DNA of 64,000 bases from Hyphomonadaceae bacterium (GTDB taxonomy: Bacteria; Pseudomonadota; Alphaproteobacteria; Caulobacterales; Aquidulcibacteraceae). Under the pieces are notes generated by a model. The model had not been told where the DNA came from. It saw nothing but the letters and a program-made list of their open reading frames with translations, and searched no databases. The position numbers and the translations under genes are program-made. The stretch covers positions 62,001 through 126,000 of the forward strand of contig JAIELJ010000006.1 in NCBI GenBank assembly GCA_019753105.1, in the 5' to 3' direction. Below, one piece after another: positions 1 through 64,000 of the stretch. Each line of letters opens with the position of its first letter. Within the stretch, counting starts at the first letter, position 1.

Positions 1-410
1 TTGTTCATGAACACGACCAGAGCCGGCACGCCGACCTGACGGGCGAGCAGGATATGCTCACGGGTTTGCGGCATCGGGCCGTCGGCAGCGGACACGACCA
101 GGATCGCACCGTCCATCTGGGCGGCGCCGGTGATCATGTTCTTCACGTAGTCGGCGTGGCCGGGGCAATCGACGTGCGCGTAGTGACGGGCGGCCGTCTC
201 GTACTCGACGTGAGCGGTATTGATCGTGATGCCGCGCGCCTTTTCTTCCGGGGCCGCGTCGATGTCGGCGTAGGCCATAGCTTTCGCGCCGCCCTTCTTG
301 GACAGAACCATCGTGATGGCCGCTGTGAGCGTGGTCTTGCCGTGGTCGACGTGACCAATCGTGCCGATGTTGCAGTGCGGCTTGTTCCGCTCAAACTTTT
401 CCTTGGCCAT
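1..410 (-). CDS. tuf: Elongation factor Tu, 5' part only
   Basis: This is the first ~136 codons of EF-Tu, the GTPase that brings aminoacyl-tRNA to the ribosome. The start is the ATG read from 410 down to 408 and the reading frame runs off the left edge. The N-terminus [19 protein letters not shown], the P-loop GHVDHGKT, the switch I element RGITI and the G3 motif DCPGHADY are all readable, so identity is essentially certain. In many alphaproteobacteria one tuf copy is followed by secE-nusG, which would lie outside the window; that placement is inferred from known gene order. The 160 bases upstream hold no other gene. Confidence 0.98.
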
Positions 411-574
411 TGTGAGGTCCTGTCTCTCCGGCGAATCGAAAATGGTGATGGGCGCTAGGGCCGGGCCGAAGCGCACATAAGGTGCGCGTCTTTAGCCGCA
501 CTTGGGGATACGTCAAGCCCCGCATGGGGTTTGTGCGCTTGGCGAAGCCATCCGTCGCAGCTAAGCCACTTCTC

Positions 575-775
575 GCGACGGTCGTTCGAGAGAACGCCAA
601 GAGGGAACGCGGTGCGGGGCTAACGCCTCTAATCCGCGGCTGTGCCCGCAACTGTCAGCGGCGAGCCGATCCGCCACACGCCACTGGGCCCGGACTTTTT
701 GTCCTTCGGCTTGGGAAGGCGGCGGAAAAGCGATTGAGCCGTGAGCCAGGAGACCTGCCGCCGCACGTCGCTCGT
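575..775 (+). promoter_or_regulatory. Cobalamin (B12) riboswitch
   Basis: The stretch shows the conserved core of the cobalamin riboswitch: a GGGAACGCGGTG-like element at about 603-614, then AATCCGCGGCTGTGCCCGCAACTGT-type bases at about 631-656, and the B12 box AGCCAGGAGACCTGCC at 744-759. It lies in the leader of the BtuB-type receptor gene, its textbook target. Bound adenosylcobalamin normally lowers expression of the receptor. About 140 bases separate the B12 box from the start codon and would hold the expression platform; the Shine-Dalgarno GGGGAAG lies at 902-908. Outer boundaries are approximate because the P1 stem was not folded by computation. Confidence 0.93.
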
Positions 776-914
776 TCGCCCGGCCGGGTCCAGCCGTCGA
801 ACCGGATCTCTCCGACGCAGCGACGCGGGCGGCCCCGCGCATTCTTGCGCCCCGCTGTCGCTGTTTGGCGCGTCCCATGGGGACGAGGCGCGTCTGCAAA
901 TCGGGGAAGCTCCC

Positions 915-2801
915 ATGCGTTTTGTTTTGAAGGCCGCTCTTCTGGCGGCAACAGCTCTGAGTGCGTCGCCGGCACTTGCGCAGGACGAGGAAACAATTGT
1001 CGTCACCGCCACCCGTCAGCCGGCTGAGGCCGATCGCTTGCCAGCGGACATCGACATTATCGACGTCGACACGGCGATCGTTCGCGGTCAGTCCAATCTG
1101 GCTGACGCGCTCACAGGGACGCCGGGGCTGAATGTCAGCCGTTCGGGCGGCTTTGGTCAGCAGACCAGCCTCTTCTCCGGCGGCAGCAATTCCAACCACA
1201 CGCTCGTCCTGCTCGACGGCATTCGCTTGAACGACGCGGCTTCGCCCGGCTCGGCGTTTGACGCAGGCCAAGACACGCTCGGCGGTCTGTCGCGCATTGA
1301 AGTCGTGCAAGGGCCGATGAGCGCTCTCTATGGCTCTGATGCGTTGGGCGGCGTGATCAACATTCTACCGCGCCGCGGCGGCGAAGGGCCGATCAACGGC
1401 CGCCTCGATGTGTTCGCCGGTTCGTTTGGATCGCTCGGCGGCAGCGCAGGCATTGACGGCGCGGTCGGGCGCTTGCGCTACGCGATCACTGGCGATGCGT
1501 TCGTCACGGACGGTTACGATCTGGTGCCCGAGCGCATGAGCACGCACACCGGCGATGAAGATAGCGCCGAAAGCACGACTCTAACGGGCGTTTTTGACTA
1601 CGCCCTCACGGATGCATTCTCGGTCGATTTGCTTTTGCGCCGCCGTGACGCGCGTGCGGACTATGACTCGTTCATCTACCCACCGCCGACGTTCAACGAG
1701 CAGCGCATTGACGATCCCGATTTGGAGTTCGCACGGAATGATCTCTCCGTAGCTCGTATCGGCGCCCGCTGGGCAATCACCGATGCCCTGTCGCTGCGCG
1801 CGACGACGGGTCAGGTGATCCAAGAACGCGCGGAAACCGATGCGGGGGTCACGACGTCCTCGTATGACGGCGAACGCCGGTTCAGCGATGTCACCGCAGA
1901 CTGGTCGCGCGGCGCGCTTTCACTCAGCGCCGGCTACGAACAGCAAAATGAGAGCGTCGACATCGATCAGGGCTTCGCGACGGTGGTGGCGAGCCAGGAT
2001 CATCATGGCGGATTTCTCGTCGGCCAATACGAAGTGGATCGCCTCACGCTCACGGGCGCGGTGCGCGTCGATGATTTTGAGGGCTTCGGCGCTGAGACGA
2101 CGTGGCGCGCGGGCGCTTCGCTCCAACTGACCGAAAACATCCGCGCCTACAGCGCTTACGGCACGTCTTTCCGCGCACCAACGCTCTACGAGCGCTTCAT
2201 CTATTTCGGCAATCCGAACCTGGAGCCCGAGCGTGGGCAGGCATGGGAAGTGGGGGCCGACGCACGTGTAGCCGCGTTCGGACGTGACGATGGCATCGAG
2301 ATCGGCGCACTTTATCGCTCGCTCGAGATCGAAGACCTGATCGATTTCGACTCGTTCTTCAGCTACGCCAACATAGATCGCGCCAGCGTCGAAAGCGCTG
2401 AGGCGCGCGTTGCTTTGCGTCCACTCTCGTGGCTGACAGCGCGCGTTTCCTACGTCTACACTGATGCACAAGACGAGATTTCAGACACCGCATTGCTCCG
2501 ACGCCCACAAGACGTATGGAGCGCCGCGATCGATATCGAGCGTGGCGCGCTTTCAGGGCATCTCGGCTGGCGCCGCGTCGGCGAACGCGCGGATCAGATC
2601 TATGGCGATGACGGCTTCTCCCAGGGCGTCGGCACGACTGAAGCCTACGACGTGCTGCGCGCGTCTGTAGCCTGGAGCTTCGCTGACGGCGTCCAGGCCT
2701 ACCTCGCCGGCGACAACCTCACCGACGAGGAATATGAGCCGGTCAACGGCTTCGCTGGCGCGCCGAGCAACGTCACGATCGGCGTTCGTTTACGCAACTA
2801 A
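915..2801 (+). CDS. btuB: TonB-dependent vitamin B12 receptor, BtuB type
   Basis: An outer-membrane beta-barrel of 628 residues that should import corrinoids with energy from TonB-ExbBD. A signal peptide covers residues 1-23, ending ALAQ. A TonB-box-like segment EETIVVTATRQ follows, then a plug domain (about 45-160) with LLDGIRLND, IEVVQGPMSALYGSDALGGVINI, and a long barrel with the family motif YGTSFRAPTLYERF. Length is close to E. coli BtuB (614). The last residue is Asn, not the usual aromatic one. The start at 915 is chosen because it gives a signal peptide and has GGGGAAG seven bases or so upstream; longer in-frame extensions run into the riboswitch. The riboswitch makes the B12 role firm. 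No btuCDF or cobalamin synthesis genes are adjacent. Confidence 0.93.
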   Translation: MRFVLKAALLAATALSASPALAQDEETIVVTATRQPAEADRLPADIDIIDVDTAIVRGQSNLADALTGTPGLNVSRSGGFGQQTSLFSGGSNSNHTLVLLDGIRLNDAASPGSAFDAGQDTLGGLSRIEVVQGPMSALYGSDALGGVINILPRRGGEGPINGRLDVFAGSFGSLGGSAGIDGAVGRLRYAITGDAFVTDGYDLVPERMSTHTGDEDSAESTTLTGVFDYALTDAFSVDLLLRRRDARADYDSFIYPPPTFNEQRIDDPDLEFARNDLSVARIGARWAITDALSLRATTGQVIQERAETDAGVTTSSYDGERRFSDVTADWSRGALSLSAGYEQQNESVDIDQGFATVVASQDHHGGFLVGQYEVDRLTLTGAVRVDDFEGFGAETTWRAGASLQLTENIRAYSAYGTSFRAPTLYERFIYFGNPNLEPERGQAWEVGADARVAAFGRDDGIEIGALYRSLEIEDLIDFDSFFSYANIDRASVESAEARVALRPLSWLTARVSYVYTDAQDEISDTALLRRPQDVWSAAIDIERGALSGHLGWRRVGERADQIYGDDGFSQGVGTTEAYDVLRASVAWSFADGVQAYLAGDNLTDEEYEPVNGFAGAPSNVTIGVRLRN

Positions 2802-2807
2802 ACCGCG

Positions 2808-2840
2808 CCGGGCGGCGTTTGCTTGGCAGGCGCCGCCCGG
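2808..2840 (+). terminator. GC-rich hairpin after btuB
   Basis: A perfect 10-bp inverted repeat (CCGGGCGGCG at 2808-2817 with CGCCGCCCGG at 2831-2840, 13-nt loop) lies six bases after the btuB stop. It has no T-run behind it, so it may end transcription weakly, protect the mRNA end, or separate btuB from the dodecin gene. Confidence 0.55.
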
Positions 2841-2882
2841 AGGCCTAGCGTCTTATGCGGGCGGGCGACCGGAGAAACACTC

Positions 2883-3083
2883 ATGGCAGTCGCGAAAGTC
2901 ATCGAAGTTACGGCAGGCTCATCGAAGGGCCTGGAGGACGCCATCGAACAAGGGATGGCGAAAGCGTCGGACACGCTCGAAAACGTCGAAGGCGCCTGGA
3001 TTCAAGACATCAAAGTCACCGCCAAGGACGGCAAGATCAGTGAGTGGCGCGTGAACATGAAAGTGACGTTCGTCCTGAACTAG
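2883..3083 (+). CDS. Dodecin family flavin-binding protein
   Basis: A 66-residue dodecin: small beta-alpha-beta-beta proteins that form dodecamers and store or buffer flavins in the cytoplasm. The sequence MAVAKVIEVTAGSSKGLEDAI, a single central Trp (about residue 39, which stacks on the flavin in the family), and the end VNMKVTFVLN match the family in length and pattern. It follows btuB by 81 bases on the same strand, but a strong hairpin lies between them. The CDS ends in TAG at 3081-3083, sharing four bases (CTAG) with the stop of the convergent lipoprotein gene. Confidence 0.93.
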   Translation: MAVAKVIEVTAGSSKGLEDAIEQGMAKASDTLENVEGAWIQDIKVTAKDGKISEWRVNMKVTFVLN

Positions 3084-3946
3084 TCAGACGGCGGCGCCAT
3101 ATTCAGATCAGTGCCGACGATGCGCTCTCGTTCTGCATCCATGCATGCCGAGACGAGAGCGCCGTTCGGGACGCCGCGCGGAAGATGACCTGCGGTGAAC
3201 CATTGCCGGCTGAGCGACACTTCACCAACACCGGTGTCACCGTTGGCGGGCCATGACTGTGCCAACCGTGCGCGCGTCGCTTCGTGGCGCGCCCAAACCG
3301 GCCAATCGTCCGCAACATGCGTGAAGCGCACGCGCAGCGTTCCGCACGGATATTCGCCCCACTCCATGCTGGTGATCTCAACCAGGCGCCGCCCCGCCGG
3401 CGCGCAGAACGCCGGCCGTTGGCCCGAATCTATGGTACCGCGCATATACTCACGGCCGTCGCGGGTGGTGTCGTAGCGCACAACGCCTACGCCCTGCTCC
3501 GGCCGCTCTTCTTCCGTAAGGAAACCAGAGGCGACCAACTCATCCATGCGCTCGCGCGCGCTGCGCGCGGTGTCTTCGCCCCAATCGCGCTGCATGAGAT
3601 CGTAGCGCACGATGAATGCGCCAGCGCGCGGCGGCGCAGAGAGCCAGACGGACGGCACCGGCAAGCAAGCGCGCGCATCGGCGACGAGCGTTTGAACCGC
3701 GGCGAAAACCTCATCGCGCGTCACTTCCGGTTCGACCCGCTGGATCACCATGTCGGCGAATGTATTGAACAACTCGCGCGGCGGCCGCGCAGTCGGACTG
3801 GCTGTCGCCATTTGCGGAAGAGGCTGGGGCTCGGGCGCAAGTTCATAGGCGCTGCCTTCGGGCTGCACAGGCGCGCTCGCGCACGACGTTGCCGCGACGC
3901 ATACGAGCGCCACGATCAATCGCGGAAAAACCCTAGCCAGCGGCAT
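3080..3946 (-). CDS. Hypothetical lipoprotein
   Basis: A 288-residue secreted protein of unknown function. The start at 3946 gives a signal peptide rich in Leu/Val/Ala ending ATSC, with Cys22 as the probable lipidated residue; a longer start at 4024 would bury it. The mature part begins with a Pro-rich linker (PEPQPLPQ). The rest is a soluble alpha/beta-looking domain containing SVWLSAPPRAGAFIVRYDLM and EITSMEWGEYPCGTLRVRFTHV. I do not recognise a family. It stands alone, convergent with dodecin and overlapping it by four bases. Confidence 0.8.
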   Translation of the reverse strand: MPLARVFPRLIVALVCVAATSCASAPVQPEGSAYELAPEPQPLPQMATASPTARPPRELFNTFADMVIQRVEPEVTRDEVFAAVQTLVADARACLPVPSVWLSAPPRAGAFIVRYDLMQRDWGEDTARSARERMDELVASGFLTEEERPEQGVGVVRYDTTRDGREYMRGTIDSGQRPAFCAPAGRRLVEITSMEWGEYPCGTLRVRFTHVADDWPVWARHEATRARLAQSWPANGDTGVGEVSLSRQWFTAGHLPRGVPNGALVSACMDAERERIVGTDLNMAPPSD

Positions 3947-4147
3947 CGCCGCCTCCCCCGTTTGGCCCCCGCCTGAAAGAGGCACTATGGGCGCATAGAG
4001 CGGGAACACAAACAAGAGGCGCACGCGGCGCGATGGAGTTCCGGGGAAAACGCCCAGGGCGCCCAGCGATTAAGCATCCCCCGTAGCAAACGATCATCGC
4101 GTGAGGCTGGCGCGAGCCAAGCGAAGCCGCTATCTGCGCATGCGTCG

Positions 4148-4221
4148 GCGGGTATAGCTCAATGGTAGAGCCGCAGCCTTCCAAGCTGAAGACGAGGGTT
4201 CGATTCCCTCTACCCGCTCCA
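4148..4221 (+). tRNA. tRNA-Gly (anticodon TCC)
   Basis: A 74-base tRNA with encoded CCA. The acceptor stem GCGGGTA (4148-4154) pairs with TACCCGC (4211-4217). The anticodon loop is CTTCCAA, giving anticodon TCC for Gly codons GGA/GGG. The T-loop GGTTCGATTCC is canonical. Confidence 0.97.
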
Positions 4222-4320
4222 TCCTACGCTCGCGCGAGCGAAGCAAGGGATGCCCTCCGTAGCCTTGGCGTAGGAGGGCTGGCGCCCGCCTTGGCGCAGC
4301 TTCGGATGGCTGACGCCTAG
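4219..4320 (+). repeat. tRNA 3'-flank repeat, copy 1
   Basis: The bases after tRNA-Gly (CCATCCTACG..., a hairpin CCCTCC...GGAGGG at about 4253-4279, then CTTCGGATGGCTGACGCC) recur, diverged, after the next tRNA at 4483-4578. The unit begins exactly at the tRNA CCA end and contains a hairpin, so it may act in transcript ending or 3' processing. Confidence 0.75.
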
Positions 4321-4399
4321 CCGCACCTCGTTCCCAGCCATTCTCCATTTCGCGCGCTTGCGAAGCACAGACATGCCCGCTAGAAGCCGCGCTCCGGCT

Positions 4400-4485
4400 G
4401 GAAGGGTGGCCGAGTGGTTAATGGCAGCAGACTGTAAATCTGCCCGCGCGAGCGTACGCTGGTTCGAATCCAGCCCCTTCCACCA
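4400..4485 (+). tRNA. tRNA-Tyr (anticodon GTA)
   Basis: An 86-base class II tRNA with a long variable arm and encoded CCA. The acceptor stem GGAAGGG (4400-4406) pairs with CCCTTCC (4475-4481). The anticodon loop CTGTAAA gives GTA for Tyr. It follows tRNA-Gly by 178 bases on the same strand. Confidence 0.97.
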
Positions 4486-4578
4486 TCCTACGAACGCGCA
4501 GCGAGAGTAGGATGTCCTCCGAAGCCTCGGCGTAGGAGGACTATCTGTCCACGCGAGCTCCGGATGGCTGACGCCCTC
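4483..4578 (+). repeat. tRNA 3'-flank repeat, copy 2
   Basis: Second, diverged copy of the unit after tRNA-Gly: CCATCCTACG..., hairpin TCCTCC...GGAGGA at about 4513-4539, then CTCCGGATGGCTGACGCC. It fills most of the gap between tRNA-Tyr and rlmB. Confidence 0.75.
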
Positions 4579-4602
4579 GTGGCGTTCTGAAAGATTTAGT
4601 TC

Positions 4603-5391
4603 GTGAACAAGCGTAACCCCCCTCCAGTGAACCCCGACCGCGCACGGCCAGTGAACCCGCTGCCGCGCCGCGAGTTCGAGGCTGAAACCGGCGGACCATC
4701 TTGGATCTGGGGCGTTCACGCATCGCTGGCGGCCATCGCAAACCCTGCGCGCCGCATCGAGCGCATTGTCGCGACACGCAATGCGGCTTCGAGACTCCCC
4801 GAGGGGATCGAACCGCACATCCTCGATCCGGATGCGATCGACGGCATGCTGCCGCCAGGCGCGGTGCACCAAGGCTTAGCCGTACGCGCTGCACCGCTTG
4901 AGCCGACAGAGCTTGAAGCGGCGTGTGCGCCGGCGGACACACGCAGCGTTCTGGTTCTCGATGGCGTCACGGATCCTCAGAATGTCGGCGCAGCGTTTCG
5001 TTCGGCCGTCGCGTTCGGCGCCCGCGCCGTGATCCTGCAGGACCGCAAGTCACCGCCGCTCACTGGCGTGCTCGCGAAAGCAGCCGCCGGGGCAATCGAA
5101 CTCGTGCCGCATGTGCGTGCGGTCAATTTGGGCCGCGCCGTCGAAACGCTGCGTTCACTTGGCTATCTCACCGTCTCGCTTGAAGGCGAAGTTGATTTGG
5201 CGCTGGCTGACGCACTTGATGATAAGCGTCCAGCCGCGCTCATCCTCGGCGCAGAAGGAAAAGGTGTGCGCCAAGGTCTCAGCGAAGCGTGCGAAAAGCG
5301 CGCTCGCATTCCGATCGCGCCTGCGATGGAAAGCTTGAACGTCTCAGCAGCTGCTGCGATCGCGCTCTACGAAGCGGCGCGCCGGCGTTAG
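4603..5391 (+). CDS. rlmB: 23S rRNA Gm2251 2'-O-methyltransferase, RlmB/TrmH family
   Basis: A SpoU-superfamily (SPOUT) RNA 2'-O-ribose methylase of 262 residues, using S-adenosylmethionine. The N-terminal substrate-binding domain starts at IWGVHASLAAIANP. The catalytic knot motifs are visible: LVLDGVTDPQNVGAAFRSA (motif 1), ALILGAEGKGV (motif 2) and IPIAPAMESLNVSAAAAI (motif 3). These are diagnostic of RlmB-type enzymes. The start is GTG at 4603; the first ~25 residues are Pro/Arg-rich and not conserved, so an internal GTG is possible. It follows tRNA-Gly and tRNA-Tyr, consistent with a translation-related cluster beside tuf. Its stop overlaps the convergent gene by TTAG. Confidence 0.92.
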   Translation: MNKRNPPPVNPDRARPVNPLPRREFEAETGGPSWIWGVHASLAAIANPARRIERIVATRNAASRLPEGIEPHILDPDAIDGMLPPGAVHQGLAVRAAPLEPTELEAACAPADTRSVLVLDGVTDPQNVGAAFRSAVAFGARAVILQDRKSPPLTGVLAKAAAGAIELVPHVRAVNLGRAVETLRSLGYLTVSLEGEVDLALADALDDKRPAALILGAEGKGVRQGLSEACEKRARIPIAPAMESLNVSAAAAIALYEAARRR

Positions 5392-5723
5392 TGCGCGGCA
5401 GCGCTCTTTCTGAAGATCATGCCCTTCAGGAGGAAGAAGATGCCGATGATCACCATGTAGCCAAGGAAGAGGACGAAAAACTCGGTCCAAAATCCTTCGC
5501 TCATCAACTCAGGCAAACGCACTTCACCACCGCCGCCAGAGAGCACCGGGGCCAGTTGGCCGATGGCGATGTGAACGACCGTCGCCACAAGCGAAACCGG
5601 AATCCACTGCCGCCAGGACCCCAGAAAGATCGTCGCGATCAGAGCGATCAACAGACCCTTGGGATTGTTGATGTCGGCGAAACCGGCGCGGAGATACTCA
5701 ACGGCCAGATCAACGTATTCCAT
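5388..5723 (-). CDS. Small inner-membrane protein, function unknown
   Basis: A 111-residue protein with three likely membrane segments: roughly 24-36 (LLIALIATIFLGSW), 41-60 (IPVSLVATVVHIAIGQLAPV) and 83-102 (FFVLFLGYMVIIGIFFLLKG). A basic tail (MIFRKSAAAH) would be cytoplasmic. A short Gly-rich loop GGGGEVRLPELMSEGF separates segments two and three. I do not recognise the family. It is convergent with rlmB and shares four bases (TTAG) with its stop. The 113 bases upstream hold no gene. Confidence 0.75.
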   Translation of the reverse strand: MEYVDLAVEYLRAGFADINNPKGLLIALIATIFLGSWRQWIPVSLVATVVHIAIGQLAPVLSGGGGEVRLPELMSEGFWTEFFVLFLGYMVIIGIFFLLKGMIFRKSAAAH

Positions 5724-5836
5724 GAGATCGCCCCTCCGCGATGCCTGGGACCGTCCCCGTCCCTGGCCAGATTGTTATGGGGGATCGATCGGGGCGGCAA
5801 GCGTTGCTCGCGGGAACAGGCCGCGCCCGTAAGCGC

Positions 5837-6634
5837 TCAGGGCTTTCTGGAGCGCATCCAGCCTGTGATGGAGTAACGGGCGCCGTGGGCGAACGGGGCC
5901 ACGACGCTAACCGCATGCGGTTGCGGCACTTTGAGAATGTTCAGAGCATTCCACCGTGGCGTGTAGGCCTCAGTCACGTGGCCATCCTCACCGAGGAACA
6001 TGAGCAGGCCACCGTAATCAGCGCGCCAGACCGGTGTCAGGTTGATGACGTACGCATAGAGCCGATGCTTATCGGGCTGATGATCATCGTGCGCTGTGAG
6101 AAAGTGGCCGGGCCTGAACCGCGTCGCTTGCGCGTCGAGATAGGCAATGCGGTCATCGCCCGTGATGGCGCGCAGGCGCGCGAGCATAGGTTCTGAGTTC
6201 AGGGCTTCAAAGAAGCTTGCGATCGGACCCGCCGCGAGATTGCCCTCCTCAGCGAAGTCACTGATGCGATAAGAATCGTAGAGATACTGAAAGCCTGTCG
6301 TGGCTTGCGCGTTGATAGCGTCGAGCAACGCCGCCTTCTGGCCAACCTCAAGCGCGCTCACATCCTTCTCGGCAAAATCGTAATTCGTGCGCGCACCGCG
6401 AAAGACGAGTTTCCAATCCAGCGCACGGCACGCTTCGGAGAGTTCTTTTGCAGCCGGCGATGTGAATAATTCGGGGATATGCACGCGACCGCCGCGCGCC
6501 AGCAATGCGCACACCTGCGCAACGACCCTGGTGTCGTTCAAGGGCGCCGCGAGAAACGCGTCGGTGTCGAAAGTCGAGGTCGATTGCACGCGCGCGTTCG
6601 CAGGGTTGGAGGGCACGTGAGCAAAGTGTAGCAT
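5837..6634 (-). CDS. 2-oxoglutarate/Fe(II)-dependent oxygenase
   Basis: A 265-residue member of the 2OG-Fe(II) oxygenase (prolyl 4-hydroxylase-like) superfamily. The double-stranded beta-helix core is in the C-terminal half: the metal-binding HxD is in FLTAHDDHQPDKHRLYAYV, with YGGLLMF following, then the distal His in VPQPHAVSVVAPF and an Arg in GARYSITGWM that would bind 2-oxoglutarate. The N-terminal ~90 residues are unassigned. The substrate is unknown; family members hydroxylate prolyl or other protein residues. The ATG at 6634 is preferred; a GTG at 6670 would add 12 residues. It lies just downstream of metG on the same strand, so the two may be co-transcribed. Confidence 0.85.
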   Translation of the reverse strand: MLHFAHVPSNPANARVQSTSTFDTDAFLAAPLNDTRVVAQVCALLARGGRVHIPELFTSPAAKELSEACRALDWKLVFRGARTNYDFAEKDVSALEVGQKAALLDAINAQATTGFQYLYDSYRISDFAEEGNLAAGPIASFFEALNSEPMLARLRAITGDDRIAYLDAQATRFRPGHFLTAHDDHQPDKHRLYAYVINLTPVWRADYGGLLMFLGEDGHVTEAYTPRWNALNILKVPQPHAVSVVAPFAHGARYSITGWMRSRKP

Positions 6635-6727
6635 TCGCTTCACATGACCAAGCCCGGTCGTCGCGTACACGCTACCGGTCGTCGCACACCGTGTAATCCT
6701 ATCGTTCAGGCGATCACGGATGCGTCA

Positions 6728-8434
6728 TCACGCACCGCCAAAACGCTCCGTCCACACAGCAACGTCGGTGTCTTCGATCTTCTTGAACAGGACGTCCGGC
6801 GGTGTGAATCGATGCCCTCGCAGCAGGAGTTCCCACACGCTTCTGTCGCCGGGCTTCGGCCATGAGCGCTTCGCTTCAGGCACGCCGAGCGCATCGAGTA
6901 CCGTTGCCGCAGCGTCAGGAATGAACGGCTGCGCGAGGATCGCAAAGAGCGCCGCTGCGTTGAGGCCAGTGCGCACGCCAACGGCTGCGGCGTCGCGATC
7001 CGTTTTCAGCGCAGTCCACGGCGCTGCGAGTTGCAGGTATTCATTGCCCGCCACCCAGATCGCACGCAGCTCGGCCGCCGCTTTGCGGAACTCCATTTGC
7101 TCGTGGCACTGCGTGAGCGCAGCGAGACGTTCGGAGAACTCCGCGTAGAGCTTTTCTTCGTTCGCGCCAGGCGCGCCACCGTCAGGCACCTCACTGTCGA
7201 ACTTCGACGCCGCGAAACGCGTGATGCGGTTGACGAAATTACCGAAGACGTTGGCGAGGTCGGCGTTGATGGTTTGCTGGAATTGTTCGAGCGTGAACGC
7301 AGCGTCGGAGCTCTCCGGCGCATTCGCCATCAAATACCAGCGCCAATAATCGCTCGGCAGCAATTCAAGCGCTGCATCCATGAAGATGCCGCGCTTCTCG
7401 CTCGTGCTGAACTTGCCGCCGTACCACGTCACCCAATTGAACGCCTTCAAGCGATCAACGAGTTTCCACGGCTCGCCGGAGCCCATGATGGTCACGGGGA
7501 AGCTGACGGTGTGGAAGGCGACGTTGTCCTTGCCCATGAACTGGACGTACGTGACGTCGTCGGCGCCCCTGTCTGTGCGCCACCAGCGCTCCCAGTCGCC
7601 ACCATTGGCTTCGGCCCATTCAACGGTCGAGCCGATATATTCAACGGGCGCATCGAACCAGACGTAGAAGACTTTGTTCTCGAAACCCGGACGCGGCTGA
7701 CCGTTCTGCGTGACCTTGATGCCCCATGAGAGATCCCGCGTGATCGAGCGATCGATCAGCCCCTCATCAAGCCACTTGTACGCAATCGAGCGCGCCAGCG
7801 CCGGCCATTCCGTAGACTTATCGACCCAAGCACGGATGCGGTCCTGCATCAGCGGCTGCTTCAAGAAGAGATGCGCCGTGTCGCGCGGCTCAACATTGGT
7901 TGAGCCCGAAATCTTCGAGCGCGGATTCTTTAGTTCGATCGGATCGAGCAGCGTGCCGCAATTATCGCACTGATCACCACGCGCGCGCTCGAAGCCGCAG
8001 TTCGGGCATGTGCCTTCGACATAGCGGTCCGGCAGAAAGCGTTTGTCGTCGATCGAGTAGATTTGCTTCGAGACACGCTCTTCGATGAGCCCGTTCTTCT
8101 CCAGCGCTTCGCAGAACGCTTGCGTCAGCTTGTGGTTTGGCGGGTTCGACGAGCGGCCGAAATGGTCGAACGAGAGCCGGAAACCATCGCATGCATCCTT
8201 CTGGATTTGATATTGCGCGTCGCAATAAGCGCGCACGTCCTGGCCAGCTTCGGCAGCCGCAAGTTCGGCCGGCGTGCCGTGTTCGTCGGTCGCGCAAATG
8301 TAGAGCACTTCGTGGCCCTGAAGGCGGCGGAAGCGCGCGTGAATATCCGCCGGCAGCATTGAGCCAGCGAGATTGCCGAGGTGCTTGATGCCGTTAATGT
8401 ACGGAAGCGCGGACGTGATGAGGTAGCGGGCCAT
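6728..8434 (-). CDS. metG: Methionyl-tRNA synthetase
   Basis: Class I aminoacyl-tRNA synthetase of 568 residues charging tRNA-Met in the cytoplasm. The HIGH-like motif is in [17 protein letters not shown], the KMSKS-like loop is KFSTSEKRG, and a zinc knuckle [18 protein letters not shown] lies near residue 145. DEHGTP and the WLDEGL/WFDAP elements are also typical of MetRS. It ends after the anticodon-binding helical domain, with no C-terminal tRNA-binding (Trbp111) extension, so it is shorter than E. coli MetG (677). It lies 48 bases downstream of the muramidase lipoprotein gene on the same strand. Confidence 0.96.
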
Positions 8435-8482
8435 GGAGCCCGCTACCTAAGACGCTTCCTCAGCCCCAGCAAGCAGGCGGGA

Positions 8483-10729
8483 TCAGACCAGCGAGCCCGG
8501 ATTGGCTTTCAAGCGAGCATACGCCTCGGCCATCTTCGTGTCGTACTGGTTCTGGGCGTAGCCCGGGCCGTTATAGCGGCGCGCGAAGTCCGCCCAGCGC
8601 TTGTCGCGCAGTTCGTCCGCTAGGCCCTTGGCGAGGATGTAGGCCTTGAACACGTCGAGCTGATCACGTTCCGAACGCGCCATCTTCGACACGTACTCGT
8701 GCGCATTGGCTAGGCTCATGTCCGTATAGTTCTCACCGAGAACCTGGAAGCGCCCGTAGCTCACGCTTTGCAGCGCTGCTTCTGGATCGAGCGAGTACGC
8801 CAATTCCAGCTGCGCCCAACGCTCGGCTTGCGTGCGTGGATAGCCGCCCGAACTTGGGTTGGAGATGCTTGGATGTGACGCATCGTACCGGCGATTGGTT
8901 TTGCTTGAGAACTTGTGACGCTCATAGAGGATCACCGGCTTGCCTTCCGAGGTGAAGGCGCCGAGACGCCCTGACTCCACCTCGGCCACGGCAGCGGCGG
9001 CTTCCCACTCACAACCTAGGTCAGCAGCTACAGATTCGAAATCAGCGCGCGTGAGCGGCGCAGTATTCTGTGCACGCAGCGTTGAGAGATAATTGTCGAC
9101 CACCGGCGGCAGCGCAGCGAACGCGCTGGCGAGCGCTGCCGCGTATCCTGCAGCGCCCGGCCCGCCTTCGAATTCTCCGGCAAAGCCAACCCAGTCGCGC
9201 CGTTGCAGCTCATCGACAAGCGACGCACGTGTTACGTAGGCCTTGAACGCTTCAAGCTGACGCTCTTCCGATTGGGCCATGTCCTGCACGAAGGCGAACA
9301 CGCTCGGATAGCCGGCCATCGCGAAATAGCGCCCTGGCAATTGGAACGCGCCGAAGCTCGTGGCGCCAAGCGCCGCATCGGGATCGAGCGCGTACGCTTC
9401 CGCGACCTTCGTCCAGCGCGAAGCTTGATTGCCGCCGAGCGGCGCGCGATTGCGGTTTGAGATGGCCGGGTGGCTTGCGTCGTACACGCCCCCGGTGGCT
9501 TCGCTGAAATAATATGGCTCGAACGAAATGAGCAGCTTGCCCCCGGAGAAACCGGGGCCAGCACTCTCAACGCGCAGAATGGCCTTCAGCACATTCACAT
9601 CGATGCCGAACGTCTGCGCTGCGGCGCCGAGTGTGGCGTCGTTCAGCCGCGTGGCGTCGGCGGCGCGCAGCGAGTCGAGCGTGAAGCCTGCCGGCGGCTG
9701 CGTCGGATCTACCTCCGGCGCGGGTGGCGGTGGCGGCGTCACCGGCGGAGGTGGCGGCGTCACCGGCGGAGGCGGCGGCGTCACCGGCGGAGGCGGCGGC
9801 GTCACTGGCGGCGGCGGCGGTTGCGGCGGCGGCGACGTCTGCACGTCGCGCAACTGACGGATGCGACGCGATGCGTCGTCGCGATAGTCACCATCCGGCC
9901 AGGCGCGGCGATAATCTTCGTACGCCGCTATCGTATCGATGCGCGCGGCGCGATCGTACGCGGCTCGATCATCGCGGCGTATCTGGTTGATTGTGCGCTC
10001 GGCGTCGCGGCGGTGATAGCCATCCGGGAAGTCGCGCAGGTAGCGCTCAAGATCGCGGATGTTGTTGGCGCGGCGCGCGCGATCCCAGGCGTAATCATCT
10101 TCGCGCTGGAACGCATCGAGCGCCGCACGCGCTTCGATGGCGTACGGTGATCGCGGATAAGCGCGGAGGAAATCCGCGTAACCACCGGGCGAATTCAAAC
10201 GCCGCGTGCGCACCCAGGCGCCTTCGTCCGTCGTCCACAGATACTCCAACCGGTCACGTGCGCGCTCAGAGTTCGCGCCGCTCGGCCAAGCATTCAAGAA
10301 GGCTTCATACGTTTCGATGCGATCGACGCGCGAAGCATCAGCCCATGCTGCGCGCTCTTCGGCAGCAAGACGCGGCGCAGCCAATTGCGCACGGCGCTCA
10401 TCGGCGCGCTGCGCTTCAGGTCCCCACGGATAATTGCTGAGGTAGCCGATATAGGCTTCTTCGGTATCGATCTGGCGCGCGCGCGACCACGCCGCGCGCT
10501 CTTCGCGCATCAAGCTCTCGATCCGCAGCCGCGCGCCTTGTGCGTTCGGCCAATCGCCATACTGGCGCAGATACTCTTCATAGGCGAAAGGCGAGTCCTG
10601 GCGCTGCGCAGTGACCCAGGCCTGAGCTTCCAGCTCTTCCATCGTCGGTGGCGGCGTAGCGCACGCCGCGAGCAAGGCCGCGACCGAAGCCGCAGCCAAC
10701 ATTTTCAAGCGCCAAAGTCCGGACGCCAT
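8483..10729 (-). CDS. Lipoprotein with tetratrico-like repeats and two N-acetylmuramidase domains
   Basis: A 748-residue envelope protein. The ATG at 10729 has a GAGGGGAG ribosome site and gives a lipoprotein signal with lipobox LAAC (Cys23). Residues ~30-295 hold about seven degenerate ~35-residue repeats of the pattern AW..A...DT..AYE.YL..YP.G...  (for example RIDTIAAYEDYRRAWPDGDY), like TPR/SLR protein-binding modules. A Pro-rich linker of VTPPPPP units covers ~298-340. Then come two copies of an N-acetylmuramidase (DUF3380-type) domain, about 375-550 and 570-740: each has a catalytic-type Glu (RVESAGPG; EVESGRLG), a YDASHP.ISN segment and SFGAFQ or SYGRFQ. The likely role is cleavage of peptidoglycan glycan strands while anchored to a membrane. 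Confidence 0.88.
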   Translation of the reverse strand: MASGLWRLKMLAAASVAALLAACATPPPTMEELEAQAWVTAQRQDSPFAYEEYLRQYGDWPNAQGARLRIESLMREERAAWSRARQIDTEEAYIGYLSNYPWGPEAQRADERRAQLAAPRLAAEERAAWADASRVDRIETYEAFLNAWPSGANSERARDRLEYLWTTDEGAWVRTRRLNSPGGYADFLRAYPRSPYAIEARAALDAFQREDDYAWDRARRANNIRDLERYLRDFPDGYHRRDAERTINQIRRDDRAAYDRAARIDTIAAYEDYRRAWPDGDYRDDASRRIRQLRDVQTSPPPQPPPPPVTPPPPPVTPPPPPVTPPPPPVTPPPPPAPEVDPTQPPAGFTLDSLRAADATRLNDATLGAAAQTFGIDVNVLKAILRVESAGPGFSGGKLLISFEPYYFSEATGGVYDASHPAISNRNRAPLGGNQASRWTKVAEAYALDPDAALGATSFGAFQLPGRYFAMAGYPSVFAFVQDMAQSEERQLEAFKAYVTRASLVDELQRRDWVGFAGEFEGGPGAAGYAAALASAFAALPPVVDNYLSTLRAQNTAPLTRADFESVAADLGCEWEAAAAVAEVESGRLGAFTSEGKPVILYERHKFSSKTNRRYDASHPSISNPSSGGYPRTQAERWAQLELAYSLDPEAALQSVSYGRFQVLGENYTDMSLANAHEYVSKMARSERDQLDVFKAYILAKGLADELRDKRWADFARRYNGPGYAQNQYDTKMAEAYARLKANPGSLV
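9728..9825 (-). repeat. 21-bp tandem repeat coding a VTPPPPP linker
   Basis: Just over four in-frame copies of a 21-base unit (+ strand GTCACCGGCGGAGGCGGCGG, repeating at 9738, 9759, 9780 and 9801). They encode Val-Thr-Pro5 units in the muramidase lipoprotein linker. The near identity of the copies suggests recent slippage and possible length variation between strains. Confidence 0.9.
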
Positions 10730-10802
10730 ATCAGCACTCCCCTCAATCCCAGTCTTCAGGCTAGTAGTCTCACCTGAACCGCGCCGGAATCGAAAGACGA
10801 AA

Positions 10803-11708
10803 ATGGGCATGACGTTCGAAATTACGTTTTGGGCGCTCATGGCTGTGAGCACTGCAGCTGCCGCTGCGTACGGGACGTACTTCCTCGACCGCCCGCGCAC
10901 CTGGGCGCGCGCGCTTGTGAAAACCGCTTTCATGGGCGCAATGACCGGCGCGTTCGTCGTCGCAGGAGCGCCCTTCCCTCTCGTGCTTGCGCTCGCGGCG
11001 TCGACGCTGGGCGATTTCTTCCTGGCGTTCGACAAAGCCTGGACGTTGCCGCTCGGCATCGTCTCGTTCCTGCTCGCACAATTACTCTACTTCGTCATCT
11101 TCGCGGGCCTGTGGTTCTTTTCCGGCGACAACGCCCCGCTCGAACCACGCTACGCTCTGATGCTGGCGATCGTGGTTTTTACGATTGGTGTTCTGGTATG
11201 GCTCTGGCGCGACGATCTTCGCGCACACCCGATCAGCACCGCCGTCACCGTGTTTCTGCTGTTCGCGACTGGCGTGCTGCTGCCGTTCTTCGTCGTGATC
11301 ACCTTCATGCCCGGCGCGCTCTCCGAAATGTTCACGTCACTGCTTGGCGCCGGCGCGACACCTCCACCTGCGACGATCCTCTACGCACCCTTTGCCGTGC
11401 TCGCCGCCGCTATCATCGCGAAGCGCTTGCGACGCGACCTCGGTGTCACGCGGCTCGGCGCGATGCTCTATGCCGGGATGATCACCGCTATGGCGTGCAT
11501 GGCGATGTGGATGCCGTGGGCGGCATGGCCTGCGATCGCCGGCGCACTTTTCTTCGTCGTCAGCGATTTCGTATTGGCGACAGAGCTTTTCCGCTTGCCA
11601 GCCGATGCACCACAGCGCCGTATCACGGCGCCTGTGGTGTGGTGGACCTATGTGGCGGCGCAGCTGCTGATCGTGTGGGGCGTTGTGTTGGCAGTCTTTG
11701 CTTCGTGA
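10803..11708 (+). CDS. YhhN family membrane protein (lysoplasmalogenase-like)
   Basis: A 301-residue polytopic membrane protein with about eight hydrophobic segments. The motifs STLGDFFLAF and GALFFVVSDFVLATELF match the paired D-containing helices of the YhhN/TMEM86 family, whose animal members hydrolyse the vinyl-ether bond of lysoplasmalogens. The bacterial substrate is uncertain. Downstream, ten bases on, is a lipoprotein gene. A decayed second copy of the last ~28 codons of this gene sits at 12445-12528, showing that its 3' end took part in a tandem duplication. It is divergent from the muramidase lipoprotein. Confidence 0.85.
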   Translation: MGMTFEITFWALMAVSTAAAAAYGTYFLDRPRTWARALVKTAFMGAMTGAFVVAGAPFPLVLALAASTLGDFFLAFDKAWTLPLGIVSFLLAQLLYFVIFAGLWFFSGDNAPLEPRYALMLAIVVFTIGVLVWLWRDDLRAHPISTAVTVFLLFATGVLLPFFVVITFMPGALSEMFTSLLGAGATPPPATILYAPFAVLAAAIIAKRLRRDLGVTRLGAMLYAGMITAMACMAMWMPWAAWPAIAGALFFVVSDFVLATELFRLPADAPQRRITAPVVWWTYVAAQLLIVWGVVLAVFAS

Positions 11709-11718
11709 GAGGATTGCG

Positions 11719-12432
11719 ATGCGGATGATGATTGCAGCGGCGGCGTTGCTTGTCGCGGCATGCGGCGCGCCTACGATAGGTGGCGACGACGCTCTGCCAG
11801 ACGACGATCTCGGAACTTATGGCGCAATCATCGCCGTCGGCGAAAACTGGCAGCTCAGCGGCGACCCCGGCGCAAGCGCGCTTTCGATTTACATGGACGA
11901 CGGAACGGAAGCCACCGGCACTTGGGTATCGCCGTACTATGTCCAGGGCCGCATCTCTGCGAGCGATATTCGGGTGACGCTAGAGAACGCGGCCTGTGAA
12001 CAGGACGGCGTCACCCACCCGCTGCGCGCCACAGTCACCTTCCCCGGTCACGAACTAGCGGGTTGCGCCGCGATGCGGTGGGACTCGCAACTCGACACGC
12101 TCATCGACGCGATTGACGCCTGCATAGCCGCCGCCCCCGCGCTACGCACGGTGACTTATGCTGGTGAGTTGCCAGACGGTTCAACGCTTGTGCGCGTGCG
12201 CAACGGCGATAACGCCCAGGATTGCCGCGTCGAGCGCGGTCGCGCCACGCACGCGCCGCGCGACGAAAGCTTGCTGCTCGCGACCGACAATGCCGCGATC
12301 CTGCTGCGCGCCCGCCCGGGCGAAACACAAAATCCCGGCGGCGAATGCTATGAGGCGCCGGAGGCATGGGTCTTTCGAGGTCATCACTCCAGGGAAATGG
12401 CGGGCTGGATGCTGGATCCAATGGGCTGCTAA
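11719..12432 (+). CDS. Hypothetical lipoprotein, tandem paralogue 1
   Basis: A 237-residue lipoprotein: signal MRMMIAAAALLVAAC with Cys15 lipidated. The mature part contains YGAIIAVGENWQLSGDP, a CEQDGVTHPLRATVTF segment, GCAAMRWDSQLDTLIDAIDACIAAAP, and a Cys-containing end GGECYEAPE...WMLDPMGC. The even spacing of several Cys pairs suggests disulfides. It is clearly homologous along its full length to the gene at 12539-13258. The start is chosen at 11719 because it gives the lipobox and GAGAGGA lies upstream. Function is unknown; the N-terminal GxxxxxGExWxL pattern recalls small heat-shock HslJ/META-like lipoproteins but this is only a resemblance. Confidence 0.82.
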   Translation: MRMMIAAAALLVAACGAPTIGGDDALPDDDLGTYGAIIAVGENWQLSGDPGASALSIYMDDGTEATGTWVSPYYVQGRISASDIRVTLENAACEQDGVTHPLRATVTFPGHELAGCAAMRWDSQLDTLIDAIDACIAAAPALRTVTYAGELPDGSTLVRVRNGDNAQDCRVERGRATHAPRDESLLLATDNAAILLRARPGETQNPGGECYEAPEAWVFRGHHSREMAGWMLDPMGC

Positions 12433-12444
12433 CCGATCGGCGGC

Positions 12445-12528
12445 ACAGCGCCCGTCGTCTGATGGACTTACATCGCGGCACAGGTATTGATCGTGTGGGG
12501 CGTAGTGTTGGCGGTGTTTGCGAACTGA
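12445..12528 (+). pseudogene. Duplicated 3'-end fragment of the yhhN gene
   Basis: Read in frame from 12445 this segment gives TAPVV-stop-WTYIAAQVLIVWGVVLAVFAN-stop. The true gene ends TAPVVWWTYVAAQLLIVWGVVLAVFAS at 11625-11708. DNA similarity continues past the stop into the start of the following lipoprotein (GATGCG...GATGATTGCAGCGGCGGCG). It is therefore a relic of a tandem duplication joining the two lipoprotein paralogues, with a Trp codon turned into TGA. Confidence 0.93.
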
Positions 12529-12538
12529 GGGGGATGTG

Positions 12539-13258
12539 ATGCGTTTGATGATTGCAGCGGCGGCGCTCATGCTTGCGGCATGCGGCGCGAGCACCGAAAG
12601 CTCCGAGGATGTACCAGATCCGAACGAACGTGTGCTGCCGTTCGGCGCCATCATCGCCAACGGTCAAAACTGGTCGTTCACCGCCGATCCCGATCCACAG
12701 GCGATTGCGTTCGTCGTCGATGACGGCGCCGAACCGGTCGAGATCACTGAACCATGGACGCCGCCGCAAACGGTGGAAGCGGGCTATCGCCTCGCATCCG
12801 GCGAACTCACGATCGATCTCGTTGATGAACCCTGCACGCAGGACAACGTCACTTACCCGATGCGCGCCACAGTTACGCACGTCACCGATCGCTACGAGGG
12901 CTGCGCCGCGATGCGCTGGGATCACCAACTCATCGCGCTGATGCCGCAGATCGACGCTTGCATCGCGCGCTCGCCGCAGACGCGCTGGGTGAGCTATGCC
13001 GGCGTGCAAGCGGACGGGAACATTCTCGTTCGGCTCAGTGGCGGCGATGCGTTCGACTGCACCGTAGCCTACGGCAATGCGCCGGAAGTCATGAGCTTCG
13101 GACAACGCAGCGAAACGCTCCGCGTCGCATCCGATGGCGCAGCACTCTTCGTGCGCGGCCCGGGCGAAAACCCCGGCGGTGAATGCTACGAAGCGCCGGA
13201 AGTGCGCGGCGCCAACGACGAGTTGCTTGGCTGGATGATGGATCCGATGGGTTGTTAG
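12539..13258 (+). CDS. Hypothetical lipoprotein, tandem paralogue 2
   Basis: A 239-residue lipoprotein (signal MRLMIAAAALMLAAC, Cys15). It aligns throughout with its upstream neighbour: FGAIIANGQNWSFTADP, CTQDNVTYPMRATVTH, GCAAMRWDHQLIALMPQIDACIARSP, and GGECYEAPE...WMMDPMGC. Cys positions are conserved between the two, which suggests a conserved disulfide-stabilised fold. It arose by the tandem duplication whose scar lies at 12445-12528. It uses the SD GAGGGGGATGTG. Function is unknown. Confidence 0.85.
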   Translation: MRLMIAAAALMLAACGASTESSEDVPDPNERVLPFGAIIANGQNWSFTADPDPQAIAFVVDDGAEPVEITEPWTPPQTVEAGYRLASGELTIDLVDEPCTQDNVTYPMRATVTHVTDRYEGCAAMRWDHQLIALMPQIDACIARSPQTRWVSYAGVQADGNILVRLSGGDAFDCTVAYGNAPEVMSFGQRSETLRVASDGAALFVRGPGENPGGECYEAPEVRGANDELLGWMMDPMGC

Positions 13259-13265
13259 CGCGACA

Positions 13266-13285
13266 CCCTCCCCTCGCGGGGAGGG
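13266..13285. terminator. Hairpin between convergent genes
   Basis: CCCTCCCC (13266-13273), loop TCGC, GGGGAGGG (13278-13285): a perfect 8-bp stem in the 36-base gap between the lipoprotein gene and hutU. Its position suits a bidirectional terminator, though there is no long T-run. Confidence 0.6.
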
Positions 13286-13294
13286 AATGCTCCT

Positions 13295-14956
13295 TTAGAT
13301 CGACGGCAGATCCAGCCCCTGCTCTTTCGCGCACGCTATCGCGTCGTCATAGCCCGCATCGGCGTGGCGCATGACGCCAGTGCCCGGATCGTTCCAGAGC
13401 ACGCGCGCGATGCGCTTGCTCGCCGCTTCAGTGCCGTCGCACACGATGACGACGCCCGAATGCTGCGAATAGCCCATGCCGACGCCGCCGCCATGATGCA
13501 GCGACACCCAAGTCGCGCCGCCAGCCGTGTTGAGCAACGCATTGAGCAACGGCCAATCGCTGACGGCGTCGCTGCCATCCTTCATGCGCTCGGTTTCGCG
13601 GTTGGGCGATGCGACTGAGCCAGAGTCCAAGTGATCGCGGCCGATCACAAGCGGCCCAATCTCGCCGCGCGCGACCATCTCGTTGAACGCGAGGCCCAAC
13701 CGATGGCGCTGGCCTAACCCGACCCAGCAGATGCGCGCGGGTAAGCCTTGGAACGCGATGCGTTCTTTCGCCATATCGAGCCAACGATGCAAATGCGCGT
13801 CGTTTGGGATGAGTTCTTTGACCTTCGCATCGGTCTTGGCGATATCGTCTTCGTTGCCGGTCAACGCCGCCCAACGGAACGGGCCGATGCCACGGCAGAA
13901 GAGCGGCCGCACATAGGCGGGCACGAAACCCGGATACGCGAACGCATCCTCAACGCCTTCGTCTTTCGCGACTTGGCGAATGTTGTTGCCGTAATCGACA
14001 ACCGGAACGCCCGCCTTGTGCCACTCCAACATCGCGCGCACGTGCACCGCCATCGAAGCGCGCGCCGCTTCAGCGACGGCTTCCGGATTCTGCGTGCGCG
14101 TCTGTACCCAGCGCTCAACGCTCCAGCCCGCAGGCAGATAGCCGTTCACAGGGTCATGCGCCGAGGTTTGATCCGTCACAGCGTCAGGGCGAATGCCGCG
14201 CTTGACCATCTCCGGTAAAATTTCAGCGGCGTTACCGAGCAAGCCGACAGAGATCGCCTCGCCTTTCGCGCACGCCTCATTGATCATCGCGAGCGCCTGA
14301 TCCAGCGTTTCAGCACGCTTATCGAGATAGCGCGTCTGCAAACGCTTATCGATGCGATCACTTTGGCACTCAATCGCCAAGCAGCACGCGCCGGCCATCA
14401 CAGCGGCCAACGGTTGCGCGCCGCCCATGCCGCCGAGGCCTGCGGTCAGCACCCATTTGCCCGTCCAATCGCCGCCAAAATGTTTGCGGCCCATTTCGGC
14501 GAACGTCTCGTACGTGCCCTGCACGATGCCTTGTGTGCCGATATAGATCCACGACCCGGCCGTCATCTGGCCGTACATCATGAGACCTTTGCGATCGAGT
14601 TCGTCAAAGTGCTCCCACGTCGCCCATTTCGGCACGAGATTGGAGTTGGCGAGCAGAACACGCGGCGCGTCAGCATGCGTCTTGAACACGCCAACAGGTT
14701 TGCCTGATTGGATCAGCAGCGTTTCATCGTCTTCAAGACGGCGCAGCGTTTCGACAATCTTATCGTACGCCACCCAATCACGCGCCGCGCGGCCAATGCC
14801 GCCATAGACGACCAGTTCTTCAGGATGCTCAGCGACATCCGGATCGAGATTGTTCATCAGCATACGCAGCGCAGCTTCCGTGAGCCAGCTCTTGCAGCTC
14901 AACTCTTTTCCACGCGGCGCGCGGATCACGCGCGATGCGTCGTGACGCGGATTCAT
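13295..14956 (-). CDS. hutU: Urocanate hydratase
   Basis: The second enzyme of histidine degradation, converting urocanate to imidazolone propionate with a tightly bound NAD. At 553 residues it has the family length. Signature stretches include [43 protein letters not shown], the NAD-binding [12 protein letters not shown], and [24 protein letters not shown] holds the conserved Cys region. The start at 14956 has an excellent ribosome site (GGAGG seven bases upstream). hutI and a hutG-like gene follow within 3 kb on alternating strands rather than as one operon. hutH is not in the window. Confidence 0.97.
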
Positions 14957-15022
14957 TTTGCCTCCGAGAATCTTCGCTGGGTGTTAGCGCGGAGACAGGC
15001 AAAGGTCTATGCTGAGCGCATC

Positions 15023-15463
15023 ATGCGCTTTGCGCTCATAAAAATCGGGGCTTTGCCCGCCAGCTTTGCGGCGCTGCGTGAGGCAGCGGAGCTTGAGGGC
15101 TACGCGTTCGTACGGCGGCTCGGTGATCGCTGGGATGGGGAGCGTTACGAGGACGACGCGCTGGCGACAGTTTGGGGCGCGATCGAAGACAACGCCTTGG
15201 TCGCAATCGCGGCGCAAACCTTCGACGAATACGACCCCTCTCCGCGGCATCGGCGCATTCGGCACTTCTACGTCCGACCAGACATGCGGCGCGGCGGCGT
15301 GGGTCGCGCCTTGGCGGCACGATTGATTGCGGATGCACACGCGCTTGCGCCGCTGCTTCATCTGCGCGCGACGCATGCATTATCGACAGCGTTCTGGGAT
15401 CGAATGGGATTTGCCCGTGTCGAGCAACGCGAGGATCGGACGCACGTGCTGGTACGGACTTAG
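15023..15463 (+). CDS. GNAT family N-acetyltransferase
   Basis: A 146-residue acetyl-CoA-dependent acyltransferase. The core motif A is readable: RHFYVRPDMRRGGVGRALAARLIADA, the Arg/Gln-x-x-Gly-x-Gly/Ala pyrophosphate loop being RRGGVGRA; motif B follows as FWDRMGFARVE. It lies between hutU and hutI, with its stop interlocked with that of hutI (TTAG). The position within a hut cluster hints at a link to histidine or a derivative, but the substrate cannot be read from sequence. The ATG at 15023 is chosen; an upstream extension would run antisense into hutU. Confidence 0.87.
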   Translation: MRFALIKIGALPASFAALREAAELEGYAFVRRLGDRWDGERYEDDALATVWGAIEDNALVAIAAQTFDEYDPSPRHRRIRHFYVRPDMRRGGVGRALAARLIADAHALAPLLHLRATHALSTAFWDRMGFARVEQREDRTHVLVRT

Positions 15464-16677
15464 GCGACGCCGCCTGCCACCACGCGCTCCCGCATCAGCG
15501 GCGCGCCAAGCCAGTAGCTTAGCTCTGCGGGCGAACCCACGTCCCAGACGGCAAGATCGCAAGCCTTGCCGACTTCCAGCGTCCCAACATCATCCAGCAT
15601 CCCCAACGCCCGCGCGCCTTCGCGTGTGATGCCGGCGAGCGCTTCTTCGGGCGTCAGGCGGAAGAACGTGCACGCCATATTGAGCGCGGCGAGCGGCGAG
15701 GTCATCGGCGACGTGCCCGGATTGCAATCGCTGGCGACGGCCATGCGAACGCCAGCAGGGCGCATTTTGTCGATCGGCGGAGATTTGGTTTCGCGCAGAA
15801 AGTAGAACGCGCCGGGCAGCAGCACGGCCACCGTGCCGTTCGCCGCCATCGCGGCAACCCCGGCATCATCGAGATGTTCGAGGTGGTCGGCGCTGAGCGC
15901 GCCGTAGCGCGCCGCGAGCTCAGCGCCGTGTTGATTGCTGAGCTGTTCGGCGTGCAGCTTTACGGCAAGGCCGTTTTCGAGCGCGGCGGAAAAGACATAG
16001 TCCACCTCATCCGCCGTGAAGCCAATGTTCTCGCAAAACGCATCGACGGCGTCAGCCAGGCCTTCAGACGCAATCGCCGGGATCATCACGTCGGCGACGA
16101 GTTGAACGTAAGCTGCGCGATCGTCTTTGAACTCAGGCGGCAAGGCGTGAAGGCCGAGGAAGGTGCGCTTCACACGCACATTGCCGATCTTGGCGAGATC
16201 GCCTGCCGCTTCGAGCATCTTGATCTCGGTTTCGAGATCGAGGCCGTAGCCGGATTTGATCTCGACGGTCGTGACACCTTCGCGCGTCAAACCAGCGAGG
16301 CGCTTGGCGGCGCTGGCGGTGAGTTCTTCTTTCGAAGCAGAGCGCGTAGCGGCGACCGTAGAGACAATACCGCCCCCCGCGCGCGCGATCTCTTCGTAGC
16401 TCTTGCCCTGCAGCCGCATCTCGAATTCGCGCGCGCGATTGCCGCCGAACACCAAATGCGTGTGGCAATCGACGAAACCCGGCGTGATCCAAGCATTCTC
16501 GCAACGCCGAACCTCGCGCGCCAGATCGCCAGGATGCCCCGGCAGATCGGCGGCGTAGCCGACCCAGGCGATCTTGCCGTCTTTGGCCGCCACCGCGCCG
16601 CGCTCAATCGCGCCATACGGCGCGCCGCCTTCGCGCATCGTCGCCAGATTTGCGTCAACCCAGAGCGTGTCCCACAT
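15460..16677 (-). CDS. hutI: Imidazolonepropionase
   Basis: Third enzyme of histidine degradation, hydrolysing imidazolone-5-propionate to N-formimidoyl-L-glutamate. The 405-residue amidohydrolase shows the metal motif GFVDCHTHLVFGG, the substrate-loop RLQGKSYEEIARAGGGI, EIKSGYGLDLETEIKML, a metal His in KLHAEQLSN, and VASDCNPGTSP with the catalytic-site Asp. It is almost certainly HutI rather than another amidohydrolase. It converges on the GNAT gene with a four-base overlap and is divergent from the hutG-like gene, from which a 117-base palindromic element separates it. Confidence 0.96.
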   Translation of the reverse strand: MWDTLWVDANLATMREGGAPYGAIERGAVAAKDGKIAWVGYAADLPGHPGDLAREVRRCENAWITPGFVDCHTHLVFGGNRAREFEMRLQGKSYEEIARAGGGIVSTVAATRSASKEELTASAAKRLAGLTREGVTTVEIKSGYGLDLETEIKMLEAAGDLAKIGNVRVKRTFLGLHALPPEFKDDRAAYVQLVADVMIPAIASEGLADAVDAFCENIGFTADEVDYVFSAALENGLAVKLHAEQLSNQHGAELAARYGALSADHLEHLDDAGVAAMAANGTVAVLLPGAFYFLRETKSPPIDKMRPAGVRMAVASDCNPGTSPMTSPLAALNMACTFFRLTPEEALAGITREGARALGMLDDVGTLEVGKACDLAVWDVGSPAELSYWLGAPLMRERVVAGGVA

Positions 16678-16688
16678 CGTCTCACCGT

Positions 16689-16805
16689 TTCCCGGACGAC
16701 GCGCAGCGGCGATCCGGGACCCATGTCTGGTGCAGTGCTGCTTCTATAGCGTCAAGCCGAACATGGATCCCGGCTCGGCGTATGCTTCGCATACTTGGCC
16801 GGGAA
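16689..16805. repeat. Dispersed palindromic element, copy 1
   Basis: An imperfect long palindrome between hutI and hutG. Outer arms TTCCCGG (16689) and CCGGGAA (to 16805) enclose inner arms GATCCGGGACCCATG and CATGGATCCCGG. It shares the core CCGGGACCCA with elements at 20400 and 29773. The small hairpin GTATGCTTCGCATAC lies inside its right arm (16780-16794). Any hutIG promoter must overlap or flank it. Confidence 0.75.
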
Positions 16806-16820
16806 GCGTAGAGAGGAACA

Positions 16821-17720
16821 ATGACCGACTCAGATTGCCGCTCCTGGTTCTCCGCCGCCGATCTGCTGACGCAGGATCGCACCGCGCCGATCGCGCTCAT
16901 CGGCGCGCCGCTTGGCCTGGGCTCTATCACGCCGGGGCGTTGCGATCTTGCGCCCGAAACTGTGCGCGCCGCGATGAAACGGATGAGCGTCTATGATGTG
17001 GAGACGGAGACCGATCTCTCCGAGGTACGCATCTTCGATGCGGGCGATGCGGACATCCGCGACGTGGAGCCAGCGGGCGCGCTCGCGCCGCTGGTGGCGT
17101 GCATCTCGCCGCTGACGAAGAAGCATGCCCTCACAATCGTACTCGGCGGCAACAACGCCGTGACGCGGCCGTGCGTGCACGCGCTCGATCCCACGCTCAC
17201 CCGCGTCGGCGTGCTGACGCTCGATGCGCATTTCGATCTGCGCGACACCGATTGCGGCTTGACCAACGGCAACCCGATCCAAGCGCTGCTGGAAGACGGC
17301 CTCCCCGGCGCCCACATCGCACAGATCGGCTTGCTGCCGTTCGCCAACACCAAGAAGGCGCACAACAAGGCTAAAGACGCCGGCATCTACGTCGCCACCG
17401 CCGCCGCCTGCAAAGCACAAGGTCTCGCCGCCATCGCCAAGAACGCGCTCGCGCGCTTGGCCTCGCGCTGCGATGTGATCCACGTCGATTTCGATATCGA
17501 CATTGTAGAGCGCGCGCACATGCCCGGCGCGCCAGGCGCGCGCCCAGGCGGCGTTAGCCCGCAAGAGTTCTTCGATGCGACACGCCTGATCTGCGCGCAC
17601 CCAAAGGTGCGCAGCGTCGATCTAACGGAGTTCGATCCCTCCCTAGACGTCGCCGCCATCAGTGCTCTGACGGCGGCGCGCTGGGTCTGCGAAGTGCTGG
17701 CGGGATTTCAGAAGCGCTAA
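16821..17720 (+). CDS. Ureohydrolase family protein, HutG-like (probable formimidoylglutamase)
   Basis: A 299-residue arginase/agmatinase/formiminoglutamase-family enzyme. In a hut locus the expected reaction is hydrolysis of formimidoylglutamate to glutamate and formamide. Two metal motifs are intact: DAHFD (residues 135-139) and [14 protein letters not shown] (223 onward, Asp223 and Asp225). The first motif, normally GG-G/D-H, reads GGNN (109-112), so the His that binds one Mn ion is replaced by Asn. The enzyme may use an altered metal site, or belong to a variant subfamily. The SD is AGAGGAA. Its TAA is interlocked with the convergent lipoprotein stop. Confidence 0.85.
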
Positions 17721-18109
17721 CAGCGCCTTGCGCTGCGCTCGGCACCCTCGAATTGGTAGCTATAGACCTTTGTAACGTGGAGCACTCGGCGTCCGCTGCT
17801 AGCGTCTAATCGCCCCGTCATGTCGGCGCGCACCTGTCTTATGTTGCACGACTGTTCTGCCCACAACGCATCGTCAAATTCCACCGCATCAGGCGACTCC
17901 GTCAGTTCGAGCCACACTTGCTCCCGAGGACTGGGACAAACCGCATCCACGAGAGCGACACCGTGGCGTCCTGGAAGCACAATCGCCTCCACACGAACGA
18001 TCTGACCATCGAACGCGCCACCGCTTAGGTCACAGAGCGCAACGGCTTGTGGCGGCGGGCTGCACGCCATCAGGAGAAGCATCAGGCAAGCCGCGCTCCA
18101 CCGCCACAT
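17717..18109 (-). CDS. Small hypothetical lipoprotein
   Basis: A 130-residue protein with a lipoprotein signal MWRWSAACLMLLLMAC (Cys16). The mature part has VALCDLSGGAFDGQIVRVEAIVLPGRHGVALVD, a short OB-fold-like beta pattern often seen in small secreted proteins, and further Cys residues (CPSPREQVW, SCNIRQV). No family recognised. It starts six bases after the stop of the alpha/beta hydrolase lipoprotein on the same strand, so the two probably form an operon. Its stop shares CTAA with hutG. Confidence 0.78.
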   Translation of the reverse strand: MWRWSAACLMLLLMACSPPPQAVALCDLSGGAFDGQIVRVEAIVLPGRHGVALVDAVCPSPREQVWLELTESPDAVEFDDALWAEQSCNIRQVRADMTGRLDASSGRRVLHVTKVYSYQFEGAERSARRC

Positions 18110-18115
18110 CGCTAA

Positions 18116-19003
18116 TTACTCCGCCAGAAACGTCCGCACTTCGCTCATGTAGCGATCGAACTGATCGATCATGATGAAGTGGTAGCTGTTCTCGATCTTC
18201 ACGATGCGCGCTTGCGGGATGTTGGCGTAGCTGGCGCGCATGAACATGTCGTATTGCTCGGGCGTGATCGGCGCCGCTGGCGGGATGACGTAGAGTGTTG
18301 TGAACGGAACGTCGATGTTCGCGAGTTCCGGGCGCAGATCAGTGACGATCAGTTCGTGAAACGCATTGGCGCTGACGGTGTTATCGCTCGCGCGCGAGTG
18401 CTCGATGATCATCGGCCGCGCACTTTCCGTGCGGACCATCGACGCAATCGTCGCTTCGACTTGCGATGAGACGACGCCTTGCGGCGCTGCAACCATCGCC
18501 GCGCGGATCTGATCGGCGATCGGCGTCAGCTGTTCGCGCGTCGCGTTCGGGCCGCCGAACATCGCGCCCATGAACGGAAACATGTCGACAACCATGAGCT
18601 TGCCGACGGCATCGGGATGGCGCGCCGCCAGCATCATGCCGATCGATCCGCCCATGGAGTGACCGATCACAGCTGGGCGCTCGAGCCCAGCTTCGCGGAT
18701 GTAACGCGCGATTTCTTCGGCCGCCGGCGCGGCCACCGGCCCCTCGCCCGCGCCGCCGACAGGCGCGCCAGCGAAACCATTGAGCTGCACCAAGTGCACG
18801 CGATAGCCCGGGCCGAGCGCATCAGCTGTTGTGTTCCAAACATCGCGCGACGAGCTCAGGCCCGGAATGAAGATCACGTCTTGCCCAGAACCGCGCGCAA
18901 CAACGCTGATGCGGTCCGAACTAAAGCTCAGCGCATCCGGCGCACTCGCGCACGCCGCCAAAGCAAGCGCAGCCGCCAGCGCTATGAAACCACGTCTTTG
19001 CAT
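18116..19003 (-). CDS. Alpha/beta hydrolase lipoprotein
   Basis: A 295-residue serine hydrolase. The lipoprotein signal MQRRGFIALAAALALAAC ends at Cys18. The oxyanion-side strand VIFIPGLSSSRDVW and nucleophile elbow GHSMGG (Ser116) are clear, and the late His in NSYHFIMIDQF fits the catalytic triad. The substrate is unknown; esterase or lactonase activity is plausible. It is followed by a small lipoprotein gene six bases downstream. Confidence 0.9.
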   Translation of the reverse strand: MQRRGFIALAAALALAACASAPDALSFSSDRISVVARGSGQDVIFIPGLSSSRDVWNTTADALGPGYRVHLVQLNGFAGAPVGGAGEGPVAAPAAEEIARYIREAGLERPAVIGHSMGGSIGMMLAARHPDAVGKLMVVDMFPFMGAMFGGPNATREQLTPIADQIRAAMVAAPQGVVSSQVEATIASMVRTESARPMIIEHSRASDNTVSANAFHELIVTDLRPELANIDVPFTTLYVIPPAAPITPEQYDMFMRASYANIPQARIVKIENSYHFIMIDQFDRYMSEVRTFLAE

Positions 19004-19029
19004 AGGAGGTCCCTCAGTTCTTGTTGCGC

Positions 19030-20025
19030 TCAGTCCATCGTCACGACGAGCTTGCCCGTCGCTTTGCGGTCCATCAGCGCGCGGATCGCTTTGCCGCCTT
19101 CGGCAAGCGGATAGCGCGCGGAGATGCGCGGCTTGATCTTGCCTTCAGCGTACATCTTAAAGAGATCACGGACGTTGCCCTCGTGCAGCTTCGGCTCCCG
19201 CGCAACGCTCGCGCCCCAAAACACGCCAACGATGGACGAGCTTTTCAAGAGCGTCAGATTGAGCGGCGGTGTTGGAATGCCGGCCGGGAAGCCGATGACG
19301 AGATAGCGGCTGTTCCAGTTCATCGCGCGCAACGCAGGCTCGCAATAATCGCCGCCGACAGCGTCGTACACGACGTCAGCGCCGCCGCCGGTTGCGGTCT
19401 TGAACGCTTCCGCCAGCGCTTTACTTTGCTCTTTCGCGAATGCGCCCGGCGGATAAATCACTGTGGCGTCAGCGCCAGCTTCGCGCGCGAACGCGGCTTT
19501 CTCCTCGCTCGACACAGCGCCAATCACGCGCGCGCCCATCGCTTTGCCCAGCTCGATCGCGGCAACACCAACACCGCCGGCGGCGCCGAGAATGAGCAGC
19601 GTCTCGCCTTCCTTGAGCTGACCACGATCTTTGAGACCGTAATACGAAGTGCCGTAGGTGAGGATGAAAGCGCTCGCTTCATCGAACGGCATCGCGTCCG
19701 GGATCGGCATAATGCGTTGCGCCGGGAGCTTGATCTTCTCAGCGTAACCGCCCCACCCCGACGAGCCGATCACACGCTGGCCGACATTCACGCCAGTGAC
19801 GCCAGGGCCAACGCTCTCAACCACGCCCGCCACTTCGCCGCCTGGTGAGAATGGGCGCTCAGGCTTGAACTGATATTTGTCCTCGATGATGAGCGCGTCG
19901 GGGAAGTTCACGCCCGCCGCCTTCACCGCGATCACCACCTCGCCCTCGCCTGCGACTGGATCGGGCGCATCGGTGTATTCAAGAGCTTCGGGTGGGCCGA
20001 TCTTGGTGCTGAGCAGCGCTTTCAT
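19030..20025 (-). CDS. Zinc-independent NAD(P)H:quinone oxidoreductase, MDR family
   Basis: A 331-residue medium-chain dehydrogenase/reductase of the quinone oxidoreductase (QOR) group. The N-terminal GroES-like part has GVNFPDALIIEDKYQFKPERPFSPGGEVAGVVESVG. The Rossmann glycine motif is ILGAAGGVGVAAIELGKAMGARVI. The Cys ligands of zinc alcohol dehydrogenases are absent. It would reduce quinones or enoyl-type substrates with NADPH. The ATG at 20025 has GAGGA upstream; a further upstream start would add a non-conserved 19 residues. It is divergent from a small membrane protein gene. Confidence 0.92.
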   Translation of the reverse strand: MKALLSTKIGPPEALEYTDAPDPVAGEGEVVIAVKAAGVNFPDALIIEDKYQFKPERPFSPGGEVAGVVESVGPGVTGVNVGQRVIGSSGWGGYAEKIKLPAQRIMPIPDAMPFDEASAFILTYGTSYYGLKDRGQLKEGETLLILGAAGGVGVAAIELGKAMGARVIGAVSSEEKAAFAREAGADATVIYPPGAFAKEQSKALAEAFKTATGGGADVVYDAVGGDYCEPALRAMNWNSRYLVIGFPAGIPTPPLNLTLLKSSSIVGVFWGASVAREPKLHEGNVRDLFKMYAEGKIKPRISARYPLAEGGKAIRALMDRKATGKLVVTMD

Positions 20026-20103
20026 GGGTCGTCCTCGACTTTGCTTCGCGGTCTTCTTCGGGCATTCTAGCGCCCTCGGCAACGTGCCGCGATGGAAGGT
20101 GTG

Positions 20104-20397
20104 ATGACCCGTTCCGGTTTCTTCTGGCGTCTTGCGCTCTCGATCGCGATCGACCTCGCCGACTTCACCTTCGGCCGCATCCCAATCTTCGGAACCGTCA
20201 CCGACGGCATCGGCACGGTTGTGCTCTGGGCGCTCTGGGGGCCGGCTGGTCTGGTGAACGCCTGGGAGATTGTGGACGTTACTGACTTCGCCGATGGCTT
20301 CATCCCCACCGCGACGCTGATCGCGCTTTATGTCGGCTGGAAGAATGGGATTTTGGGCGGACGTGGCAGCAACAACGTCACGCCAACGCAGCAGTAG
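20104..20397 (+). CDS. Small membrane-associated protein, unknown
   Basis: A 97-residue protein with two or three hydrophobic segments: FFWRLALSIAIDLADFTFG, GTVVLWALWGPAGLVNAWEIV and ATLIALYVGW. The DLADFTFGRIPIFGTVTDG region looks like a small conserved bacterial membrane family, but I cannot name it. The ATG at 20104 has GGAAGG upstream; an ATG at 20092 is also possible. The stop is two bases before a dispersed palindrome. Confidence 0.7.
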   Translation: MTRSGFFWRLALSIAIDLADFTFGRIPIFGTVTDGIGTVVLWALWGPAGLVNAWEIVDVTDFADGFIPTATLIALYVGWKNGILGGRGSNNVTPTQQ

Positions 20398-20399
20398 TT

Positions 20400-20507
20400 C
20401 GTCATCCCGGGGCTCAGCGAAGCTGAGAGCCCGGGACCCAGGGGCCGCCAGCGCATCGTTTGCCCCTGGGTTCCGGGTTCATCGCTGCGCGATGCCCCGG
20501 AATGACG
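20400..20507. repeat. Dispersed palindromic element, copy 2
   Basis: A 108-base imperfect palindrome: CGTCATCCCGGGGC... at the left and ...GCCCCGGAATGACG at the right, with inner arms GGGACCCAGGGGC and GCCCCTGGGTTCC. It begins two bases after a stop codon, where it could fold in the mRNA and stop or stabilise transcripts. It matches the element at 29773 almost end to end. Confidence 0.85.
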
Positions 20508-20554
20508 ATGAATGAACATGCCCAAGTCATGCGAAGCAGTTATAAGCCGCGCCC

Positions 20555-21412
20555 ATGAGCACGATTTGGGCCCTGGCCCTTCACGGCGGCGCCGGCGCTA
20601 TCGCTGAGCGCGTCTACCGCCAGGAAGAAGAACACATGGCGGGCCTTCTCGAAGAAGGCGCTGCAATGCTGGCGCGCGGCGAAAGTGCGCTCGATGTCGT
20701 CACCGCGATGGCGGAAGCGCTGGAAGCGTCGGGCTTGCACCAGGCTGGCAAAGGTTCGGCGCCGAACAGTGATGGCGAAGTGGAACTCGATGCCTCGCTC
20801 ATGGACGGCGAGACGCGCGCTGCCGGCGCCGTTGCAGCGTTGCGCGGCTTTCTCTCGCCTATTCGCGTGGCGCGCGGCGTGATGGAGAAGACAAGCCACG
20901 TTCTGCTCACCGGCAAAGGCGCAGACGCGTTCGCGAGCGCCCACGGTTTCGCCCGCGTTGAAGACCCGAAGAGTTATTACAAGACCGCCGCCAGCGGCCT
21001 CGCTGGCGCTGGCACGATCGGCGCGGTGGCGCGCGATGTGAAAGGCCGGCTCGCCGCGGCGACCTCAACCGGCGGCATCCAAGGCAAGATGCCCGGCCGC
21101 GTCGGCGACACGCCGATCATCGGCGCCGGCTGCTGGGCCGATGCACGCGCGGCGGTTTCGTGCACCGGCCTCGGCGAATACTTCATGCGCGTGAATGCAG
21201 CGGCGGATGTCTCGGCCCGCATCGCTTACTCAAGAGCCAGCCTCGCCGACGCGGCACAAGCGGTGATGGACGACGTCCGTAATCTGGGCGGCCAAGGCGG
21301 GCTTATTGCTGTTGACGCAGCGGGCAACGTCGCCGCACCGTTCAATTCACAAGGCATGAAACGCGGAATCGCGACATCCTCCGGCCTTCGCGACGTTAGA
21401 ACCTTCAGGTGA
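20555..21412 (+). CDS. Isoaspartyl peptidase / L-asparaginase, Ntn-hydrolase type
   Basis: A 285-residue plant-type asparaginase precursor that cleaves itself and then removes isoaspartyl residues from peptides or hydrolyses asparagine. The N-terminus [12 protein letters not shown] is diagnostic. The autocleavage site is GAG-TIGAV with Thr154 as the new N-terminal nucleophile. [28 protein letters not shown] is the conserved substrate loop. Two lipoprotein genes begin four bases downstream and may be co-transcribed. Confidence 0.94.
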
Positions 21413-21416
21413 TCCG

Positions 21417-21710
21417 ATGAAAAAGCTCCTACTCGCCGCCGCTCTTCTCTCGCTCGCCGCGTGCGCATCCGCGCCGACGGGCGGTCCGCGGACCGATTGG
21501 AGCTGCGACGGCGGGGCCGCCTTCTCCGTGCGCTTCTCAGGTGAAAGCGCGGAAGTGTTCGCGGGCGGCCAATTATACAATCTGCCACAAGCCCAGACGG
21601 GCTCCGGTGTCCGCTACTCCAATGGCGCGGTCGACTATCGCGAGCATCAAGGGGTGGCGACGCTCGGTGGCGCCCAAGGCGGGCCGTACACAAATTGCCG
21701 TCGCGGCTAG
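21417..21710 (+). CDS. MliC-like lipoprotein (lysozyme-inhibitor fold), paralogue 1
   Basis: A 97-residue lipoprotein: signal MKKLLLAAALLSLAAC, lipidated Cys16. The mature domain follows the C-type lysozyme inhibitor (MliC) pattern: WSCDGGAAFSVRF, EVFAGGQLYNLPQ, SGVRYSNGAVDY, GVATLGG, and YTNC at the end, with two Cys likely joined. MliC proteins protect peptidoglycan from host or rival lysozymes. The match is by pattern only. A paralogue follows 21 bases downstream. Confidence 0.8.
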   Translation: MKKLLLAAALLSLAACASAPTGGPRTDWSCDGGAAFSVRFSGESAEVFAGGQLYNLPQAQTGSGVRYSNGAVDYREHQGVATLGGAQGGPYTNCRRG

Positions 21711-21731
21711 GTTTTGAGAACAGAGGATTAG

Positions 21732-22040
21732 ATGAAGAAGCTCATCATCATCGCCGGCGCACTCATGCTCTCGGCCTGTGTGTCGCACAATTTCAGCGAA
21801 GGCCGGCGCGCCGAGTGGCGCTGCGCCGGAGACAAAGAGTTCAGCCTGCGCGAAGTGGCCGGGGCGGTTGAAGTCTATGCGGGCGGCCAAACCAATCGCC
21901 TGACGCCAAACGGCGAGCGCTCTTATTCCAACGGCACGGTGACCTACTCCGTAGACCGCGGCCGCGCGACCCTCACCGGCGCTAGCGGCGGCCCGTACGA
22001 GAATTGCAGCCGCGCCGGCTGGCTGCCTTCCATTTGGTGA
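21732..22040 (+). CDS. MliC-like lipoprotein, paralogue 2
   Basis: A 102-residue lipoprotein (MKKLIIIAGALMLSAC, Cys16) homologous to its upstream neighbour: WRCAGDKEFSLREVAG, EVYAGGQTNRLTP, YSNGTVTYSVDRGRATLTG, GGPYENC. The central SG-x-x-Y motif of MliC is reduced to RSYSNG. The two genes look like a tandem duplication that has diverged. Confidence 0.8.
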   Translation: MKKLIIIAGALMLSACVSHNFSEGRRAEWRCAGDKEFSLREVAGAVEVYAGGQTNRLTPNGERSYSNGTVTYSVDRGRATLTGASGGPYENCSRAGWLPSIW

Positions 22041-22052
22041 TGCTTGCTTAGG

Positions 22053-22379
22053 ATGCTGATCGGACTCGTAGCGCTCGTCGCCGCGGCGTGGATCGCCTCG
22101 TATGCGACGGGACGCGGCGTACTCGTGAGTCTTCCGCGAGACTTCATGGTGTCGGAAGCTTTTGGAACCGTTTTCGATCCGACAACCGGCGCGACGGATA
22201 CGCCCGTTGGTTATGTCTGCACATATCTGCGCTTTGACGGCATGCGCACTCAATATCTCGTCGAACGATCAGTCTGGCACGATGATCAGAGTGTCGTGCA
22301 CGGCCTGCAAGATGCGCGAATGATCGAAAACTGGACGGCAGACACGGGCTGTCCTCTCCTCTCCGAGGGCCTGAGCTGA
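22053..22379 (+). CDS. Hypothetical membrane-anchored protein
   Basis: A 108-residue protein with one N-terminal membrane segment (MLIGLVALVAAAWIASYATG) and a soluble domain exposed outside the cytoplasm, containing two Cys (GYVCTYLRFDG, TGCPLLSEG). No family recognised. Its TGA overlaps the ATG of the RNA methylase gene (TGATG), so translation is probably coupled. Confidence 0.7.
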   Translation: MLIGLVALVAAAWIASYATGRGVLVSLPRDFMVSEAFGTVFDPTTGATDTPVGYVCTYLRFDGMRTQYLVERSVWHDDQSVVHGLQDARMIENWTADTGCPLLSEGLS

Positions 22380-22891
22380 TGCGCGGCTATTTCGGCATTG
22401 GCGCGGAGGAGATGTCAAAGCCGATGAATCTCGGCGCGCTCATGCGCACGGCGCATGCGTTCGGCGCGAGCTTCTTCTTTACCATCAACGCGCACCCGAA
22501 AGTGCGTGAGGCCTATAATAGCGATACCTCGCGCAGCTTCGATCACATGCCCTACTATCCGTACGATACGCTCGACGCGATGCGGCTGCCGAAAGGCTGT
22601 GCGCTTGTCGGCATCGAGCTTACGGACGATGCAGTCGATCTGCCGCGCTTTCAGCATCCGCAGGCGGCGGCTTATGTGCTGGGCCGCGAGCGCGGTTCGC
22701 TCTCGGACGAACTGGTCTCCAAGTGCCAGCACATCGTGAAGATACCGACCAAGTTCTGCATCAATGTCGGCCTCGCCGGCGCGCTCGTCATGTACGACCG
22801 CCTGCTCGCCCACGGCGGCTACCCCGCCCGCCCTATCATGCCCGGCGGCCCGCCGCCGGACATGACAGAAGTGCTGAAGAAGCGGCGTTAG
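22379..22891 (+). CDS. TrmH family RNA 2'-O-methyltransferase
   Basis: A 170-residue minimal SPOUT methylase without an added RNA-binding domain. Motif 1 is NLGALMRTAHAFGASFFFTI, motif 2 AAYVLGRERGSLSDELVSKC and motif 3 VKIPTKFCINVGLAGALVMYDRL. It methylates a ribose in tRNA or rRNA; its small size resembles TrmL, which acts on the wobble base of tRNA-Leu, but the substrate is not certain. Start ATG at 22379 overlaps the upstream stop. Its TAG interlocks with the convergent membrane gene (TTAG). Confidence 0.88.
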   Translation: MRGYFGIGAEEMSKPMNLGALMRTAHAFGASFFFTINAHPKVREAYNSDTSRSFDHMPYYPYDTLDAMRLPKGCALVGIELTDDAVDLPRFQHPQAAAYVLGRERGSLSDELVSKCQHIVKIPTKFCINVGLAGALVMYDRLLAHGGYPARPIMPGGPPPDMTEVLKKRR

Positions 22892-23181
22892 ACCGGCTGG
22901 TGTGGGCTCTTGGGCTCGCTGTTGCTCAGCGCCGGCCACTTCGAGAACGCGAACCAGATGAACAGCACGAGTGGCGCGATCCAACCGATGAACGGGATCA
23001 GCACCGCGAGATTGATCAGCGAAAGCGCGCCGCTGTAACCGGCCTTCGCGAAAATCTTCCACCAGCAAAAAATGTAGAACACGAAAAACACGAGACCGAT
23101 GAGCGCGGCCACCGCAAAAAACGGCCCCATCGCCGCCATCATGGCGCTTGGGTCGCTGCTATATGGATCGTAGCTTTGCAT
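22888..23181 (-). CDS. Small membrane protein, DUF5684-like
   Basis: A 97-residue protein with two to three membrane helices: AMGPFFAVAALIGLVFFVFYIFCWWKIFAKAG and SLINLAVLIPFIGWIAPLVLFIWFAFSKWPAL. The WWKIFAKAGYSGALSLI...VLIPFIG pattern resembles DUF5684/DUF805-like small membrane proteins. The start at 23181 has GGGGAAG upstream. Function unknown. Confidence 0.72.
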   Translation of the reverse strand: MQSYDPYSSDPSAMMAAMGPFFAVAALIGLVFFVFYIFCWWKIFAKAGYSGALSLINLAVLIPFIGWIAPLVLFIWFAFSKWPALSNSEPKSPHQPV

Positions 23182-23310
23182 GATTTCTTCCCCGTTTAAG
23201 AACCAAGCGGCGACGGTAGCTGCAAAAACCGCCCCGGCAAGCACTGGCGCAAAGCCCCTCAACGGAGTTGGGGATTGCGGGCGCCGCCCAAGCTCCCCAT
23301 AACCCGCCTC

Positions 23311-24441
23311 GTGAACACTTCTACCCCCACCAAGCCATCGCTCGCCGGCCTCACCAAGGCTGAGCTCGCCGAAAAGCTGATCGCCGTCGGCGTCGAGGCC
23401 AAGAAGGCCAAGATGCGCGCCGAGCAATTGTGGCGCTGGATTTGTCATTACGGTGTGACGGATTTTGCGGCGATGACGAACGTCGCCAAGGATCTGCGCG
23501 CAACGCTAGACGAGCACTACACGCTCGCGCGCCCTGAGATCGTCACGCAGCAAATCTCGACCGACGGCACGCGCAAGTGGCTCATCCGTTTGGGCCCGGG
23601 CGTTGAAGCGGAAGCCGTGTTCATCCCAGGCGTCGGCAAGGCCGGCGCGCTCTGCGTCTCTTCTCAGGTCGGCTGCACACTGAACTGCACGTTCTGCCAC
23701 ACCGGCACGCAAAAGCTGGTGCGCAATCTCTCCGCTGCCGAGATCGTCACGCAAGTGATGATCGCGCGCGATGCGCTGGGCGAATGGCCGACGCAGGAGA
23801 ACCCGCTGAATGACGGTGAACGTCAGCTCACCAACATCGTGTTCATGGGCATGGGCGAGCCGCTCTACAATCTCGACCATGTCGCCGCCGCCATCGACGT
23901 GATCTCCGACGGCGACGGCATCTCGATCGGGCGGCGACGGATTACGGTCAGCACAGCCGGCGTTGCGCCGCGCATCCAGGAGTTGGGCGAGCGCACCGGC
24001 GCGATGCTGGCAATCTCACTGCACGCAACCAATGACGAGTTGCGCAACCAACTCGTGCCGCTGAACAAGAAATACAATCTCGAAGAACTCTTCGCCGCGA
24101 TCCGCTCATACCCTTCGCTCGGCAACGCCAAGCGGGTCACGTTCGAGTACGTGATGCTCAAGGGCGTCAACGACTCGCTGCCGGAAGCGAAAGCGCTGGT
24201 GAAGCTGCTCGCGGGTATTCCGGCGAAGATCAATCTGATCCCGTTTAATCCCTGGCCCGGCACGAACTACGAGTGCTCGGATTGGGACACGATCGAGACA
24301 TTCGCCGAAGTGCTAAATCGCGCCGGCTATTCCTCGCCGATCCGCACACCGCGCGGCCGCGACATCCTCGCCGCCTGCGGCCAGCTGCGCAGCGAAAGCG
24401 TAAAGCAGCGCGCCAGCGAACGGCTGAAGGCGGAAGCCTAA
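23311..24441 (+). CDS. rlmN: Dual-specificity 23S rRNA/tRNA adenine C2-methyltransferase
   Basis: A radical SAM methylase of 376 residues that makes m2A2503 in 23S rRNA and m2A37 in tRNAs. The iron-sulfur motif is CTLNCTFC (Cys122, 126, 129). [24 protein letters not shown] and [12 protein letters not shown] are standard RlmN landmarks, and a conserved Cys occurs in AACGQLR near the end. GTG at 23311 is the likely start; an upstream TTG in the same frame would add an unconserved 12 residues. Confidence 0.96.
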
Positions 24442-24447
24442 ATTAAG

Positions 24448-25677
24448 CTATTGCGTTGCGGGCGCAGCCGCCTCTTCCGGCGGTGTCGGCGTGCATTGTG
24501 AGTGCACCGGCACGCAGGCCTGGCCGCCACGGCTGCGGCAATGTCGGATCGACGTGCGCACCGCATCGTCCTCCCCATGCGCCCACGCCATGCCGACACG
24601 CCGATCGTTCGGGCTGATCGCCATTGCCGCGCAAACATTGCGGAACGCATAGGCCTCGCAATCGCGCACGCCGCTTGCGTTGCATGCAGCGGCGGCAGCG
24701 CGTTCAGCTTCAACGGGATCGGCATAATCGGTCACGAACGCCACGCGCCAGCGCGAGCGCGAAAGCCCGATCGCGCCAAAGCTATCGTCCGGCCCTGCCG
24801 TGCCGCGCGCTTGCGCCAGCGAAAAGCCCGGCACGGTTTGGCGCCCCGCAGCCTGATCTTCAGCGATCCACGCGTAAATCTCGGCAATCTGAGCCCGCGC
24901 CTCGGCGACGTGGGCGCCATCGGGATAGACGTATAGATATTGCTGCAAACTGATCAGCGACCGCGGGTCCATTGCAGCGGCAAACGTCGCATCGTCAAAC
25001 TGGCGCACTTCTTCGCGGCCCAAACCAAACTCAGCGTATTGCGCAGCGACGCCGGGGTTGGCGATGAGCGCGGTCTGCATGTCCTGGCGCGCCACCGCCG
25101 GATCGCCTTTGCCGGATGAGGCAAGACCGCGCCCGAACAGGCGCCACGACACCCACTCGTCGCTGCCGCCGACGCGCAGCGCCGTGTTGAAATCCTCCCA
25201 CGCTTCTATGTGACGGCCTTGTCGCAATCCGACGAGACCGCGATTGCCGAAAGCACTCGCCAGCCCTGAATCCATTTCCAGCGCTCGATCGCAATCGCGC
25301 CGCGCGCTGTCGAGCTGATCCCCGCGCGCGCGCAGCCAGCAGCGCAGACTGTAATCGCCCGGCCCCGCCGATCCGCGGCCGATAATGCGGCTAATGTCAC
25401 CCAGTGCTCCCTCATAGTTGGCGCGGGCGACATAGATCGACGCGCGCAGGCGCAACGCTTCGTCTTCGTTCGCCAATTCCACCGCTTGATCGAGTGCTCG
25501 CAGCGCAGCATCCTGATCGCCGCCCTCATAGGCCGTTTGCGCCTGCGCCGTCAGCGTACGCGCTTGCCCGCGCTCGGCGGCTGTCGGCGCATTGAGCACG
25601 CCAGAAAACACAAGGGCCCCAACGCCCAAGCCGAGGATCACCACTGCCGCAGCCGCGATCTTAAGCCGATTGTCCAT
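24448..25677 (-). CDS. Membrane-anchored TPR protein with C-terminal DUF4189-like domain
   Basis: A 409-residue protein with an N-terminal membrane anchor (IAAAAVVILGLGVGALVFSG). Residues about 40-215 form TPR repeats (QAQTAYEGGDQDAALRALDQAV; SAFGNRGLVGLRQGRHIEAWEDFNTAL). The C-terminal ~100 residues have the spacing of Cys and aromatic residues seen in DUF4189 (AACNASGVRDCEAYAFRNVCAAMAIS, ACVPVHSQC), which is usually extracytoplasmic. A role as a periplasmic interaction scaffold is a guess. Confidence 0.8.
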   Translation of the reverse strand: MDNRLKIAAAAVVILGLGVGALVFSGVLNAPTAAERGQARTLTAQAQTAYEGGDQDAALRALDQAVELANEDEALRLRASIYVARANYEGALGDISRIIGRGSAGPGDYSLRCWLRARGDQLDSARRDCDRALEMDSGLASAFGNRGLVGLRQGRHIEAWEDFNTALRVGGSDEWVSWRLFGRGLASSGKGDPAVARQDMQTALIANPGVAAQYAEFGLGREEVRQFDDATFAAAMDPRSLISLQQYLYVYPDGAHVAEARAQIAEIYAWIAEDQAAGRQTVPGFSLAQARGTAGPDDSFGAIGLSRSRWRVAFVTDYADPVEAERAAAAACNASGVRDCEAYAFRNVCAAMAISPNDRRVGMAWAHGEDDAVRTSIRHCRSRGGQACVPVHSQCTPTPPEEAAAPATQ

Positions 25678-25802
25678 TGTCCCCCCCGGTACGCGCGCAC
25701 GCTAGCAGGCGCGCGCAGGCTTGGCACGCCCCTACTCGCGCTCCGCGTGTCAAGATGACTCAGGAAGCCGAGTTGCGCTAGGCTGGCGGCAGGGGACAAA
25801 CC

Positions 25803-26900
25803 ATGAGCGTATCGAAGCGCATCGGCCGTGATCGCGGCGTCGCCAATTTCTTTGCCTTCATCGCGTCACTGCCGGCGTTGGCGATGGTCGGCGCGCTGGT
25901 CTATCTCGGCTATAACGCCGTCACCGAGGAAGGTGCCGATCTCGCGCGTGACAACGGCTACGTCGTGCTCGCACTGCTGGCCTTGTTCTGCCTGTTGTTT
26001 CTCATCGTCGCGCGATGGACGTTCGACGCTGTGCGTGCAGCGCTCACGCCGCAACGCGTGCAAGCGATGTGGCTGCGGCGGTTTCAGTCGGAGCGCGGCG
26101 GCGCCTTCCGCACCTCGCGCGTCATCGATCAACTCTCGCGCCACGGGATCGCTGCGCTCACATTGCAAGATCGCGACGTCCAGCTCTCGTTCGAACAACG
26201 CCGGAATCGCTTGGCGCCCTTGTTCTGGCTTTTGTTCATTCCGATCACCGCGCTGCTGGCGTTCGCGATCTGGCAAGGCTGGCAAGGCGCGGTGGAAGAC
26301 ATCGCAAACCGCCCGCAAGCCGCTAGCTTTCAGGAAGCGATCGGCCAAATGTTCGGGGGTTTTTTCGCGCTTATCGCCATCGGCATGCTGCTGATCGCCG
26401 GTCTCTTCTTTGGCGTCATGGCGGCGGCGGTGATCATGCTTCTCGCGGCGCTCTCAGGCCCGATCGGCGCGATGTTCCGCGGCAACCGTGATGATTATCC
26501 GAGGCTGCCGCGTCTGCTGGAGCGCATCGGCAAAGGCCGCGGCCCGCGCGGCGCATCGATCGTGCGCATCTCCGACGCCCATTGGCGCGATGCGGTTAGC
26601 TCTTCGCTCGCGGCCGTTGATGTCGCGATCATCGATCTGACGGACGTCAGCGAACACGTGGCCTGGGAGATCGCGGAGGCCGCAAAAGCCTGCACCAATT
26701 CCGGCCTTATCTTCATTTGCCGCGACGGCGCAGAGCTGTCAGACGCGGCAAAGTTAGCCGTGCGTGCAGCGCTCGGGCGCGAACACATTCACGTCGCCTA
26801 TTACCCGGCGGGGCGTGGCCAGAGCGGCAAGGCATTCGCGCGCGATTTGCGCGATCAGATTTACAACGCCGCCGATTTGCGCGACGCACACAAGGTCTGA
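25803..26900 (+). CDS. Membrane protein with C-terminal TIR-like (Rossmann) domain
   Basis: A 365-residue protein. Membrane segments lie at about 17-37, 50-72, 140-162 and 186-220. The C-terminal cytoplasmic domain (about 245-365) has the pattern of TIR/SLOG-like modules: ASIVRISDAHWRDAVSS, AAVDVAIIDLTDVSEHVAWEI, SGLIFICRDG. Related proteins with W-x-x-x-V...D-x-VV-x-DL...WE-L occur in many bacteria with no firm function. Whether it binds nucleotides is open. A GNAT gene overlaps its stop (TGATG), so the two are co-translated. Confidence 0.78.
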   Translation: MSVSKRIGRDRGVANFFAFIASLPALAMVGALVYLGYNAVTEEGADLARDNGYVVLALLALFCLLFLIVARWTFDAVRAALTPQRVQAMWLRRFQSERGGAFRTSRVIDQLSRHGIAALTLQDRDVQLSFEQRRNRLAPLFWLLFIPITALLAFAIWQGWQGAVEDIANRPQAASFQEAIGQMFGGFFALIAIGMLLIAGLFFGVMAAAVIMLLAALSGPIGAMFRGNRDDYPRLPRLLERIGKGRGPRGASIVRISDAHWRDAVSSSLAAVDVAIIDLTDVSEHVAWEIAEAAKACTNSGLIFICRDGAELSDAAKLAVRAALGREHIHVAYYPAGRGQSGKAFARDLRDQIYNAADLRDAHKV

Positions 26901-27412
26901 TGGCCCTCCCTACTCTTATCACCGCCGGCGCCGCGCTGCGCCCACTCGACGTCGCTGACGCCGACGCGCTCTTCGCCGCGCATGGCGACGCGCACACGCA
27001 CAAATACTGGTCGAGCCCGGCGCACAAGACTGTCGCTGAAACGCAAGACTATATCCGCGCCACGCTCGACATGCCGGGTGCGCATGTATGGGCGATCACC
27101 GAGAGCGGCGGCGAGGCGTTGGGGCGCATCGGGCTTTTCGTCGAACGCGAGGGCGTCGGCGAAATCGGCATCATCATGCGCCCGGAAGCGACCGGACGTG
27201 GCCTCGCATCGAAAGCGCTTAGCCTCGTTGTCGATTACGGCTTCACGCAACTCGCCCTACATCGCATCGGCGCCGACATCGATCCCGACAACACATCATC
27301 CATCTCACTCTTTCTGCGCGCCGGCTTCCAGCGCGAAGGATTGCTCCGCGGCAATTGGAAAACCCATATCGGAATCCGCGACAGCATCATCATGGCAAAA
27401 CTGCGCGATTAG
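26900..27412 (+). CDS. RimJ/RimL-type GNAT acetyltransferase
   Basis: A 170-residue acetyltransferase of the Acetyltransf_3 (RimJ/RimL) class. RPLDVADADALFAAHGD is the usual N-terminus; the acetyl-CoA loop is EIGIIMRPEATGRGLASKAL; and LALHRIGADIDPDNTSSISLFLRAGFQREGLLR is highly typical. It could acetylate ribosomal protein N-termini or a small amine. It is translationally coupled to the upstream membrane protein. Confidence 0.9.
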   Translation: MALPTLITAGAALRPLDVADADALFAAHGDAHTHKYWSSPAHKTVAETQDYIRATLDMPGAHVWAITESGGEALGRIGLFVEREGVGEIGIIMRPEATGRGLASKALSLVVDYGFTQLALHRIGADIDPDNTSSISLFLRAGFQREGLLRGNWKTHIGIRDSIIMAKLRD

Positions 27413-27498
27413 GTTCAGCGCACGTTCAGGAACGCGCGGCGCAGAACATAAGGGCCTTTTGCGGCCTCCGTCGCGACGGCATTTTTGTGACGTATGAG

Positions 27499-27530
27499 GC
27501 CCGGCCCCTACCCCCGGGCGTCTTTTTTTG
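27499..27530 (+). terminator. Rho-independent terminator
   Basis: GCCCGG (27499-27504), 9-base loop, CCGGGC (27514-27519), then GTC and seven T residues. It ends the GNAT transcript. A smaller hairpin, CCGTCGCGACGG followed by CATTTTT, lies just before it at 27468-27485. The remaining bases to 27614 should hold the promoter of the RTX gene. Confidence 0.85.
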
Positions 27531-27614
27531 GTTTGTGGCTCAGTTCCGGTTGCCGAACGCAGACCGCGGGCCTTAGATCGCCGTGCGAGGCTGTGATCAC
27601 GAGGAGAGGCCCTC

Positions 27615-28100
27615 ATGGGGACTTGGACACCTGGACCGGGCGCGACAAGCGGCGCTGATACCTTCACCGGCGACGGCACGGCCGAAATCGCCGACGGTCT
27701 CGCAGGCAGCGATACACTGAATGGCGGCGGCGGCGCGGATACGCTGACTGGCGGCGACGGCGCCGACACGGTCTACGGCGGCAATGACGCCGACACGTTC
27801 GTGTTCAATACCGCGCTCGGCGGCGGCAACATTGATACGATCGGCGATTTCAACATCGCGCAGGATACAATCAACCTCAGCAACAACATTTTCACGGCGA
27901 TCGGCAACGGCACGCTTGCCGCAAACGCCTTCGTCATGGGTTCCGCCGCGGGCGACGCCGACGACCGCATCATCTACGATCCGGTGACGGGCGCGCTCTA
28001 CTACGATGCCGATGGCAATGGCGGCGGCGCCGCAGTGCAGTTTGCAACGCTCGCCACGGGACTAGCGCTCACCAACGCTGACTTCGTCGTCGGTCCGTAA
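27615..28100 (+). CDS. Short RTX-type calcium-binding protein, probable type I secretion substrate
   Basis: A 161-residue protein with no signal peptide. Residues about 28-66 hold glycine/aspartate nonapeptides of the RTX type (GSDTLNGGG, GADTLTGGD, GADTVYGGN), which bind calcium outside the cell and mark type I secretion substrates. The rest, DTFVFNTALGGGNIDTIGDFNIAQDTINLSNNIF..., is the serralysin-type C-terminal beta-roll cap. It carries no enzymatic domain. No secretion ATPase, HlyD or TolC gene is near. Its own terminators on both sides show it is a single-gene unit, with the SD GAGGAGAGG. Confidence 0.88.
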   Translation: MGTWTPGPGATSGADTFTGDGTAEIADGLAGSDTLNGGGGADTLTGGDGADTVYGGNDADTFVFNTALGGGNIDTIGDFNIAQDTINLSNNIFTAIGNGTLAANAFVMGSAAGDADDRIIYDPVTGALYYDADGNGGGAAVQFATLATGLALTNADFVVGP

Positions 28101-28121
28101 CAGCGATACACATAACGCAGA

Positions 28122-28149
28122 GCGCCCGGCCACCGCCGGGCGCTTTTGT
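28122..28149 (+). terminator. Rho-independent terminator after RTX gene
   Basis: GCGCCCGGC (28122-28130), CACC loop, GCCGGGCGC (28135-28143), then TTTTGTTT. A 9-bp perfect stem; likely serves both the RTX gene and, on the other strand, the convergent KAS III gene. Confidence 0.9.
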
Positions 28150-28155
28150 TTGCGC

Positions 28156-29280
28156 TTACATCTGCTCGATGAAGCGCGGGCGCTGCAGGCCTTCGCCGGA
28201 GCGTTCCTGCACATTGGTTTTGCCAGCGCGGATCGCCTGGATCATCTGCAGCGCGGTCTTGTTTGTCGCTGGCAGCGCCGCGTCGCTTTCGGCCAGCGGC
28301 GTCACCCGCTCGCCCCAGCGCACCAAGTGCGCGCACACGGTGAGCCCCGCGCCGAACGCCGGCATCAACACCAGCGCGCCAGGCTTCACGCGCCCCTCTT
28401 CCAGCGCTTCCGCAAGCGCGACAGGCACAGTCGCTGCACTCATGTTGCCGTAGCGCTCGACCGTCAGCATCACCTTGTCCATCGGAACGCCGCTGCGGCT
28501 CACGACAGCATCGATGATGCGCTGGTTCGCCTGGTGCGGCACGACGAGATCGATATCATCCGGCGTCACGCCGCACTTCGCCATCACGGCTTGGCTTGCC
28601 TGCACCATGCCCTGCACGGCGCGCTTGAAGATTTCCTGGCCGTCAAAATCCCATGACGTGTCACCGCACATCACGCCTTGATTGACGTAAGCCGTGCCCA
28701 TGCCGCGCACGCGCAATGTCTGGCGCGCATCGGCCAAGCAGCCGAGCTGTTCGCCGAGCACACCTTCTTGCTTCTCGGTAGCTTGTACAACAACCGCAGC
28801 GCAGCCATCGCCGAACAATACCGCGACGTTGCGGTTATCCCAGTCCATAAACGGCGAAATCCACTCAACGCCGATCACGATCGCATTCTTCACCACGCCG
28901 GTGCGGATCATCGCCGTTGCAGTCGAGAGCGAATAGAGAAAGCTCGTGCACGCCGTGTTCACATCCATCGACGCGGCCTTTGTCGCGCCGATCGCCGCTT
29001 GCACGCCCGAGGCCGTGTTCGGCACCTGCTCGTCATTCGAGCAACTGCCATAGACGATGAGCTCGACATCCTTCGCCTCAAGCCCCGCGCACGCCAGCGC
29101 GCGCTTGGCCGCAACCACGGCCATCTCGGCCGAACTCACATGGCTGATGCGGCGCTCTTTCATCCCCGTTCGCGAGACGATCCATTCGTCGCTGGTGTCG
29201 AGGAAGGTGGAGAGATCGGCGTTGGTAAGAACCGACGGCGGCATACATTTGCCCCAACCGGTAATGGCGGCGTACGTCAT
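28156..29280 (-). CDS. 3-oxoacyl-ACP synthase III (KAS III) family protein
   Basis: A 374-residue condensing enzyme. The triad is complete: Cys111 in DVNTACTSF, His249 in VVPHQANQR and Asn279 in ERYGNMSAATVP. Canonical FabH starts fatty acid synthesis by condensing acetyl-CoA with malonyl-ACP. This protein is ~50 residues longer than FabH: it has an insert around 170-215 and a C-terminal tail after the usual end (about 330). A specialised role, such as other acyl primers or a beta-ketoacyl donor for a secondary lipid, is possible. No other fatty-acid genes are adjacent, so fabH proper may be elsewhere. Confidence 0.9.
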   Translation of the reverse strand: MTYAAITGWGKCMPPSVLTNADLSTFLDTSDEWIVSRTGMKERRISHVSSAEMAVVAAKRALACAGLEAKDVELIVYGSCSNDEQVPNTASGVQAAIGATKAASMDVNTACTSFLYSLSTATAMIRTGVVKNAIVIGVEWISPFMDWDNRNVAVLFGDGCAAVVVQATEKQEGVLGEQLGCLADARQTLRVRGMGTAYVNQGVMCGDTSWDFDGQEIFKRAVQGMVQASQAVMAKCGVTPDDIDLVVPHQANQRIIDAVVSRSGVPMDKVMLTVERYGNMSAATVPVALAEALEEGRVKPGALVLMPAFGAGLTVCAHLVRWGERVTPLAESDAALPATNKTALQMIQAIRAGKTNVQERSGEGLQRPRFIEQM

Positions 29281-29422
29281 GGGTCGATGCCCTTTTTGTT
29301 ATGCTGCCCGCGCTTTAGCAGGCCGACGCGCGCCCGTCACGCGGGCGCGGACAGCGCAGGTGCAGCATGAGACTCCCGCTGGCGGCGAATGTCCGCTTCT
29401 GGCCCAAACCGGACATGCCAAG

Positions 29423-29659
29423 TTAGGAACTAGGGCGCTCTACATAGTCGATGAACGGGATGGCGCCGGCTGTTGCAGCGGCACGTGCGCTCGCTATCTC
29501 GAATGCCCGCTTCTTGGATCGGGCGGATAAGCGCTCATAACCGGCGGCAATGCTATTCCGAGAAATCACAAAGACTCCGTGCGTCGCGCACTCATAAGCA
29601 TCACCGTCGAGATCGGTGGGGCGATGCGAAACTCGGGCTTCACATTCTGGGCAGTTCAT
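29423..29659 (-). CDS. Small zinc-ribbon-like protein
   Basis: A 78-residue protein that begins MNCPECEARVSHRPTDLDG and continues DAYECATHGVFVIS, a CPEC...C.TH arrangement suitable for binding one zinc. The helix-rich remainder (ARSKKRAFEIASARAAATAG) is basic. Function unknown; such short zinc ribbons often bind nucleic acid or protein. Start at 29659 chosen because it places the first Cys pair at residues 3-6. Confidence 0.65.
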   Translation of the reverse strand: MNCPECEARVSHRPTDLDGDAYECATHGVFVISRNSIAAGYERLSARSKKRAFEIASARAAATAGAIPFIDYVERPSS

Positions 29660-29772
29660 GCCGTTGAGCATGCGCTGCACCGCGCCCAAGTTCTAGTACG
29701 GCGTATTGGTCCAACGGCTCCTTTCGGCGAAAAATGTACAGTCGCGATAAACGTCGCTCAACAATCTCACTC

Positions 29773-29875
29773 CGTCATTCCGGGGCAACGCGTAGCGTTG
29801 AACCCGGAACCTAGGGGCAAGCGACGCGCTTGCGGCCCCTGGGTCCGGATCGCGCTCCGCGCGTCCGGAATGACG
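29773..29875. repeat. Dispersed palindromic element, copy 3
   Basis: A 103-base imperfect palindrome: CGTCATTCCGGGGC... at the left and ...GTCCGGAATGACG at the right, with inner arms GGAACCTAGGGGCAAGCG and GCGGCCCCTGGGTCC. Same element as 20400-20507. It stands alone between two divergent genes. Confidence 0.85.
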
Positions 29876-30037
29876 AGGATACAGCAACGCTAATCGGAGG
29901 ATAGATCGCGTTGCTGGCTGTGGGATCGCAGCGTTAACAACGGTCTGGAAGTTGGTGATTAGCGGATAGATCAAAACTTATCCGACCCACTGCAAACCAC
30001 ACGTATCATGCACTCGTCCGCATCAACGGAGGGGCGT

Positions 30038-30073
30038 ATGGATCCAGCCCAGCGTGAAGCGGACCGTGGTTAG
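30038..30073 (+). CDS. Possible 11-codon leader peptide
   Basis: ATG at 30038 is preceded by GGAGGGG (30028-30034), one of the strongest ribosome sites in the window, and encodes MDPAQREADRG then TAG. It precedes a GC-rich structured stretch, an arrangement used by attenuators and ribosome-arrest leaders. This rests on sequence context alone. Confidence 0.35.
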   Translation: MDPAQREADRG

Positions 30074-30201
30074 CGAGATTAGGCGGCGGGGATTGAAACC
30101 GTCGCGGTCCGGGGACCGATGGTGGATCGACCCGCTCGCCGCTGGCGCACAGGGCCCGGAGTGAACAGCTCCTCATCTCTTGCGCGAGCGTCAAGGTCGC
30201 G

Positions 30202-30270
30202 GGGACGCTGAGCGAAACGCGCAGTCTCTCATCTATCTCTCGGCGCCTTAGCGCGTCAGCTCAGCGTCCC
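30202..30270 (+). promoter_or_regulatory. Long interrupted hairpin in leader
   Basis: GGGACGCTGAGC (30202-30213) pairs perfectly with GCTCAGCGTCCC (30259-30270). Inside it ACGCGC (30217-30222) pairs with GCGCGT (30251-30256), with a pyrimidine-rich loop containing TCTCTCATCTATCTCTC. It sits 57 bases before the next start codon. There is no T-run, so it is more likely a structural or regulatory RNA element than a terminator. Confidence 0.55.
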
Positions 30271-30326
30271 GCCCTCCGATCGCGTTTCACATCGAAGCGC
30301 GTCGATGCAAACGCATGGGAGAACGC

Positions 30327-30671
30327 ATGACGCCAAAACACTGGAACCACACACGCCGTAGCGCGCGGCCAAAGCACACCGATCCGTTCGACGCGCTGAT
30401 TCATGAAAGCGCCGACGCTGCCGCGTCAGGCAAGCTGCTGCGCGCGTCGCGCCTGCTGCGCTACGTCGAACAGCTGCGCCGCTTGCGCAAACCGCGCAGT
30501 GCGCCGCTGATTATCGATCAGGCCACTTTGCCACCGCCCCCGGCGGCGCCAGCCGCGACGTCCGCGCCACTCCCTGTCAAGCGGCCAAGTTATACCGAGG
30601 AAGAGAAAGCCGAGCTCACCCGGCTCTACCGGCTCGGCGGCATCGCGCACCTGATGGCGCCGTTTGAGTAA
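30327..30671 (+). CDS. Hypothetical basic protein
   Basis: A 114-residue cytoplasmic protein with an Arg-rich N-terminal half (RSARPKHTDPFD, LRASRLLRYVEQLRRLRKPR), a Pro/Ala-rich linker (LPPPPAAPAATSAPLP) and a short conserved-looking end SYTEEEKAELTRLYRLGG. No family recognised. The start at 30327 has GGGAGA six bases upstream; another ATG lies at 30315. It follows the structured leader described above. Confidence 0.65.
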   Translation: MTPKHWNHTRRSARPKHTDPFDALIHESADAAASGKLLRASRLLRYVEQLRRLRKPRSAPLIIDQATLPPPPAAPAATSAPLPVKRPSYTEEEKAELTRLYRLGGIAHLMAPFE

Positions 30672-30711
30672 TTGATTGCGCCAGCGCAACGGCCATCACG
30701 TTCGCCGACTC

Positions 30712-31137
30712 ATGCTAGACTCGCAAACCATGCAAGCAATCGCTCAAGCCACCGCCATCATTCTCGCCGGCGCATCGCTCGGTTGGATCATGTTGTTCTC
30801 GTTCGTGCTCTCGCCTGCCGCGTTCGCGACATTCGACGCAGGCCGCGCCGAACGCTTGGTGAAACACGTGATGAATCGCGGCCACGGAATCCTTGGCCTC
30901 ATCGCATTTCTCTCGGCTATTGCAGCGCTCATGGCTGGCGCCGTTGCTGGCGCCTCGGTTGCTGCGGTGGCGGGCGCGTTTGCGTTCATGTGCAAGTTCG
31001 CGCTGGCGCCGCGCGAGGATAAGCCGATCAAAGGTCATCGCGTGGTGAAGACGGCGCGCATCGTCGCCAGCGGCCTCACGGCTTTCATCATGCCTGTGCT
31101 GATCGCATCGATCGTGCTTACGCTGATGGGTATCTAA
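30712..31137 (+). CDS. DUF4149/TMEM205-like membrane protein
   Basis: A protein of 141 residues (135 if ATG 30730 is used) with four membrane helices: AIAQATAIILAGASLGWIMLFSFVLSPAAF, HGILGLIAFLSAIAALMAGAVAG, ASVAAVAGAFAFMCKFALAP and TAFIMPVLIASIVLTLMGI. FSFVLSPAAFATFDAGRAERLVKHVMNR matches the DUF4149 signature (Pro and Phe near the first loop). Function unknown. Its stop interlocks with the next gene by CTAA. Confidence 0.75.
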   Translation: MLDSQTMQAIAQATAIILAGASLGWIMLFSFVLSPAAFATFDAGRAERLVKHVMNRGHGILGLIAFLSAIAALMAGAVAGASVAAVAGAFAFMCKFALAPREDKPIKGHRVVKTARIVASGLTAFIMPVLIASIVLTLMGI

Positions 31138-32786
31138 GCCGCGACGCTCGTCGCACCCGCTTGCGTTGCGCGCTTGGCGCGCTCGATCCAGGTCGCGACA
31201 TCATCGACGCTCGGCGCAGGCGCACTGCCCCACGCGCGCTGGCCATCTTCGGAAAGCCCCCAGCTCGCAACCGCCTCGCAGAGCTCAGTCGCGTCCTTCG
31301 TCGCTAACGTCGCCGCATCGTTCACGCCGCACGCGACCAAACCTTGCGCTTCACGCGACTTCAAGCCAGGCACTGTGCACGCAAGCAAAGCTTGGCTCTG
31401 CCAATCGCGGATCACTTGCGCGGAGATGTGGCGCGCGTCGACTTGCTCCTCGGCCCTATCGGCATCGAGTTGCAACAGATCAGCCACCGTGCGCACGCCG
31501 ACAGCTTCCAAGCGTTTGGCCGTCTTCGGGCCGATTGAAGGCGCGTTCACCACCGGCGCATCGCCGCTCAGCGTGAACTTCGGAAGGATCTTCTCCTTCT
31601 TCGCCAACGGCGCGCCCTCGGGCAATTCGCGCGGCACTTTGATATCGCGCAGCGGCGGCGCAGGCGCAGCGACGGCCACGACAGGCTCAGGCGGCTCAGC
31701 CTCTGCGACAGGCGCAGCCTTCGGCGCGGGCGCGGGCTTCGGTTTCGGTGCAGGCTTGGGCGCAGGCTTCGGCGTGCCGACAGCTTTGGTCTTCGTGGGC
31801 ACGCGCGCCGGCGCGCCCTCGCCGGCCTTGGCGCCAATCTCGCGCGGCCACTTGGCGTCGAGCGATGAGAGCGGCGTCTTCATCACTTCGGCGGCGTACA
31901 ATTCACGCACGACCTTATCGTCATCGCCGAGCGTGGTGCGCACCTTGCCGGTGCGGCGATATTCCTCGTACTGCGCCTCGACTTCCTTACGCGAAGCTGC
32001 ATCGTCCATCAGCTTCAGCACCGATTGGATCGGCGCGTCGAGTGCTACGAAGAAGGCATCGAGACCAGGCATCGTCTTCGGCGGCTTCACCGCCGCTTCC
32101 TCGAAGGCGCGATCCAAGATGCGCGAAAAGCCAATCACCGCGTGACCGACGAGCGCTGCGATCGTGTCCTTCAGCTCTTGGTCCAAGCCAGCTGGCGGAT
32201 CCTTCACGCCGACGGCGAAATTGTAGTGCTCGATCACGGTCTCGTAGTGCGCGTTCGACGCCTTGGCGCCGGCCTTGACCATATCGGCGAGCCACTTATC
32301 CCCGGTCCCGCATTTGATGTTAGGATAACCGCCGAGATCGTTCTCGATGATGTGCTGAAAGGTCTTGTACGACTTTGAGAAGCTCCACTCGACAGCGCGG
32401 TGGATGACGTTCTCTTCTTCGGTTTGATGGGTGTGAAAGGGTTGGATCGGATCGGCGTAATAGTGCGAGAGCACGCCGGCGGACCACGCGGCTTGCTTCC
32501 AATCCTTGTCCATCAGAGCGCGGACTGTGCGGCGATACCATTCATTGCAAGCGTCGATCGCGCCGCCCCAATCCTTATCGCGCACATGCAGGACGTGGTT
32601 CTTGAAATCCTTGAACAGCTCATCGGGTGCTTTCGCGCCGGCCAGATAATCGGCGTGATAGTGCAAAAGCATGTCGCGCCACTGCGCACCCTCTGCGGAT
32701 TGCAGATGGCGCAGCGCATCGACGGCGATGCGGTGATGGTTGGACCGGCAGCGGCTTGCGAAAACCACCGCATACAAAAGCGACAT
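31134..32786 (-). CDS. Zinc-dependent phospholipase C-like domain fused to DUF4332 helix-hairpin-helix domain
   Basis: A 550-residue two-part protein. Residues 1-~270 look like the all-helical zinc phospholipase C / P1 nuclease fold: NHHRIAVDAL (His17, His18), LLHYHADYL, and GVLSHYYADPIQPFHTHQTEEEN (His108, Asp112, His118, His120), which would ligate zinc. A Pro/Ala/Lys linker spans about 330-385. The C-terminal part (about 405-530) has two helix-hairpin-helix-like units: PSIGPKTAKRLEAVGVRTVADLL and VPGLKSREAQGLVACGVNDAATL, as in DUF4332. No signal peptide is clear. The start at 32786 has GAGGGG five bases upstream. Confidence 0.82.
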   Translation of the reverse strand: MSLLYAVVFASRCRSNHHRIAVDALRHLQSAEGAQWRDMLLHYHADYLAGAKAPDELFKDFKNHVLHVRDKDWGGAIDACNEWYRRTVRALMDKDWKQAAWSAGVLSHYYADPIQPFHTHQTEEENVIHRAVEWSFSKSYKTFQHIIENDLGGYPNIKCGTGDKWLADMVKAGAKASNAHYETVIEHYNFAVGVKDPPAGLDQELKDTIAALVGHAVIGFSRILDRAFEEAAVKPPKTMPGLDAFFVALDAPIQSVLKLMDDAASRKEVEAQYEEYRRTGKVRTTLGDDDKVVRELYAAEVMKTPLSSLDAKWPREIGAKAGEGAPARVPTKTKAVGTPKPAPKPAPKPKPAPAPKAAPVAEAEPPEPVVAVAAPAPPLRDIKVPRELPEGAPLAKKEKILPKFTLSGDAPVVNAPSIGPKTAKRLEAVGVRTVADLLQLDADRAEEQVDARHISAQVIRDWQSQALLACTVPGLKSREAQGLVACGVNDAATLATKDATELCEAVASWGLSEDGQRAWGSAPAPSVDDVATWIERAKRATQAGATSVAA

Positions 32787-32870
32787 CGGGCCCCTCATTG
32801 CCCCAAGCATGAATGGGACGTTAAGGGGTGGCGCGCATTGGTTAGCGACGGGTTAATTCCGCCGCCGATT

Positions 32871-34544
32871 TCACGCCGCTTGGCTGGAAGAATCCCGGAT
32901 CAGGCCCCAATCCTCGCAGAGGATGCGGACCAGCCGCTCATGGCGTTCTTCGATGGCGCGCATCGTCCAATCCTCGATGCCGACGAGATCGCGAGTCAGC
33001 GCATGGATGGGGGCGTTGGGCGTGTTGAAGAAAATCTTGCGCTTCTCGGCATAGCCCTTGGCCCCGCAGGCAGTGTTCTGCGCTTCCGTGAGCAGCGTCA
33101 GATTGCCGAGCAGATTGGCCGCCTCGGCCCGCATGGCCTTGTCGGCAAACAGCATGTCCCAAGCCGCACCGCCCGCCTTCGGCAGAATGTGCTCAACCGT
33201 AGCATCGCTCGTCATCTGCAGAATCGAACCATTCGGCATGGCCGCTTCCAGACGCATAAGCAGCAACCGGCGCGAACGGTCACGGCGGCGCGACTTGTTC
33301 AGCATATCGATGAACTTCATCTGCTCGTTATCGGTGAGCTCGAGCGCGCCCTTGTGGCCGTAGAGCATCTTGTCGTCGCCAGTGTTTTTCACCGCGCGCG
33401 CATAGCGCCCTTCCTGCAGGCGATCGTCCACGACAGAAAGTTCGCAGGCGAAGGTGAAGCGATCGAGCGCCTGGAAGAAACGGCGCACGCGTTCGTGCTC
33501 GCCGGAATGTTCAGCCAGGAAGGCGATCGCGCACGGCGCCCAATCCCATCTTTCGACCTGCTTCATCAGCCTGACACGCCGGTTCACTTCCGCGCTCGCC
33601 GCGCCCACATCGATCGAACCCGCGAAGATCGCGCGCAACGCCTGCGCATAGCGCGGCAGATGATCGAACAAGAACGTGCGCACGCCGCCGGCGCGATCAA
33701 CCGCTCCGCGGAACGTCGCAAGGTCGCCCGGCGAGAGCAGCCGCTCGCCCGTCAGCAAGAACGGCATCATGTGCAAGAAGTGCGCGAAATCCGCGCGCTC
33801 GAACATGTTCTCGATCTGCTCCCACTTACGCGCCGCCGCATCGGCTTCGGTGTTGGAGAGCTTCGAATTCTCGATCAGGTCGCTCTTGATCAAATCCGCG
33901 CCCGAGAGCGGCGAACCACGCATATTGAGCGTGTTGAACACAGTTTGTGCGCAACCGCGTTCATCCGCATCGACGACGTTCACGGTGCAAGCACGCGCGA
34001 CATACGACATGAACGAGTCGAGCTCGCGATCATCGATATCGCGCAGCTCGGTTTCGATTGTACGGGCGGCGTTGGCGAGCAAGTCCTTGCTATCGATGCC
34101 GGTTTCTACGTGACGCGCCATCGCCTTCATTTGCCCAGGCTCTTGGACATAACCCCGGTAGAAGCCTGCATCGTCTTCGCGCAACAACAGACGCGGATTA
34201 TCGCCGTCCATGATCAATGTCTGGAATTGCTTCGCGCGGCCCGGCAAGCGATCGCGCACATAGGCCATGATCATTGTGAGCGTCGCCAGACGCTGCTGGC
34301 CGTCGGAGATTTCCAGACGGCCGTCATTCTTCACCAGCACGATCTGGCCGATGAAATAGAACACCGAACCGCGCTTATAGGCGCGACGCAGATCTTCAAT
34401 CAGCTGCCGCACTTCGCGCTCAGTCCACGTGTACGGACGTTGATAGCGCGGGACCTTGAGCGGCAGCTTCCGCGTCAGCACACCGGCCAAGTTCAAAATC
34501 TGCGAACTCAAGCCAAGCGGTATGTCGCCGAACCCTGCGGCCAT
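32871..34544 (-). CDS. DUF262/DUF1524 protein (GmrSD-like, possible antiphage nuclease)
   Basis: A 557-residue protein with the two-domain design of GmrSD type IV restriction enzymes. The N-terminal DUF262 (ParB/sulfiredoxin-like NTPase fold) has VPRYQRPYTWTEREV (about 31-45) and the hallmark LEISDGQQRLATL (DGQQR at 81-85). The C-terminal DUF1524 is an HNH-type nuclease: TVEHILPK (about 450-456) and LLGNLTLLTEAQNTACGAKGY. GmrSD cuts glucosylated phage DNA; other members act against other modified DNA. It stands alone between murI and the phospholipase-like gene, with no methylase or partner subunit. Start 34544 has AGGGG upstream; 34601 would add 19 residues. Confidence 0.86.
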   Translation of the reverse strand: MAAGFGDIPLGLSSQILNLAGVLTRKLPLKVPRYQRPYTWTEREVRQLIEDLRRAYKRGSVFYFIGQIVLVKNDGRLEISDGQQRLATLTMIMAYVRDRLPGRAKQFQTLIMDGDNPRLLLREDDAGFYRGYVQEPGQMKAMARHVETGIDSKDLLANAARTIETELRDIDDRELDSFMSYVARACTVNVVDADERGCAQTVFNTLNMRGSPLSGADLIKSDLIENSKLSNTEADAAARKWEQIENMFERADFAHFLHMMPFLLTGERLLSPGDLATFRGAVDRAGGVRTFLFDHLPRYAQALRAIFAGSIDVGAASAEVNRRVRLMKQVERWDWAPCAIAFLAEHSGEHERVRRFFQALDRFTFACELSVVDDRLQEGRYARAVKNTGDDKMLYGHKGALELTDNEQMKFIDMLNKSRRRDRSRRLLLMRLEAAMPNGSILQMTSDATVEHILPKAGGAAWDMLFADKAMRAEAANLLGNLTLLTEAQNTACGAKGYAEKRKIFFNTPNAPIHALTRDLVGIEDWTMRAIEERHERLVRILCEDWGLIRDSSSQAA

Positions 34545-34670
34545 GCTCCCTGCCCCTGTGAATATCGTTGTCGTTGGCGTGGATCGTTGCGCGACCGTCA
34601 TCCAAGCGCAATGCGCACTCTACTCACGCTCAGCGCTCGCACGCGCAGCGTTTCCAAAACGACACGATTG

Positions 34671-35501
34671 CTAAGCGTGCAAATCCGTAACGCGAAATTC
34701 AGGCGCGTCATCGATCGCGGCGCAGACTTTGAACCCGCGCTTGTGGAAAGCTGGAAAGAGAGCGCGCGCCGCTTTGGCATCCGTGAACGCAGCGCGATCC
34801 ACACGCGCTTGTCCCGCGTCAGCGATCAAGACATTGGCGACGCGACGAGCGATGGCTGCGCCACTATCGAGCCATGTGACATGCGCAGGCGCCGCGCGCG
34901 CCAAGTCCTCGGCCAGCAAAGGAAAGTGCGTGCAGGCGAGCGCGACGACATCGATATCGGCGCCCCCGGGAACGCCAAACAGGCCGTCGATCGCTTCTGT
35001 GATCGCAGATTGCGCGAACGTCTCCCCGCGCAATTTCTGCTCCGCCGCCTCCACCAGCGCCGCGGAGCCGAAGCGGAGAACGCGTTTGTCGGCTGCAAAC
35101 TGCGCTATCAAATCATCGGTGTAGGCTCGGCGAACCGTCGCGGGCGTCGCCAGGAGCCCGATCGCGCCGCTCTTGGTCAGTGCGGCGGCTGGCTTGATGG
35201 GCGGCACAACGCCAACCACCGGCACGCGCAACGCCTTGCGAACCTCATCGAGCGCGATGGTCGATGCGGTGTTGCAGGCGACGACGACAATCTCCGGCGA
35301 CCATTGCGCCACAAGCGCCTCAAGCAAAGCCGGGACGCGCTCACGCAATTGCGCGTCGGTCTTCAAACCGTAAGGCAGCCACGCATTGTCGGCGGCGTAG
35401 TTGATCTCAAGCGCATGGCCGGACGCGACGATGGCGTCGAGCACCGACAACCCGCCGACGCCGGAGTCGAACACCAGAACACGGCGTGCGCCGTTAACCA
35501 T
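34671..35501 (-). CDS. murI: Glutamate racemase
   Basis: A 276-residue cofactor-free racemase that makes D-glutamate for peptidoglycan. The FDSGVGGLSV motif (Asp and Ser near residue 12), catalytic Cys76 in VVACNTAST and the second Cys in LACTHFPLL are present, as is the Pro-Tyr-Gly loop WLPYGLK. The start at 35501 gives the usual MurI N-terminus. The convergent relation is with nothing; a metallo-hydrolase-like gene diverges upstream. Confidence 0.95.
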   Translation of the reverse strand: MVNGARRVLVFDSGVGGLSVLDAIVASGHALEINYAADNAWLPYGLKTDAQLRERVPALLEALVAQWSPEIVVVACNTASTIALDEVRKALRVPVVGVVPPIKPAAALTKSGAIGLLATPATVRRAYTDDLIAQFAADKRVLRFGSAALVEAAEQKLRGETFAQSAITEAIDGLFGVPGGADIDVVALACTHFPLLAEDLARAAPAHVTWLDSGAAIARRVANVLIADAGQARVDRAAFTDAKAARALFPAFHKRGFKVCAAIDDAPEFRVTDLHA

Positions 35502-35699
35502 TTAGGCAATCACCATTACGGAATCGCATCGAACAAATCGCTGATTCAGCCCTGTTTTTCAGCGCCGGTGAAGAAACGGCGCCCAGCTGTGGAAACCAAT
35601 CCTTAACCGAGTTTGCGTGAATCATTGATTGGGTTAGTGACGCTACGTGGGGTCTTACGTCAACGCGCCGTGGAGCGTGTTTACAAACGGGGTCGGAAT

Positions 35700-36650
35700 A
35701 TGAATGCCATCGGAAAATCCTCAGTCGTCTTCGTGACGCTGTCTGGGCTGTTCTGGGGCGGCTGGGTGCTCGGCTCGCAAACGCCGGAAGGCCAGGAAGC
35801 GATTGCGCGCGCGTATGAAGCGTATGCCGATCAGCGCGCCACAGCGAACGAAGATCTTTTCAATAGCACGGCGCTGCGCGCGGTCGTCTGCGGCGGCGCG
35901 CAAGGCGCGCAGCCCTGCCTCGCGGTGATCGCGGCGGGCCGCATGTTTATTGTCGATGCAGGCTCGGGCGCTGCTTCGGCGCTCGCCGAACACAATCTCC
36001 CGGCCGATCGCGTCGATGCCGTTCTGCTGACGGAAGCCGGCCTGACGCAAACAGCTGATCTCGATGAATTGTTCGCGGGCGCAACGCGCAGCGAAAGCTC
36101 GCTGCTCGCAGTCTACGGCCCGTCGGATACCCAGCGCATGGTCGACGGCTTGAACCAAGCTGCAGGCTTTGATGGCCTGGAGCGTGGCCTCCAAGCCTGG
36201 GGCCCTGCTCCCGAGCCGGGTCGCTCAGTCATCGTGTTTGAAGGCGACGGACTCGTCGTCTCGGCCTTCACGACACAAGAAGACGCCTTCGCCGGACGCG
36301 TCGGCTATCGCTTCGATTATCGCGGCCGCTCGATCGTCGTCGGCGGCGATGGCCGCGTGGTGAGCTCGAGCGCTGCGCAAAATGCCGACGTCGTGCTGCA
36401 AGGCGCGCAAACGGAAGCGCTCGCACGCTTGCACCAAACGCGCGCGCCGACGGCAGCTGAAGTCGCGACGCAGGCTCAGGCTGGCAACACCGGCCTCGTT
36501 GTCCTCACCGGCGCCGAAAACCAAGTCGCTGCGCAGATGCAAGTCAGCGAAGCCCGCGCCACCGGCAACGCTGACGTCATCGCCGGCCGTCTCGGCATGC
36601 TGGTCGAGCTGCCGCTAGCGAACCGCGAGATCAACGTCCGTCCGCTCTAA
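35700..36650 (+). CDS. Metallo-beta-lactamase-fold pseudoenzyme, membrane anchored
   Basis: A 316-residue protein with an N-terminal membrane segment (VVFVTLSGLFWGGWVLG, 9-25). From residue 60 it follows the MBL-fold: PCLAVIAAGRMFIVDAGSG (73-90), then DAVLL-TEAGLTQ (111-117) where active enzymes have TH-x-HSDH. The later strand GYRFDYRGRSIVVGGDGRV lacks the metal Asp-Thr (GDT becomes GDG), and the last segment APTAAEVATQAQAGNTGLVVLTG lacks the distal His pairs. All usual zinc ligands are thus gone while the scaffold is kept. It may be a ligand-binding or regulatory protein. The start is the ATG at 35700. Confidence 0.85.
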   Translation: MNAIGKSSVVFVTLSGLFWGGWVLGSQTPEGQEAIARAYEAYADQRATANEDLFNSTALRAVVCGGAQGAQPCLAVIAAGRMFIVDAGSGAASALAEHNLPADRVDAVLLTEAGLTQTADLDELFAGATRSESSLLAVYGPSDTQRMVDGLNQAAGFDGLERGLQAWGPAPEPGRSVIVFEGDGLVVSAFTTQEDAFAGRVGYRFDYRGRSIVVGGDGRVVSSSAAQNADVVLQGAQTEALARLHQTRAPTAAEVATQAQAGNTGLVVLTGAENQVAAQMQVSEARATGNADVIAGRLGMLVELPLANREINVRPL

Positions 36651-36673
36651 CGCAGCCAGACGCGGACGCGCTG

Positions 36674-36701
36674 AAAGGGACGCCGAAAGGCGTCCCTTTT
36701 T
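36674..36701 (+). terminator. Rho-independent terminator
   Basis: AAAGGGACGCC (36674-36684), GAAA tetraloop, GGCGTCCCTTT (36689-36699), ending in a T-run (five T at 36697-36701). An 11-bp perfect stem capped by a stable GNRA loop, 24 bases past the MBL-like gene. Confidence 0.93.
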
Positions 36702-36757
36702 CGTTGCGCGACGGACTCCGAGGCGGAAAGCGTTAGAGTGACATCAGGAGCGCACGC

Positions 36758-38236
36758 ATGCCCGATCTCAACCTCGCCGCCCTCGCCGCACATCGCTTCG
36801 GCTTCGGCCCGCGCCCCGGTGAACTGCGCGTCATCGCTGGCGATCCGCGCGGCTGGGTGAAGGGGCAAATCGGCCGCCAAGCGGCGCCGCCCACGCCAAT
36901 TGCAGCGCTGCCGCCGGCGGAGGATGATCTACTCGCGTTCGGCCGCTGGCTCGTGCAGCGGCGTATGAACAACGGCAATGGTGCGCGCATCGAAGAACGC
37001 GCCGAGCGTGAGGGCGTGACGCAGGAAGAGCTGCAACGGCTCTCCGTTGAAGAAGATTTCGTCGAGAACTTTCGCGCGCGCGCTACCCGTGCGGTGGCGG
37101 CGCGCATCGAAGCCGGGCTGACAACACAAGCGCCCGTGCACGAACGGCTCGTGCACTTCTGGTCCAACCACTTCACCGTCTCCGCCGCGAAACCGGCTGC
37201 GGTGGCGCTGCCGCCATCATTCGAGAAAGAAGCCATCCGCCCGCATGTGGGCGGGCGCTTCGCCGACATGCTGCTCGCATCGACCAAGCATCCGGGCATG
37301 ATCGTCTATCTCGATAACTGGCTCTCCGTCGGCCCCAACAGCGCCATCGGTCAGAATCCGCGGCGCGGGCGGCGCTTGCCAGGCGGCGGCAGACCAACGG
37401 GCATCAACGAGAATCTCGGCCGCGAAATTCTGGAGCTGCATACGCTCGGCGTGAACGGCGGCTACACGCAAGCCGACGTGCAAGCGCTGGCGGCGATTAT
37501 CACGGGCTGGACCTATGAGCGCCCCCGCCTGCGCGATCTCGTCAATGACGATGTCGCAACGCGCAGTGGCGCGCAGCTGTTCGAGTTCGACGCCGATGCG
37601 CATGAGCCCGGTCCGAAGACGCTGCTCAACCGCACCTACGCGCAAACCGGCGTAGCACAAGGCGAAGCAGCGCTCAGCGATCTGGCGCGCCATCACTCCA
37701 CCGCCCGCTTCATCGCAACGAAACTCTGCCGCCACTACATTGCTGACGATCCGCCACAAGCTGCCGTCGCGCGCGTCGAGCGCGCGTTCCGCGACAGCGA
37801 GGGCGATCTGCGCGACACGATGGAGGCGCTCGTCGATAGCCCAGAGGCCTGGGAGACGCCGTTCGCCAAGTTCAAGCGCCCGGAAGAATATGCGCTCTCC
37901 GTGCTCCGCGCCGCCAACATCCGCGAATTGCCGCCGCAAGCAGCGATCGCAGCACTCACCGCCATGGGCCAACGCCCCTATTCCGCTTCCGGGCCAGATG
38001 GCTGGGCCGATAGCGCCGATGCGTGGCTCACAGCTGATCTCGTCATGAAACGCATCGAGTTCGCGCAAGCTTATGCTGAGCGCATCGCGCGCGCGGATGT
38101 CGATCCAGTGGAGGTCGGGCAAGGCTGCCTTGGGCCATTGCTCAGCGACGAAAGCATAACTGCGATCCGCCGCGCCGAGAGTCCGCAACAAGGCTTTGCC
38201 CTCTTGTTCGGCGCGCCAGAAATGCAACGGAGATAA
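36758..38236 (+). CDS. DUF1800 family protein
   Basis: A 492-residue protein of the DUF1800 family, typically found next to a DUF1501 gene, as here. Recognisable parts are LAAHRFGFGPRPGEL at the N-terminus, LVHFWSNHFTVS, MLLASTKHPGMIVYLDNWLS, and GINENLGREILELHTLGVNGGYTQADV. No signal peptide was seen. The biochemical function is unknown; the pair is often associated with envelope or secreted-protein processing. It starts the DUF1800-DUF1501 pair, 3 bases apart. Confidence 0.92.
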   Translation: MPDLNLAALAAHRFGFGPRPGELRVIAGDPRGWVKGQIGRQAAPPTPIAALPPAEDDLLAFGRWLVQRRMNNGNGARIEERAEREGVTQEELQRLSVEEDFVENFRARATRAVAARIEAGLTTQAPVHERLVHFWSNHFTVSAAKPAAVALPPSFEKEAIRPHVGGRFADMLLASTKHPGMIVYLDNWLSVGPNSAIGQNPRRGRRLPGGGRPTGINENLGREILELHTLGVNGGYTQADVQALAAIITGWTYERPRLRDLVNDDVATRSGAQLFEFDADAHEPGPKTLLNRTYAQTGVAQGEAALSDLARHHSTARFIATKLCRHYIADDPPQAAVARVERAFRDSEGDLRDTMEALVDSPEAWETPFAKFKRPEEYALSVLRAANIRELPPQAAIAALTAMGQRPYSASGPDGWADSADAWLTADLVMKRIEFAQAYAERIARADVDPVEVGQGCLGPLLSDESITAIRRAESPQQGFALLFGAPEMQRR

Positions 38237-38239
38237 GCC

Positions 38240-39427
38240 ATGCTGAACCGCCGCCACCTCCTCGCCGGCGCCGCTGCTGGCGCTGCACTCTCCTTCCCCG
38301 TGTTCGCGTTCGGGCAATCGCAAACGACAGACAAGCGCCTGCTCGTCGTCATCCTGCGCGGCGGCATGGATGGCTTGTCCGCACTCGCGCCAGTCGGCGA
38401 TCCGCAGTATGCAGGCCTGCGCGGACGCTTGGCGCTACCGGCAAGCGGCGACAATGCGGTGCTGCGTCTCGACGGCACGTTCGGTCTGCACAAGAACTTG
38501 GCCAAGATGCATGCGCTCTATGGCGCGGGCGAACTCCTCCCCGTCCACGCCTGCGCGACCGCATATCGCGAACGCTCGCACTTCGATGCGCAGAATGTGC
38601 TGGAGACCGGCGCTGTTGCGCCGTTCGCGCGCACCGAAGGCTGGTTGAACAAAGCGCTTGGCGCGCTGCCGCAATCGCGGCCTGAAATGGGCATGGCGCT
38701 GTCGGCGCAAGCACCGCTCATCCTGCGTGGGCAAACCGCTGTTGCGACTTGGTCGCCCTCGGCGCTACCTGATGTTCAAGACGATACGATCGCTCGCCTG
38801 CTCTCGCTCTACGAGGCGCGCGATCCGGCGCTGGCGAACGCATTGCAGTCGGCGATGAGCGCAAACGGCATCGCCATGAATTCGGGCGCTGACGATATGC
38901 GTGGCGGCGCACGCGCGCTTGCTCCGCTCGCCCGGATCGCGGCGCGCTTCCTGAAGAGCGATGACGGGCCAGTCGCGGCAGTCATGGAAATGGGCGGCTG
39001 GGATACCCACGCCAACCAGGGTCTTGAGCAAGGCCCGCTGGCGCGCGCGCTGACCTTGCTCGATGACGGCCTCGATGCGTTCAAGCAGGAGATGGGCCCG
39101 GCATGGGCCAACACCGTCGTCATCATCGCCACCGAGTTTGGCCGTACCGCCGCACCCAACGGCGCCGGCGGCACCGATCACGGCACGGGTGCGGCAGCCT
39201 TCCTCTCCGGTGGCGCGGTGCGCGGCGGGCGCGTCCTGGCGGACTGGCCAGGCCTGGCGCGCAGCGCGCTGCATGAGCAACGCGACCTGCGGCCCACCAC
39301 CGATCTACGGGCCGTGTTTAAAGGCGTGCTGGCGGATCATTTGCGTGTTCCCGGCGGGGCCTTGGAGCGCGATGCGTTTCCGGATAGCGGCGCTCAACGC
39401 CCGATGCAGGGATTACTGCGCGCATAG
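38240..39427 (+). CDS. DUF1501 family protein with Tat-type signal
   Basis: A 395-residue alkaline phosphatase/sulfatase-fold-like DUF1501 protein. The N-terminus MLNRRHLLAGAAAGAALSFPVFAFG carries twin Arg and looks like a Tat signal, so it is probably exported folded. Core stretches: LLVVILRGGMDGLSALAP, MEMGGWDTHANQ, VVIIATEFGRTAAPNGAGGTDHGTG. These match the family. It is coupled to the DUF1800 gene three bases upstream. Confidence 0.92.
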   Translation: MLNRRHLLAGAAAGAALSFPVFAFGQSQTTDKRLLVVILRGGMDGLSALAPVGDPQYAGLRGRLALPASGDNAVLRLDGTFGLHKNLAKMHALYGAGELLPVHACATAYRERSHFDAQNVLETGAVAPFARTEGWLNKALGALPQSRPEMGMALSAQAPLILRGQTAVATWSPSALPDVQDDTIARLLSLYEARDPALANALQSAMSANGIAMNSGADDMRGGARALAPLARIAARFLKSDDGPVAAVMEMGGWDTHANQGLEQGPLARALTLLDDGLDAFKQEMGPAWANTVVIIATEFGRTAAPNGAGGTDHGTGAAAFLSGGAVRGGRVLADWPGLARSALHEQRDLRPTTDLRAVFKGVLADHLRVPGGALERDAFPDSGAQRPMQGLLRA

Positions 39428-39465
39428 TTGGCCTGCGGCGCGGCTGCGATTAAGGTCGCGCCCGC

Positions 39466-40251
39466 ATGCGCGCGTTCCTATTCGCCCTTTGTGCCTGGCT
39501 CCTCACCGCCGCACCCGCCGCGGCGGATCGCTTCTCGTTGACCTATGATGGCGTGGGCCTGGGCTTCGTGCCGCTCGGCGGCATCAGCGTCGACGCGAAT
39601 GTTTCGGACGACGACTACCAAATCCGCGCCCACCTCCAATCGCGCGGCCTGCTCAATCTGTTCGAGCGCACGAACCTAACGGCGATCGCAACGGGCGCCA
39701 TCGTCAATGGCGACGTGCGCTGGAGCAGCTACGATCTCGATCACCGCTACAGCCGCAAGCATCGCATAATCGCGATGCGCGTCGGTGCGGACGGTACGGT
39801 GAACGCGGAGATCACGCCGACCTATCGGCTCTGGGGCGAACCGCCGACGAGCGACGAACAACGCCGCCGCTCACGCGATCCGCTCTCGACGATGGTGGCG
39901 ATGTCGATCGATGTCGGCCAGACGCGCCGCTGCAGCGGCTCGTATCCGACATTCGACGGGCGCTTCCACTACGTCATGGAATTGAGCGGCGGCCAAATCC
40001 GCGACTTCGACGACGCTGGCTACGAAGGCGATGTATTGCGCTGCCGGATGGCCTATATCGCCGTTGCTGGTTACGAACAGCGCGATGCAGGGCGGCGGCG
40101 GATTCCCGAAGGCGAAGTGTGGTTTGCATTGATGCCTGACGCCAATTTCGCCCCAGTCGTGCGTATCGCCACGCCAATGTCAGCGGGCGGCGCGACGATC
40201 AGGTTGGCATCCTACCGGCGCGTGCGCGTCGTGCTTGAAGACATGCCGTGA
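39466..40251 (+). CDS. DUF3108 periplasmic protein
   Basis: A 261-residue secreted protein: signal peptide MRAFLFALCAWLLTAAPAAA, then a beta-rich domain RFSLTYDGVGLGFVPLGGISVDANVSDDDYQIRAHLQSRGLLNLFERT, as in DUF3108. PTYRLWGEPPTSDEQRRRSRDPLSTMVAM is also typical of the family. The family is predicted to be periplasmic and its role is not established. It ends in TGA overlapping the GTG start of rsmB (GTGA), implying coupled translation. Confidence 0.85.
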   Translation: MRAFLFALCAWLLTAAPAAADRFSLTYDGVGLGFVPLGGISVDANVSDDDYQIRAHLQSRGLLNLFERTNLTAIATGAIVNGDVRWSSYDLDHRYSRKHRIIAMRVGADGTVNAEITPTYRLWGEPPTSDEQRRRSRDPLSTMVAMSIDVGQTRRCSGSYPTFDGRFHYVMELSGGQIRDFDDAGYEGDVLRCRMAYIAVAGYEQRDAGRRRIPEGEVWFALMPDANFAPVVRIATPMSAGGATIRLASYRRVRVVLEDMP

Positions 40252-41513
40252 ACGCTCGCATCGCTGCTGCTGAATTGCTGATCGCCGTGATGGATCACGG
40301 CCGCGCGCTCGAAGACGCGCTGGAGCAAACGCCAAGCTATAGCGCCCTTGCCGGCCGCGATCGCGCGTTCGCCCGCGCGCTCGCGACCGCAGGATTGCGG
40401 CGCTTGGGCAGCGTCAATGCGGTGCTGTCGCAAATGCTCGAACGGCCGCTGCCGGACACCGCGCTTCACGGACGCGCACTGCTGCATATTGGCGCGACGC
40501 AACTGCTTGTGCTGGGCACGGCGGCGCATGCTGCGGTCGGCGAAACGGTGGAAGCGGCGAACCAACTGCCGCAAGCCCGCGGATTTGCGAAGCTGATGAA
40601 CGCCGTCTTACGGCGCGTGTCGCGCGAAGGTGCGGAGATCATGGCGACGCTGCCGCCGGGCGCGGATTTGCCGCCGTGGCTCTACACGCGCTGGCGCGCG
40701 ACTTATGGCGACGCCGCGCCGCGAATTGCCGAAGCGCTGCTGAACGAGGCGCCGCTCGATATCAGCGTGAAGAGCGATGCGGACGACTGGGCGCATCGCT
40801 TGTTTGGCGTCGTGACGCCGACGGGCAGCATCCGTCTCACCGATCACGCGCCGATCGACTCGCTCGCGGGCTTCAATGACGGCGCGTGGTGGGTGCAGGA
40901 CGCGGCCGCCGCCCTACCCGCGCGCTTGCTCGGCGATGTGCGCGGGCTACGCGTGCTCGATCTCTGCGCAGCACCTGGCGGCAAGACGTTACAGCTTGCG
41001 GCTGCAGGCGCGCACGTGACGGCAGTCGATAAGTCTGACGTACGACTAAAGCGTCTGCGCGAAAACTTGGCGCGTACGAAGCTCAAAGCCGAAGTGATCT
41101 GCGCCGATGCGCTGACGTTCAGCGCTGAGCCGTTTGACGCGATCCTGCTCGACGCGCCCTGCACATCGACAGGCACGCTGCGCCGCCATCCTGACGTCGC
41201 ATGGCTGCGGCGGCCAACGGATGTGCGCCAGCTCGCTGAATTGCAAAGCGCGTTGGTTGCAGCCTGCGCGAAGCTGCTGAAGCCCGGCGCGCCGCTAATC
41301 TATGCCGTGTGCTCGCTTGAGCCGGAGGAAGGCCAAGGCGTCGTGGCAGAGGCGCTGAAGAACGGATGGCGGCGCGAGCCGTTCAGCGCCGATATCATTC
41401 CGGGCGCCGAGCCGTTCATCACCAAGGAGGGCGACCTGCGCACGCATCCGGGCCACTGGCCCGAAATCGGCGGTTTGGACGGCTTCTACGCCGCGCGGCT
41501 GGTGCTAGGATAA
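40248..41513 (+). CDS. rsmB: 16S rRNA m5C967 methyltransferase
   Basis: A 421-residue RsmB/Fmu. An N-terminal NusB-like RNA-binding domain (about 1-135; LAGRDRAFARALATAGLRRLGSVNAVL) precedes a Rossmann SAM domain. The motifs are LDLCAAPGGKTLQLAAAGAHVTAVD, ILLDAPCTSTGTLRRHPDVAWLR with one catalytic Cys, and YAVCSLEPEEGQ with the nucleophilic Cys (usually T-Cys-Ser here V-Cys-Ser). It starts with GTG overlapping the DUF3108 stop. Four bases separate it from the following DUF4019-like gene. Confidence 0.95.
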   Translation: MNARIAAAELLIAVMDHGRALEDALEQTPSYSALAGRDRAFARALATAGLRRLGSVNAVLSQMLERPLPDTALHGRALLHIGATQLLVLGTAAHAAVGETVEAANQLPQARGFAKLMNAVLRRVSREGAEIMATLPPGADLPPWLYTRWRATYGDAAPRIAEALLNEAPLDISVKSDADDWAHRLFGVVTPTGSIRLTDHAPIDSLAGFNDGAWWVQDAAAALPARLLGDVRGLRVLDLCAAPGGKTLQLAAAGAHVTAVDKSDVRLKRLRENLARTKLKAEVICADALTFSAEPFDAILLDAPCTSTGTLRRHPDVAWLRRPTDVRQLAELQSALVAACAKLLKPGAPLIYAVCSLEPEEGQGVVAEALKNGWRREPFSADIIPGAEPFITKEGDLRTHPGHWPEIGGLDGFYAARLVLG

Positions 41514-41517
41514 GGCC

Positions 41518-42069
41518 ATGAAACCGCTCATCCTCGCTCTTCTCGCCATGTTTACATTCGCGGCGTCTGCAGCGGCGCAAACACAGGATGCTCGTGTTGC
41601 CGCGGCGGCGACGGCGCGGGACGCATTTTGGCAAGCGCTCGAACGCAACGATCTCGCTTCCGCGCGAGCTATGTGGACTGAGGACATGCAGGCTGAGCAG
41701 ACAGAAGAGGATTTCGTCGCGGACGCAGGCCGATTGCGCAGACAGACGGGCGCAGTCATTGAGCGGCGGGTGATGCGCACAACGATCTATGACAACACGC
41801 CCGGTGCGCCAGCGCCCGGCGTTTACATCGCGTTCGACATCGTCGCACGCTTCGAAAACGTTGATCGTTTTTGCGGCTACATCATCATGCACCAAGCGTC
41901 TGAAGGCCAACCATTCCGCGTTTCGCGCATCGATCAGACAATGATGGAAAATAGCGCAGCGGCCGCTTGGGATGGCCAAGGGCAGACCACCGACCAAGCC
42001 TGGCAGCAACTCGCAACGCAATTTTGCCCTGGATGGCAGCCGTCATGGGCTATTGCGCCACCGGTCTGA
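41518..42069 (+). CDS. DUF4019-like secreted protein
   Basis: A 183-residue protein with a signal peptide (MKPLILALLAMFTFAASAAAQ). The mature domain resembles DUF4019: RDAFWQALERNDLASARAMWTEDMQ, EEDFVADAGRLRRQTGAVIERRVMRT, PGVYIAFDIVARFENVDRFCGYIIM. Function unknown. It is close behind rsmB (4 bases) and 45 bases before rpe, so it probably shares a transcript. Confidence 0.72.
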   Translation: MKPLILALLAMFTFAASAAAQTQDARVAAAATARDAFWQALERNDLASARAMWTEDMQAEQTEEDFVADAGRLRRQTGAVIERRVMRTTIYDNTPGAPAPGVYIAFDIVARFENVDRFCGYIIMHQASEGQPFRVSRIDQTMMENSAAAAWDGQGQTTDQAWQQLATQFCPGWQPSWAIAPPV

Positions 42070-42114
42070 GCGGCTGCCTTGCCTCAACGGGCGGTGGCGG
42101 GTAGTCACGGACCC

Positions 42115-42777
42115 ATGGCGCACACGCTCATTGCACCTTCGATCCTGGCGGCAGATTTCTCGAAGCTCGGCGAGGAAGTGCGCGCCGTCGATGCGGCCGG
42201 GGCCGACATGATCCATGTCGATGTGATGGACGGCCATTTCGTGCCGAACATTTCGATTGGGCCGAGTGTGGTCAAATCGATCCGCCCGCACAGCAAGCTG
42301 CCGTTCGACGTGCATCTGATGATCGCGCCGGTCGATCCCTACATCCAAGCCTTCCGCGATGCGGGCGCCGATATCATCACGGTGCATCCTGAAGCTGGCC
42401 CGCACGTGCATCGCACGCTGCAAGCGATCCGCGCGACGGGCGCTAAGGCTGGCGTCTCGCTCAATCCCGGCACGCCTGCGGAAGCGATCGATCCGATCAT
42501 CGATCTGATCGACTTGGTGCTGGTGATGAGCGTCAATCCAGGCTTCGGCGGACAGAGCTTCATTGAGACGGCGCTGCCGAAGATCGAGAAGATCAGAAAG
42601 AAGATCGACGCAACGGGCCGCGACATCATTCTTGAAGTCGACGGCGGTGTGAACGCGAAGACTGCGCCCAGCGTGATCGCTGCGGGCGCTACGGCGTTGG
42701 TGGCGGGCACAGCTGTGTATGGCGGCGATGCGAACGCGTACGCCGACAACATAAAACGCCTCCGCCAAACTGGCTGA
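42115..42777 (+). CDS. rpe: Ribulose-phosphate 3-epimerase
   Basis: A 220-residue TIM-barrel enzyme that interconverts ribulose-5-phosphate and xylulose-5-phosphate in the pentose phosphate pathway. Landmarks: [30 protein letters not shown] (metal His and Asp), [21 protein letters not shown] and LEVDGGVN with the second Asp. Length and motifs are standard. ATG at 42115 is the start. Confidence 0.97.
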
Positions 42778-42782
42778 CGCCC

Positions 42783-44459
42783 TTGAATGCGCCGGTTACC
42801 CCTCCCCGCCGGCAACAACGGCCAGTCGCCGTGAGCGATAACTGGCGCGCTAATCCGTTTCATCGCGGGCGTCTCAACGGGCCTGAACCCGATCGCATTG
42901 AGCGCTTCGGCAATGATCCGCGCGTCGGTGATGCGGAGCGCGGGCGCGAAATCGGGCGCGGCCTGTGGCGCATTGCGGCAGAGCGTTTGGCGGGCGAGCA
43001 TCCCGTGCCGTGGCGGCCGAAACATCCGTCACGACATTTCACGGCGCGGCTGCACTCGTTTGCGTGGCTTGTTGATCTCGCCGCGGTTGGCCCCTCGGCG
43101 CATCGGCGCATCGCCGACATCGTCGATGCGTGGGTTGATGAATATGGCGAGTGGGACGATCTCGCATGGGATCCCGAACTCACCGCGGAGCGCTTGTTTG
43201 CGTGGCTGTGCTGGGGCCGGCCGGCGTTTGAGATTGGCGCACCGGAGAAGCGCGGCGCGTTGATGCGTTCAGTCGCGCGACAAGCGCGGCTCCTAATGGT
43301 GGCGCAGAGCGAGTTGAGCGAGCGGCATCTGGGTTCAATCAAAGCTGGTGCTGCGCTCATCCTCGCGGGCGCTGCGGGATTTCCGGAAGGCGAGCGCCTC
43401 GCCGAGCAAGGCGAAGAAATGCTGATCGAAGCATGCGCCAAGCAATTCTTCCCCGATGGCGGGCACCTCTCGCGCGCGCCGGAAGCGCTGGCGGAAACGC
43501 TGTGCGACATGGTCACGGCGCTTGAAGCGTTCGAAGAAGTCACGCCGCTGATCACCGACACGCTACCGAAGCTCGCCAACATGCTGCGCATGTTGCGCTT
43601 GGGCGATGGCGGCTTGGGCTGCTTCCAAGGTGGCTCCGAGGGTTCTGCAGCAACCATCGATGCTGTGCTCGCGCGCGTGAACGCGCCGCTGCGTAGCTTT
43701 CAGTTTGCGCAACACACCGGCTACCAGCGGATTGAGGCTGGCCCGCTGCGCGTGCTGATGGATGTGGGCTCTGCGCCTCCCCTCTCCTACGCCGAACGCG
43801 CGCATGCGAGTGCGCTGGCGTTCGAGCTTTCGAGCGAGAGCGAACGGCTAATCGTCAATATCGGCGCAGCGCGCGAGTTGGAGCCGGCAGCACGCATGGC
43901 GGCGCGCGCCACTAATGGTCATTCCACGCTCATCATCGGCGATGCGCTCTCCGCGGCGATGGATGATCGGCGCAGCAAAGGAGGCCCGCGTCTCTCAGGG
44001 CCGGTGCTGGATGATGTGCGGCGCTCTGAGGATGAGAGCGGCGTCACCGTGCAAGGCCGGCATGACGGCTACAAGGCGCAGTTCGGCCTCATGCACCGCC
44101 GCTACATTTTCATCGACACCGAAGGCACCAATGTACGCGGTATCGATGAACTGATCCGGCCGATGCGCCTCAAAAGCCCCAACCCGAAAGCGCCGATCCC
44201 GTTCGTCGCGCGCTTCCATCTGCATCCCAACGTGCGCGCGCGCATGATCGAGCATCATGTCGCGCTCTTGGAAACGCCGGGCGGCCAGAAATGGCGGCTC
44301 CGCACCGACGCGCCTGACATCGCCATCGAGCCCTCAATCTATTGGGGCGGCGCCAATCCGCGCGAGTCGCTGCAGATCGTGCTGACGGGCGAGGCTGATC
44401 CGATGGGGCATGGCCTCGCGCTGCCAAACCGCATCCGCTGGGCGCTGACGCGGGCTTGA
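42783..44459 (+). CDS. Heparinase II/III family protein
   Basis: A protein of about 558 residues with the alpha6-barrel then beta-sandwich design of the heparinase II/III (alginate lyase-like) family. HSFAWLVDLAAVGP, EYGEWDDLAWDPELTAERLFAWL, and the C-terminal GYKAQFGLMHRRYIFIDTEGTNVRGIDELI and PFVARFHLHPNV are common in alphaproteobacterial members annotated this way. A polysaccharide is the likely substrate but lyase activity is unproven. Neither TTG 42783 nor GTG 42831 has a clear ribosome site; the second would remove 16 residues. It lies six bases behind rpe. Confidence 0.85.
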   Translation: MNAPVTPPRRQQRPVAVSDNWRANPFHRGRLNGPEPDRIERFGNDPRVGDAERGREIGRGLWRIAAERLAGEHPVPWRPKHPSRHFTARLHSFAWLVDLAAVGPSAHRRIADIVDAWVDEYGEWDDLAWDPELTAERLFAWLCWGRPAFEIGAPEKRGALMRSVARQARLLMVAQSELSERHLGSIKAGAALILAGAAGFPEGERLAEQGEEMLIEACAKQFFPDGGHLSRAPEALAETLCDMVTALEAFEEVTPLITDTLPKLANMLRMLRLGDGGLGCFQGGSEGSAATIDAVLARVNAPLRSFQFAQHTGYQRIEAGPLRVLMDVGSAPPLSYAERAHASALAFELSSESERLIVNIGAARELEPAARMAARATNGHSTLIIGDALSAAMDDRRSKGGPRLSGPVLDDVRRSEDESGVTVQGRHDGYKAQFGLMHRRYIFIDTEGTNVRGIDELIRPMRLKSPNPKAPIPFVARFHLHPNVRARMIEHHVALLETPGGQKWRLRTDAPDIAIEPSIYWGGANPRESLQIVLTGEADPMGHGLALPNRIRWALTRA

Positions 44460-44467
44460 GAGATAGA

Positions 44468-45358
44468 ATGGCAAATTACGCCATCTTTTGCTCCGATCCG
44501 CTCAATCCACGATCCGTGGAGCCGGAGTTTGTAGGGGAGTTTTCGGCGGCCCGCGAAGCCGGTTTCGCGCCTGTTCTGATCGATCACGATGCGCTCGATC
44601 AGCGTATCGACCCAAAGCAAGCCCTTCGATCTGCCAAGTTCGTCGAGCCGGGACGCGCGGTTTATCGCGGATGGATGCTCAGGAGTGATGCGTACGCCGC
44701 GCTGTTCGAGGCCACGCGCGAACTTGGTGCGGAATTGCTTACACCGCCATCCGCATACGAAGCCTGTCACCACGCGCCCGGCTCCTACGCGACATTACGG
44801 GCGTTCACGCCGGAGACAACATGGGTGACCAAAGAGCGATTAGACCATCCCGCTGACATCGACGCCGCGCTGAGCACGTTCGGCGAACAGCCTGTTGTCA
44901 TCAAGGACTGGGTGAAGTCTCAGGCCTCAGGCTATTGGGATGAGGCGTGCTTCATTCCGTCTGCGACAGACCGAAACGCTGCCTCCCGTGTCATTCAGAA
45001 GTTCAGAGAACTGCAGGGTGACAGCTTGGTTGGTGGGATTGTTTTCAAGCGCTATGTGCCGTTGCTGCCGGTCGGCAAACCAGCAGACGAGCACCGGGCT
45101 TTCATCATCAATGGAGCAGCCTTAGGCTGTTGGCCGCGCTCTAACGCAGCCGCAGCTCGCGAGGGACCGCCAGCCGAACTTGTGAGTCAGGTCGCTGCGC
45201 TCGTTCCAAGTCCCTTTGCGTCGGCGGACTTCGCCGTCGACGCTTCCGGCAGGTGGTGGCTGCTCGAAGTCGGTGACGGGCAGGTGTCGGGCCTTCCGTC
45301 TGATACAGCTGCAAAACCGCTCTTCGAAGCGCTCGCCTCGAAGCTAAAGCGAGCCTAG
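44468..45358 (+). CDS. ATP-grasp domain protein, R2K clade
   Basis: A 296-residue ATP-grasp protein. SVEPEFVGEFSAAREAGF and AVYRGWMLRSDAY are the signature of the R2K clade, and VIKDWVKSQASGYWDEACF with GGIVFKRYVPL carry the paired Lys residues that name it. WWLLEVGDGQVSGLP provides the acidic metal site. Members are thought to ligate or modify peptides; many occur in phages and mobile DNA. Here it sits between heparinase-like and methyltransferase genes. Its stop interlocks with the convergent methyltransferase (CTAG). Confidence 0.85.
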   Translation: MANYAIFCSDPLNPRSVEPEFVGEFSAAREAGFAPVLIDHDALDQRIDPKQALRSAKFVEPGRAVYRGWMLRSDAYAALFEATRELGAELLTPPSAYEACHHAPGSYATLRAFTPETTWVTKERLDHPADIDAALSTFGEQPVVIKDWVKSQASGYWDEACFIPSATDRNAASRVIQKFRELQGDSLVGGIVFKRYVPLLPVGKPADEHRAFIINGAALGCWPRSNAAAAREGPPAELVSQVAALVPSPFASADFAVDASGRWWLLEVGDGQVSGLPSDTAAKPLFEALASKLKRA

Positions 45359-45990
45359 ATCTTTCTCGCCACGAAGAACGTGCGCATATCCTTCTTGCCT
45401 GAGCTATGCTTGGCGCGGTCGATGATTTCGAAGCCATTGGCTTCTATCTCACGCTCCAGGTCTTCGGCGGACAGGAACGAAACGTAAGGCGCTTGGCCGA
45501 CGGCCTGCATCAACGGCACGAGCAAGCGGATGCCGGGATTCATGGCTTTCAGCTGCGGCGTCTTAGACAAAAAGAGCCCGCCGGGCTTCAGCATTCTATG
45601 CACGCCGCGCAGCGCCGTTGCTCGGTCTGGGATCAAATGAAGCACGTTGAAGCCCAACGCGGCGTCGAAGCTGGCGTCGGGCCAATGCGCCGACTCCGGC
45701 GCGGTGACCGCGAACTCAACATTGGCGCAGCCTCCCGCCGCGGCTTTCTCGCGTGCGATGGCGATCATCTCGGGTGAGAAATCGGTCGCGACATAGCGGG
45801 CAACGGCGGGTGCGAGCTTCAACGCCGTCGTGCCGGTGCCGCAGCCGAACTCGAACACTACGTCCGTGCTCTTGAGCAAACGGCGGGCATGTTCAATCGA
45901 GCGCTCATAGCCGGCCATGTCTTCGATGGGGCTGGCGGCGTACTTGCGCGCCGTGCGGTCCCAAAAGCGAACATCTTTGGCGGCTGGCAT
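45355..45990 (-). CDS. Class I SAM-dependent methyltransferase
   Basis: A 211-residue methyltransferase. Motif I FEFGCGTGTTALKLAP, post-I VARYVATDFSPEM, motif II-III DASFDAALGFNVLHLIPD and RMLKPGGLFLSKTP are clear. Substrate unknown; methyl transfer to a quinone, lipid or small molecule is possible. ATG at 45990 has a GAGGGAA ribosome site. It diverges from the XRE regulator across a phased repeat array, so it may be a target. Confidence 0.88.
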   Translation of the reverse strand: MPAAKDVRFWDRTARKYAASPIEDMAGYERSIEHARRLLKSTDVVFEFGCGTGTTALKLAPAVARYVATDFSPEMIAIAREKAAAGGCANVEFAVTAPESAHWPDASFDAALGFNVLHLIPDRATALRGVHRMLKPGGLFLSKTPQLKAMNPGIRLLVPLMQAVGQAPYVSFLSAEDLEREIEANGFEIIDRAKHSSGKKDMRTFFVARKI

Positions 45991-46046
45991 TGGGTTTCCC
46001 TCGTCAAAGGTCCTGTTAACACGGCCAAGCCGATCGCCAGACACGC

Positions 46047-46096
46047 TATTCCTGCCTATTCTCGATTATTCCAGTTGTATTCAAGGCATTCCTGCC
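46047..46096 (+). promoter_or_regulatory. Helically phased TATTC array, candidate operator
   Basis: Five (T/C)ATTC pentamers start at 46047, 46057, 46067, 46078 and 46087, spaced 10, 10, 11 and 9 bases, so all face the same side of the helix. The first and last extend to ATTCCTGCC (46048-46056 and 46088-46096). The last abuts the XRE start codon. Such phasing suits cooperative repressor binding or bending of DNA between the divergent methyltransferase and XRE genes. Confidence 0.55.
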
Positions 46097-46097
46097 A

Positions 46098-46757
46098 ATG
46101 ACTGGACCCATGAAATTCGGCGAGTACCTCAAGAACCGGCGCACCGAACTCGGGTGGACGCAGCCTGACGCGGCGGCCAAGGCGAGCATCGAGCAATCCT
46201 ATTTGTCGAAGCTCGAGACCGGGAAATCGTTTCCGTCGGAGGACGTCTATCAGCGGCTGGTGGAGGCGTTCAGCCTCGACACCGAGGCCATGATCGCCGC
46301 CCTCTACCCGGCCGAGCTTGACCGGCTCCGCGAGATCGAGGCGGTGCGCAAGCACCTGCTTGAGCGCGAGCACAATACGCGCTCGACCACACGCCGCTGG
46401 CTCTATGCGGGGCTGGCCGCTTTGGTGGCGGGCGGCGCGCTTGTCGGCCTCGCACAGGTCGATCGCGGTGGTGCGGCCACGCACTACACCTATCAATCAT
46501 ACGGCGTCGTCAGGCCCGGAGAGCGCGACGACGTCTTCGATCAAGATCCCGCGCGCGCCGACGAACAGACCATCTCCATCCCCGACATGCGCGGGCCGGC
46601 ATACACAGAGACCGTGCCGGAGGGCCGGCGCATGTGGCATCTCGTGGGCGCCAATGCGGTGCTCGTCCCGGCCAGATTTGGTTGGGCTTTAATCCCGGGC
46701 TTTGCGCTGATCATCGGCGGGCTCGGATGTTTCTTCATCAGCTGGCGCAGACCCTGA
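46098..46757 (+). CDS. XRE-family regulator with two membrane segments
   Basis: A 219-residue protein. Residues 6-60 are a helix-turn-helix of the XRE/Cro class (FGEYLKNRRTELGWTQPDAAAKASIEQSYLSKLETGKSFPSEDVYQRL). Then come a membrane helix at about 98-118 (RRWLYAGLAALVAGGALVGLA), an extracytoplasmic part of about 75 residues, and a second helix near the end (FGWALIPGFALIIGGLGCFFISW). A one-piece membrane regulator that may sense something outside. The ATG at 46098 lacks a ribosome site; ATG 46110 is an alternative. A serine hydrolase gene begins 7 bases later, probably its partner. Confidence 0.87.
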   Translation: MTGPMKFGEYLKNRRTELGWTQPDAAAKASIEQSYLSKLETGKSFPSEDVYQRLVEAFSLDTEAMIAALYPAELDRLREIEAVRKHLLEREHNTRSTTRRWLYAGLAALVAGGALVGLAQVDRGGAATHYTYQSYGVVRPGERDDVFDQDPARADEQTISIPDMRGPAYTETVPEGRRMWHLVGANAVLVPARFGWALIPGFALIIGGLGCFFISWRRP

Positions 46758-46764
46758 GGACAAA

Positions 46765-47913
46765 ATGAGAATTGCTATCCTGATTGCCTCCGCGGCTCTT
46801 GCCAGCTGCGTGAGCTCCCCCTTGCCGACACAAACATCAGAGCGCGGCGCTGCGCTGGATGCTCGCATTGAAGCGCTGATGGCGCGCGAACGCGTTGTCG
46901 GCATGGCTGTCGCTGTGGTGGAGCGGGGTGAGATCACGCACATCGGCGCGTACGGCTATCGCAATCGCGAGAACGCGCTGCCGCTGGAGACCGACACGAT
47001 CATGTACGGCGCGTCGCTCACCAAGGCGGCGTTTGCATACATGGTGATGCAATTGGTCGATGAAGGCCGGCTCGCTCTCGATCGCTCAATCGCGGAGTAT
47101 CTGCCGCGCCCGCTGCCGGAATACGAAGATTACACCGATCTTGCCGGCGACGAACGTTGGCGCCAGCTGACGCCGCGCATCTTGCTCTCGCACACGAGTG
47201 GCTTCGCGAATATGCGCTTTCTGGAAGAGGATCGCCGCCTGCGCTTCCACTTCACGCCGGGCGAGCATTACGCCTATTCGAACGAAGGCATCTGGGTTTT
47301 GCAGACCGTGCTTGAAGAAGGCCTCGGCCTTGATGTCGGCGCGGAAATGCAAGCCCGCGTTTTCGATCGCTTCGGCATGACGCGCACGTCGATGCAATGG
47401 CGCGACGATTTCGCCGGCAATCTCGCCGACGGCTACGCTATGGACGGGACGTTCGAGCCGCACGATCGGCGCGACAATGTCGCCGCCGCTGGCTCGATGG
47501 ATACGACAATCGAAGATCAAGCGCGCTTGTGGCGCGGCATGTTTGCGGGCGAAGGTCTCTCGCCTGCCGCACGCGCCGAATGGGTGCGCGCGCAATTTCC
47601 GATCCGCACGGCGCAGAAGTTTCCCACCATCCGTTACTACAACACCACCGACCCACGCGGCGAAGCCACCAATCTCTCCGCCTCACTCGTCGGCGAAACC
47701 TGGGAAGGCCCGAACGGTCGCTACTTCTCCAAAGGCGGCCACAACGATTGGACCGGCAATCTGGTGATCTGCGAAGAAGCCGGCCAGCGCTGCCTGGTGA
47801 TGCTCGGCAACAGCGTGCGCGCCGAGATCATCTTTCCGGAGGTGGCGGCCCTGGTGCTGGGAGAGACGGAGTTTCCGTTCTGGTGGATTTATCCGGAGTT
47901 GCAGGGGGAGTGA
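46765..47913 (+). CDS. Serine hydrolase, class C beta-lactamase-like lipoprotein
   Basis: A 382-residue penicillin-binding-protein-like hydrolase. The signal MRIAILIASAALASC gives lipidated Cys15. The active-site SxxK is Ser84-Leu-Thr-Lys87 in MYGASLTKAAF, the YxN motif is AYSNEG, and the KTG-like element is KGGHNDWTGN. The family covers class C beta-lactamases, D-Ala-D-Ala carboxypeptidases and esterases (EstB). It follows the XRE membrane regulator, which suggests the two form a sensing/response pair for cell-wall or ester-type compounds. Confidence 0.88.
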   Translation: MRIAILIASAALASCVSSPLPTQTSERGAALDARIEALMARERVVGMAVAVVERGEITHIGAYGYRNRENALPLETDTIMYGASLTKAAFAYMVMQLVDEGRLALDRSIAEYLPRPLPEYEDYTDLAGDERWRQLTPRILLSHTSGFANMRFLEEDRRLRFHFTPGEHYAYSNEGIWVLQTVLEEGLGLDVGAEMQARVFDRFGMTRTSMQWRDDFAGNLADGYAMDGTFEPHDRRDNVAAAGSMDTTIEDQARLWRGMFAGEGLSPAARAEWVRAQFPIRTAQKFPTIRYYNTTDPRGEATNLSASLVGETWEGPNGRYFSKGGHNDWTGNLVICEEAGQRCLVMLGNSVRAEIIFPEVAALVLGETEFPFWWIYPELQGE

Positions 47914-47976
47914 GCCCCTGCGTCAGAATCACCGCCCGACTCCGCATTTCGGAGAGAATCCCCTAGAAGCGCGGCC

Positions 47977-49563
47977 ATGACTGACATCCTGCCGATCAAG
48001 CGCGCCCTCATTTCGGTTTCCGACAAAACCGGCCTCATCGACCACGCCAAGGCGTTGGCCGGCCTGGGCGCCGCACTCGTCTCCACCGGCGGCACGCACA
48101 AGGCGATCGCGGATGCGGGGCTAAAGGTTCAGGACGTCAGCGCCGTCACCGGGTTTCCGGAAATGATGGACGGGCGCGTGAAGACGCTGCACCCGAAAGT
48201 CCACGGCGGCCTGCTCGCGCTGCGCGACAATGCCGAGCACGCCAAAGCGATGAAGGAGCACGGCATTGAAGGCTTCGATGTGCTCTATGTGAACCTCTAC
48301 CCGTTCGAAGCGACGGTGGCGCGCGGCGCCGATTTCGAGACCTGCATCGAGAACATCGACATTGGCGGCCCGGCGATGATCCGCGCAGCGGCGAAGAATT
48401 ACGGCTTCATCGCCGTCGCGACCGACGCGGACGACATGGCCACGATCCTCGAAGAAGCGAAGACGCACGGCGGCACGACTTTAGCGCTGCGCAAGAAGCT
48501 CTCCGCCAAAGCGTTCGCGCGGACGGCTGCGTACGATGCGGCGATCTCGGAATGGTACGCACACCAGCTTGAGGACAAAGCGCCTGCGTACCGCTCGCTC
48601 GGCGGCAAGCTCCGGCAATCACTGCGTTACGGCGAAAACCCGCACCAAAGTGCTGCGTTCTACGTCACCGGCGAACATCGCTTTGGCGTGTCGACGGCAA
48701 AGCAGCTGCAAGGCAAAGAGCTGAGCTACAACAATTTGAACGATACGGACGCGGCGTTCGAATTGGTCGCTGAGTTCGATCCGAAGGAAAGCGCTGCAGT
48801 CGCCATCATCAAGCACGCCAATCCGTGCGGCGTGGCGTTGGGCGGCTCGCTCGTTGAAGCTTACAAGCGCGCGCTCGAGTGCGATCCGGTTTCCGCGTTC
48901 GGCGGCATCGTGGCGGTGAACCAGCGTTTGGATCGCGCTGCAGCGGAAGCGATTGCGGAGATTTTCACTGAAGTCGTCATCGCACCGGAAGCGGATGACG
49001 ATGCGGTCGCGGTGTTTGCGAAGAAGAAGAATCTGCGCTTGCTGGTGACAGGTGGCCTGCCTGATCCGGCAGCGCCGGGGCTTTCGTTCAAGACGATCGC
49101 CGGCGGCTTCCTGGTGCAGAACCGCGATATCGGCCGGGTGACGCGCCAGGACCTAAAGATCGTCACGCAGAAGCAGCCAACCGATGCGCAGGTCCGCGAC
49201 ATGCTGTTTGCGTTCACAGTGTGCAAGCACGTGAAGTCGAACGCGATCATCTTCGCCAAGGACGGCCAAACCGCAGGCATCGGCGCAGGCCAAATGAACC
49301 GCCGCGACTCCGCGCGCATCGCAGCGTTGCGCGCCGGCGAAGCAGCGGAGATGGCGAAGCTTCCAGCATCGCTCGCCAAGGGCGCAGCCTGTGCCTCCGA
49401 CGCATTCTTCCCCTTCCCCGATGGCCTATTGCAAGCGGTCGAAGCGGGCGCGACGTGCGTTATTCAGCCGGGCGGTTCAATCCGTGACGACGAAGTGATC
49501 AAGGCGGCCGACGATGCCGGCATCGCGATGGCGTTCACCGGCATGCGTCACTTCCGTCACTGA
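47977..49563 (+). CDS. purH: Bifunctional AICAR transformylase / IMP cyclohydrolase
   Basis: A 528-residue enzyme for the last two steps of purine synthesis. The N-terminal MGS-like IMP cyclohydrolase domain starts [18 protein letters not shown] and includes [13 protein letters not shown] and [13 protein letters not shown]. The C-terminal AICAR transformylase has the catalytic [22 protein letters not shown] and the final [10 protein letters not shown]. Full length. A small hairpin CTCCG-CATTT-CGGAG lies at about 47940-47954 before the start. The stop overlaps the convergent peroxidase gene by seven bases. Confidence 0.97.
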
Positions 49564-50246
49564 GGCTGGGACGTCGGGGTAGCACGCGTCGACGCGGCAA
49601 GCGCCGCTTCGATCGCGGCACGAATTTCGTCTGAGGTTGGCTCGGCGCTCGAACCGAACGCTGCAATCAAACGCCCGTCTCGGCCGATCAGCAGCTTGTG
49701 GAAATTCCATCCCGGCACGGCGCTCTCGCCGAGTTGCTGCTCCGCCCACGCATAGAACGGATGACGCGCTTCGCCGACGACATCGGTCTTCGTCGCCATC
49801 GGGAACGTCACGCCGTAATTCAGCGTGCAGAATTCCTGGATCTCCTCGGCCGAGCCAGGCTCCTGGCCGTTGAAATTGTTCGCCGGCACGCCGACGACTT
49901 CGAAGCCGCGCGCCTGATACTCGTCGTAGATCGCCTGCAAGCCTTCATATTGCGGCGTAAATCCGCATTCGGACGCCGTGTTCACCACCAGCACGACTTC
50001 GCCCTCAAACGCCGTCATCGGCAGGCGATCGGTCCAGAGGCCCGCGAACTCGAACTGATAGGCGGTGGCGCGATCCGCATCACTCACTGGCGGCGCGGCA
50101 GCAAAACGCGTGCGCTGCGCTTCTACAGCAGCCGTCACAACGGCGTTGCGCTCACCGGCCACTTCAGCCGTCGGCGGCTCGGCCGGCTGGTTGCAGGCTG
50201 CAAACGTAACGAGCGCGGCCAACGCGGCCAAAGAGCGGAAATTCAT
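49557..50246 (-). CDS. Glutathione peroxidase lipoprotein
   Basis: A 229-residue peroxidase exported as a lipoprotein ([18 protein letters not shown], Cys18), then a ~40-residue linker and a thioredoxin-fold GPx domain. The catalytic Cys94 is in [14 protein letters not shown], where animal enzymes use Sec. The other tetrad members are seen in NNFNGQEPG (Gln) and WNFHKLLIG (Trp, Asn). It should reduce peroxides in the periplasm with thioredoxin-like donors. ATG at 50246 gives the lipoprotein signal. It diverges from a dienelactone hydrolase-like gene. Confidence 0.93.
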
Positions 50247-50310
50247 GGTGTCACCTCGAAGGCTGATACGCTGCCTTCCCCTTGCCCGGATCACAAGCCA
50301 AGATCAGCCG

Positions 50311-51144
50311 ATGCGTTTTGTGGTCGCCTTCGCCGCCTTGTTTTTTGGAGTGCTCATGCCCGCGCAAGCGTTCGCCGAAAGCTTGGAGCGCCGGATCGAG
50401 CGCCTCGAAGAGCACTTCGTCGTGACACGTCCAGAATCAGCCAGCCGCGCGCCTGTTGTGCTGATGATGCACGGCTGCGGCGGCATGCGGCCGTTTCAGA
50501 ACGACATCGCCGAAGCGGCCGCGCGCGCCGGCGCTGCAGCGGTGCAGATCGATTCATACGCGCCGCGCCGTATCGGCCGGGCAAGTGCAATCGCAACCGT
50601 GTGCACCGGCATGCGCCTTCACGGCCGCGAGCGCGCGGGAGATCTTTACGCCTCCGTCGCCTGGGCGCGACGCCAGGCTTGGGCTGATCCTGAACGCATC
50701 GTAGCGATCGGCTGGAGCCACGGCGGATGGACGATCATGGACGCGCTCTCTTTGCGCAGCGGCGCGGAAATGGAGCGCTTCACTGGTCTGACAGGCTTGA
50801 ATGATGAACCGCTGCGCGGGCTGGCCGGCACGCTTATCGTTTATCCTTATGCCGGCGTAGGCACCTATGTTGGCCAGCGCGATTGGCGGCTGACGCCGCG
50901 CTCCGTCGCCATCGTGGCCGAGAATGATTACATCGTCGGCCCGACGCGGCGCACTTTAGAGCGCCAACGCGCGCGTGGCGCGCCGCTCGACATTGTTGTG
51001 TTCGAGAACGCGACACACGCCTTCGAGGACGAACACGCTGAAGATCCCCGCGTGCGTTACAATCCCGCCGCGACCGCGCGCGAACACGCAATGCTAGCTG
51101 ACTTGATCGAAAGCCTCAGCGCACCGACGACGCCAGCCCGTTAA
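50311..51144 (+). CDS. Dienelactone hydrolase family protein, secreted
   Basis: A 277-residue alpha/beta hydrolase with a signal peptide (MRFVVAFAALFFGVLMPAQAFA). The oxyanion-side motif is VVLMMHGCGGMRPFQ, the nucleophile elbow GWSHGGW, the acid near VAENDYIVGP and the His in ENATHAFED. Substrate unknown. The ATG at 50311 was chosen for the signal peptide; the long upstream frame is antisense to the peroxidase. Its last 29 bases overlap the convergent NAD-GDH. Confidence 0.9.
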   Translation: MRFVVAFAALFFGVLMPAQAFAESLERRIERLEEHFVVTRPESASRAPVVLMMHGCGGMRPFQNDIAEAAARAGAAAVQIDSYAPRRIGRASAIATVCTGMRLHGRERAGDLYASVAWARRQAWADPERIVAIGWSHGGWTIMDALSLRSGAEMERFTGLTGLNDEPLRGLAGTLIVYPYAGVGTYVGQRDWRLTPRSVAIVAENDYIVGPTRRTLERQRARGAPLDIVVFENATHAFEDEHAEDPRVRYNPAATAREHAMLADLIESLSAPTTPAR

Positions 51145-54100
51145 ACTCGGCCGAGATCAGCATCAGCTTCGCGAAGGTCCACGCGCCTTGGCTGTTCAGA
51201 TCCGTGAAGGCGGATCTAGCGCGGCTCGCCGGTTTGCCGAGCGACGTGAGCCAGCTTTGCACGGCTTCGTTGGCCCAGCCATAATCGGCATTCTTCGGCG
51301 GCGTGCCGATGGCGCGCGCGGCGGCTTCAGCGAGACGTAGCTGAATGTCGCCGAAATCTTGCGCTGCCCGGCGCACGACAAGGCGATCCCAGTGCTGTTC
51401 GAGCTTCATGTTCGTTGCGGCATCGCGCAACGCATCGAGGCCGAGCTCAGCGCCAAGCACACAATGGAGCATCGAAGCTTCGTTGATCGGCCACTTCGTG
51501 TCGATTGCCATGTCTGCGACGTCGAGCGAAAGCGTCAGCGGCGAGAGCAAGGCGGTTTCGCGGGCGATATCCTCCGGCGCGCCGAGATCGACGAGCGACT
51601 GAAGACGCGCGGTGACGCGTTCGCGCTCGATGGCGCTGAGATCGTCTTCGATGTTGGCGCGTTGCGCATCGACCAGGGCTTTGTAACGGTTGACCACATC
51701 AAGAATGGTTGGCGGCTTCTCGCTCTCGAATCCGGCGTGGCGCGCGAGATATGTCGTTGAACGGCGCAGCGCCCCGCCGACTCTCTGGTGCAACGCGGTT
51801 TGAGCCGCCGCCGGGGCTTTATTGTCGAGCGCGTTGATGCGATCGACCATGGCTTCGAGATCGAAGATGCGGCGCGCCGCTTCGAAGGCACACGCAACGG
51901 TGACGGTGCGAGCGCGTGAGATGTCCTTGATGCGGTCGACAAAGGACGGGCCGCAGCGATTGACGAGATCGTCGGCCAGTTGCGTGGCGATGATTTCGCG
52001 ACGCAGACGGTGTGTCTTCATCTGGGCGTCGAACTTGTGCAGCTCGCGCGGGAAGTAGTCACGCAGCGGCCCTTCGAAGGCCGGATCGTCCGGCGTTGTG
52101 GAGTCCACCAGCGCATCGAAGAGATTGATCTTGGAGTAGGCTACGAGCTTTGCAAGTTCCGGCCGCGTGAGCCCCTGCTTAGCGCTGCGCAACGCTGCGA
52201 TCTCGGCCGTCCCCGGCAGACCTTCCACTTTGCGGCTGAGTTTGCCTTCGGATTCCAAGCGCTGCATGAAGCGCTCGTGGCTATCGAGATCGTTGCCGGC
52301 GTTGGCTTCCGCGATCGAGATAGCGTTGGTCTGGTCGTAATTATCCCATAGGACGAGCTGACCAACCTCATCAGTCATCGACTCAAGCAGCGCATCGCGC
52401 TTGTCGGCTTTCAACGCGCCGGCCCGAATGACATCGCCCAAGAGGATCTTGATATTGACCTCGTGGTCCGACGTGTCGACGCCGGCGGAATTATCGATCG
52501 CATCGGTGTTGATGCGCCCACCGTGGCGCGCAAACGCGATGCGGCCGGCTTGCGTGACGCCGAGATTGGCGCCCTCGCCCACCACTTGCGCGCGGACTTC
52601 TTCGCCGTTGACGCGGATCGCGTCATTGGCCTTGTCGCCAACATCGGTCTGCGATTCAGACGCGGCCTTAATGTAATTGCCGATGCCGCCGAACCACAGC
52701 AGCTCGCACGGGCTCTTCAACAGAGCCGACATGAGCTCGACCGGCGTCACCGAATCTTTCTCAAGCCCCGTCAGCGCCTTGATCTCCGGGGTCACATCGA
52801 TCGACTTGGCGCTGCGCGAGAAGACGCCGCCGCCCTTGGAGATCAGCTTCTTATCGTAGTCTTGCCAGGAGGTGCGCGGCGTATCGAACATACGCTTGCG
52901 CTCGATCCAATTCTTCTCGCAATCGCCGGGGTTCGGATCGATGAAGATGTCGCGGTGATCGAACGCCGCTTGCAGGCGGATTTTGCGCGAGAGCAGCATG
53001 CCGTTGCCGAACACGTCGCCCGACATGTCACCGACGCCGATGACGGTGAATTCTTGCGTTTGAATGTCCTTGCCGATTTCGCGGAAGTGACGCTTCACCG
53101 CTTCCCACGCGCCCTTGGCGGTGATGCCCATGGCTTTGTGGTCGTAGCCGACTGAGCCACCGGAGGCGAACGCATCGCCCAGCCAGTGATCGTATTCGGC
53201 GCTGATGCCATTGGCGATATCGGAGAAAGTCGCCGTGCCTTTATCGGCGGCGACGACGAGATAGGCATCGTCCTCATCCCAGCGCACGACATTCTTCGGC
53301 GCGATGATATCAGCGCCTTTGATGTTGTCGGTGATGTCGAGCAGACCTCGCAGGAAGGTCTTGTAGGCTTCGACGCCAGCTTCCTGGAAACCAGGCGCGC
53401 CGCGCGCGGGCAGACGCTTCGGGAAGAAGCCGCCCTTTGCGCCAACGGGCACGATGATGGCGTTCTTCACTTGTTGTGCTTTGACGAGGTCGAGCACTTC
53501 GGTACGGAAATCGTCTCGGCGATCTGACCAGCGCAGACCACCGCGCGCGACCGGACCAAAGCGTAAGTGCACGCCTTCAACTTGCGGCGAAGCCACCCAG
53601 ATTTCGCGATACGGCTTCGGCAGCGGCAGATCAGCGACGGCGTGGCTGTCGATCTTGAACGACATGTACGCCTTCGGCTCGCCATCGGCGCCGGGCTGAT
53701 AATAGTTCGTGCGGCGGATGGCTTTGATCAGGCGCGCGATGCGGCGGAGCGCCCGGTCTTCATCGAGACTGACGACCTCGTTCAGCTTCGCTTCGATCAT
53801 GAATTCGAGTTTGGTGGAGCGGATCTCGCGCGTCCCCATTGTCTCAGGCAAGTTCGGATCAAAGCGTGCTTTGAAGAATGCCAGGATGAGTGCCGCGATC
53901 TTCGAATTGTTCGCCAGCGCCTGCTCTTGCACAGCTTGGCTCGGATCGAGGCCGGTTTGCTGGCGATAACGGGCGAGCGCGCGCACGAGCGCTGCTTCGC
54001 GCCATGAGCATGGCAGCGCCAAGATCAAGCGGTTGAAACCATCGCTCTCCGCTTTGCCGGTCCACACCGCCGCGAACGCATCTTCGAATTGTTGGCCGGC

Positions 54101-55990
54101 GCGTTCCAGATCGATCGGTTTGCCGTCCGCGGAGCGGCATTCGATGTCGTGAATGTAAATGCGCTCGGCCGGATGCAGACGGCCAGCCTTGAGCTGCAAT
54201 TCATAATTCACTTCGGAATCGACGAAGAGGCCCATGTTCTCAAGGATCGGCACCGTGGCCGAAAGTGCGAGCACATCGCCCCGCGCGTAGAACTTCACGC
54301 GCATGATATTGTCGGCGTCTTTGGCCAAGCGATAGGCGCGGGCGCGGATGACGTCGTTCGCCGAGCTTGAGAGAATTTCGTTGGTGTCGGTCAGCGCTTC
54401 GGAGACCGGAAAGCGCTCGCGATAGGCGGCGGTGAAGACGTTGCGGAAACGGTTAGCCGCCTCTTCGCGCGCTTCGCCCTCGAACAGCGGAGAGCGCATC
54501 AGCTCTTGGCCGAAGCTATCTTCCCACGTGTGCGCGATTGCGGCCACCGCAGCGTCGAGTCCACGCGGATCGGGATCGGGACGCGATTTATCGATGTCGC
54601 CGATGACGAAGAGCACGCGCGCGAGCTGGCCTTCGCCCAGTTGCGGCTGGAAGCTTTCGACGTGGCCGCCATAGGCGGTCGCGATGGCTTGGCCGACTTG
54701 TTCGCGGATGCGCGTGTCGTAGCGATCCTTCGGAATATAGGCGAGCGCGGTGACGAAGCGGTTGAAGCGATCGCGGCGGATGAAAACGCGCGCCCGCGGG
54801 CGATCGAGCAAATGCAGAATGCCGCGCGAAATGTTGAGCAGCTCATCGCGCGACATCTGCCAGAGTTCTTCGCGCGGATAGTATTCGATGATCTTGCGCA
54901 GCGTCTTGGCGTTGTGACCACCGGGCGCGAAACCGGTTTGGTGCAACACCCATTCTGCCTTGCGGCGGAGCATCGGAATGTTGCGCGTCGCTTCCGTGAA
55001 CGACTCGCTGGTGAACAGACCAACGAAGCGGATTTCGCCGATCGCTTCGCCTTGGTCGTTATAGCGCTTCACGCTGATATAATCGGCGGCGGCGCGGCGG
55101 TGCACGCGCGCGCGCAGCGTCGACTTGGCGACAATGAGCGGCGTCGGCTCGGAAACCAGGCGCTTCAATTCCGGCGTCAGTGTCATCGGCTCGGCCGACG
55201 TGCGCAGAACGTAGCAGTTCAGATCGCGCAGAATGCCGAGGCAGCTTTCGCCGATAATGTCCGGCTCGTGCGGCGTGATCGCGCCCTTCTCATCGCGGAG
55301 ATAGACGTAGTCGCGCGAGCCGATGAATGTGAACTTCTCGGCCGCCAGCCAGCGCAGCAGCGCTACAGCTTCGGCCACATCGCTGGGTGCTGCGTTCGAC
55401 TTGGCGTTTTCGAGTTCGTCCGCCGCATCAAGCATGTGCTGGCGCATGCCGGTGTAGTCGGCGACGGCGGCGCGCACGTCCGCCAGCGTTTCGCGCACGC
55501 CATCGTGCAGCGCCTTGGCGCGCTGAACGGAAAGACGTGGCAGGTGAACTTGAATGAGCGAGTCCCTGCCCTTGCCGTTCGAGGCTGGCGCGAGCGGGTG
55601 AAACATGGCGAGCGGCGAGATGCCTTGATCGGCGATTTCGCCCATGATCGAGTCGACCAGGAACGGCATGTCCGGACCGGCGACTTCGAGGATGTCACGA
55701 TCGAGTTCGCGCCCGCCGGCGCCGACGCCGCGGCGGATGCGCGAGCATTGCTGCTCACATTCACGCTCACCGCGCCAGATCCAGAAATCGTGCGAGAGGG
55801 CCGCCAGATCGGCGGCCGATAAATCGGCCATCTCGTCGGGCGACGCGTCGTCGTACATCCCACGCAGGAATGCCTCGGCGGCGTTGTCGATGGCGCCATT
55901 GGCGCGGAAGGCCGGCCACGGCCCTTTGAGCACGTTGCCAATAAATTGTTCAGCGGTGTCAGGGAGTTCCTGGCGCGCAGCGGCGTCCAT
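51116..55990 (-). CDS. gdh: NAD-specific glutamate dehydrogenase, 180-kDa class
   Basis: A 1624-residue GDH-180 type enzyme that deaminates glutamate to 2-oxoglutarate with NAD, a marker of many proteobacteria and actinobacteria. A long N-terminal regulatory region with ACT-like parts precedes the catalytic core: EGVHLRFGPVARGGLRWSDRRDDFRTEV and LVKAQQVKNAIIVPVGAKGGFFPK carry the catalytic Lys; FTVIGVGDMSGDVFGNGMLLS is the NAD-binding turn; ANLGVTQAGRIAFARHGGRINTDAIDNSAGVDTSDHEVNIKIL follows. The ATG at 55990 has AAGGA upstream. It could use the glutamate made by the hut pathway. Convergent overlap of 29 bases with the upstream hydrolase. Confidence 0.96.
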   Translation of the reverse strand: MDAAARQELPDTAEQFIGNVLKGPWPAFRANGAIDNAAEAFLRGMYDDASPDEMADLSAADLAALSHDFWIWRGERECEQQCSRIRRGVGAGGRELDRDILEVAGPDMPFLVDSIMGEIADQGISPLAMFHPLAPASNGKGRDSLIQVHLPRLSVQRAKALHDGVRETLADVRAAVADYTGMRQHMLDAADELENAKSNAAPSDVAEAVALLRWLAAEKFTFIGSRDYVYLRDEKGAITPHEPDIIGESCLGILRDLNCYVLRTSAEPMTLTPELKRLVSEPTPLIVAKSTLRARVHRRAAADYISVKRYNDQGEAIGEIRFVGLFTSESFTEATRNIPMLRRKAEWVLHQTGFAPGGHNAKTLRKIIEYYPREELWQMSRDELLNISRGILHLLDRPRARVFIRRDRFNRFVTALAYIPKDRYDTRIREQVGQAIATAYGGHVESFQPQLGEGQLARVLFVIGDIDKSRPDPDPRGLDAAVAAIAHTWEDSFGQELMRSPLFEGEAREEAANRFRNVFTAAYRERFPVSEALTDTNEILSSSANDVIRARAYRLAKDADNIMRVKFYARGDVLALSATVPILENMGLFVDSEVNYELQLKAGRLHPAERIYIHDIECRSADGKPIDLERAGQQFEDAFAAVWTGKAESDGFNRLILALPCSWREAALVRALARYRQQTGLDPSQAVQEQALANNSKIAALILAFFKARFDPNLPETMGTREIRSTKLEFMIEAKLNEVVSLDEDRALRRIARLIKAIRRTNYYQPGADGEPKAYMSFKIDSHAVADLPLPKPYREIWVASPQVEGVHLRFGPVARGGLRWSDRRDDFRTEVLDLVKAQQVKNAIIVPVGAKGGFFPKRLPARGAPGFQEAGVEAYKTFLRGLLDITDNIKGADIIAPKNVVRWDEDDAYLVVAADKGTATFSDIANGISAEYDHWLGDAFASGGSVGYDHKAMGITAKGAWEAVKRHFREIGKDIQTQEFTVIGVGDMSGDVFGNGMLLSRKIRLQAAFDHRDIFIDPNPGDCEKNWIERKRMFDTPRTSWQDYDKKLISKGGGVFSRSAKSIDVTPEIKALTGLEKDSVTPVELMSALLKSPCELLWFGGIGNYIKAASESQTDVGDKANDAIRVNGEEVRAQVVGEGANLGVTQAGRIAFARHGGRINTDAIDNSAGVDTSDHEVNIKILLGDVIRAGALKADKRDALLESMTDEVGQLVLWDNYDQTNAISIAEANAGNDLDSHERFMQRLESEGKLSRKVEGLPGTAEIAALRSAKQGLTRPELAKLVAYSKINLFDALVDSTTPDDPAFEGPLRDYFPRELHKFDAQMKTHRLRREIIATQLADDLVNRCGPSFVDRIKDISRARTVTVACAFEAARRIFDLEAMVDRINALDNKAPAAAQTALHQRVGGALRRSTTYLARHAGFESEKPPTILDVVNRYKALVDAQRANIEDDLSAIERERVTARLQSLVDLGAPEDIARETALLSPLTLSLDVADMAIDTKWPINEASMLHCVLGAELGLDALRDAATNMKLEQHWDRLVVRRAAQDFGDIQLRLAEAAARAIGTPPKNADYGWANEAVQSWLTSLGKPASRARSAFTDLNSQGAWTFAKLMLISAEFNGLASSVR

Positions 55991-56496
55991 GAGGCGTTTC
56001 CTTATTTTGCGCGGAACCTACTCGCCCCAGCGGAAGGTGCAACCAAAACGGCTGGCTCCGCGGCAACCGTCGTCGCAGAGCTGGGCTGTTGTCTGGCATG
56101 AGCGAGGCGACGAAGCCGGACGCCAACGCTTCGCTCATCAACAACCCGCCGGGCGCGTTAGCGAGCTGGCGTGACCGCTGTTTCACACCGCGTAGGTTTG
56201 GCGAAAGCGTTTCTGAAATTGGCGGCGCCGCCGAACGGGGACAAGCTGTCCGGCGGCGCCTGCAGGCCTCGCAGCAGGCTGGGTGGGGGACGCACGCGGA
56301 GGCCTGGTCCTGTGGACGTTCGCGCCGCGCGAATGAAGCCCCCCATTGAGCCCACGAGTGCGGTACGAAACATCAAACCGATGTTTCGAGCGTGCCGAGA
56401 TTGGGGTACGAAAGTGCGGTGGCGTTTTGCCAAACGCCCCAAGCCCCGGCGACGTTCTTCATCTTAGCGATACATGTTCGTCGTCGATTCGCAACA
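55991..56496 (-). other. Structured 506-base intergenic region upstream of NAD-GDH
   Basis: Bases between the gdh start and the end of the AI-2E permease. No convincing gene was seen. Four strong hairpins: GGCGCCGCCG/CGGCGGCGCC (56224-56233 with 56251-56260), CAGGCCT/AGGCCTG (56263-56269 with 56300-56306), CGAAACATC/GATGTTTCG (56366-56374 with 56380-56388) and GGCGTTT-TGCC-AAACGCC (56421-56438). GGTACGAAA occurs twice (56362 and 56405). A small open frame at 56098 (MSEATKPDANASL...) overlaps part of this and is unconvincing. It could be a small RNA gene, a gdh leader or the terminator region of the permease. Confidence 0.5.
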
Positions 56497-57579
56497 TCAT
56501 TTTGATCCGGAATCGGACTTACTCACGCGCTCGGCGTCGGGCGTTGGCTTGCCATCTTCAGAGAGCAGAATTGCGATCCATCGCGTCGTTGGAAATTGCG
56601 CCAATACAATCATCAACATCACTGTCATCGGCGCGGCGAGAAATGCGCCGGCGATGCCCCAGATCGATCCCCAGATCGCCAAAGCGAGCAGCACAACGAC
56701 TGCCGAAAGATTCAATGAATCTCCTGTCATGCGCGGCTGAATGAAATTGCCGATGACAAATTGCCAAACGCCAACACCGGCGAAGACCGCAACGACCGGC
56801 CCGAGTGTTGGAAACTGCACCAACGCTACAGCCGTGGTGAGCACGACAGCCGCGAGCGAGCCGATGGTCGGGATGTAGTTGAGAAAGAAAATCAGGAACG
56901 ACCAGAACAGCGCGTTCTCAAGCCCGATGACGACGAGCGTGATGTAGGTCAGCCCCGTGATGATGAGGCTCATCACCGTCTGCACCCAAAGATACCGCTC
57001 CATCGAAACGCGAATACGCGCCATGACTTCCCGTGCGGTTTCGCGCTGGCTCTTGCCGCGAAAAATGTAATCGAGCTTTTTCGACATCACGGCAGCGGCC
57101 GGGAAGATAAAGCCGAGATAGATCAAGGTGAAGATCGCCGCCGACGCAGCGTTCTGCAGCCCCTCCCCGATTTCGCCGGTCAATCGACCGGGATCGAACT
57201 GAGCAATCAAGTCACGCACAGTCGGCGAACGGCCAGGACTGCCGATGAGTTGGTGAACCTGGCTCAAGACCTGGTTCAAACGGAACTCGTAACGCGTCAC
57301 GTCTCCGATAATGCCGGCGATGTTGTCGATGACGACGAACCCGATAAGCGCCACAATCGAGAGCACGACGATCAGCGCCAGAGGCAGCGCCAGCCAGCGC
57401 GGCATGAACGGGATGCGCCTGCCCAGGGTGTCGGTCAGGCCGTCGATCGCAAGCCAGAGGATCAGCGCCATCGCGAACTGGGTCAGCGGCTCGCGGAGGA
57501 AGAAGAGCCCAGCCGCGATCACGCCCGCGGCGACAATCCACAGCGCGCCGCGCATCGACATTTCGTTGCTATTCGACAT
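56497..57579 (-). CDS. AI-2E family transporter (permease)
   Basis: A 360-residue inner-membrane permease of the PerM/TqsA (AI-2E exporter superfamily) type. About seven membrane helices are seen, including ALWIVAAGVIAAGLFFL, MALILWLAIDGL, PLALIVVLSIVALIGFVVI, and the family signature FLNYIPTIGSLAAVVLTTAVALVQF, plus VIGNFIQPRMTGDSLNLSAVVVLLALAIWGSIWGIAGAFLAAPMTV. Transported substrate is unknown; in some members it is AI-2 or Na+/H+. Start at 57579. Divergent from the HerA-like gene. Confidence 0.93.
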   Translation of the reverse strand: MSNSNEMSMRGALWIVAAGVIAAGLFFLREPLTQFAMALILWLAIDGLTDTLGRRIPFMPRWLALPLALIVVLSIVALIGFVVIDNIAGIIGDVTRYEFRLNQVLSQVHQLIGSPGRSPTVRDLIAQFDPGRLTGEIGEGLQNAASAAIFTLIYLGFIFPAAAVMSKKLDYIFRGKSQRETAREVMARIRVSMERYLWVQTVMSLIITGLTYITLVVIGLENALFWSFLIFFLNYIPTIGSLAAVVLTTAVALVQFPTLGPVVAVFAGVGVWQFVIGNFIQPRMTGDSLNLSAVVVLLALAIWGSIWGIAGAFLAAPMTVMLMIVLAQFPTTRWIAILLSEDGKPTPDAERVSKSDSGSK

Positions 57580-57666
57580 CGGAGTGCTTTGCGGCGCGCC
57601 GTGCTGCGGCGCAAGGGCCGGGCCGGCTAGACTTGACCACCCCAACACCTTGGCCCGGGGGGTGCG

Positions 57667-59256
57667 ATGGGCCAAGTTGCGGCCAACATGAAGGAGTCGC
57701 CCAAGAACATGGCCACCAGCATCGATATCGGGGCAAGCCCAGAAGGGGTCCAATCGCTGGCGCTGAAGCGCGCCAACCGCCACGGCCTGATCGCCGGCGC
57801 CACCGGAACCGGAAAGACCGTCACGCTCCAGGTCCTGGCCGAGCAATTCGCGGCCGCGGGCGTCAACGTCTTCGCCGCCGACATCAAGGGCGACTTCTCG
57901 GGCTGCGCCAGCACTGACACCGAACCGCCAGGCTGGGCTGCAGCGCGCGCTGCCGAAATCAACATGCCGATCACGCCGACTGCGGCGCCGGTGACGTTCT
58001 GGGACGTCTATGGCGAACTCGGCCACCCGGTGCGGACAACCGTCACCGAAATGGGGCCCGTGCTGATGGGCCGTGTGCTCGAGGCGACTGATGCGCAAGA
58101 AGGCGCGCTGACGATTGCGTTCCGCCTGGCCGACGATTGGATCAAGGCGGGCAAGAACGAAGGACTGCTGCTCGATCTCAACGATCTGCGCGCGTTGCTC
58201 ACCTACTTGTCGGAAAATGCCGAGGACATTGGCAAGAAATACGGCCTCGTTACGCCGCAATCGATCTCAGCATTGCAGCGCAAAGTGCTGCAGCTCGAAA
58301 TGGACGGCGCCGACCGTTTCTTCGGCGAACCCGCGTTCAAGCTCGAAGAATTGCTGAAGCCGCGCGAGGACGGCAAAGGCACGATCCACGTGCTCGCCTC
58401 CGAGCGTCTGGTGCAAAGCCCGCGGCTCTATTCGGCGTTCCTGCTCTGGCTGATGAGCGAGCTTTGGGAAGAACTGCCGGAAGTCGGCGACGCCGATAAG
58501 CCGAAGCTCGTCTTCTTCTTCGATGAAGCCCACCTCCTCTTCCGCGACGCGCCGAAGGAGTTGGTGAACAAGGTCGAGCAAGTGGTTCGGTTGATCCGGT
58601 CCAAGGGCGTTGGCATCTATTTCGTGACGCAATCGCCGACCGACATTCCGGAACTGATCCTTTCCCAGCTCGGCAACCGCTTCCAGCATGCGCTCCGGGC
58701 ATATACACCGACGGATCAAAAAGCCGTCCGCGCCGCCGCGCAATCGTTCCGCGCCAACGAGAACGTGGATGTCGCCAAGGAAATTCAGGAACTGGGCGTC
58801 GGCGAGGCCCTCGTCTCGACGCTCGATGAGAAAGGCGCGCCAACGCCTGTCGCGCGCACAAAGATCCGGCCGCCGAACAGCCATGTCGGCCCAATCCTGC
58901 TTGCTGAACGTCAAACGATGATGCGCGCCAACACCGCGGGCCGCGTCTATGAGAAAGCTGTCGACCGCGAGAGCGCACACGAAATACTGAGCCGCCGCGC
59001 CGAACAGCTCGCGCGTGAAGAAGCAAAAGAAGAAGAACGCGAAGCGCGCGAGAAAGAAGCCAACAAAAGCGCGCGTTCGCGCTCAACGGATTCGCGCTCG
59101 AGTGGCGGCACGACGCGCAGCCGCTCAAGCGGCGGTTCGCGTACGTCGCCGGTGGAGCGCCAGACCGGTCGCGTTGCATCGGGCATGATGAACACGCTGG
59201 TGCGCGAGATCATGCGAGGCATCCTCGGCACGCCGACGCGCCGCCGGCGGCGATGA
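57667..59256 (+). CDS. HerA-like ATPase, DUF853 (YjgR type)
   Basis: A 529-residue cytoplasmic AAA/FtsK-HerA type ATPase. Walker A is HGLIAGATGTGKTVTL (44-51), Walker B LVFFFDEAHLLF (about 280), sensor-like VYFVTQSPTDIP and an arginine-rich end (GTPTRRRRR). HerA proteins pump DNA in repair or restriction complexes with NurA; DUF853 members are solitary and not well characterised. Residues ~455-520 are a charged Glu/Arg coiled tail followed by a Ser/Arg linker. ATG at 57667 or 57709 may be the start. Its stop overlaps the next gene (ATGA). Confidence 0.92.
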   Translation: MGQVAANMKESPKNMATSIDIGASPEGVQSLALKRANRHGLIAGATGTGKTVTLQVLAEQFAAAGVNVFAADIKGDFSGCASTDTEPPGWAAARAAEINMPITPTAAPVTFWDVYGELGHPVRTTVTEMGPVLMGRVLEATDAQEGALTIAFRLADDWIKAGKNEGLLLDLNDLRALLTYLSENAEDIGKKYGLVTPQSISALQRKVLQLEMDGADRFFGEPAFKLEELLKPREDGKGTIHVLASERLVQSPRLYSAFLLWLMSELWEELPEVGDADKPKLVFFFDEAHLLFRDAPKELVNKVEQVVRLIRSKGVGIYFVTQSPTDIPELILSQLGNRFQHALRAYTPTDQKAVRAAAQSFRANENVDVAKEIQELGVGEALVSTLDEKGAPTPVARTKIRPPNSHVGPILLAERQTMMRANTAGRVYEKAVDRESAHEILSRRAEQLAREEAKEEEREAREKEANKSARSRSTDSRSSGGTTRSRSSGGSRTSPVERQTGRVASGMMNTLVREIMRGILGTPTRRRRR

Positions 59257-59833
59257 GCAAGGACGATCTGCCGACACTGCCGTTCAAATCGGTAGACGCT
59301 TGGGAAAAGTGGCTCGCCAAACACCTGCTGATTCCAAAGGCCTTTGGGTGAAGTTCGCCAAGAGCGGCAACGAAACGCCGTGCGTGGGCAAGAAGAACGC
59401 AATCGAAAGTGCGCTTTGCTACGGCTGGATCGATGGGCAACTCGGCAGCCTCGATGACGATTGGTTCTTGACCCGCTTCACGCCGCGCAAGCCGCGCAGC
59501 AAATGGTCGGAGATCAATCGCAAAGCGGCGCTGCGCCTGATCAAAGAAGGCCGCATGAAGCCGCAAGGCTTGGCCGAGGTCGAACGGGCAAAGAAAGATG
59601 GCCGCTGGGACGCCGCCTACGCGCCCGCGAGCACGATTGAAGTACCGCCCGACCTCGCGAAAGCGCTGAGAGCCAATCCAAAAGCCGCGGCGTTCTTCAA
59701 GACGCTCGACTCCACCAATCGCTACGCCGTGCTCTATCGCATCCACGATGCAAAGAAGCCGGAGACGCGCGCGGCGCGGATTGAGAAGTTCGTCGCCATG
59801 CTCGCGCGTGGCGAAAAGATTCACGAGAAGTGA
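59253..59833 (+). pseudogene. YdeI/OmpD-associated family gene with a single-base frameshift
   Basis: The gene starts at ATG 59253 (overlapping the upstream stop), reading MSKDDLPTLPFKSVDAWEKWLAKH, the usual YdeI-family N-terminus. After CAC at 59322-59324 the frame runs to a nearby TGA, while the correct continuation (ADSKGLWVKFAKSG...CYGWIDGQLGSLDDDWFLTRFTPRKPRSKWSEIN) is in the -1 frame from 59327. Two bases stand where a codon should be, so one base is missing. Family members are small proteins linked to bacteriocin or stress resistance. If the base is truly absent the gene is broken, although a TTG at 59300 could start the second part. Confidence 0.88.
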
Positions 59834-59854
59834 CCTGTGCCCGCCGTCACAGCG

Positions 59855-59906
59855 GCGGTTCCGCGTTAAGCCTATTTCTCTGAAACCGATCACGCGGTTC
59901 CGCGTT
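59855..59906 (+). repeat. Paired 13-bp direct repeat
   Basis: GCGGTTCCGCGTT occurs at 59855-59867 and 59894-59906, 39 bases apart (about four helical turns), each internally near-palindromic (GCGG...CCGC). It lies in the promoter region of the gene at 59927. Confidence 0.6.
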
Positions 59907-59926
59907 TCGACAGGGAGATGAGGATC

Positions 59927-60340
59927 ATGATGCGTACTGCACTTTTCGCCTGTGCGGCGTTGGCCGCAGCTGCCGCGCCCGCTTTCGCCCAACAAGCGCC
60001 TGCGCGCTGCGCGGAAACGTCGTTCCGCGTGTATTTCTCCCAAGACTCGGCTTCGCTGGATGCGGAGACGCGTCAAATTCTCGATATCGCCTCACGCAAC
60101 ATGGAAGGCTGCGACTATAGCGAGATCCGCGTAGCGCTGGACGCTTCCGATCGTTTGTCGATGCAGCGCGGGCGCGCCATCGCCGCAGCGCTTGACGAAC
60201 AATCGTTCGATGCGACGCACTTCACGCCCCGCCCGATGACGCAACCCGCGTCGTTCGGTCCGGACTATGCGGAAGTGACGCTGTCGCCGACGCCATCGCA
60301 GCCGCAAGAGCTGCGCGACGACGCGGATACGGGCGTCTAG
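59927..60340 (+). CDS. Secreted OmpA-like small protein
   Basis: A 137-residue periplasmic protein with signal peptide MMRTALFACAALAAAAAPAFAQ. The mature part FRVYFSQDSASLDAETRQILDIASRNMEGCDYSEIRVALDASDRLSMQRGRAIAAAL resembles the start of an OmpA-C (peptidoglycan-binding) domain: the phenylalanine-x-Asp/Ser...L-x-x-x-A pattern and the Arg run, but it is short and may lack the full binding pocket. Two Cys could form a disulfide. Start codon could be any of 59918, 59927 or 59930. One base separates it from the convergent zapE. Confidence 0.7.
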   Translation: MMRTALFACAALAAAAAPAFAQQAPARCAETSFRVYFSQDSASLDAETRQILDIASRNMEGCDYSEIRVALDASDRLSMQRGRAIAAALDEQSFDATHFTPRPMTQPASFGPDYAEVTLSPTPSQPQELRDDADTGV

Positions 60341-60341
60341 C

Positions 60342-61448
60342 CTACTCGACGATCCCGCTCTTCCATTCCGCATCCCGGCGTGGAAGAGCGAGGTAATCCT
60401 GGCTGCGCATTTCGATCAGCCGCGACGCGGTCCGCTCGAATTCGAAACTCTGATCACCTTCCGGATAGAGCTTCTGCGGCTCAGCGTCAGCGCTCGCGAC
60501 GAGCTTCACCTTTGCCTCATAAAGCGCATCTATCAAAGTCCGAAACCGCGCTGCTTCCTCGCGCTTTGATGGGCTGAGCTTTGGAATGTCTTCCAACAAA
60601 ACGGTGTGAAAGCGCTCAGCGATTTCCAGATAATCGGCCGCGCCCAGGGGCCGCGCGCACAATTCCTCGAAGCCAAACCTAGCGGCGCCCGCTGCTTGGC
60701 GCTCAACGCGCAAGGCGCGACCGCTGACATCGAGCGTTACCGCTTGCGGCTGTGCGCCGCCTGTCAGGCGTGCCCAGGCATTATCCATCGCTTCCGACGC
60801 TGCAGGCCCGAGCGGTGCGTACCAAACGGGCGCGGCCATAAGCTGACGCAAGCGGTAGTCATGCGGACCGGTAAGCTCGAACACGTCGAGCTTCTGTTTC
60901 AGCATGGCGATGAACGGCGTGAAAAGCTGGCGGTTCAAACCGTTCTTGTAGAGATCGTCCGGCGGGCGGTTCGATGTGGCGACGATGACGACACCCTCTT
61001 CGAACAAGCGCTCGAACAACCGGCCCAAGATCATCGCGTCGGCGATGTCGGTGACTTGGAATTCGTCGAAGCAAAGAAGGCGTGCTTCGTCCGCCACTTG
61101 CCGCGCCGCGAGATGGATCAACTGATCCTGCGCCCCTGCGCTCTCAAGCCGGGCCTTCTGCAAGAAGCCGTGTCGCGCCAGCATGAATTCGTGAAAGTGC
61201 ACGCGGCGCTTCTTTTTCACGGGCGCGTGCTCGAAGAAGATATCGAGCAGCATCGATTTCCCGCGCCCGACGGGACCGTATATGTAGAGCCCGCGCGGCG
61301 GCGGCGATTTGAACCAGCCGTCCGGCTTCCAGTTTGCAAGCGCCTCAGCCAGCGCGTCCAAGCGCGCTGCGGCCTCGGCCTGATTGGAATCGGCGGCGAT
61401 ATCGCCGGCGGCGACGCGGGCGCGGTATGCCGCCAGAGGGGTGGTCAT
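60342..61448 (-). CDS. zapE: Cell division / AFG1-family ATPase ZapE
   Basis: A 368-residue P-loop ATPase of the AFG1/ZapE family. Walker A is IYGPVGRGKSMLLD (58-65), Walker B is LLCFDEFQVTDIADAMIL, then the typical TSNRPPDDLYKNGLNRQLFTPFI. In E. coli ZapE destabilises FtsZ rings; alphaproteobacterial homologues often lie near sdh/mdh genes. Here it stands alone, with an acyltransferase diverging upstream. ATG at 61448. Confidence 0.93.
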   Translation of the reverse strand: MTTPLAAYRARVAAGDIAADSNQAEAAARLDALAEALANWKPDGWFKSPPPRGLYIYGPVGRGKSMLLDIFFEHAPVKKKRRVHFHEFMLARHGFLQKARLESAGAQDQLIHLAARQVADEARLLCFDEFQVTDIADAMILGRLFERLFEEGVVIVATSNRPPDDLYKNGLNRQLFTPFIAMLKQKLDVFELTGPHDYRLRQLMAAPVWYAPLGPAASEAMDNAWARLTGGAQPQAVTLDVSGRALRVERQAAGAARFGFEELCARPLGAADYLEIAERFHTVLLEDIPKLSPSKREEAARFRTLIDALYEAKVKLVASADAEPQKLYPEGDQSFEFERTASRLIEMRSQDYLALPRRDAEWKSGIVE

Positions 61449-61565
61449 GGTCACTTCGCCGCAAAAAAGCCCACTCGAACCGCTCAAGCAAGCCGCGCCG
61501 CCCCTTTGCGGGCAGCCTCGCCCATGCTTCCCTAGCGGCGCGAACGAGTCGTGAGAACAGAGCAA

Positions 61566-62495
61566 ATGACGCCGATGGACGCCGTCGCCACTTCATCGCC
61601 CGCGAACGCCCCACCCGCGCGGACCAAGCATATCGTCGAGGAGATGATCGAGGAGCGCGCACCGAAGCTTTCGAGCGGCCCTTCATGGCCGGTGCTGCGA
61701 CCGATCCTCTACACAATCCTCAACTACCGCAAAGCTGTCAGCATGGCCGACGCTATCCAACCAATGGGTGGCGGCGAGGCGCTTGAATACATTTCGCGCT
61801 TGTTGGAAGTGAAGTTGGAGGTAAGCGGCCTGGAACGGATGCCGAAGGACGGCTCGTTCCTGATGCTGTGCAATCACCCGACCGGTATTGTCGATGGCCT
61901 TGCCGTCTATGACGCGGTGAAGAGCATTCGGCCCGATATTCTGTTTTACGCCAACTCGGATGCGCTTCGCGTCTGCCCGCGTTTCGACGAAGCCTTGATC
62001 CCGGTCGAATGGGTGCTTGCCAAGCGTACGCGCGAGCGCACGCGCGTGACGCTCAAGATGACGGATGAAGCCTTCGAGCAGAAGCGTCCGATCTCGATCT
62101 TCCCAGCGGGACGCCTCGCACGCATGCGCGACGGCCTGCTCACCGATCCGGAATGGATGCCGACAGCCGCGTCGCTCTCACGCAAGTACGAGTTGCCGAT
62201 CCTGCCGGTACACATGAGCGGCCCCTACTCATTTTGGTTTCACACCTTTGCCAAAATTTCCGCGGAGCTGCGCGACATCACGCTCTTCCACGAATTGCTA
62301 AACAAACGCGGCAAGACCTTCAGGCTGACTGTAGGCCCGCTCATTCCGTGGGAGCACGCCAACGGCGATGCGACATCGGTCATTCGCAAACTGAAGCATT
62401 ACGTCGAGCGCGTGCTGCCAACCGCGCCAGACACGCCGTTCGATCCGAACGGTCCCGAATGCCAATGGCGCGATCCGCCGCCCGTTAAGACTTGA
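61566..62495 (+). CDS. 1-acylglycerol-3-phosphate-type acyltransferase
   Basis: A 309-residue PlsC-fold acyltransferase. The HX-D motif is LMLCNHPTGIVDGLA (His104, Asp110; one residue longer than the classic HX4D spacing, as in hemolysin/OlsB-like members). SIFPAGRLARM is the second acyl-binding motif (FPAG), and LPILPVHMSG the fourth. It might acylate a lysophospholipid, ornithine lipid or related molecule. Start ATG at 61566; a GTG at 61551 is possible. No membrane anchor is predicted at the N-terminus, which is soluble and charged. Confidence 0.85.
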   Translation: MTPMDAVATSSPANAPPARTKHIVEEMIEERAPKLSSGPSWPVLRPILYTILNYRKAVSMADAIQPMGGGEALEYISRLLEVKLEVSGLERMPKDGSFLMLCNHPTGIVDGLAVYDAVKSIRPDILFYANSDALRVCPRFDEALIPVEWVLAKRTRERTRVTLKMTDEAFEQKRPISIFPAGRLARMRDGLLTDPEWMPTAASLSRKYELPILPVHMSGPYSFWFHTFAKISAELRDITLFHELLNKRGKTFRLTVGPLIPWEHANGDATSVIRKLKHYVERVLPTAPDTPFDPNGPECQWRDPPPVKT

Positions 62496-62603
62496 GGCGC
62501 GTTTCACTCACGCCCGCGTGATTGTGAAAATTTGGCCATGGACGAAGGCAGCAACGCGGCGCATGGTGGCAATGCGAGGGCGGGTGTCGGACGGAGACTT
62601 CCA

Positions 62604-63827
62604 ATGCGCGCCCAGTTTTTGGCGATTGCATTCTGGATCGGCTTGGCCGCGAGCACGGCCGCGATCCCCTTCATTCCGCCGGCTCGTCCGGTGTACGAAG
62701 CGCCGATTGATCGCGCGCTTGCCAACATCTCCGCAATGGAAGGGCTTGAGCCGCTGCAGCGCGAATTGCTGCTGGCGCGCCTGAACCTTCTTGCCTACGC
62801 GCGTAACGACGGCGCGTTCACTTACACACGCGACTCCAATGAATTCATCGAAGCCGGCAGCGCGCTTTGCACGGACGTAGGATCGGGGCGCTATCCGCAG
62901 CCCGACCCGCCGGAAGTCTTTGCACCCGACGCACGCTGCGCGGCGCTGAATTTTCGCCTTGGCCCGCAAGAAGAGCTGCCGGGCGATATCTCCGCGAGCA
63001 CTGGCGAAAATGCGGCTGCGCGGCTTGAAGCGGCGCGCGGCCACTACCAGCGTGCGCTCGCACTTGACCGGAACAATCTGCGCGCCCGCTTGGGCTACGC
63101 TTACGTGCTGGACCGCATGGGGCGCACAAGCGACGCGCGCCGGCAGCTGCGCGACATCATTAAGCGCGGCTTGCCAAGGCTCGATGCGGAGCAATCTGAG
63201 TGGGAAGATTATGCGGTGCTGACCGAAACCGCAGAGCATCTCTCGCACTTGGCCGAGTCACGCGGCGACCGCGCGCGCGTGCAGCGTTTGCGCACACGCT
63301 TGGGTGAAAGCCGGCCGATCATGTACGTCACGCCGATTGTCGTGCCGCTGTCGGATGCCTCGTTTGATCGCCTTGTCGACAATGGCTCGCCGGTCGCGTT
63401 CGATTTCGCCGGCACTGGCGATGCGCGCGCGCAAGGCTGGCTCACAGCCGATGCCGCGTGGCTGGTCTGGGATCCGGAATGGCGCGGCGATATCCGCTCC
63501 GGCTTTGATCTCATCGGCGCGCGGACATGGAGCGTGTTTTGGAGCGATGGGTTTGAGGCGCTACGCGCGCTCGATGACAATCGCGATGGCGAATTGACAG
63601 GCGCTGAACTCGGCGGCTTGGCGCTTTGGCGCGATGCCAACGCCGATGGCGTCAGCGATCCAGGTGAAGTCGTGCCGGCCAACGTTCATGGCATTGTAGC
63701 ACTCAGTGTCCGCGGGCGAGACACGCGGCCGGGCCTGATCACTGCGCCAAACGGCGTGCGTTTCGATAACGGCGTGACGCGGCCGCTCTACGATTGGACG
63801 CCTGGCTTAAGCGCCCCCGTTTCGTGA
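62604..63827 (+). CDS. Secreted TPR protein with EF-hand-like ending
   Basis: A 407-residue protein with an N-terminal signal or anchor (MRAQFLAIAFWIGLAASTAA). Residues ~140-200 form TPR-like helices (AARLEAARGHYQRALALDRNNLRARLGYAYVLDRMGRTSDARRQL). The C-terminal half holds an EF-hand-like acidic pair: ALRALDDNRDGELTGAEL and WRDANADGVSDPGEV, which would bind calcium, as in dockerin-like proteins. The start at 62604 has GGAG eight bases upstream; longer upstream frames are unlikely. Overlaps the response regulator's end by 40 bases. Confidence 0.78.
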   Translation: MRAQFLAIAFWIGLAASTAAIPFIPPARPVYEAPIDRALANISAMEGLEPLQRELLLARLNLLAYARNDGAFTYTRDSNEFIEAGSALCTDVGSGRYPQPDPPEVFAPDARCAALNFRLGPQEELPGDISASTGENAAARLEAARGHYQRALALDRNNLRARLGYAYVLDRMGRTSDARRQLRDIIKRGLPRLDAEQSEWEDYAVLTETAEHLSHLAESRGDRARVQRLRTRLGESRPIMYVTPIVVPLSDASFDRLVDNGSPVAFDFAGTGDARAQGWLTADAAWLVWDPEWRGDIRSGFDLIGARTWSVFWSDGFEALRALDDNRDGELTGAELGGLALWRDANADGVSDPGEVVPANVHGIVALSVRGRDTRPGLITAPNGVRFDNGVTRPLYDWTPGLSAPVS

Positions 63828-64000
63828 ACCTTGAGCTTCAGCAGCGCATGGGAGAGCTCTGACTCCTGAAACGGCTTCTGGACGACAGGCACGTGCGACC
63901 ATTCCTGAGCGACCCCCGCAGCGCCATAGCCAGTCGCAAACATGAACGGAATGCCGCGCGCCCGGAGAACCTCCGCAACAGGGTCGGTGCGTTGGCCAGC
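63788..64000 (-). CDS. Response regulator receiver protein, 3' end only
   Basis: The last 70 codons of a CheY-like receiver domain, entering from the right edge. Translation reads RTDPVAEVLRARGIPFMFAT, then GYGAAGVAQEWSHVPVVQKPF. The Thr in FMFATG and the Lys in VVQKPF are the conserved receiver residues after the beta-4 and beta-5 strands; the phosphorylated Asp lies outside the window. The protein ends shortly after the domain, so it is probably a single-domain regulator. Overlaps the neighbouring gene's 3' end by 40 bases, convergent. Confidence 0.85.
   Translation of the reverse strand, partial: AGQRTDPVAEVLRARGIPFMFATGYGAAGVAQEWSHVPVVQKPFQESELSHALLKLKVHETGALKPGVQS

What the first reader, a model, noticed from the sequence alone, without database searches (positions are those of the whole stretch)
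12445..12528. Scar of a tandem duplication: a yhhN 3' end stranded between two lipoprotein paralogues
The sequence shows that ~28 codons of the yhhN end recur between two homologous lipoprotein genes, in frame but interrupted by a TGA replacing a Trp codon, and similarity runs on through the ribosome site into the next signal peptide. The duplicated unit was therefore yhhN-3'end plus lipoprotein. It gives the direction and breakpoint of the event, and shows both lipoproteins were kept while the fragment decayed.
Basis: seen in the sequence. Interest (0 to 1): 0.7.

Follow-up and report, generated by a model that had tools for sequence, protein, structure and literature searches.

The report
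Scar of a gene displacement event
In one environmental alphaproteobacterium a second, already different version of a membrane-protein and lipoprotein gene pair seems to have been stitched in beside the resident pair, keeping both lipoproteins and leaving only the last 27 codons of the displaced gene as a scar; this is a neat case of a known kind of event, not a simple duplication.

Summary
Window 12444-12589 repeats 11624-11769 (146 nt, ungapped, 78%), including 27 yhhN codons plus stop, one Trp codon now TGA. The left edge is a true breakpoint: the 13 nt after lipoprotein 1's stop match the 3' tail of hutU, which follows the single lipoprotein in G011, G001, G008, G018 and G020, and are joined to the yhhN end over about 2 bp. 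The joint has tandem-duplication geometry, but the copies were already different. Lipoprotein 1 is sister to G018's single copy (100/100); lipoprotein 2 is nearest to G011/G008/G001; their sisterhood is rejected (AU p 3e-4, 4e-6). The fragment differs from intact yhhN 4:1:15 by codon position (dN 0.09, dS 1.76), so most of its divergence happened inside a working gene. Best reading: recombination with a diverged version of the locus, illegitimate on one side and probably homologous on the other, displaced the resident yhhN and kept the resident lipoprotein. A published precedent exists (Vibrio immunity-gene arrays, PMC5361080). An ancient full duplication with later losses is not excluded.

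The parts
10803..11708 (+). intact yhhN, 301 aa, 'long' form with about 77 extra residues at 135-211
   Evidence: Pfam YhhN E 1.4e-27; long form also in 5 of 23 relatives with yhhN at the locus
11719..12432 (+). lipoprotein 1 (237 aa, lipobox LVAAC), type 1
   Evidence: 73% to the single copy of G018; clade with G018 100/100
12433..12445 (-). copy of the 3' tail of hutU directly after the lipoprotein 1 stop
   Evidence: 11 of 13 to the tails of G011, G001, G008; P 2.5e-5 at that fixed place; 12403-12445 matches lipoprotein end plus hutU end of G011 and G001 at 88% over 43 nt
12444..12445 (.). novel joint: hutU tail to yhhN 3' end, about 2 bp (CA) shared
   Evidence: alignment of both flanks; the partner sequences are inferred from relatives
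12445..12528 (+). remnant of a second yhhN: 27 codons plus stop, TGA at 12460-12462
12529..12538 (+). ribosome site region of lipoprotein 2, carried over with the remnant
   Evidence: GGGGG before ATG 12539, inside the 146-nt repeat
12539..13258 (+). lipoprotein 2 (239 aa), type 2, the type found singly in the nearest species
   Evidence: 73-75% to the single copies of G011, G008, G001; nearest rows in the tree, though no starred clade holds it
11624..11769 (+). first arm of the 146-nt repeat (yhhN end, ribosome site, signal peptide)
12444..12589 (+). second arm of the 146-nt repeat; left edge is the joint, right edge is where the two lipoprotein types part
13295..14956 (-). hutU (urocanate hydratase), convergent neighbour, whose 3' tail is the kind of sequence copied at 12433-12445
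   Evidence: TIGR01228 E 3.3e-292

Best explanation
A version of the locus with a long yhhN, a type-1 lipoprotein and the first bases of hutU's 3' end recombined into a chromosome that carried its own yhhN plus a type-2 lipoprotein. On the upstream side the join was homologous. On the downstream side hutU's 3' tail was joined illegitimately, over about 2 bp, to the inside of the resident yhhN 27 codons before its stop. The resident yhhN was lost except for that end, which still carries the ribosome site of the retained resident lipoprotein. The piece then began to decay (Trp to TGA). Shown: the joint, the separate affinities of the two lipoproteins, coding-type divergence of the remnant, at most one lipoprotein in the relatives fetched. 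Inferred: which copy came in, the homologous left end, the source, and that both lipoproteins work.
For: Joint made of hutU tail and yhhN end. Lipo1 with G018 100/100; lipo1 plus lipo2 as sisters rejected, AU p 3e-4 and 4e-6, although rpoB and the flanking genes place the genome with G011/G001 and place G018 with G008. Remnant changes 4:1:15 by codon position, dN 0.09, dS 1.76; 5 of 56 first and second positions changed. Intact yhhN is of the long form, absent from G011, G008 and G018. Long and short forms need at least 4 changes over 21 labelled genomes on the rpoB tree, and G007 (long) and G003 (short) are 97.8% alike in rpoB over 633 nt, which points to exchange at this locus. Upstream, G011 is the nearest of 10 relatives in 5 of the 9 60-nt windows from 10301 to 10840, among them all four from 10361 to 10600. 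0 of 24 fetched relatives has two lipoproteins.
Against: The second half of the intact yhhN tail and the lipo1 signal peptide (11663-11752) are nearer to copy 2 (69 of 90) and G011 (67 of 90) than to G018 (45 of 90), while 11618-11662 is nearest to G018 (39 of 45 against 36 for G011). So the incoming piece was not G018-like throughout: a further mosaic step, or change in G018, must be added. The N part of the intact yhhN is nearest by identity to G011 (69%), its tree pairs it with G020 (80/84), and it decides nothing (AU p 0.195 for G000+G011, 0.178 for the long forms together). The long-form clade with G000 has 92/94 on the whole protein and 87/92 on the C part, neither starred. The left crossover is not located. 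No starred clade holds lipo2. Type 1 is known outside this genome from one 9.4-kb contig of one metagenome-assembled genome (G018). A 2-bp overlap is below the 3 to 10 bp given as usual for this mechanism (PMC3240628, Introduction). The remnant is only 84 nt, and dS above 1 on 26 codons is rough.
Confidence: 0.66

Rival explanations
1. Ancient duplication of a whole yhhN-lipoprotein pair before G018/G008 parted from G000/G011/G001. Both pairs stayed functional, G018 later lost type 2, G008 and G011/G001 lost type 1, and in G000 the second yhhN was cut down late.
For: Explains the coding-type divergence of the remnant and the two lipoprotein lineages. The path between lipo1 and G018 (0.37) is about as long as between lipo2 and G011 (0.37) or G008 (0.38), as vertical descent of both types would give. 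The tail and signal peptide of copy 1 being G011-like fits residence in this lineage.
Against: Needs at least three scarless losses; none of the 24 relatives fetched at this locus keeps two lipoproteins or a detectable second yhhN piece. The patchy long and short yhhN forms speak for exchange between species.
Confidence: 0.23
2. One reading: one lineage tandemly duplicated yhhN 3' end plus lipoprotein, both lipoproteins diverged in place and the fragment decayed (in a variant, the diverged copy later passed to G018).
For: The joint hutU tail / yhhN end is what a simple tandem duplication of that unit would leave. The variant with later transfer to G018 is not touched by the AU test.
Against: Lipoproteins not sisters (AU p 3e-4 and 4e-6). 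In either form the fragment lacks the neutral change required (P 6e-9).
Confidence: 0.05
3. Assembly artefact: two strains' versions of the locus joined by the assembler.
For: The form is seen in one genome; 10 of the 11 named records found are titled MAG, metagenome-assembled; no reads could be examined.
Against: It lies inside a 596-kb contig of a 99.98% complete, 0.09% contaminated genome; the joint shares about 2 bp and the remnant carries a stop, which a k-mer overlap would not make (inference).
Confidence: 0.04

Closest known systems
Homology-facilitated illegitimate recombination (HFIR), described in Streptococcus pneumoniae, Acinetobacter baylyi and Pseudomonas stutzeri (PMC3240628, abstract and Introduction read)
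   Same: insertion coupled with a deletion of similar size; one illegitimate end with very short shared sequence
   Different: here inferred from the scar only; overlap about 2 bp instead of 3-10; left homologous end not located
[quoted passage not shown]
   Same: incoming upstream+downstream gene pair displaces the resident upstream gene, whose 3' end can be shifted back, and leaves the resident downstream gene behind it
   Different: membrane protein family plus lipoprotein of unknown function, no effector or immunity protein recognised, one step only
Tandem duplication by illegitimate recombination (general knowledge)
   Same: the joint between the right end and the left end of the unit
   Different: the copies were already diverged when joined

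Membership tests
HFIR product | one illegitimate junction with short shared sequence | tested here: met
   hutU tail joined to yhhN end over about 2 bp; shorter than the usual 3-10 bp, and the partners are inferred from relatives
HFIR product | other end joined by homologous recombination | tested here: inconclusive
   upstream flank mostly nearest to G011 up to about 10840, mixed after it, no decisive tree
HFIR product | inserted DNA foreign to the recipient | tested here: inconclusive
   lipo1 body groups with G018 100/100 and yhhN is the long form, but part of the tail and the signal peptide are G011-like
Displacement array (as in Vibrio T6SS) | upstream gene displaced, its 3' end left before the retained downstream gene | tested here: met
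   remnant 12445-12528 before lipo2; that it was displaced is the inference of this report
Displacement array (as in Vibrio T6SS) | genes are effector-immunity modules | tested here: not met
   upstream gene is YhhN family; lipoproteins have no Pfam or NCBIfam match at the cut-off
Simple in-place tandem duplication | the copies are each other's closest relatives | tested here: not met
   AU p 3e-4 and 4e-6
YhhN family (PF07947) | match above the curated Pfam cut-off | tested here: met
   97 bits against 25.6
YhhN family (PF07947) | lysoplasmalogenase activity | not testable with these tools
   activity of family members seen only in a search listing with abstract starts

The most novel reading that the evidence does not exclude
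The yhhN-lipoprotein locus of this genus is a displacement locus outside any toxin system: pairs are swapped between species as units, the upstream membrane gene is replaced and the downstream lipoprotein is kept, because carrying several lipoprotein types is itself selected (for example as surface variants against phages or rivals).
Probability: 0.12. Interest if true: 0.5.

Novelty: new member of a known kind. Interest (0 to 1): 0.3.

Why it matters
Neighbouring paralogues are often read as local duplications. Here an 84-nt scar with its codon-position pattern indicates that the two copies were already diverged when they were joined, which separates duplication from displacement by a related allele. 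The test (joint, single-copy relatives, codon-position pattern of the fragment) can be used at other loci.

Tried and rejected

Rows dropped before counts: G028 left out of the yhhN trees (truncated); 12 N-terminal residues of G018's lipoprotein reading trimmed, and G001's partial lipoprotein read from its contig start; G001, G007, G024, G003, G004 and G029 left out of the 8-row lipoprotein tree; G014's partial lipoprotein not in any tree; G026 left out of the rpoB tree, and G018 has only 11% of its columns; G004, G006 and G026 not labelled in the change count. In the 14-row lipoprotein tree five rows are short proteins (138-152 aa). Of the 29 relatives in the genus, 5 (G002, G005, G015, G016, G022) had no yhhN at this locus and were not fetched. 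The lipoprotein searches covered 61 genomes, the 30 of the genus and the 60 held of the family.

Full report
What is there. In the window the order is: a minus-strand gene (8483 to about 10780), yhhN 10803-11708 (+), lipoprotein 1 11719-12432 (+), a 106-nt gap, lipoprotein 2 12539-13258 (+), then hutU 13295-14956 (-) and hutI 15460-16677 (-). A 146-nt ungapped repeat at 78% joins 11624-11769 to 12444-12589. Against shuffles the match is far above chance: score 76 against a maximum of 32 in 1000. The gap codes in frame for the last 27 residues of a YhhN plus stop, with one Trp codon read as TGA.

The breakpoint. Similarity between the copies stops at 11624/12444 on the left. Between the lipoprotein 1 stop and this point lie 13 nt (two of them shared with the yhhN end) that match the 3' end of hutU as it directly follows the single lipoprotein in five relatives: 11 of 13 with G011, G001 and G008, 9 of 13 with G018 and G020, 10 of 13 with the window's own hutU. 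Independently, a DNA search with 12400-12560 over 60 genomes of the family found matches in 7; in G011 and G001 query 12403-12445 matches lipoprotein end plus hutU end at 88% over 43 nt, and in G008 at 84%. Only the window's genome holds the whole stretch. The joint is therefore hutU tail to yhhN end, over about 2 bp (CA). The right edge of the repeat (12589) is not a breakpoint; it is where the two lipoprotein types part.

Relatives. The genus has 30 genomes in the collection. A yhhN at this locus was found in 23 of the 29 relatives, and a 24th (G001) is cut at a contig end inside the lipoprotein. Ten have one complete lipoprotein behind yhhN (five of them short, 138-152 aa), G014 and G001 a partial match, and in twelve tblastn with the two window lipoproteins found none there at E 1e-5. 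None has two, and no yhhN remnant was detected in any. Lipoprotein 2 is 73-75% identical to the single copies of G011, G008 and G001; lipoprotein 1 is 73% identical to that of G018; the two window copies share about 50%.

Trees. Lipoprotein 1 and G018 form a clade at 100/100. G008, G011 and G001 form a branch (97/92); by path they are the rows nearest to lipoprotein 2 (0.37 to 0.41, against 1.26 to lipoprotein 1), but no starred clade holds lipoprotein 2. Holding the two window lipoproteins together is rejected (AU p 0.000319 with 14 rows; 4.0e-6 with 8 rows), and so is holding G018 with G008 (p 1.9e-5, 8 rows). rpoB places the window's genome with G020, G011 and G001 (96/94) and G018 with G008 (99/97), though G018 has only 11% of the rpoB columns. 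The six flanking proteins give G000 with G011 and G001 at 100/100, and G008 with G018 at 100/99. So lipoprotein 2 agrees with the species and lipoprotein 1 does not.

The fragment's clock. Between remnant and intact yhhN end, differences fall 4:1:15 on codon positions 1:2:3 (P 1.7e-4 against an even spread); without the stop codon dN is 0.09 and dS 1.76 over 26 codons. If half of the differences were neutral the third-position excess has P 0.008, if a quarter 0.034, if a tenth 0.07. Had the fragment been free of selection while the lipoproteins diverged (half of dS 1.36), about 25 changes at first and second positions would be expected; 5 of 56 are seen (P 6e-9). For half that time P is 6.5e-4; a quarter of it is not excluded (P 0.13). 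If all 5 changes were neutral the fragment has been free for about 0.1 substitutions per site, at most about 0.23. The fragment was thus part of a working yhhN for most of its separate history. dS above 1 on 26 codons is near saturation, so that figure is rough, but the contrast between positions is not.

The locus looks exchanged. yhhN occurs in a long form (about 300 aa: the window, G020, G027, G007, G004, G029) and a short form (about 235 aa); the forms need at least 4 changes on the rpoB tree over 21 labelled genomes, and G007 (long) and G003 (short) are 97.8% identical in rpoB over 633 nt. The window's nearest species with a readable yhhN, G011, has the short form.

Best explanation. A diverged version of the locus (long yhhN, type-1 lipoprotein, the first bases of hutU's 3' end) was joined in, by homology upstream and illegitimately downstream, displacing the resident yhhN except for its last 27 codons and keeping the resident lipoprotein with its ribosome site. 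[quoted passage not shown]

Against it, and open. The second half of the intact yhhN end and the signal peptide of lipoprotein 1 (11663-11752) resemble copy 2 and G011 more than G018 (69, 67 and 45 of 90), while 11618-11662 is nearest to G018 (39 of 45). Either the incoming version came from within the G011 side of the genus and only its lipoprotein body is of G018 type, or G018 itself changed there. The left end of the incoming piece is not located: G011 is nearest in 5 of the 9 windows from 10301 to 10840, and the picture is mixed after that; trees of the N part decide nothing. An ancient duplication of complete pairs with later losses also explains the clock and the tree; I prefer exchange because no fetched relative shows two pairs or a scar and because the locus is visibly patchy. 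A duplicate that diverged here and later passed to G018 would escape the AU test but not the fragment's clock.

Verdict. A real scar, correctly seen, with a better explanation than the one given: not duplication then decay, but most likely the joining of two already diverged versions. A new member of a known kind; interest 0.3.

Noticed in passing
10803-11708, residues 135-211: yhhN exists in long (about 300 aa) and short (about 235 aa) forms scattered over the genus; the long form carries about 77 extra residues in the middle. G003 (short, truncated at the contig end) has an N part grouping with its long-form species relatives (99/94) and a C part grouping with G018 (94/77, not starred).
   Followed up: partly
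13259-13294: 36 nt with an 8-bp perfect stem and 4-nt loop (13266-13285) lie between the stops of lipoprotein 2 and hutU; in G011, G008, G018 and G020 the two stop codons touch or overlap. The stem-loop occurs once in the window at up to 3 mismatches.
   Followed up: partly
L088, L089, L091, L092, L093, L100, L101, between yhhN or lipoprotein and hutU: Seven relatives hold a minus-strand ORF of 492-512 aa before hutU that looks like hutH (recalled, no family search made); none of that size was listed there in G011, G008, G018 or G020, and there is no room for one in the window.
   Followed up: no
8483-10780: In the relatives where this minus-strand protein was matched, the match stops at about residue 300-340 of the query used, in some because the contig ends; the window's protein goes on with a proline-rich stretch and two halves that look alike and look like muramidase domains (read by eye and recalled; no NCBIfam match for 8483-10756).
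   Followed up: no
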